Source: Okeania sp. KiyG1 (GTDB lineage Bacteria > Cyanobacteriota > Cyanobacteriia > Cyanobacteriales > Microcoleaceae). Taken from it: 64,000 nt of DNA. A model generated the notes under the pieces. It saw only the letters and a program-made list of their open reading frames with translations, was not told the DNA's origin and made no database searches. The translations under genes were made by a program, and so were the position numbers. The DNA lies in NCBI RefSeq assembly GCF_014132355.1, contig NZ_BLZO01000118.1, positions 62,001 to 126,000 of the forward strand, written 5' to 3'. How positions within the stretch are numbered: the stretch's first letter is position 1; each line of letters opens with the position of its first letter. Positions 1 to 64,000 of this stretch are shown piece by piece.

Positions 1-775
1 TTAATTTGACTGGTTTGCCTGAAATTGGGTTTTCGACTCCCAATTCCTGGATTTCGTTACCTTTAGCGTCAACTTCAATCAAACGATTACCCCAAACTCC
101 CTCCAAGGTAGAATTTGCGGTACTTTCTATCCCCATTTTACCAACGATCATTCCCATTGGGTATTTGGGGTTAGATATCAATTCTTCTTTGGTTGCTTCG
201 CCAGTGTATCCAATCAGATGAGCTGCTAAACTGCCATTAGGATAGTGCCGGATATTTTCGGTACGGACTTCTAGTCCTCGTGTTTCACCAGCTTTTTCTG
301 CTAATGCTATGAAGGTAGTGGGATCGAGATTAGAAATAATTCTGACTGCTAGGGGTGAATTATAGCCAACCTCTTCTAGCTTGTTGATAATATCGCTGGC
401 GGAAATGTTTAAAATTGAACTTAATTCTGTTGCAACTTCTGACCACTCTGTAGGTGAGTATTCTTGAGGCCACAAATATACAGAGCGAGAGAGTTGGTTA
501 CCCGCTAAGATTTTACCTTTGCGGTCGTAAATTGTGCCACGACTTGCGGCCACTGGCACTAGACGAATGCGGTTGTTTTCTGCACGTTCCCGGTTATACT
601 CTCCCTGAATTAATTGTAGTTGTACTACACGATAAGCATTGATGCCAATTAAACTGGTAATTATTAGCATCATTGTTAATGCTTGTACAAAGCGACTACG
701 TTTCGATGCAATTTGTTGCGCAGCATTTCTGGCAACGTAAGGAAATTTAAAATATAAACTAATATCTTGAGCCAT
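1..775 (-). CDS. mrdA: Penicillin-binding protein 2 (N-terminal part, runs off the window)
   Basis: Transpeptidase of the elongation machinery that cross-links peptidoglycan at the lateral wall; acts in the periplasm, anchored by one N-terminal helix. Reading from the ATG at 775, 258 residues are present: a short cytoplasmic tail, a membrane segment around residues 27-50, then the dimerisation-domain signature ASRGTIYDRKG, typical of PBP2/FtsI, followed by the N-terminal PBP dimer domain with GLEVRTENIRHYPNG and LIGYTG. The catalytic SxxK domain lies beyond the left edge. No in-frame stop is seen in the visible part. FtsI is the alternative, but the YPNGSLAAHLIGYTG context fits PBP2 better. 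The next 1 kb upstream has no gene. Confidence 0.85.
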   Translation of the reverse strand, partial: MAQDISLYFKFPYVARNAAQQIASKRSRFVQALTMMLIITSLIGINAYRVVQLQLIQGEYNRERAENNRIRLVPVAASRGTIYDRKGKILAGNQLSRSVYLWPQEYSPTEWSEVATELSSILNISASDIINKLEEVGYNSPLAVRIISNLDPTTFIALAEKAGETRGLEVRTENIRHYPNGSLAAHLIGYTGEATKEELISNPKYPMGMIVGKMGIESTANSTLEGVWGNRLIEVDAKGNEIQELGVENPISGKPVKL

Positions 776-1107
776 TATTATTGCATAAGTGTTTCATCTT
801 GATTTTTCTTTACACCCTGCATTTTATCCGGAATATTAACCACTTTCTCATAGATATATCATATATCTTTAATATTAGACATTTGGTAAAAGCTAGGTTT
901 TTGCCCAGGCATTACCAAGGTTTGAGATTAATTATCAGATTGGTCTATGTGTGGTTAATTAGTATACTTACTTAATTATATATTTTCGAATTCTAGTTCG
1001 TGGTATAGAACACCACATTTTGCTATGAGTGAAAAATGAATGATTATAGGGCGTTGCTGATTATGGGTATGATGCAAGCCCCCTACCCCCCACCCATTGG
1101 GGGAATA

Positions 1108-1489
1108 ATATCAAATCCGGTAGTATCGGTGTAATTAGATGGAGGGATGGGGGATGGGGGATGGGGAGATGGGGAGATGGGAACCCACCCTAACCCCTCC
1201 GAGGAGGGGAATATCGAGAAATATTTGGTAATGGTTGAAGATGGAACATTTTTTACCGAAGAATTAAGAATTAAATAATTAAATAATTAAATAATTTAGG
1301 TTTAAAGCCTCCCCTTTCAAGGGGAAACAAGCGGTCGAGGGATGGCGAGGTCTCCTCGCCATATCCAATCGACCAAGAGAGAAAAAATTTTCCTTTTATT
1401 CAATCCTCTTCCTTTTAGGGAGAGGTAATTATCAATTATCCATTATCAATTATCAATTATTGAAGTGCCGAATTAAACGGATTTGATAT
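1108..1489. mobile_element. Family E MITE inserted in A1
   Basis: Ends ATATCAAATCCGGTAG and CGGATTTGATAT are inverted repeats. In other family A copies the corresponding sequence reads continuously GGGAATAAAACTCTAAAAG. Here it is opened after GGGAATA, so the insertion point is visible. Contains a G-rich ATGGGGAG repeat and a nested family D element. Confidence 0.75.
1256..1464. mobile_element. Family D MITE nested in the family E element
   Basis: Family D runs from an ACCGAA end with AT-rich AATTAAATAATT repeats, through GGTTTAAAGCCTCCCC, to a TACCTCTCCCTAAA-type half and TTATCAATTATTGA. The same flanking E sequence without D occurs at 3766-3809 (ATGGAACATTTTTTACGTGCCG) and 13553-13610, giving unoccupied sites. 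Other D copies lie at 55929, 58371, 59487, 60446 and 62277. Confidence 0.75.
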
Positions 1490-1990
1490 AAAACTCTAAA
1501 AGTCCCCCTAAATTCGGAATTTAGGGGGCTTGACCACAACCAAACAATCGCACATTCATACTTCAATTCAGCAACGCCGATTATAGCAGTTGCCATTATT
1601 GTATATAACATAATTAAAAGCTTAAAACCCAGACAAAGCAAGATTTTTTTTCTCTCCTAGATCCCTAGGGTCTGTCATCAATTAGAACTATAAGCTTTGT
1701 GAGTCAAGGTTTTTAGCGTCTGGAGTATTTCCAGGCCAAAAGCTCAAAACTCTTGCTACATAGCACTTTCAGATTTAATTGATGACACGCCCTAGTATCA
1801 TGTCCGGTTGAATAGTGATAAATAAAGACGGAGTCCTCAGGAGTCAGGAGGACCGAGTCAGGAGGACCGAGTTATATCAAATCCGGTAGCATCGGTGTAA
1901 TTAGATGGGGGGATGGGGAGATAGGGGGATGGGGAGATGGGGGGATGGGGGGATGGCTGACAAGGGTAGGTTTTTTACATTAATCGTATA

Positions 1991-2425
1991 ATGGGAGTTA
2001 GACAAGGTAGACAAGGGGGGAAAGTGGACAAGGGAGAAGAAGAAAAAAGAGGGATTAAAACTCATGAAGATATCATTATCTATCAAAAAGCATTTGATGC
2101 GGCTATGACTATCTTTGAATTATCAAAACAATTCCCTACTGAAGAAAGATACTCTCTGACTGACCAAATTCGTCGTTCCGGAGCGCTCTGTTTGTGCCAA
2201 CCTTGCGGAGGCGTGGCGAAAAAGAAGGTATCAAGCATCATTTGTCGCGCTTATTAAATGATTGTGAAGCTGAATCTGCAGCAAACGCAAGTCTGGCTCA
2301 AATTTGCTGTGAAGTGTAACTATATATCTCCAGAACAAGGAAGAGAATTATATAGCAAATATAATCAAATTTTAAGTGGACTAGTCAAAATGATTAATGC
2401 TCCAGAAAATTGGTTAATTGGTTAA
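1991..2425 (+). pseudogene. Four helix bundle (S23 / 23S rRNA intervening-sequence) protein, frameshifted
   Basis: The first 60 residues match the family: KTHEDIIIYQKAFDAAMTI then FELSKQFPTEERYSL and TDQIRRS. After that the frame is broken by about three single-base shifts (near 2179, 2255 and 2285). Reading through them restores RSVCANLAEAWRKRRYQASF, NDCEAES and a tail QVWLKFAVKCNYISPEQGRE ending ENWLIG and TAA at 2423. The intact family is about 120-130 residues and forms a homopentamer-like four-helix bundle of unknown role. Lies inside the IS just ahead of the transposase, so it looks like a passenger. Start taken at ATG 1991; a later start nearer KTHED is possible. Confidence 0.75.
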
Positions 2426-2428
2426 GCT

Positions 2429-3601
2429 ATGTTAAAGAATAAGTATCTTAAAGACTGGTCAAGAATTGTATCTTATCACTTTCCTCATTTGTCATTACCG
2501 GAAATAGCAGGCTTAGTTAGTTGGAGTTTTGGCATGGTTATAACTGGCTCAAGCAGTCTAACTAGAGTTTCTGAATTGATTGCTAAAGTGAATGGAGAAA
2601 AAACTAATACAGTACGAAAACGACTCAAAGAATGGTATCAAGAGAGTAAGGCAAAAAAAGGTAAAAATAGACTTGAATTAGATGTTAATAAATGCTTTGT
2701 ACCTTTACTAAAATGGATTATTAGCTTATGGAATAGTGAGGAAAAATGGCTGCCATTGGCAATAGATGCAACTAATATTGGGCAAAACTTTACGGTTCTG
2801 TCTCTTCATACTCTCTATCAGGGTTGTGGTATTCCTGTAGCCTGGAAAATTGTGAAAGGTACAGAAAAAGGCTCTTCGAAGCCTCATTGGCAAAATCTGT
2901 TTAAATCTTTATCAAATGCCATACCTGATGATTGGCAAGTCATTGTCTTGGCAGATAGGGGATTGTATGCTGATTGGTTATTTGCTGAAATTTGTGCTTT
3001 AAATTGGCATCCTTTTTTGAGAATCAATGATCAAGGAACATATCGAATAATAGGGGAAAATGAATGGCAACCTTTAAAGACAGTTGTGCCTCAAACAGCA
3101 ATGAGTTGGTCAGGTAAGGTTAGTTGTTTTAAAACTAACCCTATTGATTGTACTTTATTAGCCTGTTGGTCTGAAGGTTACAAAACTCCTTGGTTAATTA
3201 TTACTGACTTAGAACCAGAACAAGGAAATGCTCAATGGTACAGTTTACGCTTTTGGATTGAATCAAGTTATCGAGATGTTAAAAGTGATGGTTGGCAGTG
3301 GCATAAAACCAGATTAAGAGAACCAGCTAGAGCTGAGAGAATCTGGTTAGCTATGGCAGTAGCTACTCTCTGGACTGTAACAGTTGGTACTAATGAACAG
3401 CGACATTTATCAGACAAGTTCAAAAACCAAGTAATTACCGAAAACTGTGAAAATCAGCAACTTGAATTGAAGCCAACAAATCGAACTATATCTTGTTTTT
3501 TACAAGGACTAATTAATATTGTTGCTGATTTACTTTGCGGTAAAGGTATTTCCTTAAATGGATTATTTCCACAATCATCTTTTGTTGTGAATACTTCGTA
3601 A
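2429..3601 (+). CDS. IS4-family DDE transposase
   Basis: 390 residues. The three catalytic acidic positions are visible: D113 in LAIDATN, D176 in IVLADRGLYADW and E278 in FWIESSYRDVKSDGWQWHKT, which matches the Y-x2-R-x3-E-x6-K type signature region of IS4 transposases. Length is normal for the family and there is no internal stop, so it may be active. It moves the element at 1960-3692 by cut and paste. Starts 3 bp after the end of the broken four-helix-bundle gene, so the two were probably co-transcribed. Confidence 0.85.
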   Translation: MLKNKYLKDWSRIVSYHFPHLSLPEIAGLVSWSFGMVITGSSSLTRVSELIAKVNGEKTNTVRKRLKEWYQESKAKKGKNRLELDVNKCFVPLLKWIISLWNSEEKWLPLAIDATNIGQNFTVLSLHTLYQGCGIPVAWKIVKGTEKGSSKPHWQNLFKSLSNAIPDDWQVIVLADRGLYADWLFAEICALNWHPFLRINDQGTYRIIGENEWQPLKTVVPQTAMSWSGKVSCFKTNPIDCTLLACWSEGYKTPWLIITDLEPEQGNAQWYSLRFWIESSYRDVKSDGWQWHKTRLREPARAERIWLAMAVATLWTVTVGTNEQRHLSDKFKNQVITENCENQQLELKPTNRTISCFLQGLINIVADLLCGKGISLNGLFPQSSFVVNTS

Positions 3602-3841
3602 TATACATTCATCTTCTTTCTTCCTTGTCTACTTTCCTTCCTTGTCCTCCTTGTCTCATCTCCACTATCCTATGTAAAAAACCTACCCTTGTGAGTGGGG
3701 GGATGGGGAGATGGGGACCCACCCCTAACCCCTCCCTGGAGGGGAGAAATATTTGGTAATCGTTGAAGATGGAACATTTTTTACGTGCCGAATTAAACGG
3801 ATTTGATATTAGGAGGAAAAAAGAAGGAATAGAAAAAGAAA

Positions 3842-3977
3842 CAGGAATTACGCAAATTAACCTTGAAAGCACCATATGTAGGGGCGTTAACGTAGTTGTG
3901 CGTAGCAAATGGCATTTGCGTTCCGCAAAGCTCCGAATTGCGCCCTCACTTGATTTAGTGTCTGTGCGTAAATCCTG
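3842..3977. mobile_element. Family H MITE (copy H1)
   Basis: Ends CAGGAATTACGCA and TGCGTAAATCCTG are inverted repeats. Flanked by AGAAA on both sides, a likely 5-bp target duplication. The core carries a decayed GTAGGGGCG / AATTGCGCCC palindrome. A second copy lies at 19021-19112 and a relative at 32392-32592. Confidence 0.65.
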
Positions 3978-4013
3978 AGAAAGTTTTTATTACTAATTAA
4001 GCGGATATCATAT

Positions 4014-4168
4014 CACTCCCTCACTCCCTCACTCCCTCACTCCCTCACTCCCCCACTCCCTCACTCCCCCACTCCCTTACTCCCCACTCCCTTACTCCCC
4101 ACTCCCTCACTCCCTCACTCCCTCACTCCCTCACTCTCTCACTCCCTCACTCCCTCACTCTCTCACTT
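4014..4168. repeat. CTCCCTCA microsatellite
   Basis: About 19 tandem copies of an 8-bp unit CTCCCTCA with a few C/T and length variants. Strand-asymmetric pyrimidine tract. No gene overlaps it. Confidence 0.95.
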
Positions 4169-4187
4169 AAGAAATAATCTCCATTTT

Positions 4188-4420
4188 TTGACATCCTCCC
4201 CGGCCTAAAGGCACGGGGATTCCTACCGAGCCTTAGCTCCTCGACGGGTTGACGTTTTGCTTCGCATAGCTGCCGCTAACACAGACTGCTGCTACCTTGA
4301 CGCTAGTCTTACGCTTGCCTCCACGTCCGTTTTTTGTCTCGGACTGCCCGCCCGCGACTAATATATTTATTGCTGCATTCTCGTCTCTGTCGTGTTTTGT
4401 ACCACAGTTGAGACATTCCC
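4188..4420 (-). ncRNA. Predicted omega/reRNA of the TnpB element
   Basis: In IS605-type elements a guide RNA is made from the 3' end of tnpB through the right end, and its guide is read from the DNA just outside the end. The hairpin CCCCGGCC-TAAA-GGCACGGGG at 4198-4218 and the tnpB tail are both present. The guide would begin at about 4187 on the minus strand (AAAATGGAGATTATTTC). Placement is by analogy with ISDra2. No transcription evidence exists here. Confidence 0.4.
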
Positions 4421-5465
4421 ATTCTCGCACTGATAGGTCTAATTTACCACCTTTAAAACCACAAGTAGAGCAGGTTTGAGATGTTGCTTCCCACCTGCTT
4501 ATTACTCGAAAATCGCGACCGTATTTTTCAGCTTTTCCTTCTAATAGCGTTCGGAATTGTCTCCAGCCTAAATCAGAAATTGCTCTGGATAGTTTGCGGT
4601 TTTTAACCATACCTGAAACGTTCAAGTCTTCTAAAACAATTGTTTGGTTTTCACGAATTATTTCAGTAGATAATTTATGTAGAAAATCTGCCCTAGTATC
4701 CTTTAATTTGGCATAGAACTTTGCAACTCTCAGTCTAGCTTTTTCATATCGTTTCGACCCTAAGGTTTTGTCAGATAATGACTTACTTAACTTTCGATAT
4801 TTCTTGATTCGTTTTTTGAGTGGCTTAGGAGCATCAACCTTTGTACCGTCACTCAATGTTGCAAAAGTTTTAATTCCTAAATCTATACCTACTGAATTTT
4901 TATTTTCAGGTAAAGTTTCTGGTTGTATTTCTACTACAAAACTCAAAAAATATCTATTAGCTGAATCTTTGATTACTGTTACTGATGATGGAGCAGCGGG
5001 TAACTCTCTTGACCAAACTATTTTCAGCTTTCCTATCTTGGCCAAATAAACTTTATGCTGACCAATTTTAAACCCTCCCTTTGTAAACCTAGCGGTCTGT
5101 CTTGACTTCCTACTTTTGAATCGTGGAGGTCTTATAGGTTTACCTTTTCTGTTGCTTTTGGTTGATTGAAAAAAGTTTGTAGGGGCGAACGGCCGTTCGC
5201 CCCTACGGTTTAAATCATTTAAAGATTGCTGTAATGGAATAGCAGAAACCTCTGATAACCACTCTCTATCTTCATTTTTTTTAGCCTTAGTAATAAACTG
5301 TTTTTGTAGTTGTGAGTTAACAGGCTTCTTCTCTCCTGATTTGTACTTTTCCTGACAGCAAGCTAGACTATCATTCCAGACCACACGGACACAACCAAAT
5401 AGCTTAGCCAATCGGTGTTTTTGTCCCAATGTTGGATATATACGGTACTTAAATCTCGCTTTCAT
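4233..5465 (-). CDS. tnpB: TnpB RNA-guided nuclease (IS200/IS605 OrfB)
   Basis: 410 residues, close to the 408 of ISDra2 TnpB. N-terminal helix-turn-helix and wedge region (YRIYPTLGQKHRLAKLFG), RuvC-like catalytic residues D195 (SVGIDLGIKTFATLSDG), E279 (IVLEDLNVSGM) and D361 (KHDRDENAAINI), and a zinc ribbon with C332, C335, C351 and C354. All key residues are kept, so the protein looks functional. Odd point: residues 87-97 (RRGERPFAPTN) are encoded by a perfect GGGGCGAACGGCCGTTCGCCCC-type palindrome (5182-5205), a dispersed repeat of this genome inserted in frame. The start is ATG 5465, with MKARFKYRIYP at the usual TnpB N-terminus. Confidence 0.9.
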   Translation of the reverse strand: MKARFKYRIYPTLGQKHRLAKLFGCVRVVWNDSLACCQEKYKSGEKKPVNSQLQKQFITKAKKNEDREWLSEVSAIPLQQSLNDLNRRGERPFAPTNFFQSTKSNRKGKPIRPPRFKSRKSRQTARFTKGGFKIGQHKVYLAKIGKLKIVWSRELPAAPSSVTVIKDSANRYFLSFVVEIQPETLPENKNSVGIDLGIKTFATLSDGTKVDAPKPLKKRIKKYRKLSKSLSDKTLGSKRYEKARLRVAKFYAKLKDTRADFLHKLSTEIIRENQTIVLEDLNVSGMVKNRKLSRAISDLGWRQFRTLLEGKAEKYGRDFRVISRWEATSQTCSTCGFKGGKLDLSVREWECLNCGTKHDRDENAAINILVAGGQSETKNGRGGKRKTSVKVAAVCVSGSYAKQNVNPSRS

Positions 5466-5519
5466 AAAATGACTTTTGAACTAACAACATGATAACATAG
5501 TCTGTGAAAAAAAAATAAA

Positions 5520-5566
5520 CTAAAAAGTCGCCCTAGAAGGGCGAGGCTTTAAACCCAATTTTTCGG
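5520..5566. repeat. Family D MITE end overlapping the 3' end of nanE
   Basis: On the minus strand TACCGAAAAATTGGGTTTAA then AGCC matches the conserved end of family D elements (compare 58371 and 60586). It encodes the last residues of NanE. The partner end of a D element is not visible here. Confidence 0.6.
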
Positions 5567-6231
5567 TAAGCTTTGACTTTACTATCAATTCCTGTAATAT
5601 CTGTCCCAACAACAACAGCATTAGCTCCTAAATTCATAGCTTTTTTTGCCATTGCGGGAGAAGCAATACCTCCTTCACAAATTGCTGGTACTTCTAAGTT
5701 TTCTACTATCTGTTTTAGCAACTCAAAACCAGGAGGAGATTTGGCGATCGTTTGCTCAGTATAACTATATAGAGTAGTGGCAACAAAATCGGCACCTGCT
5801 TCTACAGATAATTGTGCTGCTTCTATAGTATCTACATCTGCCATTACTGGTTTTCCTAATTCATTATGAATACGAGTAATTAATGTTACTAAAGTTTCTC
5901 CTCCCGGACGTTTTCTGGCAGTAGCATCAACAGCAATAATATCTGCTCCGGCCTTGGCGATCGCTTCTGCATCTGAAAATTGGGGCGTAATATAAACTTC
6001 AAATCCTGGTATTTGTTGCTTCCACAAACCAATAATTGGTTGAGTAATTCTCTGTCGTACTGCTCGAATATGAGATGGGGTATCTATTCTCACTGCTGAA
6101 GCTCCCTGATTTATAGATGCTTGTGCCATAGCTGCAATGACTTCTGGATGATGTAAAGGGGAGTCAGTGGGAGCTTGACAAGAAACGATTAAACCTTGTA
6201 TTAATGATAAGTTTGGGTATTTATTAGTCAT
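5533..6231 (-). CDS. nanE: N-acetylmannosamine-6-phosphate 2-epimerase
   Basis: Converts ManNAc-6-P to GlcNAc-6-P in amino-sugar catabolism; cytoplasmic TIM-barrel enzyme. 232 residues, the family length. Visible motifs: GLIVSCQAPTDSPLH at the first strand, VRIDTP, IIGLWKQ, ADIIAVDATARKRPGG, VMADVDTIEAA, ATTLYSYTE, AICEGGIASP and AVVVGTDITG (phosphate-binding end). The final residues YRKIGFKASPF are encoded by a family D MITE end, so the natural C-terminus was probably replaced. No sialic-acid genes are nearby and the gene is monocistronic. Confidence 0.88.
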   Translation of the reverse strand: MTNKYPNLSLIQGLIVSCQAPTDSPLHHPEVIAAMAQASINQGASAVRIDTPSHIRAVRQRITQPIIGLWKQQIPGFEVYITPQFSDAEAIAKAGADIIAVDATARKRPGGETLVTLITRIHNELGKPVMADVDTIEAAQLSVEAGADFVATTLYSYTEQTIAKSPPGFELLKQIVENLEVPAICEGGIASPAMAKKAMNLGANAVVVGTDITGIDSKVKAYRKIGFKASPF

Positions 6232-6289
6232 TTCAGTTATCAGTTATCAGTTATCAGTTTAACTATCAAAGCACTGGTAAATAAAGGTA

Positions 6290-6481
6290 ATATCAAATCC
6301 GTTGGCTTCGGAGTAATATAACTCTGTTAATCGCTATACAATTGGTAAGGGCGAATGGCCATTTGCTGACGCAAAGCTGCGCTTTATATGTCGCGGAGCG
6401 TTAACGGAGTTATGCGGTAGCAAAACGCCCCTACTCTTATCTTTAAAGATTTAATAACACCGATGCTACCGGATTTGATAT
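6290..6481. mobile_element. Family E MITE (copy E3)
   Basis: Begins ATATCAAATCCGTTGGC and ends GATGCTACCGGATTTGATAT. The interior has a degenerate palindrome of the GGGGCGAATGGCC type (6348-6432). A further E-type end lies at 6581-6603. Confidence 0.65.
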
Positions 6482-6895
6482 AAAAACATTCTCCATCTTC
6501 ACCATTACCAAATATTTATAAATTTTTTCCCTCCTGACTCCTGTCTCCTGACTCCTGACTCCTACTTCAAAAGATTTTATACCGATACTACCGGATTTGA
6601 TATAAGCGCCTTTTGAGATTAGAAGAATGTGCGCCTGTTTCAATTCACTTACCCTCAAAAAGTGAGAATTTGAGTGAGAATTTGAGGGGTGAGTATGGCA
6701 TAAAAATCTCTCGAACAATGATTCCTCCTACTTTCTCTGTCTTCCCAAGCTCCCCACAGGAGGACACGGAGAAGGGGAGACACGGAGACACGGAGAGAGG
6801 AAGATAGGGTGTCACTGACACACCGCGTCCCCGCGTCCCCGTGTCTCCGTGTCAAATCTTACACCCTCCCCACACTCTGCTTTTTTCAGCAAACC
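6482..6895. other. Gene-free stretch with MITE ends and a GC-rich palindrome
   Basis: Holds repeated CTCCTGACTCCTGACTCC, an E-type end (6581-6603), an imperfect palindrome built from ACACGGAGA repeats (6763-6853) and a family F end TTTTTCAGCAAACCCTA at 6881-6897. No convincing gene. Confidence 0.6.
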
Positions 6896-9416
6896 CTACT
6901 TAGTCAGTAAGTCTATCATTTTACTCAATAAATATTCGAGATTAATTGGTTTAGTCAAACATTCATCTGCACCAACAGCATAACAAGATTCTGAATCTAT
7001 GTATGTATCAAAAGTAGTTAATGCCAAAATTTTGAGTGTTTGACTACGATTTGTTTGGCGTAACTGCTGGATAATTTCTACACCATCTATTCCTGGTAAT
7101 TGCATATCTACAATTACAGCAACAGGCTGCAACAAAATGGTTTGCTCTACTGCTGTAGAACCTTCTATTATCCATACAACTTTTAATCCTGCTGCTGTCA
7201 AAATATCGCAAATTAATGTAGCAATATCTTCTTCTTGCTCAATCAATACTACGCTACCTTGCAAGGATAAAATATTAGGTGAATTTTCTTCTTTTTGTTT
7301 TAATTCTTCGTTTTTAATGTGAGTGTTTGTGCTGGTAATTTTACGGTAAAAGTAGAGCCAAAATTAACAGCAGATTCTACTTCAATAATTCCGCCATGAA
7401 GTTCTACTAATTGTTTTGTTAAAGCCAGACCTAAACCTGTACCACCTTGCTGACGATTATAAGGAGAATCTAGTTGTTGAAATTTCTTAAATAATAATGG
7501 TTTTGCTCTTCAGAAATTCCTATACCAGTATCTTCTACTTGAAAAATTGCTGTATCTTTATCTCTTGTAACTTTAAGTATGACACTCCCACCACTAGGAG
7601 TAAATTTAATTCCATTACTGACAAGATTAACTAGAATTTGTTTAACTCGCTTTTTGTCGGCAGTAAATGGATCTTGTTGTGGATTTATTGCTTGTTCTAC
7701 AATGAATTTGACTTCATTTTTTCTGCTTTTTCTCTAAACATTTTCCAAACTTCATAACTTAATTTAGAGAGAAAAAATTACCAATCTTTAAAACTGCTTT
7801 GCCAGCTTCTACTTGAGATAAATCTAGAATATCATTGATTAATTCTAGGAGATGTTCGCCACTATCATGAATTATTTGTAAATAATCTCTTTGCTTTTGT
7901 ATTGGTATTGTTTTAGCTCCTCTATTGCCATAAGACCAGCGTAAAAGAGTTGAAGAAATGCCAATAACACAAGTGAGAGGAGTGCGTAATTCATGGCTCA
8001 TTGTGGCTAAAAATTCACTCTTAGTAAGATTAGCTGATTCTGCTGCTTGTAGAGCATCATAAAGGTCTTGAGTCCGCCTGGCAACTTGCTTTTCTAAAGT
8101 TTGTTTTTGCTTTTGCAATTCTCCATATAATTGAGCTTGGTAAATAGCGATCGCTAAGTGTTCTGCAATTTTTTTGATAAATCTTTTTTCATTATCTTGC
8201 CACTCTCGAATAGAACAGTGATGGGCTATTAATAATCCCCATAATTGTCGATCGACTATAATTGGTACTACTAATTTTGCTTTAACTTGATGTTGTTGCA
8301 TCAATTCTACTAAGCAAGGAAATTGACCATACACTACTTCTATATCAGTTATGGCATGAACATAGACTTTACTATATCTAGCTATAGAGTTATGTGGAAG
8401 ATAAAAGCAGTTTTCTTCTTCAGTTAAACCTAATACTGAAGAAATATTTTCTGATGCTAATGCTTCATATTGAACGTATCCTTTTCGTTGATTTTCGGAT
8501 GTAACATTATTTGTTAATGATAAGGGATTATTGAATTGATAAATTAAGAATCTATCTACTTTAATTAATTTTTGAACTTGCTCTACAGTAGTGGATAAAA
8601 TTTCTGGTAGTTCAAAATTTTGACTAATTTTGGTTGTTACTTGATTCAGAAGTATCTCTTGTTCTAGTTGTTTGCTTAGAGCTTGTTCGATAGGTTGACA
8701 TACTAATGGATATTGTTGATTATTCAGTGTTGAATCTGGTCCTGATAATCCATAAATATCAACTTTTGAATCATCTATGGAGAGGAAATTTGATTTCTGA
8801 GAATAAGATTTATTTTTATTGATTTTTGACTACTTGTTTGCTCTAAAATAGAATCTATATTTTCATGATAAGTCAATAATTTTAGTAATTTCAAGGTAAA
8901 TTCATCCTGGAGATTTGTATTATTGACTTTCAGGTTACTTATTTTAGATTTAATTTGAGAGGCGATCGCTAAGTTACTATTATCTTCCTCTATAGTACTT
9001 AAAACCTGGTATACAAAAAGTTTGATTGTCTCTGGGTCAAAAGTTAAACCTACATTAAATTTTAAATTTCCCACATTTTCACTTGAAAAAGGAAAGGTAA
9101 AAGGGTTAGATTGGGAATTATTATCTTTTTGTCGGTCTTCTATCTTCTGAATCTGATTATCTAACGACTCCTTGGCTATTGTGCCCCACAAAAGTCCATT
9201 AAACTCCTCTGAAATAACTACTGTAAATTTTAGGTCTGGAAATTTATGAGATTGAGTAGTCGCAAGTATATCTTCTGTAATTAATATGGTCTTCAAACCT
9301 TGAGTTGTTTGTTGCAATAGCTGACTTAAAAGCTCAAGGGTATTTAAAGGTAAAATTAAGTTTGGTTTTGCAGGTGGAAACTGGGCATCCCCGGCGGTCT
9401 TGGATAAAATGGCCAT
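6896..9416 (-). pseudogene. Hybrid sensor histidine kinase (sensor, GAF, HisKA, HATPase, receiver), multiply frameshifted
   Basis: Pieces follow in order on the minus strand. 9416-8775 is an N-terminal sensory region with FTVVISEEFNGLLWGT and LTFDPETIKLFV. About 8780-8160 is a GAF domain (IKVDRFLIYQF, VYGQFPCLVELM, VPIIVDRQLWGLLIAHHC). About 8060-7800 is HisKA with the phospho-acceptor in SHELRTPL. 7740-7320 is HATPase_c ([48 protein letters not shown]). 7264-6896 is a receiver with the acceptor Asp in VIVDMQLPGIDG and the Lys in LTKPI. About five single-base shifts separate them, mostly at A or T runs (near 8810, 7777, 7722, 7500 and 7305). Either a decayed gene or assembly indels. The receiver alone is open for 122 residues and could be a separate gene starting at TTG 7264. 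Confidence 0.75.
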
Positions 9417-9689
9417 AATAATATTCAGGACCAGGACAAAGAGTATTGCTTATGTATATTATTAAGCATTTTTTAGATTTTAGATTATTTAATCTAACTG
9501 TAAATCTATCCAATTTAACATATTCTCATAGCATATTTTTTCATCTGCTTATTCTTAATTATTTTCAATGACCGAAAAATTCAGGTCAATAGCCTCCCCT
9601 TTTAAGCTATCCATTACCCACATCTTTCTTAACATAAGATTTGACAAAAAAAGCATTTTATGTATGGAGTAGCGATATAGCTGCCGCCA

Positions 9690-10115
9690 CCATCCTCCGC
9701 CAACGCCAAACTGACTCTGGGAAATCGTCATTAAGCTCTGCTTGTTGATAAGAATGATTTTGAAGTAACATAAGCTACAAAACTTACTAAAAATTAACTA
9801 TTTTGTCAGGGCGATCGCCAAACTGACTCTGGGAAAATCGTCATTAAGTTCTGCTTGTTGATAAGAATGATTTTGAGGTAATATCAGCTATAAAGCTGAA
9901 AGCCTGGTGAATCTGAAGTTCGGCGATGAAAATTTTTTTGAACTCACGTTTAATTAACCACAAGAGACTGACAAACAACCCAGCCCTTAAAAAAATCCGC
10001 TTCTCGGTCGGCAATTGTCACTACTTGCAAGTGATTGGGAATGATTGACTCAGTTTTAATTAAACTATCAAGCCATCTTTGACTTTCTTTTTGTGTGGGA
10101 AGTACAGATATTAAC
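9690..10115 (-). pseudogene. IS4 (Tn5-type) transposase relic
   Basis: Minus-strand reading of about 10093-9975 gives KESQRWLDSLIKTESIIP then NHLQVVTIADREADFFK. It contains the DREAD motif of Tn5-like transposases and then stops. Downstream, two direct copies of a 63-bp segment (about 9706-9768 and 9829-9892) both read YQQAELNDDFPRVSLA. Nothing else of the transposase is recognisable. Confidence 0.5.
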
Positions 10116-10285
10116 AATTAAACGCTTCCAGTGGGGGCATCTTGCCCGCGACGGGTGTACCTCACCAAGGTGGAATCCGCTGTATAAATTAGGTATAAAT
10201 TAGGTGGAGTACTTAGTCATCTATCTAGTGCAGGATGGCAGAAATAACTAACCAGTTATAAAATCCTAAAAGGCTTACCAATCAA

Positions 10286-10437
10286 TACTTTTGACTGTCT
10301 TGAGTGCGTCTTACATTCTGTTGGCGTAGCCTTTCCGCAGAAAATGGAAACCTCAGAATTACGGACTCGCTTTTGTAGGGGCGCCATTCGGCAGCTTTGC
10401 GTCAGCAAATGGCCATTCGCCCCTACGACTTTTAACT
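10286..10437. repeat. Family I dispersed repeat (copy I1)
   Basis: Shares TTTTGACTGTC, GCGTCTTACATTCTG and ACTCGCTTTTGTAGGG in the same order with 62729-62871. The interior holds a GTAGGGGCGCCATTCGGC / GGCCATTCGCCCCTAC palindrome. No gene. Confidence 0.65.
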
Positions 10438-10451
10438 TCCGCGTAGCCGCA

Positions 10452-11756
10452 CTAGAGCAAGCCATCATTATCCATTAGATATTTTGCCACCTTATTAATA
10501 GAGGTACGAATCTGGATATCGCGTCCACCACGACTATCAATTACAGTTATTACATACACTTCACCATTAATACTTAATCCTAAAGTAGTACCCAGAGCGC
10601 GAGAATTTTCTCCCGTCTTTTCACCAAGCCATTTTACTTCTGGTAATTCTTCTAGGGCAGCATATCCTAATAATCTATCCTTCTGACGGGCTAAGGCTTC
10701 TATCAATACATCAGAATTTGGATACTCATAATTATATATTGAGACCATCATATCTGTCAGTTCGTTGCTAGTCAGGGTATTACGACCTTTACCAGGATTT
10801 TTAGGCATGATCCGGTTACCCATCAGTTTGTAGTTAACACTCATCACTTTGTAGCCATCATCTTTGAGAACTTTATTAATATAAGGTTGTCCTAAATAAT
10901 CAATAAGTTGATTTGTGGCAATATTGCTACTATGGTCAATCATTTGCCCAACTAGAGTTTTAAGGGGATAGGGCTTTCTTGCTCTAATTTCTGAAGCATC
11001 TTCAGTAAAGTTTCCTCTACTCACATATATAGGAGTATCTAAACTAATATTTTCTGTGGAGGCTTTCTGCATTGCTGCTACAGCAACAGGAACTTTAATT
11101 AAACTAGCAGGACTAGCAGGTGGTTTATTGCCGTTTAGGTCTAAACATTTCCGCCGGAGGTTACAAATAGCGATCGTTGCTCTGCTAGATAGACCACTGT
11201 CTTTACGAATTTTCTCTAAAAAGTTTGATTTTGTTAGGTTTAACTGATAATAAGAATCATTCAGACTACGCTGGTATTCTTTGATCTTTTTAGTAGTTTT
11301 TTCTGCTATCAATGAATCGGTAGGAATTGCTTCTAAATTAGAAAGAGCTTGCTGCCAGAGGTGTTTTTCTGTTTCTCTAGTTTTGACAGTTGGATTTTGC
11401 ATCTCTCCTACTTCTGATGCTTGAGCACCCAGGGTTAATGCTTGACGCCAGTTATCATTTGCTCGTTGTTCAATTAATATTTGAACTTCAATTTCTTGTA
11501 ATTTTTGTAGCAAGTTTTGTTGCTTTTCTAATACAGTGTCATCCTTATCAGAAAAGAATAATTGCTTTCTGGGAGTAGGTAGAGATTCTAATTTTTCTAC
11601 TGTGCGATCGCGCATATCATAGAGTTCTTGTAAAGACTGAGTATAAGATTCTTCTGCCCAGGAACTCTCTATACTCCCAATTGAAATTATGGTAATACTA
11701 GCTATTGTTGTTAAAGTGCTAGTCAGAATATGTCTAATTTTTAGTCTTCCGTACAT
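10452..11756 (-). CDS. Exported serine hydrolase, class A beta-lactamase-like
   Basis: 434 residues. N-terminal hydrophobic signal (about 8-33, ending SSWAEE), then a long helical, coiled-coil-like region (40-185) and a beta-lactamase2 domain (about 186-434). Active-site elements: S218-x-x-K221 in SPASLIKVPV, SSN 276-278 (the SDN loop position) and KTG in LGEKTGENSRA. The catalytic set is complete but the helical N-terminal extension is unlike true secreted beta-lactamases. Cyanobacterial homologues are usually annotated only as serine hydrolases. Substrate unknown; a penicillin-recognising enzyme acting on the cell wall is equally possible. The first 25 codons and the upstream region are tandemly duplicated. 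Confidence 0.75.
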   Translation of the reverse strand: MYGRLKIRHILTSTLTTIASITIISIGSIESSWAEESYTQSLQELYDMRDRTVEKLESLPTPRKQLFFSDKDDTVLEKQQNLLQKLQEIEVQILIEQRANDNWRQALTLGAQASEVGEMQNPTVKTRETEKHLWQQALSNLEAIPTDSLIAEKTTKKIKEYQRSLNDSYYQLNLTKSNFLEKIRKDSGLSSRATIAICNLRRKCLDLNGNKPPASPASLIKVPVAVAAMQKASTENISLDTPIYVSRGNFTEDASEIRARKPYPLKTLVGQMIDHSSNIATNQLIDYLGQPYINKVLKDDGYKVMSVNYKLMGNRIMPKNPGKGRNTLTSNELTDMMVSIYNYEYPNSDVLIEALARQKDRLLGYAALEELPEVKWLGEKTGENSRALGTTLGLSINGEVYVITVIDSRGGRDIQIRTSINKVAKYLMDNDGLL

Positions 11757-12001
11757 TTAATTTACCTCACACAAATAAATAATTTTATGCTGACCAATAA
11801 AAATATAATCTTTTAATCTTTATTGTATCCACTTGTCTAAATTGAAATTATGGTAATACTAGCTATTGTTGTTAAAGTGCTAGTCAGAATATGTCTAATT
11901 TTTAGTCTTCCGTACATTTAATTTACCTCACACAAATAAATAATTTTATGCTGACCAATAAAAATATAATCTTTTAATCTTTATTGTATCAAATTGTCTA
12001 A
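11681..12001. repeat. 161-bp tandem duplication spanning the beta-lactamase gene start
   Basis: Positions 11681-11840 and 11842-12001 are almost identical. The copies include the first codons (MYGRLKIRHI...), the region ahead of the ATG and an AT-rich spacer. The outer copy keeps an orphan start codon and about 25 codons, so promoter and ribosome-binding region exist twice. Confidence 0.9.
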
Positions 12002-12296
12002 CTAAATACAAATATATAGTCTTTATTTATTATATTTTTGTAATTTTGTCAACTCCTATTCATCTATTAACAAAGTTAAGTAGGAGGAGAGAGATAATAA
12101 ATAGTAGTTTAAAAGCATATTTACTCAGGGTTATTATTCTAATACGATTACTAATTATCCGGATACTATATTAGACATTTTAGAAAGCCAGTTTATATCA
12201 TGTCTCTTTAAATACTCACAAATAAAGAAATTGTTAGGGAGATGGGGAGATGGGGAGATGGGGAGATAGGAGGTGGGGTAATTAACAGCTTGACAT

Positions 12297-13509
12297 AATC
12301 TATGATTATCTACTATAATCTCTGAATATCTATATTTAGTTTTATGCTACTAGGATTTAAAACTGAGTTACACCCTAACAATCGGCAAAAGACTTTACTG
12401 GCTAAACACGCTGGTGTAGCCCGTCATGCTTATAATTGGGGACTATGGTTAACTAGGAACATTCTCGATCACAATTCAAATAATTCTTCAGGTAAACTGA
12501 AATTTCCCACATCTATCGACCTGCATAAACTTTTGGTGGCAATGGTTAAACCTAATAACTATTGGTACTACGAAGTATCTAAAACAGCGCCTCAATATGC
12601 TTTGAGGTATTTGTCAAATGCTTGGAAACGTTGCTTCAGCAAAGTGTCTGCTCAACCTAAATTCAAGAAAAAAAGGTAGAGATGATAGTTTCACTTTGGA
12701 TGGTTCAATTACAGTCGGTTTTAATCAGATCAAACTGCCCCGAATTGGATGGATTAAAACTTATGAAATACTGCCAGATAATGTCACTCCTAAGTCTGTA
12801 ACTATTAGCAAAAAAGCAGGCCGTTGGTTTTTGAGCTTTAAAATAGAAAGAGAATCTCAAATTACTGAGAAGTCAGTAGACGTGGTTGGTGTTGATCTAG
12901 GTGTAAAATCTCTAGCTACGTTATCAACTGGTGAAGTATTTGAAGGTGCTAAACCTTACAAAAAAGTTAGAATCTAAACTATCACGATTGCAATACCTAA
13001 ACAGGAATAAAACCAAGTTTTCCTCTAACTGGAAGAAAGCACAACTCAAGATAGCTCAGTTACACAATAGAATAGCTAACATCAGGAAAGATACATTGCA
13101 TAAACTAACAACCTATTTGGCTAAAAACCACAGCCAGATAGTAATAGAAGACCTAAATGTATCAGGAATGATATCAAATCACAAGCTAGCTAAGGCTGTT
13201 GCTGACATGGGTTTTTATGAGTTTCGTAGACAGTTAGAGTATAAGTGTGAATTATACGGTTCTAAGTTAATTGTTGTTGATAGATGGTTTCCTAGCTCGA
13301 AGACTTGCTCTCACTGTGGTGAGGTGAAACAGTTTCTTTCTTTATCGGAGCGTGTCTTCAATTGCGAAGGCTGCAATTTTAGTTGCGATCGAGACCTGAA
13401 TGCAGCGTTAAATTTAGCTATGGCGGTCAGTTCGACCGTGACAGCTTGTGGACTGGATAACGCCGACGTTGCCAGAATGAAGCAGGAATAGAACAGATAA
13501 TCATAGATT
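12297..13509 (+). mobile_element. tnpB-only element with 15-bp inverted ends
   Basis: AATCTATGATTATCT at 12297-12311 is the exact reverse complement of 13495-13509. These flank the broken tnpB with only 33 bp before its start and 4 bp after its stop. Further imperfect copies of ATAGATTATCATAGGTTTC follow the right end. It has no tnpA. Confidence 0.55.
12344..13491 (+). pseudogene. tnpB: TnpB (IS605/IS607-type OrfB), two frameshifts
   Basis: N-terminal part 12344-12679 (FKTELHPNNRQKTLLAKHAG, ARHAYNWGL), middle 12672-12975 (SFTLDGSITVGFNQIKLPRI, then GVDLGVKSLATLS with the first catalytic Asp) and C-terminal part to 13491 (IVIEDLNVSGM with the Glu; zinc ribbon CSHCGEVKQF and CEGCNFSCDRDLNAALNLA with the last Asp). 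Both breaks are single-base shifts at A runs (about 12668 and 12960). All catalytic residues survive in the pieces, so decay is recent or the shifts are sequencing errors. Confidence 0.85.
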
Positions 13510-13635
13510 TCTATAGATTATCATAGGTTTCTAAGAACGGAGATAGAAAAATATTTGGTAATGGTTGAAGATGGAACATTTTTTTATACCGAATTAAACG
13601 GACTTGATATCATACCATGCATGAAAAAAGAATCT

Positions 13636-13904
13636 TATATCAAATCCGGTTGAATACTTAATTATATAGTTGAGAGTAGGGGACTCACCCCTAACCCCCC
13701 GGTGGAGGAGAGCAGGGGAGATTAAATAGACATCTCCAATCATCAAAAATCAAATCAATTATCGTACATAAATTATCAATTATTTCCTCCTACTCCCTAC
13801 TCCATAAGCGTGGTGGAGATGTCTAGTATTGAAGTAATTTAAGAAATTATCAACAGTCTCTTATATCAGCAGATTCGGTAGTGCAATTAACCGGATTTGA
13901 TATT
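13636..13904. mobile_element. Family K MITE with a nested family L element
   Basis: Ends ATATCAAATCCGGTTGAATA and AACCGGATTTGATAT are inverted. Relative at 32636-32797. Inside, 13727-13825 has ends TAGACATCTCC and GGAGATGTCTA, also found at 17495-17625 and 62502-62637. Confidence 0.6.
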
Positions 13905-14074
13905 ACGAATAAATAAGTGTGATTAAAAGACAAGAGCAGGAGATATCTCTTTGACAAAAAAAGAGAATTTCTAACCTAAAAACTGGTATTGAAGCCATTC
14001 CCATACAACTCCTGACTCCTGACTCCTGTGAAATCACACATTTATTCAGCAATGCCAAAATTATGTACGTCCCA

Positions 14075-16207
14075 CTACCTAAACAACGGCAAACTATTCC
14101 AAGGGTCAAAAGAAATCAACTTCTGGGATGGAAAATGGGGGCGACAGAAAAATTTGCCCTGTTGGTTGAGCATGGAAGCAGCAAAAGAGAAAGTGCTATT
14201 CGATATTGCTACAGCATCAGCGTGACTTAATACATAAAAATCTCTATAAAACTCTGCCTCTGGTAACTCAACTCCTAAATCTTTTGCTGTTATCGGTTGA
14301 TATTGGGCAAAACACCCCAACACTGCTTCTACATCGTCGCTGGCAACATAAAGTATCGGATCTTCCAGAGTCTCCCAGAAACCCCGCAACCATTCGCCAT
14401 ACCATTCCCAAGGAGCTATCCAATGAGGGTAGAGATAAAAATAATCTCCCAGTCGTAAATGTATTGCCACTATTGTCTTACCTTTTGCCTTCAGACCTTC
14501 CCAGGCCACCTGCATTTTCCCTTGAATTTCCTCAACTGGTTGAAATAGCGATCGCCAATATTCTTGGTGTTTGACATAGTAAGCGGTGTGATATTGGAAA
14601 TATCCCCAAAAATCAACATTGCTTAAAGTTTCTGGGGAATTGACAATACTAGAAATCGACATATTGCTTTCTATATTTTCGGAAATAACTGGGAGCGGTC
14701 GCCTAATTAGCAGGTCGTCTAACCCAAAAATATTTTTTCCGATCCACTCTGGGGTTTCTACTCGCAAATTATGTTCTTTGGCATAGATTTTTAAGAAACC
14801 GTACTGGAAAAGTTGATTGGCAAATCCGCCATTGTTGCCCAAAGTTGACATGGTAATAGTCGGTTTCTTGACATAAAAAGCATCGCCCCAAGAATGGTGA
14901 TAAGGTGTGGTCGTTGCTACCCGATCAAAACCTACTTTTTCCAGAAATTCGTCGATATCGTCAATTAAGGGGCAACCTTGATAAATTTCCTCATAATTGA
15001 CTTCAATATTAATCCCATCTATAAATTGCAACGCATTGCTCGCCCCTTGCAATGCTAACAATTCAGCTCCTTGAATGTCGATATTAAGGAGATTAAAATC
15101 TTCCGGTGGCAATTCTAATTCTGCCAGGAGACTATCCAGAGTTTTTGCCTCTACAGTTACTTTAGATATTTCTCTGGTATAGATACTCTGGTCGCTATCA
15201 TCTTTTGGTGATAAAATCGAACTGCTTTGCTCATTAGCAGCAATGTGCAGATCCACCAAACCATTCCGCTCGCATAAAGCATAATTAGCTACTCGCACCT
15301 CTGGCATTCCTGCCATCTTTTTCTGGAGGCGGTCAAATACTTTGGGGTTAGCTTCTACAAACAATACATTTGCCATTCCCATTTCTTGATATGCTTGAAT
15401 TTCTTCCCCTTCATAAGCACCAATATGAATTACGCCCCTTGGTTGAATCGAATTTTGCGAACAAAGTTTTGCCAAATCGAACATCTGGGGAAACTGCCCC
15501 AAAACTCCAGAAACAAAACGCTCGTTAACAGCTAAAAAGTTACACCATTGCCAGTCTTCATCTGCGGGCAAAAATTCTGGTTTGTAATCTAATTTATCAG
15601 GCAAAATTTTAAACAAAGAATAGCGATATTGTTGTAGGAATTCAAAAACAGTTTTCAAGGAAATTCCTGCATCTTTAAAAGTACTGCCATATTCAAATTG
15701 GAGATAATCTATTTTGCCCGACTGCAACATTTTTGTTGCTCCTTTTAAGACATCCAACTCACTGCCTTCAATATCAATTTTGAGGAAATTAATCCGTTTA
15801 ATTTGCCACCGTTGACAATAAGCATCAAGAGTGGTAAGCAAAATTGGAAACTGCTTGGGCGTTCCTAGATGAAACAATTTTTCATCTTCGGAGTTACGGC
15901 GATATAAAGTATTAAGGAAGCGAGTATCCTGATAATCGTAAAGGATTTTTATTTCTTCCGAATTAGACAGGGCAAAGTTATTGGCAAAAACTTGCCCAAG
16001 ACTAATTTTTTGGGCGAGATTACCTACTAATTTTTGGTAGGTTTGCGGGTGAGGTTCAAAACTATGTATCTCCAGGCGATCGCCTCCGCATTTTAAAACT
16101 TCATCAGTCCACTGACCGATATACGCACCGACATCAAACACAACATTTCCAGAACGAATAAATCTGGCAATGACATTTAATTCTCCAAGGTCAAGGGTAG
16201 CTTTCAT
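14075..16207 (-). CDS. FkbM methyltransferase - FkbM methyltransferase - fucosyltransferase-like fusion
   Basis: About 710 residues from ATG 16207, the preferred start over an upstream TTG at 16213. Domain 1 (about 1-230): FkbM SAM-dependent methyltransferase, with VVFDVGAYIGQW as the SAM loop and NFLKIDIEGSELDVLKGA. Domain 2 (about 235-460): a second FkbM domain, with GVIHIGAYEGEEIQAY and LLNIDIQGAELLALQGA. Domain 3 (about 460-710): GT11 alpha-1,2-fucosyltransferase-like, with NNGGFANQLFQYGFLK, VAIHLRLGDYF and AISNSTFSFAAS. FkbM enzymes O-methylate sugars; GT11 adds fucose or galactose. The fusion suggests one enzyme that builds and methylates an O-glycan or surface sugar. No membrane segment is seen. 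The downstream neighbourhood is only repeats; a glycosyltransferase gene lies 1.4 kb upstream on the same strand. Confidence 0.85.
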   Translation of the reverse strand: MKATLDLGELNVIARFIRSGNVVFDVGAYIGQWTDEVLKCGGDRLEIHSFEPHPQTYQKLVGNLAQKISLGQVFANNFALSNSEEIKILYDYQDTRFLNTLYRRNSEDEKLFHLGTPKQFPILLTTLDAYCQRWQIKRINFLKIDIEGSELDVLKGATKMLQSGKIDYLQFEYGSTFKDAGISLKTVFEFLQQYRYSLFKILPDKLDYKPEFLPADEDWQWCNFLAVNERFVSGVLGQFPQMFDLAKLCSQNSIQPRGVIHIGAYEGEEIQAYQEMGMANVLFVEANPKVFDRLQKKMAGMPEVRVANYALCERNGLVDLHIAANEQSSSILSPKDDSDQSIYTREISKVTVEAKTLDSLLAELELPPEDFNLLNIDIQGAELLALQGASNALQFIDGINIEVNYEEIYQGCPLIDDIDEFLEKVGFDRVATTTPYHHSWGDAFYVKKPTITMSTLGNNGGFANQLFQYGFLKIYAKEHNLRVETPEWIGKNIFGLDDLLIRRPLPVISENIESNMSISSIVNSPETLSNVDFWGYFQYHTAYYVKHQEYWRSLFQPVEEIQGKMQVAWEGLKAKGKTIVAIHLRLGDYFYLYPHWIAPWEWYGEWLRGFWETLEDPILYVASDDVEAVLGCFAQYQPITAKDLGVELPEAEFYRDFYVLSHADAVAISNSTFSFAASMLNQQGKFFCRPHFPSQKLISFDPWNSLPLFR

Positions 16208-16292
16208 TATCAAAAAAGAGGACGCAAATCAAATCTATCTTTAATTTTTTTATCAACCAAAGATATGATATATACTTAATATTGCTGAGTAT

Positions 16293-16500
16293 ATCATATC
16301 ATGTCCGGTAGCATCGATATTGTATAGAGAAGGTAAGGAAGAAGGAAGAAGTAGGGGCGATTTCCTAGGTCATGCTCCGCAAACGGGTAATTAGGAGCAT
16401 TCCGGAACGGAAATCGCTCCTACAAGAGAAGGAAAAACTTTATATGGTGCTAGATATTTCCCCAACTTTATACACAAACGATACCAACGGACATGATATC
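16293..16500. mobile_element. MITE related to families C and E
   Basis: Ends ATATCATGTCCGGTAGCATC and CCAACGGACATGATATC are inverted. The interior has a short GGGGCGATTTCC / GGAAATCGCTCC inverted pair (16355-16420). No gene. Confidence 0.55.
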
Positions 16501-16649
16501 AGTTCGTCGATCAAAAATTTATCTCCAATGCAAATATTAATATTATATCATGTTAGGTTGAATAGTTATAAATAAACGACGGAGGAGTCAGGAGTCAGGA
16601 GGGAATAAAGAAGGAAGAAGCAAGAAGGAAGAAGCAAGAAAAAAGAGAG

Positions 16650-17067
16650 ACGTTGCTGATTCTGGGTATAATTTTGCCCCCCTAGCCCCCCAAAATTGGC
16701 AGGGTCAATTTATTGTCACCAGAGAAAAAGGGAGTAGGGGAGCGGGGAGTGGGGGAGTGGGGGAGTGGGGGAGCATTTGTCAATTCATTGTCAAGGGAGA
16801 AAAATTGTATCCTTTGAAATTTTGTACATCTTGCTAGAGTTAGTTAACCAAAAATATAGAGTTGTAAATATTCTAGGCGCGACAATGAATTAGCCCTGCC
16901 CAAAATAGGGGGGAATAAAACTCTAAAATTCCCCCTTGATCCCCCTCCCGTCCCCCGCAGGATCGGGGGAAGCCAGATGTTGCTGCGCTTTTTGTTGAAC
17001 GGGGGATGCGCGGGGGCGAAGGCGAGAACAAAACAATCGCACATTCATACTTCAATTCAGCAACGCC
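16650..17067. mobile_element. Family A MITE (copy A2)
   Basis: Left CGTTGCTGATTCTGGGTAT and right CTTCAATTCAGCAACGCC. Exact 8-bp flank AAAAGAGA on both sides (16641-16648 and 17068-17075). Larger than A3 and A4, with an internal stretch of GAGTGGGG repeats that looks inserted. Confidence 0.8.
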
Positions 17068-17118
17068 AAAAGAGAAAGTTTTTTGGTCGCGTCAGCGGAA
17101 CGGAGTTATATCGCTAAT

Positions 17119-17222
17119 TACAGCCCTTTTCAGATTGATAAACCACATCATCATAACCAAAAACCTATAAGGGCGAATGCCATTCGCCCCTACTGTGGTT
17201 TACTGAAATGAAAACCGCTGTA
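17119..17222. mobile_element. Family G MITE (copy G1)
   Basis: Ends TACAGCCCTTTTCAGATTGA and TGAAATGAAAACCGCTGTA. Core is a GGGCGAATGCCATTCGCCCC palindrome. Second copy at 25981-26132. Confidence 0.7.
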
Positions 17223-17478
17223 GGGCTTGCTGAATAAATATCAAAGCATTTACAGGTAAAGGTTTTAGACTTTTTAGGTCTGAAATACCTTGATTTTCAG
17301 CCCTTCATGCTCATGCATTGAGCGTATTTTGGGCGAGAGTTGGGCAAAAAAATACTCCCGTACGGACGCCCTTATGCAACGTCCCTACCCTACTCCCCTA
17401 CTCCCCTCCTGGGAGGGGGAGGGGCGAGGGGTGGGTCCCCTACTCCTTAAAAAAGACTAGTGAAGCGCAAACCCTAAT
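17221..17478. mobile_element. Family F MITE, directly abutting G1
   Basis: Left end TAGGGCTTGCTGAATAAAT, right end GCGCAAACCCTAATTA (degenerate). Related copy at 25743-25978 with ends TAGGGCTTGCTGA and TCAGCAAACCCTA. Shares a TA with the G1 end. Confidence 0.55.
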
Positions 17479-17494
17479 TATCCGGACATAATAT

Positions 17495-17625
17495 TAGACA
17501 TCTCCAATGATAAAAAATGAAATCAATTATCCCGCATAAATTATCAATTCTTTCCCCCTACTCTTTACGGACGCCCTTATGCAACGTTCCTACTCCCTAC
17601 TCCATAAGCGTGGAGGAGATGTCTA
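17495..17625. mobile_element. Family L MITE (copy L2)
   Basis: TAGACATCTCCAATGAT at the left, GGAGATGTCTA at the right. Same ends and similar interior as 13727-13825. Stops 5 bp before the end of the glycosyltransferase gene. Confidence 0.6.
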
Positions 17626-17629
17626 TTAA

Positions 17630-18987
17630 TTATGAATTCCCTAGTCCTAACAAACCCTCGATCGCATCCACAGCCACCCCAACACCATCTTCTGCTTGTA
17701 GCAGGCGACCCACACTAGCTGCTCGCTCCTGATAAACTGGGTCGAACAACAACTGCTTTAACTCCGCAGCTAGTACAGCAGCAGAATAGCGATCGCGACT
17801 CACTTGCCGACCCACACCTAAGCTCACCACCCGCGCTGCATTATCATAACGGTCAAAATCATCAGGTACTATCAACGTTGGACGACCTGACAACATTGCC
17901 TCCCCAGTAGTACCCACTCCTCCATGATGTACGATCGCCATTGACCGGGGAAAAAGTTCTGAGTGTGGAGCGTAATCAACTGCAATTGTTCCCTCTGGAA
18001 GTAACTCTGACGACACTTGTCCCGCTTCCTTTCCCATCAACAAAACAGCCCTATAACCCAACTCTTTCAAAGCAGTGGCAGCCTCAACGTAAAAGTTACC
18101 GGGAGTCATAACTGCCAATGAACCCAAAGTAAAAATGATGGGAGACTCTCCACTATCTAAAAACTGCATCAATTCTACAGATAAACCCTTTGAGTTTTGT
18201 GGGCGGTAAAAAGGAAAACCTGTAACCACAGTTGAGGACGGCCAATCTAGTTGTGGGGCTGCCAACAACTCTGAAAATAAGGCTAAAACTAAATATGGCG
18301 ATTGCAAATCACTAACTAGAGGATGACAACTGGGTGCTAAACCAAGTTCCTTTCGTAGTTGTCGCCAAGGGGCGAAAAAGAAACGCGATTGCCACTGAAG
18401 ATGCCTTGCCATACCATCTTGCATCCCTGTTACTTGTATTCTTTCGTAATCAGAGAGGGGGGATATTTCCGCTCCAAAGATAACTTTGAAGATCGTAAGC
18501 AGATAAGAAAGAGTAGGGCGAGAGGATACAAGATACCCAAGGGATGCCAATTTTTTCTGCCACCAGAGAACCTGCAAAAGTGAGGGGATGAGTTATTAGT
18601 AAATCTGCTCCGGTGCTTGCTGCCATTAGGTCGGTGTAACTAGCCCGTAAATGCGGCATTAACATATAACAGACAACGTACTCGATCGCTCGCCCTTGGG
18701 ACACCATCAGACTCAGAAATTCCCCATCTCTTTCAAAATTTGGCAAACTATCTGGTCTGACTGGATAAAATTCAATACCTTGAGCTTCCACTTGTTGACG
18801 GTATCTCTCGCTAGTGGCGATCAAGGGTAAATGACCTCGTTTTTTTTAAACCTTGAGCGATCGCTAGATAAGGATATAAGTCACCCAAGGAACCGAAGGT
18901 AGTCAGCACAATGCGCTTACTGTTGGTTGTTTGGGACTGCGTGAAGCCTATGTTTGCTTGGGAATTGAGTTCTGTTTTGTAATTCAT
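17630..18987 (-). pseudogene. Family 1 glycosyltransferase (UGT/MGT type), two frameshifts
   Basis: From ATG 18987 the N-terminal strand reads KRIVLTTFGSLGDLYPYLAI. A shift at an 8-base T run (about 18842) leads to IATSERYRQQVEAQGIEFYP and IPWVSCILSPYSFLSAY. A second shift at a G6 run (about 18458) leads to RQLRKELGLAP, the donor-binding region ITLGSLAVMTP-type stretch (IIFTLGSLAVMTPG) and VHHGGVGTTGEAMLSGRP, the HxGG(x)GT motif. Ends ...EGLLGLGNS at 17632. Intact homologues are about 420-440 residues and transfer a UDP-hexose to a lipid, sterol or polyketide. Acceptor unknown. Either pseudogene or assembly indels. Confidence 0.8.
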
Positions 18988-19020
18988 TTCAGTGAACAGT
19001 TATCAGTATTTTCCTTATTT

Positions 19021-19112
19021 CAGGACTTACGCAGAACCACCATATCTTGTAGGGGCAAATGGCATTTGCCCTCTAGAAGTAGCGTATTGTCCAAGAGTTT
19101 GCGTAAGTCCTG
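19021..19112. mobile_element. Family H MITE (copy H2)
   Basis: CAGGACTTACGCAGAAC at the left and TTTGCGTAAGTCCTG at the right, with ATTT on both sides as a possible target duplication. Core GTAGGGGCAAATGGCATTTG palindrome. Confidence 0.7.
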
Positions 19113-19188
19113 ATTTTCCTTTTTTATCCCTTACAAAGGGGAGGCTTTATACCTTATATTTTTGGTCATATCTAAAATTCTATAATTG

Positions 19189-19302
19189 TATCATGTCCGG
19201 ATAATTAGTGACAAAAAAACTTTCTCCCTTTAAACCTTTCTTTCCCTTATGCCTTCTGCCTTCCTTCGTCCTAAGTGTAACTATTCAACCGGACATGATA
19301 TT
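19189..19302. mobile_element. Family C MITE (copy C1)
   Basis: TATCATGTCCGGATAATTAG at the left, AACCGGACATGATA at the right. Ends at the stop codon of the SCP2-like gene. A near copy (C2, 19903-20032) lies on the other side of that gene. Confidence 0.7.
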
Positions 19303-19858
19303 AGTCATCTACCAGATACGGTTTGACCTCAATCGTCAATACATCTTCTGGTACATTATTGATTAAATAATTGTAAGTAGGTTTCTGTGTTTCGAGGGGT
19401 GATGGTAGGTTGCCAGTAGAAGAAGCAGACCAGGATTGGTCAAACTCCATCCACAATTCCTGCAATTGATGATTAGTAGCACCATCGGCTAAAATTCGTG
19501 TCACCACTTCATATATACCTAATAATTCATCCATATTGTTACGGGCATAAATTTGGCCATTTGCTATCGCTCCATCCATAGTTAATCTACCTGCTACAAT
19601 ATCTCTAAAGGTATGAGAATCGCTACAGAAATCTATTGAGTTTGGTGTTCCTAAATACTCAAAGTTAAGTTGAAGGCGATCGCCCCCCTGGGCACTTACT
19701 TGTAATATAGTACCATCAATAGCAATCGTCGCAGTTTTTTCAGACACAATATGCACCAAATTTTTCCATGTTTCCCCACCCTGGAGGCGAAGAGTTTCTA
19801 TCAAGCAGCGTAACCATGTGGCTAATTGTTCCTGACGTTTTGTGGTAGTATTTGTCAT
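19301..19858 (-). CDS. Hypothetical protein, SCP2-like sterol/lipid carrier fold suggested
   Basis: 185 residues, no signal or membrane segment. The middle part (VQGGDRLQLNFEYLG-like strand, TFRDIVAGRLTMDGAIANGQ, YARNNMDELLGIYEVVTRIL) resembles an SCP2-type domain, where a G-x-L/M-x2-x2-A turn and a final helix line a lipid cavity. The resemblance is by eye and weak. The protein ends EVKPYLVDD right at the end of a MITE. Both sides carry family C MITEs in the same orientation. Regulation unknown. Confidence 0.45.
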   Translation of the reverse strand: MTNTTTKRQEQLATWLRCLIETLRLQGGETWKNLVHIVSEKTATIAIDGTILQVSAQGGDRLQLNFEYLGTPNSIDFCSDSHTFRDIVAGRLTMDGAIANGQIYARNNMDELLGIYEVVTRILADGATNHQLQELWMEFDQSWSASSTGNLPSPLETQKPTYNYLINNVPEDVLTIEVKPYLVDD

Positions 19859-19902
19859 TTCAGCAAACAGTTATTAGTTATGAGTACCTCTAGCTTATAT
19901 TA

Positions 19903-20032
19903 ATATCATGTCCGGATAATAGCGTGATAAAAAACCATTACTCTTGAAACCTTTCTTTCCCTTCTGCCTTTTGCCCTCAGCATAGCTGCCTTCCTTCCTC
20001 CAAAGTGTAACTATTCAACCGGACATGATATA
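19903..20032. mobile_element. Family C MITE (copy C2)
   Basis: ATATCATGTCCGGATAATAG at the left and CAACCGGACATGATAT at the right. Shares most of its interior (CCTTTCTTTCCCTTCTGCC, AAGTGTAACTATTCAACC) with C1. Confidence 0.75.
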
Positions 20033-20252
20033 ACTGCTTCACAAAACTGATACAAAGCGTCACAAAAAAATTACGAATTGGTGTATACAACTTGTCTCTT
20101 GGTCAACATTCCCTCTGTTAGTCTCATGGATATGGCGAAGAGACCTGCTCTTGACAGAGCCACTCCGCAAAAATGTGTCTCGGTATTGACACTGAGCTTT
20201 TCTGAAGTTATGCTGAAAACTGTAAACTTTTCCACAACTCATCTCATCAGAT

Positions 20253-21632
20253 ATGAAACGAATATTACCTTGGGTGATGTCAGTGCTACTGGCATTTACC
20301 TTTTTGAATATCAGTCCTTCATCAGCGATCGCTGCCGATAATATAGTAGTCAATGGCAGCTTTGAAACACCCGAAGTCGAATTTGTCGATTTCAAACGTT
20401 CAATTGAAGGGTGGGATTTATCTGATGGACTGGCAATTGAAATTGATAGTAAATGGGTAAGCAAGCCCTTTGAGGGGTCACAGCTTGTGGAAATGGACAG
20501 TTATAGTGTGACTGGAATTTATCAGGATATTCCCACTGAAGCGGGTAAGACCTATAAACTTACCTTTGCATTTAAGGGTAACCCTGACACTCCTGAGAGC
20601 AAGCTGAATGTAGGTTGGGGAGATAGCATAGTTGCCAATCTCAGTAAAACAGCAGCGGATACTGAATGGGAGACTTATACCTACGAGCTCAAAGCCACTA
20701 GCACCAGCACTCGTCTGAGCTTTGACAATCTTGATGAGATATCAGATGGTATGGGTAGCTATATTGATGCAGTAAGCGTGGTGGAGAAGTCTCTTGCAGT
20801 CATTGGCGAATTTGGCCGTATTTCCAACCTGAACCATGAAATACAAACGGTTAGTCTCAGCCATAACTTTACTGCTCCGGTTGTCTTAGCCTTACCTCCT
20901 TCCTTCCTCGGCTCACACCCTGTAGCAGTACGCTTGAGCAACATCACCAGCAATAGCTTTGATGTCCGACTGCAGGAACCTAGTAATTTTGATGGCACCC
21001 ATACAACAGAAACCCTCAGTTTCATAGTCCTAGAAGCTGGACAATGGAAACTTGATGATGGCACTGTTCTGGAAGTGGGAGTCCATAATACATCAACAAC
21101 CGTTGGTAGGAACTTGGGCAGTAGCAGTTTCGATACAGTGAACTTCAGCAGCGAGTTTGGTGCTTCTCCAGTAGTATTTACAGAGCTACAGACCAGCAAC
21201 GGCCCTGATTTTGTTTACACTCGCCAACAACCAGCCACTACTGATAGCTTCCAAGTGGCCATGCAAGAAGAGGAGATCAAAACTGATGGTCACACTGAGG
21301 AAACCATTGGTTGGTTAGCTATTGAAGCAAGTGATACCGGCAATTGGTCAGGTCATAAGTATCAAGCTCAAATTGTCAGCGGTATTCAGGAAAATTTTGT
21401 CAATATCGGCTTGAGCGGTTATGAGGAAGGGCCACAGTTGATTGCGGCTATCGCCACCTACAACGGTCCAGATAGTGCTGGACTGCGGTATCAAAACTTA
21501 ACTAATAACGGTGTTGAAATCAAAATAGAGGAAGAGACCAGTTTAGATGAAGAAACCGATCACACTACGGAAAATGTCAACATCTTGACGATCGAGGGAA
21601 GTGGGGAACTCCAAGCTGCTCCGGCAAGCTAA
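20253..21632 (+). CDS. Secreted DUF642 protein with C-terminal lectin-like repeats
   Basis: 459 residues. Signal peptide at 1-28 (MKRILPWVMSVLLAFTFLNI, cleavage near SAIAA). Residues 30-178: DUF642-type jelly roll (NGSFETPEVE, GWDL, QLVEMDSYSVTGIYQDIPT, KLNVGWGD, DAVSVVE). Residues 183-455: two repeats of about 130 residues (IGEFGRISNLNHEIQTVSLS, GTHTTETLSFIVLEAGQW, then VGRNLGSSSFD, DGHTEETIGWLAIEA). This repeat is common in exported cyanobacterial proteins and recalls H-type lectin sandwiches. Likely a surface or matrix glycan-binding protein. Its first 30 residues and about 60 bp upstream are almost identical to the gene at 22429, so the two arose by duplication and later acquired different C-termini. 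Confidence 0.8.
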   Translation: MKRILPWVMSVLLAFTFLNISPSSAIAADNIVVNGSFETPEVEFVDFKRSIEGWDLSDGLAIEIDSKWVSKPFEGSQLVEMDSYSVTGIYQDIPTEAGKTYKLTFAFKGNPDTPESKLNVGWGDSIVANLSKTAADTEWETYTYELKATSTSTRLSFDNLDEISDGMGSYIDAVSVVEKSLAVIGEFGRISNLNHEIQTVSLSHNFTAPVVLALPPSFLGSHPVAVRLSNITSNSFDVRLQEPSNFDGTHTTETLSFIVLEAGQWKLDDGTVLEVGVHNTSTTVGRNLGSSSFDTVNFSSEFGASPVVFTELQTSNGPDFVYTRQQPATTDSFQVAMQEEEIKTDGHTEETIGWLAIEASDTGNWSGHKYQAQIVSGIQENFVNIGLSGYEEGPQLIAAIATYNGPDSAGLRYQNLTNNGVEIKIEEETSLDEETDHTTENVNILTIEGSGELQAAPAS

Positions 21633-21649
21633 TTGCTTCCTATACTTTT

Positions 21650-21737
21650 ATTAGCGAGCAATGCTAAAGATGGGGAGGAATATGTAGAACTGGACAGTTT
21701 GGATCAAGTAACTCAAATCTATCAGGATATTCCCACT
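21650..21737 (+). pseudogene. Fragment of a third DUF642 gene
   Basis: About 88 bp (GCAATGCTAAAGATGGGG, then GTAGAACTGGACAGTTTGG, then CAAATCTATCAGGATATTCC) match 22643-22722 of the downstream gene. Sequence then switches abruptly to a tnpB tail at 21738. Confidence 0.75.
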
Positions 21738-22057
21738 GGAAAGCTACATGAGTAAGGCTAGTTTTCGCATCGGAAGATTTCTTACCGACATTTGGTGAAA
21801 AACCCGTTTGCGCAGCATTCCGTAGGAAAAGGTGAGAACCTTCAGGAAAGTGTGTTAACCGTGGCTTGTATCGTTCAGCAGCAGGAATATTAATCAATGC
21901 AGACTGCAATGGTGCAGCTAACATCACTAAAAAAGTAGCGACACAGCTAAGTTTAGACTTAGCCAAGGTCAGTAGGGAAGTTTTGATGCTTCCACAGCAA
22001 TATAAGTTAGATAGTCTAACTAAAAAGTATCGTAAGCAGTGCGTTGCGTGGCAATAG
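21738..22057 (+). pseudogene. tnpB: TnpB C-terminal fragment
   Basis: Reads ESYMSKASFASEDFLPTFGE, then after a break RVNRGLYRSAAGILINADCN and GAANITKK, the C-terminal signature of one TnpB group (last catalytic Asp in INADCNGA). It is interrupted at 21809-21832 by a 24-bp dispersed repeat (GTTTGCGCAGCATTCCGTAG plus GAAA). Directly fused to the DUF642 fragment. Confidence 0.7.
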
Positions 22058-22086
22058 CGCCCGCACCCATCACATCTGCTTAGAAT

Positions 22087-22107
22087 CCAGGGTGTTTTAA
22101 CCCCTGG
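22087..22107. other. IS605-type right-end hairpin
   Basis: CCAGGG-TGTTTTAA-CCCCTGG stem-loop 30 bp after the tnpB fragment, followed by GAGACATCAATTA. The same hairpin occurs inverted at 25148-25168. Confidence 0.55.
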
Positions 22108-22428
22108 AGACATCAATTAGGCAGAATACTACTTGAATTATCAATTGTCCATTCCTAGAAAGCACAATCTCTTCCCCTTCTAGAGAAAAGCGATCGCCAT
22201 TCTTAAGTGCCGCAGTGGCGATCGCTTCTGGCCTCAAGTCCAATTTCTAAAACTCAGCCGCTCTCTACTTCAGTCGAATTTGACAGGTTGATAGGGGTTA
22301 ATTTTTTTGTCTAAAATTACTGCTACAGGGACAACATAGTGAAAAAAAATGTGTATCGGTATTGACACTTAGCTTTTCTGAAGTTACGCTGGAAACTGAA
22401 AACTGTTCGACAACTCATCTCATCAACT

Positions 22429-23931
22429 ATGAAACGAATATTACCTTGGGTGATGTCAGTGCTACTGGCATTTACCTGCTTGAATATCAGTCCATCATCG
22501 GCCGCTGCCGAGAACTTAGTATTGAATGGCAGCTTTGAAGATCCAGCGATCGACACAGTACTAACTTACGAAACTTCATTTAATGGCTGGAAACTGTCCA
22601 AGGGTTTCTTGATGGAAATAGACCGCGATATCTTCTATGGAGCAAGCAATGCCAAAGATGGGAAACAATATGTGGAACTGGACAGTTTCAATCAAGTAAC
22701 TCAAATCTATCAGGATGTTCCCACTGAGGCAGGTAAGACTTACAAATTAACCTTTGGATTCAGCCCCCGTCCAGAAAACCCAGAAAACAAGCTGAATGTC
22801 CATTGGGGAAATACCACTATTGCTAAACTGGAGGCAAATGGGGAAGGTTTATCTAAAAGCGATTGGCAGGATTATAGCTATGGCGTTAAAGCTACAGGCA
22901 CTGAAACTCGTATTAGCTTTGATAATCTCAACGAGACACCTGATGGTCTTGGTTCCTTAATTGACGCGATTGGCCTAGAAATTCTAAATTGTGATTTGGG
23001 GGATGATGATTGTACGATTATCATTCCTCCCGATGGAACATTTGTGATGCCAGTCACTATTCCGATTCCAGAAGATGCAGGGGTACTGCCTGTGGATTTA
23101 ATCCTCACCCAAGACTTGACCAGTTCCTTCTCAGATGATTTGCCAACTCTCAAGACAGTGATTCCTGACTTAGTGACAGAATTGAAAGCTGTCCAACCCG
23201 ATACAAACTTCGGTCTGGCAAGTTTCGCAGACAAGAAGATTTATGGAACTCCTGATTATTATGTGTACAAGACGGAGTTGCCTCTGACGAGCGACAGTAG
23301 TGTATTTGAGGACGCAGTTGCAGGGTTAGCCACTCTTGGAGGAGGAAAGGACTTCCCCGAGTCATCCTTGTCAGCTCTGATGCAAGTTGCTTTACGGACA
23401 GATGGCGAGTTGGAATTCCGAGATGAGACTCGTCGGATTGCTATTATCTCTACAGATGATGCTTATAAAAAAGCAGGGGATTATCCACAAGGTACGCCAA
23501 ACAATGGAGATACAGTTCTCGATGAGGCAGAAGACTATCCTTCTGTGGCTCAGACGAAGGACGCAATCAATAATGCTAATATCCTTCCCATATTCCTAGT
23601 AACCAGACCTTTCATATCCACCTATAATAACTTGGTGAGTCAGTTAGGGGTAGGAGCTGTAGTCGAACTGCAGCCTGACAGTTCAAATTTGGTTGAAGCT
23701 GTACTGGAAGCAATAGAGATATTAAACCAAACTGTGACTGTTGTGGCCGTAGATGATGATTACGGTTATGTGCAAAGCATCGATCCGGACTACTTTGAAA
23801 ATGTTGTTCCTGGCTCGGAATTAATAACCTATGTCACCTTCAAAGATACTGGACTAGGTAGCGGAGATGATGTGACAATTCGCGCTCTAGGAATTGGCGA
23901 TCTAGTTGTTGATGTTAAAGTCCCTTTGTAA
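22429..23931 (+). CDS. Secreted DUF642 protein with integrin-beta-like VWA domain
   Basis: 500 residues. Signal peptide 1-26, DUF642 jelly roll 27-185 (VLNGSFEDPAID, QYVELDSFNQVTQIYQDVPT, LIDAIGLE), then a VWA domain from about 220. The MIDAS is D229-x-T231-x-S233 in DLTSSFSDDLPTLKT. Unlike ordinary bacterial VWA domains, it follows the integrin-beta I-like layout: LPVDLILTQDL, NFGLASFADK, DETRRIAIISTDDAYK, a loop ending AEDYPSVAQTKDAINNANI, LPIFLVT and LVEAVLEAIEIL. After the VWA comes a beta-sandwich (about 425-500). Probably a metal-dependent adhesion or matrix protein. Paralogue of the gene at 20253. Confidence 0.85.
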   Translation: MKRILPWVMSVLLAFTCLNISPSSAAAENLVLNGSFEDPAIDTVLTYETSFNGWKLSKGFLMEIDRDIFYGASNAKDGKQYVELDSFNQVTQIYQDVPTEAGKTYKLTFGFSPRPENPENKLNVHWGNTTIAKLEANGEGLSKSDWQDYSYGVKATGTETRISFDNLNETPDGLGSLIDAIGLEILNCDLGDDDCTIIIPPDGTFVMPVTIPIPEDAGVLPVDLILTQDLTSSFSDDLPTLKTVIPDLVTELKAVQPDTNFGLASFADKKIYGTPDYYVYKTELPLTSDSSVFEDAVAGLATLGGGKDFPESSLSALMQVALRTDGELEFRDETRRIAIISTDDAYKKAGDYPQGTPNNGDTVLDEAEDYPSVAQTKDAINNANILPIFLVTRPFISTYNNLVSQLGVGAVVELQPDSSNLVEAVLEAIEILNQTVTVVAVDDDYGYVQSIDPDYFENVVPGSELITYVTFKDTGLGSGDDVTIRALGIGDLVVDVKVPL

Positions 23932-24188
23932 TCTCTATCCGTTGAGCGATGGCGGAGCGTGACCAACGGTTGGGTAAGTTAGGATAAGTTCAGTAGAACG
24001 GAAATTGACTGATGGCCAAATGGCGGTCGCTCTTTTGCCAGAAAGGTTGGGGAAGACAAAAATTCTCAAGGGCGATCGCTTAAAGGAATATCTAACATTA
24101 TGTCAATTTTTGTCCAATTATTCGGTTTCTGTTGTTAGTTCCAGAAAAAAATCAGAAAACCCCACCAACTTTGATGTCGGCAAGGGGT

Positions 24189-24215
24189 CTCCCGTTATAC
24201 ATAAGTTAACGGGAG
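24189..24215. terminator. Strong hairpin CTCCCGTTA...TAACGGGAG
   Basis: Perfect 9-bp stem with a 9-base loop, 250 bp downstream of the DUF642/VWA gene, without a following T run. Could be a terminator-like structure or an IS end. Confidence 0.35.
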
Positions 24216-24299
24216 GGGAATTGCCGAACAACAAATAAACCGCGTAGCGTCCGCTTATTTCTTGCATTTTGTGCTTTTTTGTGTTATTTGTATCATATC

Positions 24300-24740
24300 A
24301 GGAGTAGCGGTAGTACGCACCTGAGAGAACCATGAAAACAAATAGTGAGTATGGGGTTCAATTGCTGAAGTTAAGCGTCAACCCATGAAAAGGTAAAACT
24401 CTTGAGGGAACTTTCCGGAGTACAGAATTGTTTAGTACAAAAAGGCGGTGGGTCTTGTAGTCTGGTGTCTGTGCAGGGTTAAGTGGCTGCACTCCCTGTG
24501 TTTCGCTCCGCGACATGTAACGCGCAGCGTTGCGCCAGCAAAACAGAAAGCCCGCGTCCGTGAGGTTGGTCCGCCTACATCATAATCTTTGATTTGATGT
24601 AGGAGAACGTCACGAAACGTCTTAATACATAGAAGTTGAACATAAGTTAAGACCTATAGAATTAAAGACCTTGAAAGAAGGAAAATTCTGGATGATTAAT
24701 ATCGGCCCACTCAAAAACAAGGTGATAGAAAGAAAACTCA
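24300..24740 (+). ncRNA. Possible group II intron 5' (domain I) fragment
   Basis: Highly structured, GC-richer region without an open frame. Segments such as CTCTTGAGGGAACTTTCCGG, GGCGGTGGGTCTTGTAGTC, CCCGCGTCCGTGAGGTTGGT and a long hairpin TACATCATAATC / GATTTGATGTAG resemble domain I of cyanobacterial group II introns. I see no maturase gene and no domain V hairpin downstream, so it would be a truncated, dead copy. The match is from memory of the family, not an alignment. Confidence 0.4.
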
Positions 24741-24848
24741 AAGGAAAATGAAAAAAGCACTCCAGACACCACTTCTACTCCTTATGTACTATATCCAACT
24801 GACTGTGTTGAAATAGTCACACCGCTCAAAGGTGCCCTTGAGACTTTT

Positions 24849-25073
24849 GTGATGAATTTAAGTACTACTGAAGAAGCCATTCTCTATACAGAGATAAATA
24901 ATCCATTTAGTGGGCCTCGTACAACTACCTACGAACCCCTAGAGAGTTTTGGTTATTTATGGCTTACAGACCGTGAGGGAAAATACATAATGTGCAACAA
25001 TACATCGCCAGATCGAACCCAGGACATTCCCCTAGAGGTTATTATCTCTTCGTTGGGTACTGAACCTGCTTAA
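24849..25073 (+). CDS. Hypothetical protein (possibly a gene fragment)
   Basis: 74 residues from ATG 24849. The frame stays open upstream to about 24740 (STPDTTSTPYVLYPTDC, VEIVTPLKGALETFV), so the true N-terminus is uncertain or missing. Visible features: FGYLWLTDREGKYIMCNN and PLEVIISSLGTEP. No family recognised. It follows the intron-like region directly and may be an exon or the tail of a gene interrupted by it. Confidence 0.4.
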   Translation: MMNLSTTEEAILYTEINNPFSGPRTTTYEPLESFGYLWLTDREGKYIMCNNTSPDRTQDIPLEVIISSLGTEPA

Positions 25074-25147
25074 CGAAGTCGATCGCAACATTCATGCAAC
25101 AAAGCCTTATTTCTCAGTAGAAAAAGCCATTAAACTAATTGACATCT

Positions 25148-25168
25148 CCAGGGGTTGAAACACCCTGG
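25148..25168. other. Inverted IS605-type right-end hairpin
   Basis: CCAGGGG-TTGAAACA-CCCTGG, preceded by AATTGACATCT: the reverse complement of the end at 22087-22119. Marks the right end of a minus-strand element whose tnpB cannot be recognised in 25170-25560. Confidence 0.5.
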
Positions 25169-25179
25169 ATTCTGTGGCA

Positions 25180-25742
25180 AATCCACCGCAAATGGGACGG
25201 GGCGTTTAAAGTGCGGAAATAAATTCCGCACGCAGCCCCTCATAAATCCACATTTGCTTAAAGCCTGTCAACAGACTCCTAAACTCCTCCCTCGGCATAG
25301 ATCGAAATCTAGCTGTGAGTTTACTTTTTTTTGTTAGCTTTCACGAGTGGTTTTACTCGCACTGGTTGGAGCAATCTTCTCGCTGCTCTAGCTGCCTACT
25401 TGCTTTTCGATGCCGAATGCGGAGCTAACAGCCGTCGTAGGAAGTTAATTCCCCGTCTCCTGTCCACCGGAATTTCACCGCAAAGCACGCTCATGTCATG
25501 GCGACAAACCTTGTTCCTTATTCCTCTAGTATAGCAGATTTTTACTTCGCTTTATTACCCGCGTGTCGTTTTTAACCAGCCGTTAAAACGGGCGCTGCGT
25601 ACTTCCTCCCGACACTTTTTAGGTTTAATCGCTTTTTTGAGTTTGGGGAGCGCGATCGCGCTACCCCGCAAACTACTATTGGGACTCTATCAAAAACAAA
25701 ACCTACAGTCAAGACTCAAATGACAAACAAAAATTAAATATT
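25180..25742. other. Gene-free stretch, probably IS debris
   Basis: GC-richer than its surroundings, with small inverted repeats (AAGTGCGGAAATAAATTCCG, GGAGCGCGATCGCGCT) but no usable frame on either strand. Lies next to an IS605-type end, so a decayed mobile element is the likely source. I could not name it. Confidence 0.35.
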
Positions 25743-25978
25743 TAGGGCTTGCTGATTAAATCTAAAAGTATTTATATATAAAGGTTTTAGCCTTTTTAAG
25801 TATCAAAAAGTGCGAGGTTTTAGGTGGTAATGGTGAAAAAATTTAGGATTTTGGTCAAGAGTTGGGCCGAAAAATCAAGGGACGATTCTTCCTACTATCT
25901 CCTCTATAATTCCCCTAACTCCTGACTCCTGACTCCTGACTCCTCCCCTTACCACTCATACTTTTTCAGCAAACCCTA
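25743..25978. mobile_element. Family F MITE (copy F2)
   Basis: TAGGGCTTGCTGATTAAA at the left, TTTTTCAGCAAACCCTA at the right. It is followed 2 bp later by a family G element, the same pair of families found together at 17119-17478. Confidence 0.65.
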
Positions 25979-25980
25979 TT

Positions 25981-26132
25981 TACAGCGCTTTTCAAATTGA
26001 TGAACCACATCTTCACAAGCAAAAATCATGTAGGGGCGCCATTCGGAGCTTTGCGGAACGCAAATGGCCATTTGCTTCGCATAACTATCGTTAACGCCCC
26101 TACTGTGGTTTACCCAAATGAAAACCGCTGTA
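25981..26132. mobile_element. Family G MITE (copy G2)
   Basis: TACAGCGCTTTTCAAATTGA at the left and AAATGAAAACCGCTGTA at the right. Core holds an expanded GTAGGGGCGCCATTCGG / CGCCCCTAC palindrome. Confidence 0.75.
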
Positions 26133-26231
26133 ATATGACTTTTTCATCTCGACATATATACATTCAACTGCTATAATTATCTACGTTAAACTTTAGCTCT
26201 ATTTTTTTCTAGTAAAAGTAATCCAGATCGA

Positions 26232-26878
26232 TTGACATACTCCCGACGTTGCCCATGGCGCGACAACACGGGATTCTTCAGTCATAAAAAAAAGTGACCG
26301 CTGTTTTAACAGAGGTGATGTCCTCCCCCTGTGTTGACCTTGATAATAACATGCATATCTCCTAGCTTGTCAAGGGTATAGGAAGGTTTTATTTGTGGAG
26401 GTATCCGACTCAAGGCCCTGGCTTTCATCCCGACGCTCCCCTAATAGCTGCCGCACTTGCTCCGCCTTTTCCTGACGGAATGCTCCGCTTGCCATGTCGG
26501 CGACAGCCGTTAACGCAGTTATGCGAAGCGCAAAACGGGAGAGCGCGGGACTTCCCGCTAGGGAAGTTAAAAAAGCATTGTTCTTTTTAATACCAGTGTT
26601 TTTGATAAGTATCAGAGAGTGGGATTGTCCAGAGTGTGGTAGCCACAATGACCGTGATATAAACGCAAGTATAAATATATTGGCTGCGGGAGGAGCAGTG
26701 TCAGCGCCAGTCGCTCATGGGGGAAACTCCCAAGACCGCGCTGGCTTGTCTGTGGAGCGACTGTAAGACCATCTGAGAGTAAATCCCCGTTTGCGGAGCA
26801 TTCTGTAGGAAAGGCGGGTGCGATGGAGCGGGAATCCCGCTCTGTCTCGTAGAGCAGCGTCGGGAGGATGTCAATATC
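26232..26878 (+). mobile_element. Internally deleted IS605-type element
   Basis: Left end TTGACATACTCCCGACG, right end CGTCGGGAGGATGTCAAT. Left 330 bp are also present inverted at 49205-49478. Interior keeps only the tail of tnpB, so it is a non-autonomous remnant. Confidence 0.65.
26612..26766 (+). pseudogene. tnpB: TnpB C-terminal remnant
   Basis: Reads IREWDCPECGSHNDRDINAS then INILAAGGAV: the second half of the zinc ribbon (CPEC) and the last catalytic Asp (DRD). The rest of the protein is deleted. Ends LSVERL at a TAA. Confidence 0.75.
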
Positions 26879-26892
26879 AGACAAAATTAACC

Positions 26893-27113
26893 AGCGTTGG
26901 TGAAGCGCGTGTATGATATTAATCCTAATTATTTAGGAGTCAACCCACCCCTCGCCCCTCCCCTCCCAACCCACCCTAACCCCTCCCAGGAGGAGGGAAG
27001 TCAGGAGGACCGAGTCAGGAGGTTTGAAAGAAGAAGAAACAGTAGTAGAAGAAGAAAGTTTTTTGTTTATGCTTTTATCCAGACAAAATATCATACCTCT
27101 TTTCACCAACGCC
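26893..27113. mobile_element. Family B MITE (copy B1)
   Basis: Left AGCGTTGGTGAAGCGCGTGT, right CCTCTTTTCACCAACGCC. Exact 8-bp duplication AATTAACC at 26885-26892 and 27114-27121. Second copy at 31855. Confidence 0.85.
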
Positions 27114-27144
27114 AATTAACCAATAGAGCAGACGTAAAATTAAC

Positions 27145-27435
27145 ATGGCAATAAAAAAAATCACTATAACTGCTACATCCAATGGCTATACAGCCAAATA
27201 TTATGAAGGAGGAGTACCCAAAGCCAAAATTTATATCGATGGCCAAGAAATTAACTTCGGCAGCTATAGTTGGGGTATCAATGTGGCCGTATTCGATGAA
27301 GTCACAGGTAAACCACTATTTTGTAACAGATTTGATACTCCCATTGGCAACAGCTACATCTTTGCTGATTTCATCAACAACCTGCCAGAAGGAAAGATAG
27401 TTGCCCTAGCAATCAAAGGCAATCTAGTTCAATAA
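27145..27435 (+). CDS. ILEI/FAM3-type domain protein
   Basis: 96 residues, no signal peptide. The sequence IDGQEINFGSYSWGINVAV, then TGKPLFCNRFDTPIGNSY and LPEGKIVALAIKGN fits the ILEI (interleukin-like EMT inducer) fold, also found in the stem regions of mammalian GnTs and in scattered bacterial proteins, where it is thought to bind carbohydrate. It is shorter than usual at the C-terminus. A poly-A rich start (ATGGCAATAAAAAAAATC) sits 32 bp after a MITE. Followed 160 bp later by the polyprenyl synthase gene on the same strand. Confidence 0.6.
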   Translation: MAIKKITITATSNGYTAKYYEGGVPKAKIYIDGQEINFGSYSWGINVAVFDEVTGKPLFCNRFDTPIGNSYIFADFINNLPEGKIVALAIKGNLVQ

Positions 27436-27596
27436 TAAAAAATAAAATAAATTATTCCACAGAAACTATCAGTTCTTTCCCCCTACTCCCTACTCCCTAT
27501 TAATATTATTATTTGTTGCTTGTTGTACTAAAAAAATGTGTTTCATGTTAAGTGATAAAATGTTTGTCTTGAAGAGTATTGAGCTATAGAAAATTT

Positions 27597-29783
27597 ATGT
27601 TTGCCATATTTTTATGTTGTATAGTCTTGAGTTTTTTTACTTGGTTAGTGTACCAACCTGATGCTCACAAATCAAAGCGTTCTCAAAAACCAGCAAAAAC
27701 CATTGTCTCAAACGATAAAGCAGAGAACTACTACCGATATCCTTCCAATGGGAAGTCTGATTCAGTTTTGTTAACAGTTTCTATTGAAGTGCCAAAAGGA
27801 CAGGAAGCTGAAAAAATAGAGGTCCAAGGAAACGGAAGAACTGTTCTATTAGCAAATGAAAGCCAGTCTAATGGTAATGGTAAGACTAATTCAGTCTTGG
27901 TAAAAATTTCCATAGAAATGCCCAAGGAACAGGAACTCAAAAAACACGATCATCAAACCAACCAAGTAACTGCTCTAGTAGCTAACGGACATCAATCTAC
28001 TGCTAATGGTAATGGTAACAATGGAAATCAAGGTAGTAGTAACGGCCATTTAGCCATAGTTAACACTGCTCCAGAAGTCAAAGTTGAGCCTACTCAAGTC
28101 CACCCCCCTAAACCAGATGATAGCAATGGTAACAATGGAAATCAAAGTAGTAGTAACGGCCATTTAGCCATAGCTAACACTGCTCCAGAAGTCAAAGTTG
28201 AGCCTACTCAAGTTCACCCCCCTAAACAAGATAATAGCAATGGTCACAATGGAAATCAAAGTAGTAGTAACGGCCATTTAGCCATAGCTAACACTGCTCC
28301 AGAAGTCAAAGTTGAGCCTACTCAAGTTCACCCCCCTAAACAAGATAATAGCAATGGTCACAATGGAAATCAAAGTAGTAGTAACGGCCATTTAGCCATA
28401 GCTAACACTGCTCCAGAAGTCAAAATTGAACCTACTCAAGTTCACCCCCCTAAACAAGATAATAGCAATGGTCACAATGGAAATCAAAGTAGTAGTAACG
28501 GCCATTTAGCCATAGCTAACACTGCTCCAGAAGTCAAAGTTGAGCCGACTCAAGTTCACCCCCCTAAACCAGATGATAGCAATGGTGGATCTGTAGGGAC
28601 AGAAACTACTATACCATTGCCTAACGGAGGTAGCATACAACTACCAGATGAGGCAGAGAGTATTGCAACTCCTCCAAGTCCAGAGAAACCCCAGTTTGAT
28701 AAGACTATTATTAATGAGACATTGCAACAATCTCGACAAGCAATTACTGGCAGGATTATGCAGTTTATTGATTTTAAGCGCGATATATCCGGAGGTTATG
28801 CTCCGCTATACGAAATGCTGAAAGATTATCCATTTCGTAAGGGGAAGATGTTGCGACCTACAATGTGTATTAGTGCAGCAAGGGCAATGGGAGGAATGGG
28901 GGATAGAGCTTTGACAACAGCGGCAGCTCTGGAGCTATATCATAATGCTTTTTTAATACATGATGATATAGAAGATGGTTCTGAGTCTCGGCGGGGTAAA
29001 GAAACTCTGCATCACGCTATTGGGATAGCTCGGGCAATTAATGTTGGCGATGCTACTAATGTTTTAGCCGTTGGTCTATTACTGGAAAACCTATCGGCGA
29101 TCGGCATACAAAAAACTCTCAATGTCTTGCATGAAATAGAATTTATGGCACAGCAATCTGTGGAAGGGCAAGCAATGGAGTTGGATTGGGTGGCTAATAA
29201 TACTGGTCATCTAACAGACCAAGACTATTTTACCATGTGTGTCAAGAAAACTTGTTGGTACACTTTTATGACTCCCTTGCGGATCGGTTTAATTATTGGA
29301 CACCCTACGGCGAATCTTACTGAGCTAGTTAAACCTCTGGCAGATATAACTCGGTTTGGGATGATTCTGGGGATTGCTTTTCAGATTCAAGACGATCTAC
29401 TTAATATATTGGGAGATTTGAAAACCTATGGTAAAGAAATAGGGGGAGATATCTATGAAGGTAAACGCACAATTATGTTGAATCATGTTATTGCTAACAG
29501 CAACGCTGCGGATCGGATTTTAGAAATTTTGGCGCTGCCACGGGAACAGAAAACACCAGAACAAATTGAGTTTATTCTGGAAGAAATGAAGCGTTGCGGT
29601 AGTATCGACCACGGTTGGTATTTAGCTCGAACTCTCGCCAACCAAGCTGACAATATTTTTGAGTCTATGGATTTTCTCAGGCCAGAATCTCCTTTGCAAC
29701 CGGGAGAAAATTGGGGATCGTCTCTGCAAGACCGTCGCTTTCTGAAACAACTGATTAACTATGTGATTTATCGAAATTTGTAA
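27597..29783 (+). CDS. Membrane-anchored polyprenyl diphosphate synthase with repeat linker
   Basis: About 728 residues from ATG 27597 (a TTG at 27579 would add six). Residues 1-20 form one membrane helix (FAIFLCCIVLSFFTWLVY). Residues 20-135 are low-complexity. Residues 139-328 are five perfect 38-residue repeats (SSSNGHLAIANTAPEVKVEP core). From about 370 comes a trans-isoprenyl diphosphate synthase: KMLRPTMC, first Asp-rich motif DDIED (456-460) and second motif DDLLN (599-603), with Asn in place of the last Asp, as in some subfamilies, then YGKEIGGDIYEGKRT. It should condense IPP with an allylic diphosphate. Chain length cannot be read. Normal enzymes are about 300 residues and soluble, so the tether and linker are unusual. 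Confidence 0.85.
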   Translation: MFAIFLCCIVLSFFTWLVYQPDAHKSKRSQKPAKTIVSNDKAENYYRYPSNGKSDSVLLTVSIEVPKGQEAEKIEVQGNGRTVLLANESQSNGNGKTNSVLVKISIEMPKEQELKKHDHQTNQVTALVANGHQSTANGNGNNGNQGSSNGHLAIVNTAPEVKVEPTQVHPPKPDDSNGNNGNQSSSNGHLAIANTAPEVKVEPTQVHPPKQDNSNGHNGNQSSSNGHLAIANTAPEVKVEPTQVHPPKQDNSNGHNGNQSSSNGHLAIANTAPEVKIEPTQVHPPKQDNSNGHNGNQSSSNGHLAIANTAPEVKVEPTQVHPPKPDDSNGGSVGTETTIPLPNGGSIQLPDEAESIATPPSPEKPQFDKTIINETLQQSRQAITGRIMQFIDFKRDISGGYAPLYEMLKDYPFRKGKMLRPTMCISAARAMGGMGDRALTTAAALELYHNAFLIHDDIEDGSESRRGKETLHHAIGIARAINVGDATNVLAVGLLLENLSAIGIQKTLNVLHEIEFMAQQSVEGQAMELDWVANNTGHLTDQDYFTMCVKKTCWYTFMTPLRIGLIIGHPTANLTELVKPLADITRFGMILGIAFQIQDDLLNILGDLKTYGKEIGGDIYEGKRTIMLNHVIANSNAADRILEILALPREQKTPEQIEFILEEMKRCGSIDHGWYLARTLANQADNIFESMDFLRPESPLQPGENWGSSLQDRRFLKQLINYVIYRNL
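28011..28580 (+). repeat. Five 114-bp in-frame coding repeats
   Basis: Units start at 28011, 28125, 28239, 28353 and 28467, nearly identical at DNA level. Each encodes 38 residues rich in Asn, Gly, Pro and Ser. High identity suggests recent unequal exchange. Confidence 0.95.
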
Positions 29784-30075
29784 AATTAGGGAATAGGTAT
29801 GGAGGGAACAGGGAATAGGGATATAGATAAAGATAAGCTCTCTAGTTGACTTTTTATCAAAACATAGCACTACGCAAATAGGTTATACCAAGTCCGGATA
29901 ATCAATGATAAAAAACCTATTCCCTATTTGTAAAATTAGGGAATAGGTATGGAGGGAACAGGGATATAGATAAAGATAAAGATAAGCTCTAAGCTCTCTA
30001 GTTGACTTTTTATCAAAACATAGCACTACGCAAATAGGTTATACCAAGTCCGGATAATCAATGATAAAAAACCTT
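29777..30075. repeat. 151-bp tandem duplication after the prenyl synthase
   Basis: TTTGTAAAATTAGGGAATAG at 29777 recurs at 29928. Both copies end with ACCAAGTCCGGATAATCAAT and AAAAACC. The first copy includes the last codons and stop of the synthase gene. Confidence 0.85.
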
Positions 30076-30227
30076 TTCCCTTCTAACCTTTTCTGTCCTC
30101 ACAGGAGTGCGCATTCCCTCTGTTGGTCAGCGTTCCGCAAGCGAGCTGGCGTCGTCGCGGGGTCGCACCGCTTCTGCCTTCTGCCTTCCTTCCTCTAAAG
30201 TGTAAGTATTCAATCGGACATGATATT
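30036..30227. mobile_element. Family C MITE (copy C3), left end duplicated
   Basis: ATACCAAGTCCGGATAATCA at the left (twice, because of the 151-bp duplication) and TATTCAATCGGACATGATAT at the right. The interior shares CTTCTGCCTTCCTTCCTC and AAAGTGTAA with C1 and C2. Confidence 0.65.
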
Positions 30228-30312
30228 ACTTCTGAATTCTGACTTCTAACTTCTGACTTGCGCGTAGCGCCATATCACTACTACCCAAAAAATTTACAAG
30301 ATTTAGGCAAAT

Positions 30313-31842
30313 ATGAACTCATTCCAACTTCCGCAACTTCAATTCCAGCTACAACCTGGTTCAACTGTGCTTCTACGAATGTCTTTTCACAACCGAATGA
30401 AGGAGGCTATACTGTTACGCCCTACTTTAGATGATTGGGTAGTAGATGGCGATTTAGTTGTATCGGCAAACCAAAGCCTCGAACCAGAATACATTTATCT
30501 GTTTTCGGGTAGTGATGCTAATCAAATGATGACAATTTCTCTTCCTGGGGATGTGTTACCTGGACAAAGGTTAAAAACTTGGTTGCGATTTCCTGGCATT
30601 CAAGAAGAGGCTATTCCTATTGATGTAGCATTTATGCCAGTCGTACAACCGCATCCTCAAGTTGTAGAGTTTCTCCTTGTTGTTAAATTTCCTATTTCTG
30701 GGGAAACTAATTCTGGATTTTCTCATACTTTAGACCCTACTATGGCGGGTATTTTTGGCTTAATATCAGGGGTCATCGATCTGGATAAAATTCCTACTCG
30801 TTGGTTGGTGGCAGAACTTTTAATCGTTATTGCTCAAAAAGGAGAAGAATACGCTCAAACTTTACCAGGCAGTAAATTGCTGGAACAACTTAAACACACT
30901 GTTTTTTATCAAAATGGAATAGTTGCTCTTACCTCTGCTCAACTCCCTGGTTGGATATCTGAAAGTTTGACGATCGCTAATACTATTTTAGGGGGCAGCA
31001 CTCAGACACCGGGAACCCAAAGATTACTTTATATCTGGGAAAGATGGTTATTGAGTTTGGTTGAAACAGATGTGGAAGCAGAGGGGGTAGGTAAGCAAAT
31101 TTTTGTGCCACCATTTTTGGCAGAAACAGTAGTTGCTAAATTAGGGACGGATACCGATCGCTGGTTGGGTAATATTCTCTTGGGTTTAGCAATGTTGTCA
31201 CCTCGTATTGGTAAGACTTTGGGCACTATTGCCGAACTTGTAACCCCCATAGCTATTGCTGATGCCAAGGCAACTGAGGCGGGTTATGTTTTGGCAACAG
31301 CATTGCCGGGATTAAATTTCTTGCCAGTACGGTGGTTGGTAGTGGAACTATTGGTAGTTCTTGCCCAAGTAGGAAATGAGTATGCTGACAGTGAAATGGG
31401 ACATCAGTTAAGCGATCGCCTGAGTCGTACTCGCTTCTTTAAAAATGGTGTAGTTGCTTTAGCATCGGCAAAAGTGCTTCGGTGGCTGCAGATTAGTCAG
31501 TCGTCTGCTACTGCTTTTGCTAATTCCATTGGTGGTACAACAGGAATGGGAGGAATGTTGATTTTTTGGGAATTGTGGTTGTGGAGTCTGCTGCCAGATA
31601 ACAGTAATATTCAGAGCTTAGTTCCCAAGAATTCTACCAGGGAAGCTTTGAGCGCAGAATTCGGAATGAATGGCGATCTTTGGTTTGAGGCAATTATTTT
31701 GGGGTTAGCAGTTATTTCCCCCAGGATAGCAACCATATTAGAAGCGATCGCTACTTTAGCACCAGAAGTTGTAACTCGCCCCTCCCAACCTCAAACTCTT
31801 GTTGAAGATGTAATTGGGGAATCTAAATCTATTCAACTTTGA
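30313..31842 (+). CDS. Unknown protein with internal duplication
   Basis: 509 residues, no signal peptide. Residues 1-145 form a beta-rich N-terminal domain (QLQPGSTVLLRMSFHNRMKE, LPGDVLPGQRLKTWLRFPG). Residues about 160-320 and 335-490 are two copies of the same module: RWLVAELLIVIAQKGEEYA versus RWLVVELLVVLAQVGNEYAD, FYQNGIVALTSA versus FFKNGVVALASA, IWERWLLSL versus FWELWLWSL, and ILLGLAMLSPRI versus ILGLAVISPRI. The module is helical and amphipathic. I know no family. Sits between a polyprenyl synthase and a CrtC/AttH-like gene on the same strand, but MITEs separate them. Confidence 0.75.
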   Translation: MNSFQLPQLQFQLQPGSTVLLRMSFHNRMKEAILLRPTLDDWVVDGDLVVSANQSLEPEYIYLFSGSDANQMMTISLPGDVLPGQRLKTWLRFPGIQEEAIPIDVAFMPVVQPHPQVVEFLLVVKFPISGETNSGFSHTLDPTMAGIFGLISGVIDLDKIPTRWLVAELLIVIAQKGEEYAQTLPGSKLLEQLKHTVFYQNGIVALTSAQLPGWISESLTIANTILGGSTQTPGTQRLLYIWERWLLSLVETDVEAEGVGKQIFVPPFLAETVVAKLGTDTDRWLGNILLGLAMLSPRIGKTLGTIAELVTPIAIADAKATEAGYVLATALPGLNFLPVRWLVVELLVVLAQVGNEYADSEMGHQLSDRLSRTRFFKNGVVALASAKVLRWLQISQSSATAFANSIGGTTGMGGMLIFWELWLWSLLPDNSNIQSLVPKNSTREALSAEFGMNGDLWFEAIILGLAVISPRIATILEAIATLAPEVVTRPSQPQTLVEDVIGESKSIQL

Positions 31843-31854
31843 CAATGAATGAAC

Positions 31855-32328
31855 GGCGTTGGTGAAGCGCGTATATGATATTAATCTTAATTAGGCGTTG
31901 CTGATTCTGGGTATGATGCAGAGCTAGCCGAGCAAGCCAAAATTGGGGGGAATAAAACTCTAAAAGTCCCCCTTGATCCCCCTCCCGTCCCCCTTGAAAA
32001 GGGGGAAGCCAGATGTTGCTGCGCTTTTTGTTGAACGGGGGATGCGCGGGGGCGAAGGCGAGAAAAAAACAATCGCACATTCATACTTCAATTCAGCAAC
32101 ACCCTTAATTATTGAGGAGTCAACTCACCCCTAACCCTCCCAACTCACCCCTAACCCCTCCCAACCCACCCCTAACCCCTCCCAACCCACCCCTAACCCC
32201 TCCCAGGAGGGGAAGTCAGGAGGACCGAGTCAGGAGGAAAGAAAGAAGAATAAAGAGGAATATAAGGAGAAAGTTTTTTGTTCGCGCTCTTATCCGGACA
32301 TGATATCATACCTCTTTTCACCAACGCC
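31855..32328. mobile_element. Family B MITE (copy B2) interrupted by a family A MITE
   Basis: GGCGTTGGTGAAGCGCGTAT at the left and CTTTTCACCAACGCC at the right. Exact 8-bp duplication GAATGAAC at 31847-31854 and 32329-32336. Without its insert it matches B1. Confidence 0.9.
31894..32103. mobile_element. Family A MITE (copy A3) nested in B2
   Basis: GGCGTTGCTGATTCTGGGTA at the left, CAATTCAGCAACACC at the right. Exact 8-bp duplication CTTAATTA at 31886-31893 and 32104-32111. The empty site is seen in B1 (ATCCTAATTATTTAGGAG). Confidence 0.92.
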
Positions 32329-32391
32329 GAATGAACAAATATTAGCATTTTGTAGGTTGGGTTGACAAAGGAAACCCAACAAAGACTTAGT

Positions 32392-32592
32392 GGGACTTAC
32401 ACATTTTCTGGGCAGAAAAATGCTTGTTTGCGCAGCATTCCGCAGGAAAAGTCAGTCTAGACAAGGGAATTACGTCAAAGCCCTAAAAATGGCTAGAACC
32501 CTTGGTAATAAAGGAATTATATCTTTTCGACGTAAAAGCCTCTGGCTATCTATATTTGAGCCTATTTTTTGCTGCTTTTTTGTGTAAGTCCC
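32392..32592. mobile_element. Family H-like MITE (copy H3)
   Basis: GGGACTTACACATTTTCTG at the left and TTTTGTGTAAGTCCC at the right. It contains a 24-bp dispersed repeat at 32428 (GTTTGCGCAGCATTCCGC...). The adjoining GTTAGGGTTTGCTGA at 32593 is a family F end. Confidence 0.6.
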
Positions 32593-32635
32593 GTTAGGGT
32601 TTGCTGAAAAAAGCAAAGTGTGGGTACCCACCCCT

Positions 32636-32797
32636 AATATAGAATCCGGTTGAATAGTTATTGTATAGTTGGGAGTAGGGGACCCACCCCTAACCCCTCC
32701 GGTGGAGGGGAAGAGGGGAGTGGGGAGTAGGGGAGATTAAAGGTTTGAAGTAATTTAAGAAATTATCAACATATACTATATAACCGGATTCTATATA
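32636..32797. mobile_element. Family K MITE (copy K2)
   Basis: ATAGAATCCGGTTGAATAG at the left and TAACCGGATTCTATAT at the right; shares AGGGGACCCACCCCTAACCC and TTTAAGAAATTATCAAC with 13636-13904. Confidence 0.6.
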
Positions 32798-32901
32798 ACC
32801 CCTCCGGTGGAGGGGAATGTGGGGAGTGTGGGAAGTGTTGGAAAATTTTAGGCTTGTCACACTACTTGATATCACTGGATGTACTGATAACTGAAATAAC
32901 T

Positions 32902-33963
32902 ATGGATGAAAGAACATTAGCTAGTGTAGAACAATTACGCATTCCTACTACTGACCAGTCAGCACCTTTAGACTGGAAAGACTGGTATCATTTTATTTTA
33001 ATGGAACCCAAAAGTGGGCTGAGAGTTTTGGTGAATTTGACTCTCAGCGGTAGACTGACTGGGGGCGAACTACAATTGAGTTTTATTGCTACTATACCCA
33101 GAGAATTTCTGCCCGCTGAACTTCATCAGGACAATAATTTAGCAACATTCGGCACTGCCTACCCCCAGAGATGGGTGGCGGAAACTGTGAGTCGCGAACC
33201 CTTGCGGTTACAAGGTCAGAATGTTTCTTTAGAAATAGATGGCAGACAATCACAGGTAACGGTGCAAGATGAAGGGTCTGGGTTGGCGATCGCCTTTACA
33301 GCTTCTGCGGAGGCCACACCATTGTTAGTAACAGAAGAATCTCCTTTCGGTAGCGGTTTTATTGGTTGGGGTTTGGTGCCTGGTTTACAAGTGGCGGGGG
33401 AATTATCTGTTGGCGGGGTGAATTTTCCCATCCATCGAGATTGGTTTTGCTACCATGACCGCAACTTTGGTCGGTTTCGTTGGGGGGAGGATATCGGTTG
33501 GGAGTGGTTTGTCGCTTTTGCAACTTGTAATGACGGTCAAACTTTGACTCTGGTTTTAGATAGACGTACTAACAGAGACCATTCTGAGTGGGGGTTATCT
33601 TATATATTCGTTTATTTGGGAAATAGGTTGCGAAAGATTTTTCTTGGGACAACTTTGGCGATCGACTGGGAATGGTCGAGGACTGGGGTGTTACCGATGC
33701 GATTGCCGGGAATTATGGCTAGCGTGTTTGCCCATCGCAGTGTGCCCATGCCCGAAAGTTTGCGAGTGGAGGCAGCAGATGAGCGCGATAGTTTGTCGGT
33801 TGCAGTGAATTTTGATAGTGCGATGGAGTTGGTAGTGCCCGATAACAGAGCGCGTCAATATAGTTTTATTGAGGAGGTGAGCGGTAATGTGGAGGTGAAG
33901 CTCTTGCTAGATGGAGAGATATTGCACGGTCGGGGTTTGATTTATGCCGAGTATGTTGTCTAG
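32902..33963 (+). CDS. CrtC/AttH-like lipocalin-fold protein
   Basis: 353 residues from ATG 32902. The frame is open further upstream from a TTG at 32854, but that part overlaps repeat debris. Contains the family hallmark WFCYHDRNFGRFRWGEDIGW, corresponding to the YHDHNWG-type motif of the hydroxyneurosporene synthase (CrtC)/AttH double-lipocalin fold, and later ADERDSLSVAVNFDSAMELV and IEEVSGNVEVKLLLDGE. Known relatives hydrate or cyclise carotenoid and terpenoid double bonds. Substrate unknown. In gene order it follows a polyprenyl diphosphate synthase and an unknown protein, fitting a role in an isoprenoid product. No signal peptide. Confidence 0.65.
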   Translation: MDERTLASVEQLRIPTTDQSAPLDWKDWYHFILMEPKSGLRVLVNLTLSGRLTGGELQLSFIATIPREFLPAELHQDNNLATFGTAYPQRWVAETVSREPLRLQGQNVSLEIDGRQSQVTVQDEGSGLAIAFTASAEATPLLVTEESPFGSGFIGWGLVPGLQVAGELSVGGVNFPIHRDWFCYHDRNFGRFRWGEDIGWEWFVAFATCNDGQTLTLVLDRRTNRDHSEWGLSYIFVYLGNRLRKIFLGTTLAIDWEWSRTGVLPMRLPGIMASVFAHRSVPMPESLRVEAADERDSLSVAVNFDSAMELVVPDNRARQYSFIEEVSGNVEVKLLLDGEILHGRGLIYAEYVV

Positions 33964-33988
33964 ATATCCTGCTTAACAAAATTTTTTT

Positions 33989-34141
33989 GGCGTTGCTGAT
34001 TCTGGGTATGATGCAGAGCTAGCCGAGCAAGCCAATGCGTGGGGGGAATAAAACTCTAAAAGTTCCCCACGCATTGGGGGACCAGCAGGGGCTTGACTAG
34101 AACCAAACAATCGCGCATTCATACTTCAATTCAGCAACGCC
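33989..34141. mobile_element. Family A MITE (copy A4)
   Basis: GGCGTTGCTGATTCTGGGTA at the left and CAATTCAGCAACGCC at the right; flanked by AT7-type T runs on both sides. At 153 bp it is the shortest, probably basic, form of family A. The centre is a GCGTGGGG / CCCCACGC hairpin. Confidence 0.8.
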
Positions 34142-34190
34142 AATTTTTTTTTGCTTACTTCTGCCATGGTAAATTTGTCTTAAATATCTA

Positions 34191-34343
<153 letters not shown>

Positions 34344-34365
34344 AATACCGAATCTCACGCATTAT

Positions 34366-34448
34366 TGCTACATATCGAAGAATGTTTAGAGTTAAAGTCG
34401 GTGGGGTTAACTTTAACAATGACTGATATTTATGATGAGGTTTTATAG
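34366..34448 (+). pseudogene. C-terminal fragment of a Uma2-family gene
   Basis: Encodes ECLELKSVGLTLTMTDIYDE and VL, nearly identical in DNA and protein to the end of the Uma2 gene at 38922-39488. Nothing else of that gene is present here. Confidence 0.8.
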
Positions 34449-34566
34449 CTTTAAACATTTAGTGTATTAGTGGCTTTAGTTATTTAGGAGAGAAGGGGGG
34501 AATTTTGTATCATTCTTTTTTCAAAGTGGTATATATAATTGAACAAAAGAAAGAAAAGAGGAAATT

Positions 34567-35151
34567 ATGATTGCTCAACCTGAAAATTCTCAAAAAATGA
34601 CAGCGGAAGAATATTTAGAATGGGAAGCTAAACAGGAATTTCGCCATGAATATGTGGATGGAAAAATTTTAGCTATGACTGAAAATAATATTCCTTATAA
34701 TAATATTGTTCTCAATTTTTTTACGGCTTTACATTCCTCTGTTCGTCAAAAAGGCTGTAGAATTAATGTGTTAGATGCCAAAGTTCAGGATGCTAAAAAT
34801 AATCGTTATTTTTATCCAGATTTAGTGATTAGTTGCAATGCTGATGATTTAAAATCTCGCGACTTTATCCAACATCCTAGTGTTATTATTGAAGTTCTTT
34901 CTCCCAGTACAAGGGGTTACGACCGCGACGATAAGTTTAAATATTATCGTCAATTTTCGAGTTTGCAAGAGTATGTTTTAGTAGATTCAGAATCAATTTA
35001 TGTTGAGATTTATCAGCGTGGTGAAGGGAGAATGTGGCTTTATTCTGCATATACTGAGGGAGAAGATTTTACATTATCTAGTATTGAATTTAATTGTGCT
35101 GTTGATGTTTTATATGAGGACGTTAGTTTTGAGACTGAAGAACAGAAATAA
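34567..35151 (+). CDS. Uma2-family (DUF820) putative nuclease
   Basis: 194 residues. Restriction-endonuclease-like PD-(D/E)xK fold: FRHEYVDGKILAM, then FYPDLVISC with the Asp, VIIEVLSPST with the Glu, and YYRQFSSLQEYVLVD with conserved positions. The family is hugely expanded in cyanobacteria and its role is not known. Preceded by AAAGAGG six bases before the ATG as a ribosome-binding site. Lies 77 bp ahead of the CHAT-TPR gene, in the same direction. Confidence 0.88.
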   Translation: MIAQPENSQKMTAEEYLEWEAKQEFRHEYVDGKILAMTENNIPYNNIVLNFFTALHSSVRQKGCRINVLDAKVQDAKNNRYFYPDLVISCNADDLKSRDFIQHPSVIIEVLSPSTRGYDRDDKFKYYRQFSSLQEYVLVDSESIYVEIYQRGEGRMWLYSAYTEGEDFTLSSIEFNCAVDVLYEDVSFETEEQK

Positions 35152-35228
35152 ATATAGAAAGAAAATTGCATAACTGGTTAGTTCTACAGAGATATAGTTG
35201 AGTAATATCAATTTTAAGAGTTAATTTT

Positions 35229-38200
35229 ATGAAAGGGATAGTTAGATATTCTCTGGTGTGGGGAGCAACAATTATTAGTATCTGTGGGTTAACTGTGGGG
35301 ATGGTTAAGCCAGTGGTGGGGGAAATTAAGCCTGCTGTGGTAGCGCAACAGTCTGGGGAAGTAGAGGAACTAGAGCAACTTCTTCAACAAGCTGCTCAGT
35401 TGTCAAAACAGGGCAAATATAGTGAAGCTATTCCAGTATTAGAACGTGCCTTAGTTATTTTAGAAAATGCAGGTGCTTCTCAAACCCCTGAAACTGCCCT
35501 ACTTGTTAACTTTTTAGGTCTGCAGCACTTTTACCTAGGAAACTACACCAAAGCCGAACTCCTATATAAAAAGTCTCTTGCAATCACAGAGAAGGTATTA
35601 GGAACTGACCATCCAAAAGTTGTCACTAGTCTCAACAGCTTGGCATTACTGTACCAAGACCAAGAGAAGTATACAGAAGCCGAGCCCCTATTGCAAAGGT
35701 CTATAAAAATATCAGAGAAAGTATTAGGAACTGATCATCCAGACCTGGCCACTAGCCTCAACAACCTCGCAGGAATGTACCGTGATTGGGGGAAGTACAA
35801 AGAAGCCGAATCCTTATACCAAAGGTCTCTAGCAGTTACAGAGAAAGCATTAGGACCCGATCATCCAGAGGTTGCCACTAGCCTCAACAACCTGGCATTA
35901 CTGTACCAAGACCAAAGGAAGTACAAAGAAGCCGAATCCTTATACCAAAGGTCTCTAGCAATTAAAGAGAAAGTATTAGGAGCTGACCATCTACACGTTG
36001 CAGTCAGCCTTAATAACCTGGCAAGACTGTACTACACCCAAGGGAAGTACAAAGAAGCCGAATCCTTATACCAAAGGTCTCTAGCAATTAAAGAGAAAGC
36101 ATTCGGAACTGACCATTCAGATGTTGCCACTAACCTCAACAACCTGGGATTAGTGTACAAAGACCAAGGGAGGTACAAAGAAGCCGAAAAGCTATTCCAG
36201 CGGTCTCTAGCAATATCAGAGAAAGCATTAGGAAATGACCATCCAAAGGTTGCTTCTAGCCTTACTAACCTGGCAGGACTGTACCATATCCAAGGGAAGT
36301 ACACAGAAGCCGAACCTTTACACCAAAGGTCTCTAAAAATCAGAGAGAAAGCACTAGGAAATGACCATCCAGAGGTTGCAACTAGCCTTAACAACCTGGC
36401 GGGATTGTACCGTGAGCAAGGGAAGTACACAGAAACCTTACAGCTATTGCAAAGGTCTCTAAAAATCAGAGAGAAAGCGTTAGGAACTGACCATCCATAC
36501 GTTGCCACCAGCCTTAACAACCTGGCAGTACTGTACATAGACCAAGGAAATTACACAGAAGCTGAACCCCTACTCCAAAGGTCTCTGGCAATATTTGAGA
36601 AAGCATCAATAACTGATCATCCAGAGGTGGCCACCCACCTTAACAACCTGGCAGAACTGTACCGTGTCCAAGGGAAATACACAGAAGCATTACCCCGATA
36701 CCAAAAGTCTCTGGAAATATTTGAAAAAGCATTAGGAACTGACCATCCAAATGTTGCCTCTAGCCTTAACAACCTGGCAGGACTGTACCAAGAGCAAGGG
36801 AAGTACAAAGAAGCTTTATCCCGATACCAAAAGTCTCTGAAAATCAGAGAGAAAACATTAGGAGCTGATCATCCAAGCGTTGCAGTCAGCCTTAATAACC
36901 TGGCAAGACTGTACCGTGACCAAGGGAAGTACAAAGAAGCTGAACCCTTCCAGCAAAAGTCTCTAGCAATATTTGAGAAAGCATTAGGAGCTGACCATCT
37001 AAATGTTGCCACCAGTCTCAATAGCCTGGCAATACTTTACCATCTTCAAGGGGATACAACAAGTGCAATTGAATATTTTGTCCGTGGAATGGAAGTAGAA
37101 GAAGCGACCCTCACTTCTTTCCTAACCACAGGTTCGGAAAGTCAAAAACAAGCTTCCATGATAAAGCTCTTAGGAACAACTCATCTAACAATATTCCTGC
37201 ATCTCCAGGGCGCACCCAATAACCCAGACGCGGCCAACCTTGCCCTTACTAGCATTCTCCGGCGCAAAGGTCGCATCCTAGAGTCTGTCACTGACTCACT
37301 CCAAGCTATCCGCGATAACCTCACCCCAGAAAACGAAAAACTCCTTGATGATCTGGCAACCACCCGCGCTCAAATAGCTGCCCTTATCTACAACAAACCG
37401 GAAAGTATCCCACCAAAACAATATCGCCAACAAATAGCTACCCTCAAAGGTAAAGCAGAGAAATTAGAAGTTGACCTTTCTCTAGCTAGTGCAGCATTTG
37501 CTAAGACCAATAAACCAGTAACTATTGAAACAGTACAAAAGTTAATTCCTGCTGATGCAGCATTAGTGGAAATAATGCAATATTATCCTTACGATTTCAA
37601 AGCTAAACCAGGTGAACAATGGGGAGAACCCCGCTACGCAGTTTACATCCTCCATTCCACAGGCGCACCCCAATGGTTAGACCTGGGAACAGTAGAACCC
37701 ATCCACAACACCATCAGCGAATTTCGCGACAAATTATCAGAACCAAATAGTTCCATCCAAGAAGTTGCCCGTACCTTAGACCAACAGGTAATGCAACCCA
37801 TCCGCGAAAAATTAGGCAATGCTAAACACATCCTGTTATCTCCAGACTCCCAACTCAACCTCATTCCCTTTGCTGCTCTCGTGGATGAAAACAACCAATA
37901 TTTAATCGAAAACTATACCATTACCTACCTCACCACCGGACGCGACCTGCTCAAACTTGACATCGACTTTCCCTCTAAACAACCACCGATATTAGTTGCC
38001 AACCCCGAATACGACACCCCAGGAAATCCTAATTCTGCTCAACTGGTTGCTAATAGTAAACGTGGTAACAAAAAACCTACTAGAGATATTGGCAGTTCTT
38101 TATTTGCTCCAGAAAACTTAACTTTTGGAACATTACCGGGAACGCAAGCAGAAGCAGAAGCTATTGCACCAATGTTATCAGAAGTGACTTTGTTAACCAA

Positions 38201-38831
38201 GTCGAATGCTACAGAAAATGCGCTCAAACAAGTCAATGCACCAGAAATACTCCATATTGCTACCCACGGTTTCTTTCTGGAAAAGTTGAAAGAAGTTGCA
38301 CCGCCAATATTGGGAGTCGGTCTGATAGGAGAATCCGATTTTAATGCTCTTACCACCTCGGGTGCACCAGGAAAATTAGAAAACCCACTGTTACGTTCAG
38401 GTCTAGCTTTAGCAGGGGTCAACATTCGTAAAAGCGGTAATGAAGATGGAGTGATGACGGCGTTAGAAATTGCGAATTTGAGTTTAGGCGGTACAAAGTT
38501 GGTGGTATTGTCTGCTTGCCATACAGGAGTCGGAGATGTGAATGTGGGAGAAGGAGTTTATGGTTTGCGTCGGGCGTTAGCTATTGCTGGTAGTGAAAGT
38601 CAGGTAATTAGTTTGTGGCAGGTGGGTGATTTTGCCACGAAGGATTTTATGGTGAAATATTATCAGAGGGTGTTGAAGAATGAGGGGCGCTCAGAGGCAA
38701 TGCGACAGACACAGTTAGAGATGTTGGGAACTGAGGGATATCAACATCCTTATTATTGGGCATCGTTTATTCCGTCTGGGGAATGGCGCGGGATGAGAAG
38801 TCAGAAGTCAGAAGTCAGAAGTCAGAAGTAA
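35229..38831 (+). CDS. Exported CHAT-TPR protein
   Basis: 1200 residues. Signal-like N-terminus (1-38, ending VVAQQ). Residues about 55-620 are some 13 tetratricopeptide repeats of kinesin-light-chain type with a 42-residue period (core SLNNLAxLYxxQGKYxEAE). A coiled linker follows (about 640-760), then a CHAT domain (about 890-1190) with catalytic His1013 (LHIATHGFF) and Cys1097 (VLSACHTGVG). CHAT domains are caspase-like cysteine proteases; the TPR array normally senses a partner. The last residues MRSQKSEVRSQK come from an AGTCAGA microsatellite that reads into the gene end, so the C-terminus is probably extended. Uma2 genes lie on both sides. Confidence 0.92.
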   Translation: MKGIVRYSLVWGATIISICGLTVGMVKPVVGEIKPAVVAQQSGEVEELEQLLQQAAQLSKQGKYSEAIPVLERALVILENAGASQTPETALLVNFLGLQHFYLGNYTKAELLYKKSLAITEKVLGTDHPKVVTSLNSLALLYQDQEKYTEAEPLLQRSIKISEKVLGTDHPDLATSLNNLAGMYRDWGKYKEAESLYQRSLAVTEKALGPDHPEVATSLNNLALLYQDQRKYKEAESLYQRSLAIKEKVLGADHLHVAVSLNNLARLYYTQGKYKEAESLYQRSLAIKEKAFGTDHSDVATNLNNLGLVYKDQGRYKEAEKLFQRSLAISEKALGNDHPKVASSLTNLAGLYHIQGKYTEAEPLHQRSLKIREKALGNDHPEVATSLNNLAGLYREQGKYTETLQLLQRSLKIREKALGTDHPYVATSLNNLAVLYIDQGNYTEAEPLLQRSLAIFEKASITDHPEVATHLNNLAELYRVQGKYTEALPRYQKSLEIFEKALGTDHPNVASSLNNLAGLYQEQGKYKEALSRYQKSLKIREKTLGADHPSVAVSLNNLARLYRDQGKYKEAEPFQQKSLAIFEKALGADHLNVATSLNSLAILYHLQGDTTSAIEYFVRGMEVEEATLTSFLTTGSESQKQASMIKLLGTTHLTIFLHLQGAPNNPDAANLALTSILRRKGRILESVTDSLQAIRDNLTPENEKLLDDLATTRAQIAALIYNKPESIPPKQYRQQIATLKGKAEKLEVDLSLASAAFAKTNKPVTIETVQKLIPADAALVEIMQYYPYDFKAKPGEQWGEPRYAVYILHSTGAPQWLDLGTVEPIHNTISEFRDKLSEPNSSIQEVARTLDQQVMQPIREKLGNAKHILLSPDSQLNLIPFAALVDENNQYLIENYTITYLTTGRDLLKLDIDFPSKQPPILVANPEYDTPGNPNSAQLVANSKRGNKKPTRDIGSSLFAPENLTFGTLPGTQAEAEAIAPMLSEVTLLTKSNATENALKQVNAPEILHIATHGFFLEKLKEVAPPILGVGLIGESDFNALTTSGAPGKLENPLLRSGLALAGVNIRKSGNEDGVMTALEIANLSLGGTKLVVLSACHTGVGDVNVGEGVYGLRRALAIAGSESQVISLWQVGDFATKDFMVKYYQRVLKNEGRSEAMRQTQLEMLGTEGYQHPYYWASFIPSGEWRGMRSQKSEVRSQK

Positions 38832-38921
38832 TCCCTGACTAAGTTAGTAATCAGAAAAGATGCCAGACTTATACCCAGGTTTAGATATAATTATCCATAT
38901 AATATTGAGAAACTAATAACT

Positions 38922-39488
38922 ATGGAATTAGCAACTGCATTTATTTCAACCACAGATTATCTGGAAGGGGAAAAAATGAGTCCCATTCGCCATGAATATC
39001 TCGGCGGTCAAATATTCGCTATGTCTGGTGGCAGTGAAGAACATAACCGCATTTCAGGTAATATTTACGCTAGTTTATTAACACATTTACGGGGAAGCGG
39101 ATGTAAAACTTTTATTGCAGATATGAAAGTCAAGATTGCCATTGCGGAAAATAGCTCGGATATTTTTTATTATCCCGATGTGATGGTAACTTGCAACCCA
39201 CAAGATACAGAAAAATATTACAAGAGTTATCCCTATTTAATTGTGGAGGTACTTTCCCCTTCTACCCAAAATTTAGACAGACGAGAAAAACGATTGAATT
39301 ATCAAAGTTTAGGAAGTTTGCAAGAGTATGTATTGGTTGATCAAACAGAAATGAAAGTAGAAGTTTATCGTCCATCAAAAACTGGTTATTGGTCTAAGGA
39401 AAGTTTAGGAAAAGAAGATTGTTTAGAATTAAAGTCGGTAGGGTTAACTTTAACAATGGCCGATATTTATGATGAGATTTTGATATAG
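38922..39488 (+). CDS. Uma2-family (DUF820) putative nuclease
   Basis: 188 residues. IRHEYLGGQIFAMSGGSEEH, FYYPDVMVTC (Asp), LIVEVLSPST (Glu), LGSLQEYVLVD. Complete family length. About 90 bp after the CHAT-TPR gene, same direction. The 3' end has been copied to 34366-34448. Confidence 0.88.
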   Translation: MELATAFISTTDYLEGEKMSPIRHEYLGGQIFAMSGGSEEHNRISGNIYASLLTHLRGSGCKTFIADMKVKIAIAENSSDIFYYPDVMVTCNPQDTEKYYKSYPYLIVEVLSPSTQNLDRREKRLNYQSLGSLQEYVLVDQTEMKVEVYRPSKTGYWSKESLGKEDCLELKSVGLTLTMADIYDEILI

Positions 39489-39537
39489 CATTCAGCTTAA
39501 GTCAAAACTTTAGCGGTGGTGCATTTTAATGGTCATG

Positions 39538-39600
39538 TATTGTCCGGTAATATTTGTTACGAGAACAGTGGGAGCATCTTGCTCCCGTGCCAGGTATTCT
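39538..39600. repeat. Dispersed repeat shared with 56207-56275
   Basis: TTGTCCGGTAATATTTGTTA, CGAGAACAGTGGGAGCATC and TTGCTCCCGTGCC recur at 56207-56275. Includes a GGGAGCATCTTGCTCCC hairpin. Confidence 0.75.
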
Positions 39601-39894
39601 TTTTTGCTGTATACCATTACGCGATCGGGACTACCAAAATTCTGTAGGTAAAGGATTTCAATTTTATCAATGCTCTAACACTTTTTTGTACTGCTATATT
39701 CAACAATTAATAATGGCTTTGTTGCATGAAAGTATATCGCTGTCGCACTTGCTCCGCATATGTACTTCATAACGCGCGGAAACTGCTTTCAATAATTGAT
39801 AATTACCTCTCCCTAAAACGGAATAGAACATCAATGTTTGACAGAAAAAGGCTGAAACTTTTACCTGTAAAAGCTTTGAAATTTAATCAGCAGA

Positions 39895-41416
39895 GTAATA
39901 ACTATTGGACAATAGTAAATAGAACATCAATAATCACGAAAGATAGCGATCGCTTTCTCAGCAGAGTAATAACTATTGGACAATAGTAAATAGAACATCA
40001 ATAATCACGAAAGATAGCGATCGCTTTCTCAGTAGAGTAATAACTATTGGACAATAGTAAATAGAACATCAATAATCACCAAACACAGCGATCGCTTTCT
40101 CATTAGAGTAATAACTATTGGACAATAGTAAATAGAACATCAATAATTGCCAAACACAGCGATCGCTTTGTGTGCAGAGCAATAACTATTGGACAATAGT
40201 AAATAGAACATCAATAATTGCCAAACACAGCGATCGCTTTGTGTGCAGAGCAATAACTATTGGACAATAGTAAATAGAACATCAATAATCACCAAATACA
40301 GCGATCGCTTTGTGTGCAGAGCAATAACTATTGGACAATAGTAAATAGAACATCAATAATCCCGAAAGATAGCGATCGCTTGGCAGTGCAGAGTCATAAC
40401 TATTGGACAATAGTAAATAGAACATCAATAATCCCGAAAGATAGCGATCGCTTGGCAGTGCAGAGTCATAACTATTGGACAATAGTAAATAGAACATCAA
40501 TAATCCCGAAAGATAGCGATCGCTTTGTGTGCAGAGCAATAACTATTGGACAATAGTAAATAGAACATCAATAATCACCAAATACAGCGATCGCTTTGTG
40601 TGCAGAGCAATAACTATTGGACAATAGTAAATAGAACATCAATAATCCCGAAAGATAGCGATCGCTTGGCAGTGCAGAGTAATAACTATTGGACAATAGT
40701 AAATAGAACATCAATAATCCCGAAAGATAGCGATCGCTTGGCAGTGCAGAGCAATAACTATTGGACAATAGTAAATAGAACATCAATAATCCCGAAAGAT
40801 AGCGATCGCTTTGTGTGCAGAGCAATAACTATTGGACAATAGTAAATAGAACATCAATAATCCCGAAAGATAGCGATCGCTTTGTGTGCAGAGTCATAAC
40901 TATTGGACAATAGTAAATAGAACATCAATAATCCCGAAAGATAGCGATCGCTTGGCAGTGCAGAGTAATAACTATTGGACAATAGTAAATAGAACATCAA
41001 TAATCCCGAAAGATAGCGATCGCTTGGCAGTGCAGAGTAATAACTATTGGACAATAGTAAATAGAACATCAATAATCCCGAAAGATAGCGATCGCTTGGC
41101 AGTGCAGAGCAATAACTATTGGACAATAGTAAATAGAACATCAATAATCCCGAAAGATAGCGATCGCTTGGCAGTGCAGAGTAATAACTATTGGACAATA
41201 GTAAATAGAACATCAATAATCCCGAAAGATAGCGATCGCTTGGCAGTGCAGAGTAATAACTATTGGACAATAGTAAATAGAACATCAATAATCCCGAAAG
41301 ATAGCGATCGCTTTGTGTGCAGAGTAATAACTATTGGACAATAGTAAATAGAACATCAATCAGAGTCAAACACAGCGATCGCTTTCTCACCAGAGTAATA
41401 ACTATTGGACAATAGA
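39895..41416. repeat. 22-copy 71/72-bp tandem array with hairpin and HIP1 in each unit
   Basis: Every unit has the hairpin CTATTGGACAATAG, then TAAATAGAACATCAATAAT, then a HIP1 box AGCGATCGCT, then a short variable joint (TTTCTCAGCAGAG, TTTGTGTGCAGAG or TTGGCAGTGCAGAG). Units differ by a few bases only. The edge units are more diverged, which is usual for arrays grown by unequal exchange. Some stretches are open in both strands because 72 is divisible by three, but 71-bp units break the frame. No flanking cas gene and no unique spacers. Confidence 0.95.
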
Positions 41417-41500
41417 TAAATGAACATCTAACTGAAATGACCTATAAATTATGGCACAATATTAAGGACAATTAAACAGTCCAAATAATTCATATTATCT

Positions 41501-44236
41501 ATGACCAAAACCATACCAGAACTACCAAGCAAATACGATGCATTCTCAACTGAGGCAAAATGGCAGAAATATTGGGAAGAAAATAACACTTTCAAAGCTG
41601 ACCCCAACCATCCAGGGGACCCCTACTGCATAGTCATCCCCCCACCAAATGTTACAGGTCGCCTCCATTCAGGTCATGCTTTTAACAACTCCCTCATTGA
41701 CGCTCTCATTCGTTACCATCGGATGCGCGGCGACAACGCTCTCTACCTCCCCGGTACCGACCACGCGAGTATTGCCGTGCAAACTATTCTGGAACGGAAA
41801 CTGAAAGAAGAAGGCAAAACCCGCTATGATATTGGGCGAGAAAAATTTTTGGAACGCGCTTGGGAATGGAAAGCTGAGTCTGGCGGTACTATTGTTAACC
41901 AACTACGTCGTTTGGGAGTTTCCACAGACTGGACTCGCGAACGTTTTACCCTGGATGAAGGTTTATCAAAAGCTGTTATCGAAGCATTCATGCGTCTCTA
42001 CGAAGAAGGTCTCATTTATCGCGGTAACTATCTGGTCAACTGGTGTCCTGCGAGTCAGTCTGCTGTTTCTGACTTGGAAGTTGAAAATAAGGAAGTTAAT
42101 GGCAACCTCTGGCATTTTCGTTACCCCCTTACTGATGGCAGTGGTTATGTGGAAGTCGCTACTACTCGTCCGGAAACAATGTTGGGAGATACTGGTGTCG
42201 CTGTTAACCCCAATGATGACCGCTACAAAAATCTCATTGGCAAAACTCTGACGCTACCAATAATGGAACGGGAAATACCTATTATTGCGGATGAGTTGGT
42301 TGACCCTGAATTTGGTACTGGTTGTGTTAAAGTTACTCCCGCTCACGACCCCAATGATTTTGAAATGGGTAAACGTCACGACCTACCATTCATTAATATT
42401 ATGAATAAGGATGGCAGTTTGAATGAAAACGCGGGACCGTTTGTTGGTCAAGACCGTTTTGAGGCACGGAAAAATGTTGTTAAACGGTTAGAGTCAGAGG
42501 GTGTTTTGGTCAAGGTGGAGGACTATAGTCATAGTGTTCCCTATAGCGATCGCGGCAAAGTACCCGTCGAACCCCTACTCTCAACTCAGTGGTTTGTCAA
42601 AATTAAACCCTTGTCTGATAAAGCGCTGGAATTACTGGATAAACACAACCAACCAAAATTTGTTCCCGAACGTTGGACGAAGGTTTATCGCGACTGGTTG
42701 GTGAAAATTCAGGACTGGTGTATTTCTCGGCAACTTTGGTGGGGTCATCAAATTCCTGCGTGGTATGCTGTGAGTGAAACTAATGGGGAAATTGCCGATA
42801 ACACTCCTTTTATTGTTGCTCGTTCGGAAACGGAAGCGTTGGAGCAAGCAAAAGCAAAATTTGGTGCTGATGTCAAAATTGAACGAGACCCAGATGTGCT
42901 TGATACCTGGTTTTCATCTGGTTTATGGCCGTTTTCAACATTGGGCTGGCCTGAAAACACTCCCGACTTAGCAAAATATTATCCTACTAGCACTCTTTCT
43001 ACTGGTTTTGATATCATCTTTTTCTGGGTAGCTAGAATGGCAATGATGGGAACTCATTTTACTGGCAAAATGCCGTTTGAAACGGTTTATATTCACGGTT
43101 TAATGTTAGATGAAAATGGGAAAAAACAATCTAAATCTGCTGGTAATGGTATTGACCCTTTATTGTTAGTAGAAAAGTATGGAACTGATGCTTTACGTTA
43201 TACTTTGATGCGAGAAACTGCTGGAGCAGGGCAAAGTGTGAGGATGGATTATAATCGGGAAACTGATGAGTCTGCATCGGTTGAAGCGTCTCGAAATTTT
43301 ACTAATAAAATTTGGAATGCTGCTCGATTTGTGATGATGAAATTAGAGGGTAAATCTCCTCAAGAATTAGGTGAACCAGAGGCGGATAAATTAGAGTTAG
43401 TTGACCGTTGGATTTTGTCTCGTTTCTATCAGGTTGTACAGCAAACTTGTGATTATTTAGATAATTATGGTTTGGGGGAAGCTGCGAAGGGACTTTATGA
43501 ATTTATTTGGGGAGATTTTTGTGATTGGTATCTGGAATTAGTTAAATCTCGGCTTCAAGGTGAGGATGAGATTTCTAAGTTAGTGGCACAACAAACATTG
43601 GGTTATGTTTTGGATGGAATTTTAAGATTATTACATCCTTTTATGCCTCATATTACTGAGGAAATTTGGCATACTTTGAATCAAGTTGGTGAGGAAGATT
43701 GTTTGGCTTTGCAGTCTTATCCGAAGCTGGATAAATCTTTAATTAATTCTGATTTAGAAGCGGAGTTTGAGTTATTAATTGGGGTGATTCGGACTATCCG
43801 AAATTTACGGTCTGAGGTTGATATTAAACCGAAGGTAAAAATTACGGCAATTTTGCAGAGTGAGAATGAGAAAGAACGGAAAATTTTGAGTAAAGGTGAG
43901 GTTTATATTCAGGATTTAGCTAAGGTCGAAAAGTTGAATATTACTCCTAGTATTGATGCGGAAGTTGGTCAAACTATTGCTGGTGTTTTTGGTACTGTGC
44001 AGATTTTAATTCCATTATCTGGAGTAGTAGATATTGAAGCTTTATCTGCTCGGTTGGAGAAGAAATTAGGAAAGTTAGAAAAAGAGATTTTATCTACTTC
44101 TAAAAGGTTGAGTAAACCAGAGTTTGTTAAGAAAGCTGATGCTAAATTTGTAGAGGAAACTAAGAATAATTTAGCCGAGGCAGAAAAACAGGCAGAAATA
44201 TTGCGCGATCGCTTACTTCAGTTAAAGTCAAATTAG
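41501..44236 (+). CDS. valS: Valyl-tRNA synthetase
   Basis: 911 residues. Class I synthetase charging tRNA-Val: [15 protein letters not shown] (HIGH motif), editing domain ([20 protein letters not shown]), [13 protein letters not shown] (KMSKS motif), anticodon-binding helices and a C-terminal coiled-coil tail ([20 protein letters not shown]). Complete. The C-terminal residues [10 protein letters not shown] are encoded by a HIP1-containing stretch shared with other gene ends here. A transcription terminator follows. The last 350 bp are duplicated at 45198-45587. Confidence 0.97.
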
Positions 44237-44244
44237 GTATATTT

Positions 44245-44274
44245 GGTTGGGTTTAGTTATTAGCTAACCCAACC
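44245..44274 (+). terminator. Hairpin downstream of valS
   Basis: GGTTGGGTTTAG and CTAACCCAACC pair into an 11-bp stem 8 bp after the stop codon. The T run is missing here but present in the duplicate at 45562-45595. Confidence 0.65.
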
Positions 44275-44322
44275 GTTAATTTATTGTCTAGCAACAACTT
44301 TTTCTATTTGGCAGTAATTCAG

Positions 44323-44395
44323 GAATTTTGATTATTGTTTTGGGAATGCAGCCATCAGAAGTTAGACCTTACACATTTGATGAAGTAGCAATTGA
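44323..44395 (+). pseudogene. xisI C-terminal fragment
   Basis: TTTTGGGAATGCAGCCATCA then GAAGTTAGACCTTACAC matches 47300-47340 of the intact xisI (VLGMQPPEVRPYT). No start or upstream part. Confidence 0.65.
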
Positions 44396-44396
44396 T

Positions 44397-44690
44397 TTAA
44401 TCTATAACCTTTTGATCGTACTTAGTATATTTAACCATCTCATTAACAGACTCTTGAGAAATTTTTAGATAGACATTTGGATTATTCAGACGACAACGTT
44501 GAATAGGAATACCTAAAGAAATAGCTGCTGCTATAAATGCACCATTACAAACATATCTACGAAAACATCCTTCTACCATATGTTTATAGCTATAGCTTCC
44601 TTGGTTAGTATTAAAAGTTTCAGTTTTATCTACTTTACTTAGCCATTCTCGACAAAGTAAAAATTGTTTAAGTATTTCATCAGAAAGCAT
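44397..44690 (-). CDS. Small hypothetical protein
   Basis: 97 residues: MLSDEILKQFLLCREWLSKV, then a Tyr-rich SYSYKHMVEGCFRRYVCNGA and FIAAAISLGIPIQRC with a predicted helix, ending EMVKYTKYDQK. Its ATG overlaps the stop of an upstream small frame (44691-44784) as TAAATG, so the two form a short operon. Family not recognised. The GAFIAAAISLG helix and the gene pair recall toxin-antitoxin-sized modules, but that is only a size argument. Confidence 0.5.
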   Translation of the reverse strand: MLSDEILKQFLLCREWLSKVDKTETFNTNQGSYSYKHMVEGCFRRYVCNGAFIAAAISLGIPIQRCRLNNPNVYLKISQESVNEMVKYTKYDQKVID

Positions 44691-44825
44691 TTATTCTGGT
44701 TTCATTGTTATTTTATAACCTGTCGGTATAAAATATAATCCATTGTCTGTTAGTTTAGGTTCAACTTCTAAAACCTTTTCCATTTCTTTTTTAAAAATTC
44801 TAAGTTAACCGATTCTTTATTCATA
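44691..44825 (-). pseudogene. Small upstream partner frame, probably frameshifted
   Basis: From ATG 44825 the frame reads NKESVNLEFLKK and stops early. A one-base shift in an A run continues as EMEKVLEVEPKLTDNGLYFI and PTGYKITMKPE to TAA at 44691. A 31-residue version from ATG 44784 is also possible. Overlaps the start of the next small gene. Confidence 0.4.
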
Positions 44826-44929
44826 CAATACTCCTAAAATATTTCCCTATTGGCTTTGTAGTTTGAGTTTCGCTGTTGCTTAATTCAATAAAGCGTTATT
44901 ATAACATACTTATCCAAAAATGGTATTAT

Positions 44930-45143
44930 TTAACCATAAATAGAATTATATATTGCTCTTTCATTAACTGCTTTTATAGACTTTTTTGAAGTAGAAAAGA
45001 TTGGTAAAACATTATTGGATGACCGCCGATTAAAACTAATTATTTTTAATTCACAAACAGAGGATCTTGTAAGATAGATACCATAGAAAACTATCGTCAA
45101 ATAATTAAAAAACTATTAACAGAATATGCTGAAATACCAACTG
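44930..45143 (+). pseudogene. xisH C-terminal and xisI N-terminal fragments
   Basis: 44930-45085 encodes a decayed LTAFIDFFEVEKIGK and RRLKLIIFNSQTEDLVR, matching the xisH tail at 46650-47033. 45077-45143 encodes DTIENYRQIIKKLLTEYAEI, matching the start of xisI at 47019. The block lacks the MITE seen in the other copy. Sequence then switches to a fragment of the gene at 45656-46504. Confidence 0.75.
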
Positions 45144-45193
45144 TTGGAGGTTCTTTTTCAACAGTTTGATATACCTCTCTCAATTTTATCAAT
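45144..45193. pseudogene. Copied fragment of the 282-residue unknown gene
   Basis: GTTGGAGGTTCTTTTTCAAC and CTCTCAATTTTATCAATCCC repeat positions 45896-45948. It joins directly to the valS tail copy. Confidence 0.7.
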
Positions 45194-45197
45194 CCCT

Positions 45198-45587
45198 AAA
45201 TTTTGAGTAAAGGTGAGGTTTATATTCAGGATTTAGCTAAGGTAGAAAAATTGAATATTACTCCTAGTGTTGATGCGGAAGTTGGTCAAACTATTGCTGG
45301 TGTTTTTAGTACCGTACAAGTTTTAATTCCATTATCAGGAGTAGTAGATATTGAAGCTTTATCTGCTCGGTTGGAGAAGAAATTAGGAAAGTTAGAAAAA
45401 GAGATAGAATCTACTTCTAAACGATTGAGTAAACCAGACTTTGTAAAGAAAGCTGATGCTAAATTTGTAGAGGAAACAAGGAATAATTTAGCCGAGGCAG
45501 AAAAACAAGCAGAAATATTACGCGATCACTTACTTCAGTTAAAGTCAAATTAGGCTTATTTGGTTGGGTTTAGTTATTAGCTAGCCC
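45198..45587 (+). pseudogene. valS: Duplicated 3' end of valS
   Basis: Over 90 percent identical by eye to 43881-44270. Encodes 116 residues ([20 protein letters not shown] ... LLQLKSN) in an open frame without a synthetase core. Could in principle be translated as an isolated coiled-coil tail, but no start signal is evident. Confidence 0.9.
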
Positions 45588-45595
45588 AACTTTTT
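45562..45595 (+). terminator. Intrinsic terminator (copy of the valS terminator)
   Basis: GTTGGGTTTAG, short loop and CTAGCCCAAC, followed by TTTTT. Canonical stem plus T run. Confidence 0.75.
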
Positions 45596-45655
45596 GATTT
45601 TGAAAATAAAGAAAGCAAAGAAATTTGCTAGTCAGAGGTATTTATCATTCTGTTA

Positions 45656-46504
45656 TTAAACAATTGGATTTTCTATAAACTGAATAAATTGTTTTCCTAA
45701 ATCTGTTGTGATACTTTCTTGGGAGTTATATTTTAAATCTGAGATAATTTTGTCAATATTTTTGGTATGTTTTACAGTCCTAAAATTTTTTTCATACTTA
45801 CGACGAGGTATAAAAGGATTTGAGTCTGATATTATTGACTCTATTTCATCAGTTGCTTCTTTTAATATTTCTTCTGCATCATCAATAAAAGAAGCAGTTG
45901 GAGGTTCTTCTTCAAAAGTTTCATATACTTCTCTCAATTTTATCAATCCCTTACCGCTTAATTCTAGTAATATTTGATTATAAAAATCGCGATTTTTCTC
46001 TAAATCTTGCAAATTAGCCAAAAATTCTTCGTAATTATAATTATCTATATAATGCAGAATTCTGAGCAATCTAATATGAGACACAGTAAATTCATCAATC
46101 CATTTAAGAAAAATTACTTGAATATCATCTTTAAGAGAGTTAGGAATAGCCGAATTTAAAACTGCATTTCTCAATACCTCTAATTTTTCTTGCTGATGCT
46201 CACATTCAGCAATACGGATAGCTTTTTTGAAAGTTGTCTGAAATGTTGGATTATCAAAATTTACTGCTTCAATTTTTTGCTGTAAAATCAATAAATATTC
46301 TACTAATTCATCTAAAAAATCATGTAGTCTTTGACTAGAAGGTTCCTTAATATAAGTCTCATAAAAAGCTACTAAAACTAAACTTATTCCTGGAATTGCA
46401 CTAAGCAATGCTTTACCAGCATTATAAATTTTATCCTTACTATTTCCTTGCTTTAATAACTCTAATTTTTCTTGTAGTTCGGAATTATTATTTGTATTGC
46501 TCAT
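45656..46504 (-). CDS. Unknown 282-residue helical protein
   Basis: I place the start at ATG 46504 (MSNTNNNSELQEKL) because AGGAGG lies 9 bases before it; an earlier frame start would put that site inside the gene. Mostly helical. One hydrophobic stretch KALLSAIPGISLVLVAFYET (about 27-46), then long amphipathic helices and an acidic region (FEEEPPTASFIDDAEEILKE). No enzyme motif. No family recognised. May be a membrane-associated accessory or conflict-related protein. It lies in a region of xisH/xisI debris. A 50-bp piece was copied to 45144-45193. Confidence 0.65.
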   Translation of the reverse strand: MSNTNNNSELQEKLELLKQGNSKDKIYNAGKALLSAIPGISLVLVAFYETYIKEPSSQRLHDFLDELVEYLLILQQKIEAVNFDNPTFQTTFKKAIRIAECEHQQEKLEVLRNAVLNSAIPNSLKDDIQVIFLKWIDEFTVSHIRLLRILHYIDNYNYEEFLANLQDLEKNRDFYNQILLELSGKGLIKLREVYETFEEEPPTASFIDDAEEILKEATDEIESIISDSNPFIPRRKYEKNFRTVKHTKNIDKIISDLKYNSQESITTDLGKQFIQFIENPIV

Positions 46505-46644
46505 TAAATATTTCCTCCTATAATAAATCATAGTTAAATATTATAGCGAGGTTGATCTAAACCCTGTATGTGGTGAAAACCGTAGTTTTGTAGGTTGGGT
46601 TTTGCTCTCGCTTAACCCAGCAAAACATTATTACAACACGCTTA

Positions 46645-47033
46645 TGGAAACATGATATTACCGAACCAGAAAGAGAGTTATATCTGGCTCTTCCATTAAC
46701 TGCTTTTACAGATATTTTTGAAGGAGAAAAATTTGGTCAAATATTATTGGATAATCACCGATTAAAACTAATTATTTTGTAAGCATTTCCTGCGGAATGC
46801 TGCGCAAACAGCTATTAGCTGTCAGCTATCAGCAAGAAAACTCTGTTGTTAAGGACAGTGTTTAAATTAACAACTGACTTTAAGGGTAACGGAGGCAACT
46901 TTTGTAGTAAGACAATTAATAAAGCTTTTATCCTAAACTAAAAGCAATAGCTGATAGCTGATGGCTGACGGCTGAATGCTTAGATTATTTTTAATTCACA
47001 AACAGAGGATATTGTCAGATGGATACCATAGAA
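46645..47033 (+). pseudogene. xisH: xisH C-terminal fragment interrupted by a MITE
   Basis: Encodes HDITEPERELYLALPLTAFT, DIFEGEKFGQILLDNHRLKL and II, then after the MITE NSQTEDIVRWIP and a stop overlapping the xisI start. The N-terminal two thirds are missing. XisH is a restriction-fold protein first linked to fdxN element excision. Confidence 0.8.
46779..46983. mobile_element. Family J MITE in xisH
   Basis: Left GTAAGCATT, then a 21-bp insertion of a dispersed small repeat, then CAGCTATTAGCTGTCAGC. Right GATGGCTGACGGCTGAATGC then TTAG. Exact 8-bp duplication ATTATTTT at 46771-46778 and 46984-46991. Empty site at 45039-45046. Confidence 0.92.
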
Positions 47034-47393
47034 AACTATCGTCAAATTATTAAACAATTATTGACAGAATATGCTCAGATACCAACTACTGAAAGTGGGA
47101 TAGAAAATAAAACAATTTTTGACTCAGAAAATGATAGATATATGTTAATTTCTTTAGGTTGGTCTCAAGAAAAACGGATTCATTACTGTATAATTCATCT
47201 TGATATTATCGCAGGTAAAATTTGGATTCAAGCCAATAATACTGACTGTTTAATAGCAGAAGAATTAGTTGCTGCTGGAATTCCTGCTAAATCAATTGTT
47301 TTAGGAATGCAGCCTCCAGAAGTCAGACCTTATACAGCTTATGGAGTAGGAATACAAGAGAGCGATCGCCTGATTCAGTTAAAGTCAAATTAG
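47019..47393 (+). CDS. xisI: XisI-family protein
   Basis: 124 residues, near the usual 110-115. MDTIENYRQIIKQLLTEYAQ, YMLISLGWSQEKRIHYCI, HLDIIAGKIWIQANNTD and IVLGMQPPEVRPYTAYGVG are the family hallmarks. The last residues QESDRLIQLKSN come from the HIP1-containing tail repeat also found at the end of valS, so the C-terminus is extended. Normally paired with XisH, which is broken here. Function beyond fdxN excision in heterocyst formers is not established. Confidence 0.88.
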   Translation: MDTIENYRQIIKQLLTEYAQIPTTESGIENKTIFDSENDRYMLISLGWSQEKRIHYCIIHLDIIAGKIWIQANNTDCLIAEELVAAGIPAKSIVLGMQPPEVRPYTAYGVGIQESDRLIQLKSN

Positions 47394-47670
47394 GCATATC
47401 TGTAGGGGCGAATGGTATTCGCCCTCCCTATTTTTCTTTGCAACTCCATCCAGACTTCTCCGTAATTTCATTTAAGCCTTCTTCCCTCTTCCTTACAAAA
47501 CAAGCTAAAATAAAAATAAATCTCTGAAAAAAACAATATCAAATTATGACCAAAAAATAAGGTCTCAAGCCTCCCCTTTCAAGGGAAAAAAAATAAAGCT
47601 CCATATTTCAAGCCTCTGACTTAAGGCAGACTGATAACTGATAACTGATAACTGATAACTGATAACTGAA

Positions 47671-48230
47671 ATGACAAATCTTACTAAATGGACAGTAGAA
47701 GATTATCATCGTATGATAGATGCAGGAATAATAAAAAATCGTCAAGTAGAATTAATTAATGGAGAAATTATTAATATGAGTCCAGAGGGACCAATTCATC
47801 GTTTTATCAATCATAGAGCAGTTAAATACTTACGTTCTATTTTAGGAAATCTTGCAGAAGTAATGGAAGCACATCCTGTTACTTTAGTTAACTCTGAACC
47901 AGAACCCGATATTACCATTGTTCGTTCTCCCGATACATTATATTTAGACCGTCATCCTGATGGTAAAGATATTTATTGCATTATTGAGATTGCTGATAGT
48001 ACATTACAAAAAGATTTAGGAACTAAAAAGACATTATATGCAAATTCAGGAATAGAAGAATATTGGGTAATTGATGTTGCTAAAAAAATTTAAAAGTATT
48101 TCGTAATCTGATGAATAATGAATATCAAATTGAACAAAACTATCAAGATGGAATTATTTTTCTCATGGCGTTTCCTTCAGTAGAAATTTCAGTCCAAAAA
48201 ATAATTGAAATTGATGAAAAGGATATTTAG
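47671..48230 (+). pseudogene. Uma2-family gene with one frameshift
   Basis: First 140 residues (VELINGEIINMSPEGPIH, EPDITIVRSPD, IYCIIEIADSTLQKDLGTKK, GIEEYWVIDVAKK) are a good Uma2 fold. At an A7 run (about 48085) one missing base causes a stop. The other frame continues NLKVFRNLMNNEYQIEQNYQ and ends VQKIIEIDEKDI at 48230. Either a recent mutation or an assembly indel. Confidence 0.85.
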
Positions 48231-48301
48231 ATAAGATACTAAGGAGCGATCGCTCTTTAACAACAACTGCTGCAGGTAGAGCGATGGTCTATATTATACC
48301 T

Positions 48302-49075
48302 TTAATTCAACTGGTCTGGATCGATACCCAACTCTCGCAAACGCGCCGCCAATTTTTCAGCTCTTTGTTCCGCTTGCTGCCGCTCTAGCTCGGCCTGCTG
48401 TCGCTGAATTTCCGCCTCCAGTCGCCCTTGTCGCTCTTGCTGTAGCTCAAATTCTGCTTCCTGTCGTGCTTCTTCGGAAGTCAAATATCGGTTTCCTTGT
48501 TCGTCATACCAATACAACCATTCTCTGGTAATTCCTTGAAATGTTCCTACTTCTGTACCAATACCCAGACCTATTTCTGGCATCCACATTGGGTTATCTT
48601 CTTGCAGTTCATATTTCCCTTCTCCATTGAGACGGTATAGAGTCAATTTAGGTTTGCGTACCCGTAGGGGAGCGTAAATTACATAGTACAACACTCCGTA
48701 TTGAGCATATTTTCTTTTTTTCTCCTTATATTCACCTCCTGGAGTTTTCGATACTACTTCTAATGCAAAGGAAGGAATTACCCCATTTTCTTCCCAGGTA
48801 ACATAACTTAAGCGCAAGTTTTCATGTTTAACGCGCTCCACTCCCAGACATAAAAAACCATCTGGTGCAATAGCTTTTTCGTCTGGAGAATAATACCACC
48901 CCATATCGATACCAAAAAACCAATCGTTACGGTTTGCCCAAATGTAGTTCAGAATTGATTTTAATAACTGAGCAATTGCATCTTGTATTTCGCTATCCAC
49001 TGGTTTACCGTCTTGATATGGTAATTCTTCCATGGTGGGAAGACGCTTTTGGGTTTGAGAATCTGATGTTAGCAT
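48302..49075 (-). CDS. Uma2-family protein with C-terminal coiled coil
   Basis: 257 residues. Uma2 core 15-195 (DMGWYYSPDEKAIAPDGFLC, IPSFALEVVSKTPGGEYKEK, YAQYGVLYYVIYAP), then a Glu/Gln-rich coiled coil (EFELQQERQGRLEAEIQRQQ ...) ending RLRELGIDPDQLN, a common arrangement in this family. Single gene on the minus strand. Confidence 0.88.
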   Translation of the reverse strand: MLTSDSQTQKRLPTMEELPYQDGKPVDSEIQDAIAQLLKSILNYIWANRNDWFFGIDMGWYYSPDEKAIAPDGFLCLGVERVKHENLRLSYVTWEENGVIPSFALEVVSKTPGGEYKEKKRKYAQYGVLYYVIYAPLRVRKPKLTLYRLNGEGKYELQEDNPMWMPEIGLGIGTEVGTFQGITREWLYWYDEQGNRYLTSEEARQEAEFELQQERQGRLEAEIQRQQAELERQQAEQRAEKLAARLRELGIDPDQLN

Positions 49076-49204
49076 TGTATTGTTTGTCTGTTTTCATTAA
49101 TTGATGCTTGAAATGCTTTGTATTTCCGTAATTTAGCATAGGCGATCGCTTTTCGACAACAACACAATAAGTTTGTATGTGTATGAGGTCGAACATCAAA
49201 AATT

Positions 49205-49478
49205 AACTTCCCAGGCGGGAAGTCCCGCGCTCTCCCGTTGGCGGAGGATGGTGGCGGCAGCTATTAGGGGAGCGTCGTATGGGAAAGCCAGGGCCTTGAG
49301 TCGGATATCTCCACAAATAAAACCTTCCTATACCCTTGACAAGCTAGGAGGTATGTATGTTATTATCAAGAGCAAAACAGGGGGAGGACATCACCTCTGT
49401 CAAAACAGCGGTCATTTTTTTTATGACTGAAGAATCCCGCGTTGTCGCGCTATGCGCAACGTCGGGAGTATGTCAATA
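49205..49478 (-). mobile_element. IS605-type left-end fragment
   Basis: Reverse complement of 26233-26560 over most of its length, including GTCAAGGGTATAGGAAGG and GTTGACCTTGATAATAAC-like parts. Ends CGTCGGGAGTATGTCAAT. No tnpB part remains. Confidence 0.7.
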
Positions 49479-49490
49479 CTTTGCAAATTT

Positions 49491-49802
49491 GCCCCCCGAG
49501 CAAGCCAATTTTGGGGGGAACAAGAGTCAATTTTCTTCTCAAAGTCCCCCAATTTTGGGGGATTTAGGGGGCTTGACTGTAGCAAATGACTTCTCAGATA
49601 TTTTGCCCCCCGAGCAAGCCAATTTTGGGGGGAACAAGAGTCAATTTTCTTCTCAAAGTCCCCCAATTTTGGGGGATTTAGGGGGCTTGAATGTAGCAAA
49701 TGACTTCTCAGATATTTTGCCCCCCGAGCAAGCCAAATTTGGGGGGAACAAGAGTCAATTTTCTTCTCAAAGTCCCCCAATCTTGGGGGATTTAGGGGGC
49801 TA
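49491..49802. repeat. Three 114-bp tandem repeats
   Basis: Units start at 49491, 49605 and 49719 with GCCCCCCGAGCAAGCCAATT. Each has a CCCCCAATTTTGGGGG palindrome. Ends 10 bp before the stop of the NACHT-WD40 gene. Confidence 0.92.
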
Positions 49803-49811
49803 CGCACAGCG

Positions 49812-52800
49812 CTATTGCTCTACCGCTCCTAATGCTGTGAGGCTTGCTTTTTGAATGTCGCTTAATCCTTTGACTCCCCTAATGTTGGCGTTTTCATAAG
49901 GTCTAGGTACTCTCAGGGTTTTGATGTACTTTCCTGTTTTGATGTTCCACAGTTTTATTGTTTCGTCGGCGCTACTACTGGCAACAATTTCACCGTCTGG
50001 GTGGAATGCTACTGCTAATACCCAACTCTGATGTCCGCTAAAGGTAGCATAGGGTTCGTGAGTGTTGACGTTCCACAAGCGGACGGTGTTGTTGTTTCCT
50101 CCACTTGCTAATAGTTGACTGTCTGGACTGAAGGCGATTTGATAACTCCAGATTTGTTGCCCTTCAAAAATAGCGATACATTCCTGGGTGCTGACATCCC
50201 ACAGGCGCACGGTTTGGTCATACCCTCTAGCTGCTAAAAGCTTGCCATCAGGGCTGAATGCAACTGAGTGTATATCGCCTTTATGACCTTGGAAGCTGGC
50301 ACATTTTTCATTCGTAGCAACATCCCACAGTTGAACACTATATTTGATTCCCGCAGTAGCTATTTTCTTACCATCAGGACTGAAAGCAACTGCAAAAGTT
50401 TTTCTAGTATGGTGCTTAGGGAAAGTTTTCAGGTACTGCTTGGTCTTGACATCCCATAATCTGACATAGCGATCATCTCCTGCACTAACTAATAAACTAT
50501 TATCAGGACTAAAAGCAACAGAATACACTTGGTCTATATGTCCTTGCAAAGTTGCTAAACATTTATTGGTATTAACATTCCATAACTTAACTGTCCGATC
50601 AAAACTTCCACTAGCTAGAGTTTGACCATCAGAACTAAAAGCGACTGACTGGACACGCTCCTGATGTTCCCGCAAAGCTGCCTTTACCTCTCCTGTTTCT
50701 ACATTCCAAAGTCTCACATTATAATCGTCACTCCCACTAGCTAAAGTTTTGCCATCGGGACTAAAAGCGATGGAGCGAATCCAATTATCCCAACCTGCTA
50801 AAGTTACTTGGGGTTTGACATCATGAATATTCTCAAGATTCCATATTCTCACCTTTTTATCACTACCACTACTGACTAAAGTCTTGCCATCTGGACTAAA
50901 AGCTACCTCTTTTACCCAAGAAGTATGTCCTAGCAAAGTTTTCAGGAGTTGTGTATGATGTTGATCGCTCACATCCCACAATTTTGCAGTTAAATCTCCA
51001 CTTCCACTAGCAAGTATTTTTCCATCTGGGGAAAAAGCCAGCCCTCTGACTTCATTATCATGTGCGCGTATAGTAACTGGGTTAGGGATATGATCAAGAT
51101 CTGCAATATCCCAAAGTTTGATAGTAAAGTCAACACTACCACTTGCCAAGATTTTACCATCAGGTTTAAAAGCAAGAGAGCGGAGTGCATCTTTATGTCC
51201 TGACAAAGTAGCTAAACATTCACCGTTAGCAACACTCCATAGCCTGATATTTGTGTCTGTACCAGCAGTTGCCAAAATTTCTCCACTGGGACTAAAAGTA
51301 ATTCTACTGAACCAATTTGGGTTTCCTTGTAAAGTTACCAGACATTTGCCATTACTAAGATCCCATAATTGTGGTGTAGCGCCTATGCTAGTAGTAGCTA
51401 AGGTTTCAATATTCGGACTCAAAGCAATAGCTTTGAAAAAATTAGGAGCTATAGATAAGTTTTTCAAACATTTACTACTTGTCAAATTCCAAAATTTTAC
51501 TGTTTTGTAAGAACTAGCACTAACAAGAGTTTGACCGTCAGCAGCAAATTTTATAGTTCTGACTATATGGGTGTGACCTTCCCAAGTCAAAAGTTTTTTA
51601 CCATCAGCAACTTGCCACAAATGAATTTTTCCAGACTCATCACCTGCTGCCAATAACTTACTATCGGGAGTAAAAGCAAAAGACCTGACTGTATTCATAG
51701 ATTCCCTAAAAATACAATCAGCCATATTTGCCTCAGCCAAATTAACACCCTGCAAACTAGCACCAGTAAAGTCAGCACCCAAAATAATAGACTGACTGAG
51801 ATGACAACCCTCCAAACCAAACTTATCAGTCATCACCAACAAAGTCGCCGCATTCCCACCAACATAACCAACCTCTGCCGCAGTTTTTCCCCTCGTTCCC
51901 TCCACAACTTCCCGCAACCTACCACAAACATTCTGCTTTTCCTCCTTCCCTTCCCCTAGACGCAACATCGGCAATAACAAATCCAAAACCGCCTTTGTCA
52001 ACCGCATTTTTCCCAAAGTCGAACGTAAATTTTCCAGACATTCCCGAGAAAAATTGTTCAGAGGAGGAATAGAAATAACCCCTCCCTTAGCATCCACCTC
52101 CCGACGGAAATATTCAGACCAAGTACAATTTTCACCCATTGCCTCCAAATTAACATGAGACTGCATCCGCGCCACCTCCACAAAATCATCAACCAATACT
52201 CCCAACTCCGCAGCAAACTTATAAGCAACAAAAAATTCCAACATAGAACGATGAGCAGGAGAATAGTCGCCATCCTCATTTCTAATCAATATTGTCTGAC
52301 CCATCATATCATAATGCCAATGATCCAAATCTCTTTGTTCCTGCACCCTTGACTCAAACAAACGCCGAATGCGGTCAGGAAATTCCCGATAATTCAGACT
52401 CATCCGGTCATTAGATAACATTTCCCAAGAAAGTTCGCAGAGAAAATAAAGCTTATCTGCAAGAGAAGTAAAAGTCCGCTCTTCCTTAATATCCCCTTGC
52501 ATTTTATGTGTAACCGCATACAAATATATCCGCGCCAAGTCGATCGCTTTCCCTTTCTCTATTTCAGGCAACGCTGCCAAAATTAACTCACTCATCACCG
52601 GGCGTCGCGCTAAGTCTAAAAGTTGGGAATTATTCATCACTTTTTCTACCGTAGAAGGTTCGGTATTGAAAGAAAGTACCTGACGAATTTGCTCATCGTT
52701 AAATTTTTTCAATTCCAAAACTTCAAATTGTGGCGGTTCCCCAGTCAGGTTAGCAACAGAAGCTTGTAACTCAGCATTTAACAGAGCGCGACCTTCCTGT

Positions 52801-54023
52801 GCTTCGGGAAAATGTTCGGTGCGACAAGTGAGAATAACCTTCGCCCCCGGTACCACCGTTTGAGCTAACTCCCAAAAATTATTAATCATCTTTTGTCGGT
52901 CAACCCTCGCTGCCATCTCGTCAAAACCATCAAAAATTACCAACAACTTACCCATACGGTTGAGTAATTCAAAAGCAGAATAACCGGGTAGAGGAATTTC
53001 ATGTTGTCGGAAAAAGAACTCGGAAAATAGAGACTCCATATTAACTGCTTTAGCATAGTCCCGCAGCAAAATAATTATCGGCAAACGCGGGCGTTCCACA
53101 CCTCGTTTTTTAGCATTCAAATATTTTTGTAACTGCTGCCAAGCATAGTGAAAAACAAACCAAGTCTTGCCAGTACCAAACTCCCCCAAAACCGAGAGAT
53201 GCTTTTTCACCGGGTCATCGAGCCATTTATCAATGTAACCATCTATCCAACCGTCCGCTTCCTCGTAGTCACTCACCCCTATTTTTTGTTTCGTATCGGG
53301 GTCAACTTCCTCCTTCCGACAAGCAAGAGGTACATATTTTTGATCGATACCCCGCTGTTTCACTTGTTTTTCCAGCCATTGAAAATAACGTTCAAAGTCA
53401 GCTTCCTGGTCTAAAAGTTCGTCAAAAGTGTAGCAGAACAGATTTTGATTTTCCTCCTTTTCAACCCCATGGCGAGCAGCTTTACTAATACGACGCACTG
53501 CCACCAACCAACCCTCATCAGTTTTTTCCTTTGCCACAGACCGACGCAAAGCATTGAGGTCGCAAGTTGCCGCCTCCCCTTCCACACCTCTGACCAGAAT
53601 GCGGTCATACCCCCGACGCGTCTTAACTTTAATTATCCATTCAAAAAATCTTTTACCGTGAATTTTATCTACAACGTTATAGTTTTCTGCAAATTGATAA
53701 CCCAGAATTTTAAACCATTCCTTCATCTGTTGAGGTAGGGGAAATTTGTCGCGATCGCTCTGTTTTTGGAGTTCTGTTTCTACAACTCCACGAAAATTTT
53801 TGCAGGTAATTTTTTGCCAGAATAAATCTCCCAATATTTTCCATAAATTAGCTGCTTCCTGTCTAATATATCCCTCAGCAAAATTAGTTTTTATCGCAAT
53901 TTCTCCATATTTTTCATTCTCCCAAGCTAGGCAAAAAATATTCTTTTGTAAATCGCTTAAACTTTTTCCTTTCTGATTAAGATATTGATTATTGACAAAA
54001 TCAAAAGCTGGTTCTGGATTCAT
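49812..54023 (-). CDS. NACHT-WD40 STAND NTPase with HTH and nuclease-like N-terminus
   Basis: 1403 residues. Residues 1-85: helix-turn-helix resembling the VMAP N-terminal domain (SDLQKNIFCLAWENEKYGEI). 100-205: a possible restriction-endonuclease-like domain (FFEWIIKVKTRRGYDRILVR, EGWLVAVRRISKAAR). 265-640: NACHT NTPase with Walker A GEFGTGKT (280-287) and Walker B LVIFDGFDEM (361-370), then a helical region. About 755-785: a pentapeptide-like stretch (ADFTGASLQGVNLAEANMAD). About 790-1385: fourteen WD40 repeats, enough for two seven-bladed propellers. NACHT STAND proteins are intracellular sensors; bacterial relatives include anti-phage proteins. Trigger and effector are not known here. Complete and without frameshift. 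Confidence 0.9.
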   Translation of the reverse strand: MNPEPAFDFVNNQYLNQKGKSLSDLQKNIFCLAWENEKYGEIAIKTNFAEGYIRQEAANLWKILGDLFWQKITCKNFRGVVETELQKQSDRDKFPLPQQMKEWFKILGYQFAENYNVVDKIHGKRFFEWIIKVKTRRGYDRILVRGVEGEAATCDLNALRRSVAKEKTDEGWLVAVRRISKAARHGVEKEENQNLFCYTFDELLDQEADFERYFQWLEKQVKQRGIDQKYVPLACRKEEVDPDTKQKIGVSDYEEADGWIDGYIDKWLDDPVKKHLSVLGEFGTGKTWFVFHYAWQQLQKYLNAKKRGVERPRLPIIILLRDYAKAVNMESLFSEFFFRQHEIPLPGYSAFELLNRMGKLLVIFDGFDEMAARVDRQKMINNFWELAQTVVPGAKVILTCRTEHFPEAQEGRALLNAELQASVANLTGEPPQFEVLELKKFNDEQIRQVLSFNTEPSTVEKVMNNSQLLDLARRPVMSELILAALPEIEKGKAIDLARIYLYAVTHKMQGDIKEERTFTSLADKLYFLCELSWEMLSNDRMSLNYREFPDRIRRLFESRVQEQRDLDHWHYDMMGQTILIRNEDGDYSPAHRSMLEFFVAYKFAAELGVLVDDFVEVARMQSHVNLEAMGENCTWSEYFRREVDAKGGVISIPPLNNFSRECLENLRSTLGKMRLTKAVLDLLLPMLRLGEGKEEKQNVCGRLREVVEGTRGKTAAEVGYVGGNAATLLVMTDKFGLEGCHLSQSIILGADFTGASLQGVNLAEANMADCIFRESMNTVRSFAFTPDSKLLAAGDESGKIHLWQVADGKKLLTWEGHTHIVRTIKFAADGQTLVSASSYKTVKFWNLTSSKCLKNLSIAPNFFKAIALSPNIETLATTSIGATPQLWDLSNGKCLVTLQGNPNWFSRITFSPSGEILATAGTDTNIRLWSVANGECLATLSGHKDALRSLAFKPDGKILASGSVDFTIKLWDIADLDHIPNPVTIRAHDNEVRGLAFSPDGKILASGSGDLTAKLWDVSDQHHTQLLKTLLGHTSWVKEVAFSPDGKTLVSSGSDKKVRIWNLENIHDVKPQVTLAGWDNWIRSIAFSPDGKTLASGSDDYNVRLWNVETGEVKAALREHQERVQSVAFSSDGQTLASGSFDRTVKLWNVNTNKCLATLQGHIDQVYSVAFSPDNSLLVSAGDDRYVRLWDVKTKQYLKTFPKHHTRKTFAVAFSPDGKKIATAGIKYSVQLWDVATNEKCASFQGHKGDIHSVAFSPDGKLLAARGYDQTVRLWDVSTQECIAIFEGQQIWSYQIAFSPDSQLLASGGNNNTVRLWNVNTHEPYATFSGHQSWVLAVAFHPDGEIVASSSADETIKLWNIKTGKYIKTLRVPRPYENANIRGVKGLSDIQKASLTALGAVEQ

Positions 54024-54179
54024 AATATTTTGAAAATAGTGTCTTAATTTTTCAACTATTGTTCATTATAGATTCTGTAAAAAATCAAATGTCGCCTTTC
54101 TCGCAAACTCCTAACTTTTTCTAACTTTTTAAAAGAATTGAAGGAAGAAGTAAAAAATTTAGGTTGTCTGAGTTTTATA

Positions 54180-54556
54180 GCGGTTTTCACAAGGCGTGAA
54201 GTACACCAACGATCCCCCTAAATCCCCCTTAAAAAGGGGGACTTCCGGTTCCCCCCTTATCAAGGGGGGTTAGGGGGGATCTCCACTTACCCTTACTAAG
54301 AAATGCTATATAAGCCATGAGCTACAACAAAGATCCCCCTAAATCCCCCTTAAAAAGGGGGACTTCCGGTTCCCCCCTTATCAAGGGGGGTTAGGGGGGA
54401 TCTCCACTTACCCTTACTAAGAAATGCTATATAAGCCATGAGCTACAACAAAGATCCCCCTAAATCCCCCTTAAAAGGGGGACTTCCAGTTCCCCCCTTA
54501 TCAAGGGGGGTTAGGGGGGATCTCCACTTACACTTACTAAGAAATGCTATATAAGC
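54180..54556. repeat. Three 121-bp tandem palindromic repeats
   Basis: Units start at 54211, 54332 and 54453 with GATCCCCCTAAATCCCCC. Each folds on itself (GATCCCCCTAA ... TTAGGGGGGATC) with two inner hairpins. Lies upstream of the NACHT-WD40 gene. Confidence 0.92.
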
Positions 54557-54804
54557 TTTTGATTTATCCTCACCTTTCTTTCAATTGCCATATTACAAAA
54601 AATCACTTTATCTCAGAACATTTTCTAACCATTGAATAACAGGAAAAAGCTACATTATAAATATCAAGTGAAGCGATTTTTATTGATGAAAACAAATAAA
54701 TTTTTCTATTAATTTTTAGCAAAATATCACAGTTTATTAGGTAAAAATCTCGGCTTCAGCACAACTCAATTTTAACGAAAATATCTTAGTCAAAAAACAC
54801 AAAA

Positions 54805-55101
54805 ATGACAAATTTTAACAACTCTCGCACCAAAATTACTATGCCAATAAACCCAAAAAAAGGAGTAGAAATAGCATTAACTACAACTCGAGCAATCATT
54901 CTTGGTTTAACCACAACTTTTGCCTTAACTATTTGTCAACCCAAAATTATTATTAATATTTGTTGGCGTTGTACCTTAGATTCTGATAATAATAGTATTC
55001 CGGGAAATCAAGTAGGAAGAATTATCGATGAAATTGGCGAAAATTATTCGGTAATAAATAAGAGCGATCGCCTACTTCAGTTAAATAGGACTTACCAATG
55101 A
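54805..55101 (+). CDS. Doubtful small protein with one hydrophobic segment
   Basis: 98 residues: RAIILGLTTTFALTICQPKI is a possible membrane helix. The tail SDRLLQLNRTYQ derives from the HIP1-containing repeat found at the ends of valS and xisI. No family recognised. It may be a fragment; the coding evidence is only the open frame. Confidence 0.3.
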   Translation: MTNFNNSRTKITMPINPKKGVEIALTTTRAIILGLTTTFALTICQPKIIINICWRCTLDSDNNSIPGNQVGRIIDEIGENYSVINKSDRLLQLNRTYQ

Positions 55102-55109
55102 ACGCTATT

Positions 55110-55440
55110 GTTAGGGTGCGTTACGCTACCGCTAACACACCCTACTGGACCGACACAGCTAAAACTGTGCAATAGATTTTTGTTTCTAGGTGTCTTTATC
55201 TCCCAATCTCCCCATCCCCCCATCCCCCCATCTCCCCATCTAATGCACCATTTAAGGTGTGTCAGTCTACTACTGGACCGACACAGCTAATTTTATGCAT
55301 TAGATTATTGGTGCGGGGGCGGGTTCACCAGGTCCTGGGTAAAACCATTAACTTAACGCGGAACCCGCCCCTACTATTGCAACATTTTAGGTGTGTCACA
55401 CCACTACTGGACTAACTACTGGACTGACTTTTCTCTATTC
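55110..55440. other. Gene-free stretch of short repeats
   Basis: CTACTGGACCGACACAGCTAA occurs as two close copies and GGTGTGTCA-type motifs as two. A GCGGGTTC / GAACCCGC inverted pair spans 55319-55370. No gene. Confidence 0.6.
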
Positions 55441-55465
55441 CCTATTCCCTATTCCCTATTCCCTG

Positions 55466-55858
55466 CTATAGTTTAAAAATTTTCGGGTATTTTGTATTAT
55501 CAGAAGAGCGCACAAAATCACCAATATTTTCCGGACCAGATTCTTGTAAATTTTTCAATAATTCAGTACTTTCTGTCAGTAAATTATCGACATCAATCTC
55601 AAAATAACTAGGTAAATAATAATTCAATTTCCTAATACCTTCCCCCAACAACATAACAGCACCACGCCAATTTTCATTACCCGCATGATAAAGTCCAACT
55701 GCTATTTGTAAAACCCCTTGATAAAAAGTACGTTCTGGTTCTCCAGCTTCCATCCATAAAGCCTCCAGAGTATCATGGCATTTATAGAACTCTTGTTGAT
55801 TAAACTCAGCTATTCCCTGCCAAAACTCTTGGGGAATTTGTTCTTGTTCAGAAGTCAT
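55466..55858 (-). CDS. DUF309 domain protein
   Basis: 130 residues. FWQGIAEFNQQEFYKCHDTL, EALWMEAGEPERTFYQGVLQ, IAVGLYHAGNENWRGA: the helical DUF309 signature with conserved HD(x)LE and YHxGN. Family length. Function unknown. Cytoplasmic. Single gene between repeats. Confidence 0.85.
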   Translation of the reverse strand: MTSEQEQIPQEFWQGIAEFNQQEFYKCHDTLEALWMEAGEPERTFYQGVLQIAVGLYHAGNENWRGAVMLLGEGIRKLNYYLPSYFEIDVDNLLTESTELLKNLQESGPENIGDFVRSSDNTKYPKIFKL

Positions 55859-55928
55859 TATTTTTATAGTAATTTCATTTGAGTTGCGTAAAAAAACCGC
55901 TCGCTTTTAGGCAACAGGCAACAGTTCA

Positions 55929-56094
55929 ATAATTGATAATTGATAATGGATAATTGATAATTACCTCTCCCTAAAACGGATTGGATTGAATAAAAGGAAA
56001 ATATTTATTTTTTCCTCTTGAAAGGGAAGCTTTAAACCTAAATTATTGAATTATTGAATTATTGAATTATTAATTCTTCGGTAAGAAGGTTTGC
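55929..56094. mobile_element. Family D MITE (copy D2)
   Basis: AATTGATAATTACCTCTCCC and GAAGCTTTAAACC halves, ending ATTCTTCGGTAA. Typical size about 165 bp. Confidence 0.7.
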
Positions 56095-56206
56095 CGGACT
56101 TTTTACCGTTAGTAAATAACCAACTCTTGTTTGACATCTCATTTGAAAACGCTATAACTAAGTTGAGGAAGGAAGAAGGAAGAGGGACTGAACTGGAAAA
56201 AATTGT

Positions 56207-56275
56207 CCGGCAATGTTTGTTACGAGAATAGTGGGAGCATCTTGCTCCCGTGCCTGATATTCCTTCTAATTTTCA
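56207..56275. repeat. Dispersed repeat shared with 39538-39600
   Basis: TTGTCCGGCAATGTTTGTTA and GTGGGAGCATCTTGCTCCC. It ends at the 3' end of ftrC and may serve as its terminator hairpin. Confidence 0.7.
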
Positions 56276-56277
56276 GC

Positions 56278-56640
56278 CTACATAGTTGCTCTAGTAGCTT
56301 CTAAAACTTCTTGAGTAATTGTTTGCTCTTCCCCAGCAAAATCATTATCTGGAGTTAAAAACAACATACAATGACATTCTTTACGCTCTCGCATCGGAAC
56401 ACAAGGACAATTCCAATATGTAGCTTTTACTTCTGCTTCTTTATCTTCATAATGACGACATGGACATAAAGGAGCGCCCAATTCATCCTTATGTTTAGCC
56501 AACCCTTCAATTACCACCGCCGTAACGGAAGGATCTACACAAAAATAAGTATTTGTATTCTTAGCATACTTTTCAGAGAAACTTTTCATCGCCTTCAACG
56601 ATTTTTCACTGGATAGTTTGCTTTCTGTAGTTGGGTTCAT
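56278..56640 (-). CDS. ftrC: Ferredoxin-thioredoxin reductase, catalytic (beta) subunit
   Basis: Passes electrons from ferredoxin to thioredoxin through a 4Fe-4S cluster and an active disulfide, in light regulation of cyanobacterial metabolism. 120 residues, the family length. The conserved cysteines are all present: YFCVDPSV, LCPCRHYEDKEAEV, YWNCPCVPMRERKECHCMLF. Cytoplasmic heterodimer with FtrV, which is not in this window. Confidence 0.95.
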   Translation of the reverse strand: MNPTTESKLSSEKSLKAMKSFSEKYAKNTNTYFCVDPSVTAVVIEGLAKHKDELGAPLCPCRHYEDKEAEVKATYWNCPCVPMRERKECHCMLFLTPDNDFAGEEQTITQEVLEATRATM

Positions 56641-56899
56641 AATATACGCTTGTTATGCTGTTAATATTAGATAATTCTTTAAATTTTACAGCAAAAAGCC
56701 ATTTTAGGGAGAAAATATGGTAAAAAATTCTAAATATTTCAAATTTTTTACACATATACAATAAAAAGTTAAATTTGTCAATACAAACATAGGTGTTAGG
56801 TCCTAGGTTTTAGGTGTTAGGTATTGGGTGTTATACCAATTTTATCTTTTCTCTCATGGGTTTAATACCCCACCGTCAACGGGGGTGCTTAAAATTGCT

Positions 56900-57213
56900 T
56901 GGGTTTATAAGACATTAAGTGGCGTCTAGAAGACATCCTCATGCAATTTTCCCTTCTTTCTTCTTCCTTCAAAGTTGAGACTAAAGTTGAAACTTTAATG
57001 GCTGAGTCGAAGACTATCCACAAGCAATTTTCCCTTCTTCCTTCTTCCTTCTTCCTTCTTCCTTCTTCCTTCAAACTTGAGACTAAAGTTGAAACTTTAA
57101 TGGCTGAGTCGAAGACTATCCACAAGCAATTTTCCCTTCTTCCTTCTTCCTTCTTCCTTCTTCCTTCTTCCTTCAAACTTGAGACTGAAGTTGAAACTCT
57201 AATGGTTGAGTAG
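56900..57213. repeat. Tandem copies of the 3' end of the DUF58 gene
   Basis: Three copies of CTTGAGACTAAAGTTGAAAC, then GGCTGAGTCGAAGACTATC, then a CTTCCTTCTTCC microsatellite, at spacings 81 and 102 bp. The last copy lies in the end of the DUF58 gene. Confidence 0.85.
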
Positions 57214-58327
57214 AATTAATTTCTAAACCAGAAGAATGCGAAACCTTTCCTGCTTCTGTTCCTCGAGAAATAGACTCATCTAACCATAACAACCACCTAC
57301 TTCCAGAAGGGAGAGAAGATAAACTAACTGAGTCTTGAGTCAACCAGAGCAAAGACTTATTTGGTGGGTTTCCTAACACAACCTCCTCCCCGAAGTTAAC
57401 TCCAGCCAAAGTTTGCAACACCACCCTATTTCCATGCACCAACCCAGTAGCAGCAGTCCAAAGCTGGACATTTTTCAGAGAGCGGTTAGCATAAAAATAC
57501 AAAGAAGCTGCTGCTGTTACCGCCGCTTCAAAATTATCCGTTTGCCAGTGAGCAGCACTATCAAGACAAATAATAACTTCTTCTCCCCCCTTAGAAACCT
57601 CTAATTCTCGAACTCGCAACTCTCCATAACGAGCGCTACTCCGCCAATGGATCAAACGACTAGGGTCGCCAAACCGATATGGTCGTAATGTCCGAGTTAA
57701 GCCTTCCGAAGCCATCAGATAACGACTATCCTCATTGAGTTGACGACTATTTTCTTGACCAAGTTCATCTATTATCGGACAATTACTCAGGGGTAAAACA
57801 GTAGGATACACAATAGCAGTAGCTTTAGCATTCCGACTACGGCGACACCAAAATAGACCAAGAGGTGCTGCACTTCTCAGTTGAAGATCATCCCAACGAT
57901 ATATTCCTCTTCTTTTGGTAGGTAAATGGTAAGTCCAATGGTAAACTTCTTTGCCAGCAATGACTTCTATTGCTTCTTGAGGTGATTTTCCTAGCACAAA
58001 AGGAATTTCATCTTTGAGTTGTACTAATGCTATTGGTTGATTAGTAGAATTTTCAATTGTGAGAGCAATAGTTAAATAGTCGTTCACCGTTACAGGTTGA
58101 ATTCGATGGCGACGTACTTGTATTTGACGTAGCGATCGCCCAGGCAAAAAAGCACCCATTCCTAATAATGCAAAACTCATCCCACTAATTACATATAGCC
58201 ATCCTGCCATAGTATTAGTGGCGGCACCAAAGAAGAATATTGATAACATTCCGAGTAACCCACCTGCATAACTTGGTGTTACCCAGTGAGTTTCTAACCA
58301 GTCGGAAATTTTGTAGTAAATTTTCAT
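57173..58327 (-). CDS. DUF58 domain membrane protein
   Basis: 384 residues from ATG 58327; the longer open frame upstream runs into a MITE. Two hydrophobic segments near 20-60 (AGGLLGMLSIFFFGAAT and WLYVISGMSFALLGMGAFL), then the DUF58 region with LTRTLRPYRFGDPSRLIHWR, SSARYGELRVRELE and VIICLDSAAHW. Such proteins often accompany MoxR ATPases and transglutaminase-like genes, but none is seen here. Role unknown, perhaps assembly of surface or cell-wall parts. The C-terminal bases are amplified in the neighbouring repeat. Confidence 0.9.
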   Translation of the reverse strand: MKIYYKISDWLETHWVTPSYAGGLLGMLSIFFFGAATNTMAGWLYVISGMSFALLGMGAFLPGRSLRQIQVRRHRIQPVTVNDYLTIALTIENSTNQPIALVQLKDEIPFVLGKSPQEAIEVIAGKEVYHWTYHLPTKRRGIYRWDDLQLRSAAPLGLFWCRRSRNAKATAIVYPTVLPLSNCPIIDELGQENSRQLNEDSRYLMASEGLTRTLRPYRFGDPSRLIHWRSSARYGELRVRELEVSKGGEEVIICLDSAAHWQTDNFEAAVTAAASLYFYANRSLKNVQLWTAATGLVHGNRVVLQTLAGVNFGEEVVLGNPPNKSLLWLTQDSVSLSSLPSGSRWLLWLDESISRGTEAGKVSHSSGLEINSTQPLEFQLQSQV

Positions 58328-58370
58328 CTTTTTAGTGTGACTATCTTTATAATTATTTAGGGATATTTTT

Positions 58371-58653
58371 ACCGAAAAATTCAGGTATAAAACCTCTCCA
58401 TTCATGGAGAAAAAAGCGGTCGAGGGATGGCGAGGTCCCCTCGCCATATCCATAAGACCAAGACAGCGGTCGTTTTGCTACGCAACATGTTTGCGGAGCA
58501 TGACAAACGGAAAAAGCGTAGCTTCCCGTAGGGTGGGATGGCGAGCAAACCTGCGCCATATCCATAAGACCAAGAGAAGAAAAAAAATCCTTTGATCCAA
58601 TCCTCTTATTTATAAGAAGAGGTAATTCTAAATTCTAAATTCTTAATTCTTGA
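58371..58653. mobile_element. Family D MITE (copy D3, enlarged)
   Basis: Starts ACCGAAAAATTCAGGT, contains GCGGTCGAGGGATGGCGAGG and a related CGAGCAAAC segment inside, ends AAATTCTTAATTCTTGA. Longer than D2 because of extra inserted repeats. Confidence 0.65.
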
Positions 58654-58771
58654 ATAATCTAATGCTGCTTCTTTTTGTGATTTTTTGTATATTTTATTTC
58701 GGGCATTCTCTGATTTTTGTCGGTATAATGATTTTGCTAAAATATATTAATAATTTTTTAATATATATATT

Positions 58772-59272
58772 GTGATTGCAATCTATCCAGGCAGTTTTGA
58801 CCCTATTACCCTCGGTCACATAGATATTATTGAACGGGGATGTAAGCTGTTTGAAAAGGTTATTGTGGCCGTACTGCAAAATCCCAGTAAGACTCCTTTA
58901 TTTGCCATTGAGAAACGTTTAAGTCAAATTTGCTATTCCACACAACATCTATCTAATGTGGAGGTAGCCAGTTTCGATGGTTTAGCGGTAAACTATGCAA
59001 AAATGCGACAGGCTAAAGTCCTGATTCGAGGTCTACGAGTTCTTTCAGATTTTGAAAAAGAACTTCAAATGGCCCATACAAATAAAACCTTATCATCTGA
59101 AATAGAGACAGTTTTTTTGGCTACCTCTAACGAATATAGCTTTTTAAGTAGTAGTGTAGTTAAAGAAATCGCTATTTTTGGTGGCTCTGTAGATCATCTT
59201 GTTCCTCAGCACATTGCTATTGATATTTATAAATGTTACGACAAAATTCAACCAATATTAAATCAGAAGTAA
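58772..59272 (+). CDS. coaD: Phosphopantetheine adenylyltransferase
   Basis: Penultimate step of coenzyme A synthesis. 166 residues. Start GTG 58772 gives [20 protein letters not shown] with the TxGH nucleotide-binding motif directly at the N-terminus, so no earlier start is needed. [30 protein letters not shown] and [13 protein letters not shown] (the SSSxVKE-type motif) are conserved. The last 40 bp overlap, in another frame, the first copy of a duplicated DivIVA-like gene start. Confidence 0.95.
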
Positions 59273-59755
59273 GTGGACAAGTTGATATCCAGGGACAATT
59301 AAATCGACTGGAGGAAATTATTCTCGATCGCCCTAGAATTCTCTTTATATTGGTTGATGAAAAACAACTACTCGAACCACTAGAAATAGTGCATCTGAAT
59401 TTGGAAGGACACTAGATTGTTTCCTATACTAAAGATAAAATCCCGATTGAACCAAAAGTAAATGGACAAAATATCGAAAATCAACTTACCGAATAATTAA
59501 GGTTTAAAGCCTCTCCTTTAAAGGAGAAACAATGAATTAATTTTCATTATTAGTCAATCAATTCCGTTTTCTTTTGAGAGGTAATAATTAATAATTAATA
59601 ATTAATAATTAATTGTTGAACAGTCCTTTCCTTGGAGTCGATATCCAGCAAGAATTAAATTGATTGGAGGAGATTATTCTTGATAGTTCTAAAATTTACT
59701 TTATGGGAAACACTTTTATAGATAAAGAACAGTTATTAAATAAGTTAGATAATGT
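59233..59755 (+). pseudogene. Two degenerate copies of the DivIVA-like gene start
   Basis: Copy 1 (59233-59415): [31 protein letters not shown] and VDEKQLLEPLEIVHLNL, then stop. Copy 2 (about 59450-59755): PKVNGQNIEN, interrupted by a family D MITE (59487-59619), then GVDIQQELN, LEEIILDSSKIYF and DKEQLLNKLDNV with a stop inside. Both match residues 1-75 of the intact gene at 59752. Confidence 0.8.
59487..59619. mobile_element. Family D MITE (copy D4)
   Basis: TACCGAATAATTAAGG, GTTTAAAGCCTCTCC, then TTGAGAGGTAATAATTAATA and TTAATTGTTGA. Inserted in the second DivIVA-like copy. Confidence 0.75.
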
Positions 59756-60423
59756 TAGGACAAAACTCAGCCAAAGCCAATATTGAACCAGAAGTAAGTG
59801 GACAAAATATCGAAGGCGAACCCGCCAGTAGCTCCCCTGGAGTTGATATTCAACGAGAACTAAATCGTCTGGAGGAGATTATTCTCGATAGTCCCAGAAT
59901 TCCCTTTGTAGGGCGTACTCTGATTGATGAAGAACAGTTACTAGACCAGTTAGATATAGTACGTCTGAATTTACCAGTTGCTTTTCAGGAAGCAGAAATG
60001 ATTGTTCGCCATAAAGATGAAATTCTTCAAGAAGCTGAACTTTATGCGGAAGAGATTATTGAAAATGCTGAACAACGAGCTTCCCAAATTTTAAATGAAA
60101 TGGGTCTTGTTCAGCAGGCAAAAGTAGAAGCAGACCAGCTCAGAAATCAAGTTCAGCTTGATTGTGAAGCTATTCAACAAGCTACTATTGCTGAAATTGA
60201 ACAAATTCGCTATCAAACTCAACAGGAGTTAGAGGAAATGAAAGCTAGAGCGATCGCAGAGTGTGATGAAATTCAAAATGGTGCAGATGACTATGCAGAT
60301 CGTGTTCTAGATAGTATTGAACAGCAGTTAACTGATATGCTCAAGGTCATTCGCAATGGTCGTCAACAATTAGAAGGAGATGAAAATATACCAAAACCAC
60401 TAAATCCTACTAATAATTTATAG
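59752..60423 (+). CDS. DivIVA-like coiled-coil protein (Cdv3-type)
   Basis: 223 residues. An N-terminal 75-residue region (VDIQRELNRLEEIILDSPRI, LIDEEQLLDQLDIVRLNLP) followed by a long coiled coil (about 80-205: AFQEAEMIVRHKDEILQEAE, LYAEEIIENAEQRASQIL ...). Cyanobacterial proteins of this type are related to Cdv3/DivIVA and act in cell division or shape; they are often next to coaD. The gene start has been tandemly copied (see 59233-59755), so 59752 is the only complete version. Same strand as coaD, 480 bp downstream. Confidence 0.7.
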   Translation: MLGQNSAKANIEPEVSGQNIEGEPASSSPGVDIQRELNRLEEIILDSPRIPFVGRTLIDEEQLLDQLDIVRLNLPVAFQEAEMIVRHKDEILQEAELYAEEIIENAEQRASQILNEMGLVQQAKVEADQLRNQVQLDCEAIQQATIAEIEQIRYQTQQELEEMKARAIAECDEIQNGADDYADRVLDSIEQQLTDMLKVIRNGRQQLEGDENIPKPLNPTNNL

Positions 60424-60445
60424 GCAAAAGTACAACCTGAGTTGC

Positions 60446-60586
60446 TGAATTATTAATTATTAATTATTAATTATTAATTATTAATTATTTATCACCTCTT
60501 CTTTAAAAGAAGATGATTGACTCAAAGGAAAATTTTTCTTTTTATCCCCTTACAAGAGGAGGCTTTACACCACAATTTTTCGGTAA
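60446..60586. mobile_element. Family D MITE (copy D5)
   Basis: Begins with TTAATTATTAATTATTAA, centre ACAAGAGGAGGCTTTACACC, ends TTTTTCGGTAA. Located between the DivIVA-like gene and the sugar transferase. Confidence 0.75.
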
Positions 60587-60619
60587 AATTTGCATTGAGT
60601 TCATTAAAGCAATTAAGCT

Positions 60620-62067
60620 CTATTCTTGAGTAAAAAGTACTTTGACCGTCTTCAGCAAAATTTGACAATCCAGAGCTAAAGACCAATTATTGATATATGT
60701 CATATCTAGGCGGAAGGCATTCTCAAAGTTAAGAATATGAGAACGACCTGATACTTGCCACAAACCTGTAATTCCTGGCAATACATTTTGTTGTATAAAA
60801 TGATGTGGCTGGAAATTTTCGATGTCTTTGGGTTTAAGAGGGCGCGGCCCTACCAGACTCATATCGCCTTTAACTACATTAATTAACTGAGGTAATTTAT
60901 CGAGGTTGTATAGCTCAAGAAACTTACCTGCCTTGGTAATTTGCAAGTCTTCCATCGTGTCCCAGGGTACATCATCCCTAGTGTCATTTTTTCCTTCTAG
61001 CTCTTGAAGCAACTGATTTGCATTTACCACCATAGTTCGGAATTTCCATATTTGAAAGTGTTTCCCTCTCAGGCCAACTCGAATCTCCTTATCAATTATT
61101 GGCCCTGGGGAATCAAGTTTAATTAAAGTAGCGATCGACAATAAAAAAGGAGCAGTTAACAACAGAAAAAAACTGGAAACTACTAAATCAAAACTACGCT
61201 TCACACAATAATCAATACCCACAATAGCAGGCGGACTTAAATGAATTGTTGGCATCCCACCAATCATTTCTATTTTGGGAATTTGACTGGGAATGGTCAA
61301 ACTAAATGGCAAAATCCGCAGATGAATACCGGCTGTTTTTAGACTCCAATAAAATTCCATGTGGTCTGGTATTGACCGCCAAGAGCAGACAAAAATTTCT
61401 CCCACTTCTTGATCGGACATATATTCTAAAATCTCTGGCCAGCGGTCGCAATTTTCTTTAGTAGATAAATCTATTTCTCCTAAGATTTCATATTTTTATT
61501 ACTGACTAATTTTAGAGAAATTTTTGCTACTAAAGTATCTTGGGAAGTACCTACTAAAAAAATTTTGTGAGTGACGGTATTTTGTCTGGGAATAACGATA
61601 ATTATTGCTTCTGAAATTAGACGACCTGCCGATACAAATATGAGATTAAATAACCATGCTAGTACAAAAGTAGAACGAGAAAAAATTGATTCTGGTTGGT
61701 ATAAAAAAGCCAGTAATAGTAAAATTACTTGAGCAAATGTCAGACTTTTTACTAGGCTAAAAAAATGACAACGATTTTCGCGATCGCCATACAAACTAGC
61801 AGCAGCTATACTACTTAGAGTAATTAATAAAATTGGCAACAACAATGCTGGTTGATAAGCATAAGTTCCGACTACATCTGAGCTAACTAAGTAAGCCTTT
61901 TTCCAAGCAAGAGATACAAGAATTGCATCTAGAAGTACAAATCCAATGGTACGCAACCAGAGAATCTTGATTCCACGACTTAGACTAACAACTTTATTAG
62001 GCACACTTTGCTCTCGTTTACTATTTTTTTGAGTATCAGAATTTATGCGCTTTTTTGAGTACAGCAT
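60620..62067 (-). pseudogene. Polyprenyl glycosylphosphotransferase (sugar transferase), one frameshift
   Basis: N-terminal part 62067-61480: four or five membrane helices (ILWLRTIGFVLLDAILVSLA, ALLLPILLITLSSIAAASLY, ...), then a CoA-binding-like strand VTHKIFLVGTSQDTL. One base is lost or gained in an A run (about 61495), after which the other frame gives KYEILGEIDLSTKENCDRWP, then SDQEVGEIFVCSWRSIPDH and the bacterial sugar transferase domain: KRSFDLVVSSFFLLLTAPF, WKFRTM, YNLDKLPQLINVVKGDMSLV with GPRPL, and PGITGLWQVSGRS. Normally one protein of about 480 residues that loads the first sugar onto undecaprenyl phosphate for exopolysaccharide. Pseudogene or assembly indel. Confidence 0.85.
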
Positions 62068-62276
62068 TTTTTTTCTTGCCTATTCTATCTTAACATTCTT
62101 GATGATACGATCGGGAAAGACAGAGGGCATAAGTGCCTTCGTTTATTGAAGAAAATTAATTGGCTTTGCATAATCAAGCCGATTTTATTTTATCTTCTAA
62201 TATCACTACAGAAAATCATCTGAACTCAAATCATTTGTTAAACAATTTTTTCTGAATTGCCGATCGATAGTTTCAT

Positions 62277-62648
62277 TAATGGATAATGGATAATGGATAA
62301 TTACCTCTCCCTAAAAGGAAGAAGATTGACGCGGTAGGGAAAAAATTTATTCTCTTGGTTGATTGGATATGCTTAGGAAATCCATCCATCCCACCCTACG
62401 GGAAGCTCCGCTACGACCGCTTTTTTCCCCTTGTAGAGCGACAGCTCGCGGCGCAGCTAAGGGGAGGCTTTAAAACTGAATTATTTAATTATTTAATTAT
62501 TAGACATCTCCAGAAAAGAGGGAACAGGGAACAGGGAACAGGGAACCCACCCCTAACCCCGACCGTGGAGGGGAATAATTGATAATTTATGGATAAGAAT
62601 TGATTTTATTTTTGATTTTCACGCCTATGTCTATTAATTCTTCGGTAA
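62277..62648. mobile_element. Family D MITE (copy D6) with nested family L
   Basis: Starts GGATAATTACCTCTCCC, continues GGGGAGGCTTTAAAACTG, and is split by 62502-62637 (TAGACATCTCCAGAAAAG ... CGCCTATGTCTA). It then ends ATTCTTCGGTAA. Confidence 0.6.
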
Positions 62649-62728
62649 ATTCAATCTACCATTTTATTTTATACCAGTCGAAGCAAAGGTTAGGACATTT
62701 ATAAATGCTCAAACCTAGACAGGGATTA

Positions 62729-62871
62729 CTTTTGACTGTCAGATGTGCGTCTTACATTCTGGAGGGACTGTGTGCGGAATTACTTCAGCACAGTAGGCGC
62801 CCCGTAGGAAAGCTCGCCAATTAGCACTCGCTTTTGTAGGGCAAATGGCCATTTGCCCCTACTGATTTTTG
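62729..62871. repeat. Family I dispersed repeat (copy I2)
   Basis: Shares TTTTGACTGTC, GCGTCTTACATTCTG and ACTCGCTTTTGTAGGG with 10286-10437. It ends in a GTAGGGCAAATGGCCATTTG palindrome. Confidence 0.65.
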
Positions 62872-63105
62872 GGCGTTGCACAGTGACGAATGATTTGAAA
62901 TTTTTGATTGATTGGATTGTGGATTTGAGAATTGCTATAATGATTAATATTAGGTTTTTTAGTCAAAATCTAAACCAATTTTTGGCAATATCATTCCATA
63001 ATGTAGCAACCCCGATTTTTGACTTGCGCGTAGAGCTATATTTGTTCAGAATTCATTTCTGCTTGATTTTAACTACTCTCAAAAAACTAGAAATTAAATT
63101 ATTTG

Positions 63106-63405
63106 TTATCTGGTAGCATTCCGTTGTAAAGCAGTGATTCTCTGAGAATTGGCAAAGACACCTTCTCCTTGCATTTGATTTATTGGTGGTTTGATTTCAA
63201 TTTTCATCACTTTTTCTGTAGAAATACAAACTGTTTGATCTATTAAGTGAAAAGTTATCCAAGGTTCTTGAAGTAACTGTGGTAACATAACTTGAAACTG
63301 TTGAGAATTTATTGGTAAACTAAAGGTCTCTGAATGACCGTTGATATAATAAAGTATTATCTCTGTACTGCTTTCTTGAGCGTATTGTGCAAATGAACCT
63401 TTCAT
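63106..63405 (-). CDS. Conserved cyanobacterial hypothetical protein
   Basis: 99 residues, cytoplasmic, beta-rich: IILYYINGHSETFSLPI, WITFHLIDQTVCISTEKVMK, IEIKPPINQMQGEGVFANSQ, RITAL. This pattern (YYINGxSE, LxDQTVxI, GEGVFxNxxRxTAL) belongs to a small family I recognise from many cyanobacteria, but its function is unknown. Start ATG 63405. Regulation not visible. Confidence 0.65.
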   Translation of the reverse strand: MKGSFAQYAQESSTEIILYYINGHSETFSLPINSQQFQVMLPQLLQEPWITFHLIDQTVCISTEKVMKIEIKPPINQMQGEGVFANSQRITALQRNATR

Positions 63406-64000
63406 TGTTTTTGTTCCTCAATTTAATTGTGCAAATACTTAGTTTTAGTTGATACTATGACTGTTAGATATTTTTATAAATTTGACTGTACCTACTTCTC
63501 ACTTTAACTATTTTACCTAAAGAAAAATTAATTAGATGAGGGCAAATACTTGTTAATACAAAATTCATAATAAGTTGCATAGAATCAAATTTTTATCGGA
63601 GTTAATTGTAGAGCAAAACATAAATACTTAATGATTTTCTCCTGAGTTCTGAGTTCTGATTCTGTTCGGCCTCACATAAAATTGATATAAATCTAATAAA
63701 TAATCAAAGTTACACCATATTGAAAAATATTTATGACATAAACAGTTTGAATTTTAGTCGCCAATTAAAATAACTAAATAAATCAAAATTTTATGATTTA
63801 TAACTACCTCTGTGTTAACAGCTATCAACTCTGGTTTAAATTCCTTTTTAAATATCATTTATTTCGGTTTCAGTATCAAACTTATAGCTGAATAAATAAA
63901 TTGCTAAACGCTGTTTATATAGTTAAAGATTCATTCTGGGATTGATACTTGATATAGATAATTAAATACTTGATGATGGAGTATAATTTTTTTCAGTTCC
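63406..64000. other. AT-rich gene-free stretch
   Basis: No open frame, palindrome or repeat family seen. The upstream region of the preceding gene and possibly of an off-window gene. Confidence 0.5.

Follow-up and report, generated by a model that had tools for sequence, protein, structure and literature searches.

Within a 64,000-nucleotide stretch of DNA from the marine cyanobacterium Okeania sp. KiyG1 (the window), gene C probably encodes a secreted, two-ended matrix adhesin that combines a DUF642 domain with an integrin-beta-like module and belongs to an array in which the leader sequences of two genes have been converted. Two intact genes define the locus, gene A (20253–21632, 459 aa) and gene C (22429–23931, 500 aa), and all features given here lie on the forward strand. 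Gene A includes a signal peptide (by eye), a DUF642 domain (~20349–20780), and a distinct C-terminal part (~20793–21629). On its 5′ side is a repeated block (20169–20252), with a promoter-like TTGACA-N17-TATGCT at 20186–20214, which is a candidate only, as eight such matches occur across 20000–24200 compared to a mean of 7.6 in shuffled sequence. The corresponding block of gene C spans 22345–22428.

Between the two genes lie an 86-nt remnant of a double-DUF642 gene, gene B (21653–21738), and a probable IS200/IS605 remnant (21740–22120). The former, reported by the first-pass annotation as an 88-bp third copy, is a real fragment if slightly shorter, and matches, at 95% identity, the second DUF642 domain of a gene that is intact in a relative (L061:8097–8182). 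The latter was named by eye from a TnpB-like peptide, with no Pfam match in 21866–22054, and its 39-nt end is found again, inverted, at 25135–25173. Downstream, gene C is joined to the 3′ flank of a lost gene D (23932–24166), and sequence comparison indicates that a deletion within a block of C/D identity around the stop codons produced this fusion. Further along is the truncated start (27145–27435, 96 aa) of an ILEI/FG-GAP_2 propeller gene; in two relatives, this gene follows gene D. The array of the window genome is thus decaying, with genes B and D lost and the propeller gene truncated.

In gene C, the signal peptide (by eye) and the DUF642 domain (residues 30–181, 22516–22971; Pfam) are followed by an integrin-beta I-like domain (residues 220–435, 23086–23733; Pfam and alignment) inserted in an integrin-type hybrid domain. 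The two halves of the latter, identified by fold and profile matches, occupy residues ~189–219 (22993–23085) and 436–500, i.e., up to the protein end (23734–23928). Integrin_beta (PF00362) scored 101.2 bits (cut-off 24.8), compared to 25.4 for VWA and 20.2 for VWA_4, and a profile match extended over residues 74–417 of beta-2. Among the predicted-fold matches listed, 49 of 50 reached residue 500. These results support the reading that gene C, as modeled, ends in a structure closely resembling the ligand-binding head of animal integrin beta chains. All five motifs initially quoted as following integrin order were recovered, and structure prediction, proposed at that stage as a way to refute the integrin-beta reading, returned integrin-beta features. 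An ordinary VWA domain was rejected based on profile scores, predicted fold, hybrid flanks, and a tree. The tree included three Okeania array domains (gene C of the window and of SIO1I7, gene D of SIO2B3) and no other array copies; L018, L077, and L103 (no row) as well as L078 were left out, as was L068, which duplicates L009. By itself, the motif GG.DxPES does not single out integrins, as it also occurs in three generic VWA proteins (L023–L025).

Based on alignment, gene C carries the MIDAS residues D229, T231, S233, E311, and D343, the ADMIDAS residues D236 and D237, and D268, D308, P310, and E311 of SyMBS. MIDAS and ADMIDAS ligand residues were invariant or nearly so across a 17-sequence alignment (A1, from which L018, L027, L028, and the alphaproteobacterial domains were left out). 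The SyMBS Asn position is Gly306 in gene C and Gly in all 17 sequences, which may make the third metal site different. The integrin-like part is under purifying selection, and shares DYPS, PIF.VT, and DSSN motifs with animal integrin beta. More broadly, the hybrid–beta-I–hybrid order and the MIDAS and ADMIDAS ligands are common to gene C and animal beta-1, -2, -3, -6, -7, and -8, whereas gene C lacks their cysteine-bearing loop. It ends at residue 500 with no PSI, EGF repeats, beta-tail, transmembrane segment, or cytoplasmic tail, and no anchor, PEP-CTERM, or RTX tail was seen; in Pfam, no PEP-CTERM match was listed for either protein.

Both proteins matched DUF642 (PF04862) above the cut-off of 27 (35.0 bits for gene A and 40.5 bits for gene C), as originally annotated, while choice_anch_C (TIGR04362) remained below its cut-off of 120 (69.1 and 53.6 bits). 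The C-terminal repeats of gene A, previously termed lectin-like, are visible by eye, but their likeness to H_lectin (PF09458) is weak, with 22.4 bits for gene A and 20.6 for the L061 orthologue (cut-off 24). The AF2 model of gene A (pLDDT 38.8) was not used. A CBM_4_9 match to gene A (0.014) was below cut-off, and xylanase or glycosyl-hydrolase chains matched only at 0.03–0.22; the case for carbohydrate binding is weak. The dN/dS ratios of this domain were loose in some pairs (0.31–1.04 for gene C, 0.26–1.33 for gene A). Plant cell-wall proteins belong to the same Pfam family as the DUF642 of gene C; they have two DUF642-like domains, a double form found within the array in gene B only, and are not known to carry a VWA.

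A fuller version of the array is found in one relative, with lectin-like, double-DUF642, and two DUF642-integrin genes (A, B, C, and D), and a second relative has the same array with a decayed double-DUF642 gene. Relatives do share the leader, and six kinds of C-terminus occur behind the same or a similar leader across the window genome and relatives, as the first-pass annotation had anticipated. The repeat it described as 60 bp plus signal peptide is genuine and longer, with 158 nt at 92% likeness (20169–20326 and 22345–22502), i.e., 84 nt upstream and most signal-peptide codons. In 40-nt windows, likeness between genes A and C stayed at 85–95% between about −90 and the window start at +31, and then fell to 80, 78, 70, and finally 50% at +111. 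Within each genome, array leaders were 80–97% alike and DUF642 bodies 46–63% identical (DNA), and this low body identity implies that the joins to the C-termini are old. In the three genomes that have the array, we saw no case of a recent C-terminal swap. The proposed swapping of C-termini and domain-shuffling cassette were therefore not borne out; instead, the leader was exchanged, in the C/D pair.

In comparisons of genes C and D, leaders cluster by genome and bodies by gene, and these site patterns show, for this pair only, an exchange of the leader by gene conversion. Strong selection acting on promoter and signal peptide, as an alternative source of the leader likeness, was considered unlikely. 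The leader is indeed common to all array genes, the C/D leader includes only 3 informative sites, and gene A showed no recent conversion, as four quartets comparing it to gene C or D yielded 8–9 same-gene sites, 0 same-genome sites, and 0–3 of the third kind. However, orthologous leaders do vary (77–94% over −100 to −1), and the likeness of C and D leaders from one genome (91 and 89%) is about that of D orthologue leaders (89%). Moreover, none of the 3 informative C/D sites was same-gene, when ~40 would be expected (own arithmetic) at the rate of the body (319 same-gene sites in about 1400 nt). Under the preferred reading of gene conversion, the array would evolve by duplication, homologous deletion, and conversion of leaders, with C-termini not actively shuffled.

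A search for relatives matched 17 of 386 genomes, of which 13 were kept; the other four (G010, G049, G213, and G328; E above 1e-4) represented generic VWA or false matches. Contamination by animal DNA was rejected, as two other Okeania assemblies contain orthologues and relatives are present in further cyanobacteria and in alphaproteobacteria. In viral contigs, 65 stretches matched a pattern and none was confirmed as carriage, while 25 plasmid records matched parts of gene C, none covering 80% among the matches listed (10 of 25). Bacterial beta-I domains co-occur with PEP-CTERM, RTX, cadherin-like, and FG-GAP partners (Pfam), and with others such as Calx-beta-like (by eye). In one Brevundimonas ORF, seven integrin-alpha-type FG-GAP repeats and an integrin-beta domain occur together.

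This type of integrin-beta-like protein is already known from a few bacteria, and the arrangement described here is new. An integrin-beta-chain-like protein of Trichodesmium erythraeum has PF00362 and hybrid flanks, as does gene C; L074, from the same genus, is 43% identical to gene C (best segment) and has cadherin-like and PPC domains without DUF642. Integrin beta chain-like proteins occur in cyanobacteria (PMC2651865), and the Trichodesmium L013/L074 may or may not be the published protein. Other relatives (L012/L073, L016, L019, and L020) share the signal peptide and hybrid–beta-I–hybrid order with gene C but lack DUF642 and have a terminal sorting signal, which Pfam scored in L073 only and which is read by eye in the others. 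The Dictyostelium SibA-E profile (PF24909, cut-off 27) matched L073 and L074 (33.7 and 35.1 bits), while gene D was below cut-off (18.5 bits) and gene C had no listed match. The same source describes SibA-E as an amoeba adhesion receptor with a transmembrane domain, unlike gene C (PMC2651865).

Surface adhesion, the function first suggested for these proteins, can be soundly inferred by analogy, and cation-dependent adhesion in the extracellular matrix is likely the role of gene C. Its product would be exported as a soluble protein of the matrix that binds at both ends. DUF642, which may be distantly related to CBM4/9 carbohydrate binders, could hold it to sheath or matrix polysaccharide, while the hybrid and beta-I domains, i.e., the integrin-beta head, could bind a protein ligand through one of its acidic side chains, or else a carboxylated sugar, with contact via Mg/Ca at the MIDAS. 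Gene A and other paralogues would present different binding ends behind a similar leader and DUF642 anchor, and a single locus may in this way yield a set of matrix adhesins. It is somewhat unlikely that the module is rather a cation-stabilised structural spacer, with binding left to the DUF642 or lectin-like part. Bacterial beta-I domains do sit among very different partners, as a generic module would; however, the near-invariance of MIDAS and ADMIDAS ligands and the purifying selection on the module argue against this, and a vacant MIDAS would be of no use to a simple spacer.

An adhesin role for gene C also appears preferable to a partner-binding one, in which the beta-I module and a beta-propeller protein would associate in the manner of the integrin beta head and alpha propeller; we regard this as quite improbable. 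In two relatives, gene D has an FG-GAP_2 propeller gene at a distance of 1083 and 2945 bp, and each of these genomes has two PF14312 genes including this one; a PF14312 gene lies ~2.6 kb from a DUF642 gene in a third Okeania genome (G422, contig C394). In addition, DUF642 is fused to FG-GAP_3 propellers in the window genome, and the Brevundimonas ORF combines both parts in one chain. Conversely, no signal peptide is evident (by eye) in the Okeania propeller, and its gene is truncated in the window genome while gene C is still open. Gene C also lacks part of the loop that enters the alpha propeller (alignment gap), though Trichodesmium and Brevundimonas have a longer one. FG-GAP genes are common as well, with PF01839 in 12 of 19 compared and 3 of 14 control genomes. 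A separate tally with a home-made FG-GAP profile is a lower bound, as this profile missed the FG-GAP_2 protein beside the array. It is very unlikely that bacteria use a working integrin-type head made of beta-I/hybrid and an FG-GAP beta-propeller, in one chain (Brevundimonas) or from neighboring genes (Okeania); if true, prokaryotes had already assembled part of the alpha-beta head arrangement found in animal integrins.

Animal cell adhesion depends on integrins, whose domains are believed to have bacterial origins. The function of bacterial integrin pieces and how they came together are described as open questions in PMC3192720 (section 10). The locus offers a small, probably soluble hybrid/beta-I protein with most metal ligands intact, apt for structural and binding work, for which gene D and its orthologues are natural comparisons. 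Overall, site patterns point to a bacterial array in which gene conversion homogenised the leader of two paralogues while functional ends remain different.

A common stretch of 158 nt at 92% identity (20169-20326 vs 22345-22502) links gene A (20253-21632, 459 aa) to gene C (22429-23931, 500 aa); it spans 84 nt of upstream sequence and the bulk of the signal-peptide codons. Measured in 40-nt windows, the likeness of the two genes is 85–95% from about −90 to +31 and falls to 50% at +111. Both products match DUF642 above the Pfam cut-off, and that of gene C additionally matches Integrin_beta (PF00362, 101.2 bits). Upstream of gene A, noncoding ATATCATGTCCGG-type ends are repeated at 16296-16341, 16466-16499, 19279-19310, and 19986-20040, and are perhaps small transposable elements (named by eye). 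A UDPGT/EryCIII-like glycosyltransferase gene on the reverse strand (17630-18987) appears split in pieces; a 451-aa ORF in a relative (L066) is apparently the same gene.

The window genome comprises 198 contigs (10.98 Mb), and the locus was also found in two marine cyanobacteria of the same genus, Okeania sp. SIO1I7 and SIO2B3. The order in SIO2B3 is A, B (347 aa, two DUF642 domains), C, D (508 aa, a second DUF642-integrin protein), and an ILEI/FG-GAP_2 propeller gene, while SIO1I7 carries the same five genes, with B decayed. In the window, gene B is reduced to an 86-nt fragment (95% identical to 8097-8182 of L061, a relative's array locus), gene D is absent, and the propeller gene is truncated (27145-27435, 96 codons). 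The window sequence is C-like to about the gene C stop codon and D-like past that point, and since this switch falls within a block of near-identical C and D sequence, gene D was lost through homologous deletion. Immediately behind the array, L061:14459-16618 codes for a product in which six FG-GAP_2 repeats accompany two ILEI stretches and no signal peptide is evident. Genes that combine a related leader and DUF642 domain with yet other C-termini are dispersed over contigs C79 (window genome), C239 and C204 (SIO2B3, the C204 copy split over two frames), and C40 (SIO1I7). Six kinds of C-terminus thus follow this leader and domain: three match no Pfam family above cut-off, and the others are weakly lectin-like, integrin-like, or a second DUF642. 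Elsewhere in the window genome, DUF642 is fused behind FG-GAP_3 repeats, i.e., alpha-like propellers (L003 and L007, contig C158), and L002, at the end of contig C198, duplicates most of the L003 gene. In a further Okeania genome (G422:C394:3978-7883), a gap of about 2.6 kb separates an FG-GAP_2 (PF14312) gene from a DUF642 gene on the same strand.

Within one genome, array paralogues are 83–97% identical in their signal-peptide codons, 80–91% at −100 to −1, and 46–63% in their DUF642 codons; DUF642 identity between orthologues is 90–99%. For C and D of SIO2B3 and SIO1I7, informative sites at −85 to +100 grouped by genome (same-genome 3, same-gene 0, third 0), and those of the bodies by gene (same-genome 0, same-gene 319 [90 + 229], third 0), a pattern that marks leader exchange by gene conversion within genomes. 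This signal amounts to only three sites and may reflect one or two events; a stronger sign is the absence of same-gene sites where we estimate about 40 at the body's rate. Against conversion, four quartets of gene A with C or D yielded 8–9 same-gene sites, 0–3 of the third kind, and no same-genome site, and the A leader therefore seems free of recent conversion. Signal peptides of the dispersed copies are 57–79% identical to those of array genes, i.e., not homogenised.

Across 386 sampled cyanobacteria, PF00362 was detected in 17, of which 13 were judged convincing, and in 4 of 385 genomes from the class of a Brevundimonas genome (itself counted); none of 14 control genomes matched. Eight of 13 genus and family members matched (7 over cut-off), including five of six within the genus (genes of G419 and G422 not read). 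Domain partners differ between proteins, and include PEP-CTERM (L012/L073 by Pfam; L016, L019, and L020 by eye), RTX (L076 and L102 by Pfam; L009 of the window genome, L021, L022, L027, L028, and L075 by eye), cadherin-like (L074), and other architectures. A second RTX protein of the window genome, with a VWA_4 domain (L068:8915-11521), adjoins the RTX integrin-beta-like gene. Among the genes read, the DUF642-integrin-beta fusion was confined to Okeania (genes C and D of the window genome, SIO2B3, and SIO1I7). Leader and DUF642 matches occurred in 10 of 62 family genomes, close gene C copies (87% or more) only in these same three of the 62. Among the plasmid records listed as matching parts of gene C, none covered 80% of it.

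In the Brevundimonas MAG, seven integrin-alpha-type FG-GAP stretches (PF01839, 160.7 bits) apparently share one predicted chain of 1739 aa with RTX repeats and an Integrin_beta match of 129.4 bits (L076:1366-6585, on a single contig of 6790 bp). An FG-GAP_2 gene, one of two PF14312 genes per genome, lies 1083 bp (SIO2B3) or 2945 bp (SIO1I7) from gene D, and FG-GAP ORFs occur in at least 2 of 15 stretches of roughly 20 kb (L094, 7 repeats; L098, one). An integrin-like pairing of the beta-I domain with such propellers is nevertheless a bold and improbable lead: FG-GAP genes are common (12/19 genomes, 3/14 controls), the Okeania propeller lacks an evident signal peptide, and gene C lacks part of the alpha-contact loop.

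Rough dN/dS estimates based on few changes were 0.21–0.33 for the hybrid and beta-I part of gene C in three orthologue pairs, indicating that this integrin-like part is maintained, 0.31–1.04 for its DUF642, 0.28–0.51 for the C-terminal part of gene A, and 0.26–1.33 for the gene A DUF642. DUF642 weakly resembles CBM4/9 (0.014), with nothing significant against xylanase or glycosyl-hydrolase chains (0.03–0.22). The gene C product is a putative secreted, two-ended matrix adhesin, in which no anchor was seen. Cyanobacterial integrin-beta-like proteins are already named in PMC3192720 and PMC2651865; no description of the DUF642-integrin-beta fusion was found in a literature search covering few subscription papers. 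Overall, the integrin-beta head module of gene C is real and conserved: bacterial proteins of this kind were already known, and what is new is the DUF642 architecture of the head, within a tandem array with a gene-converted leader.
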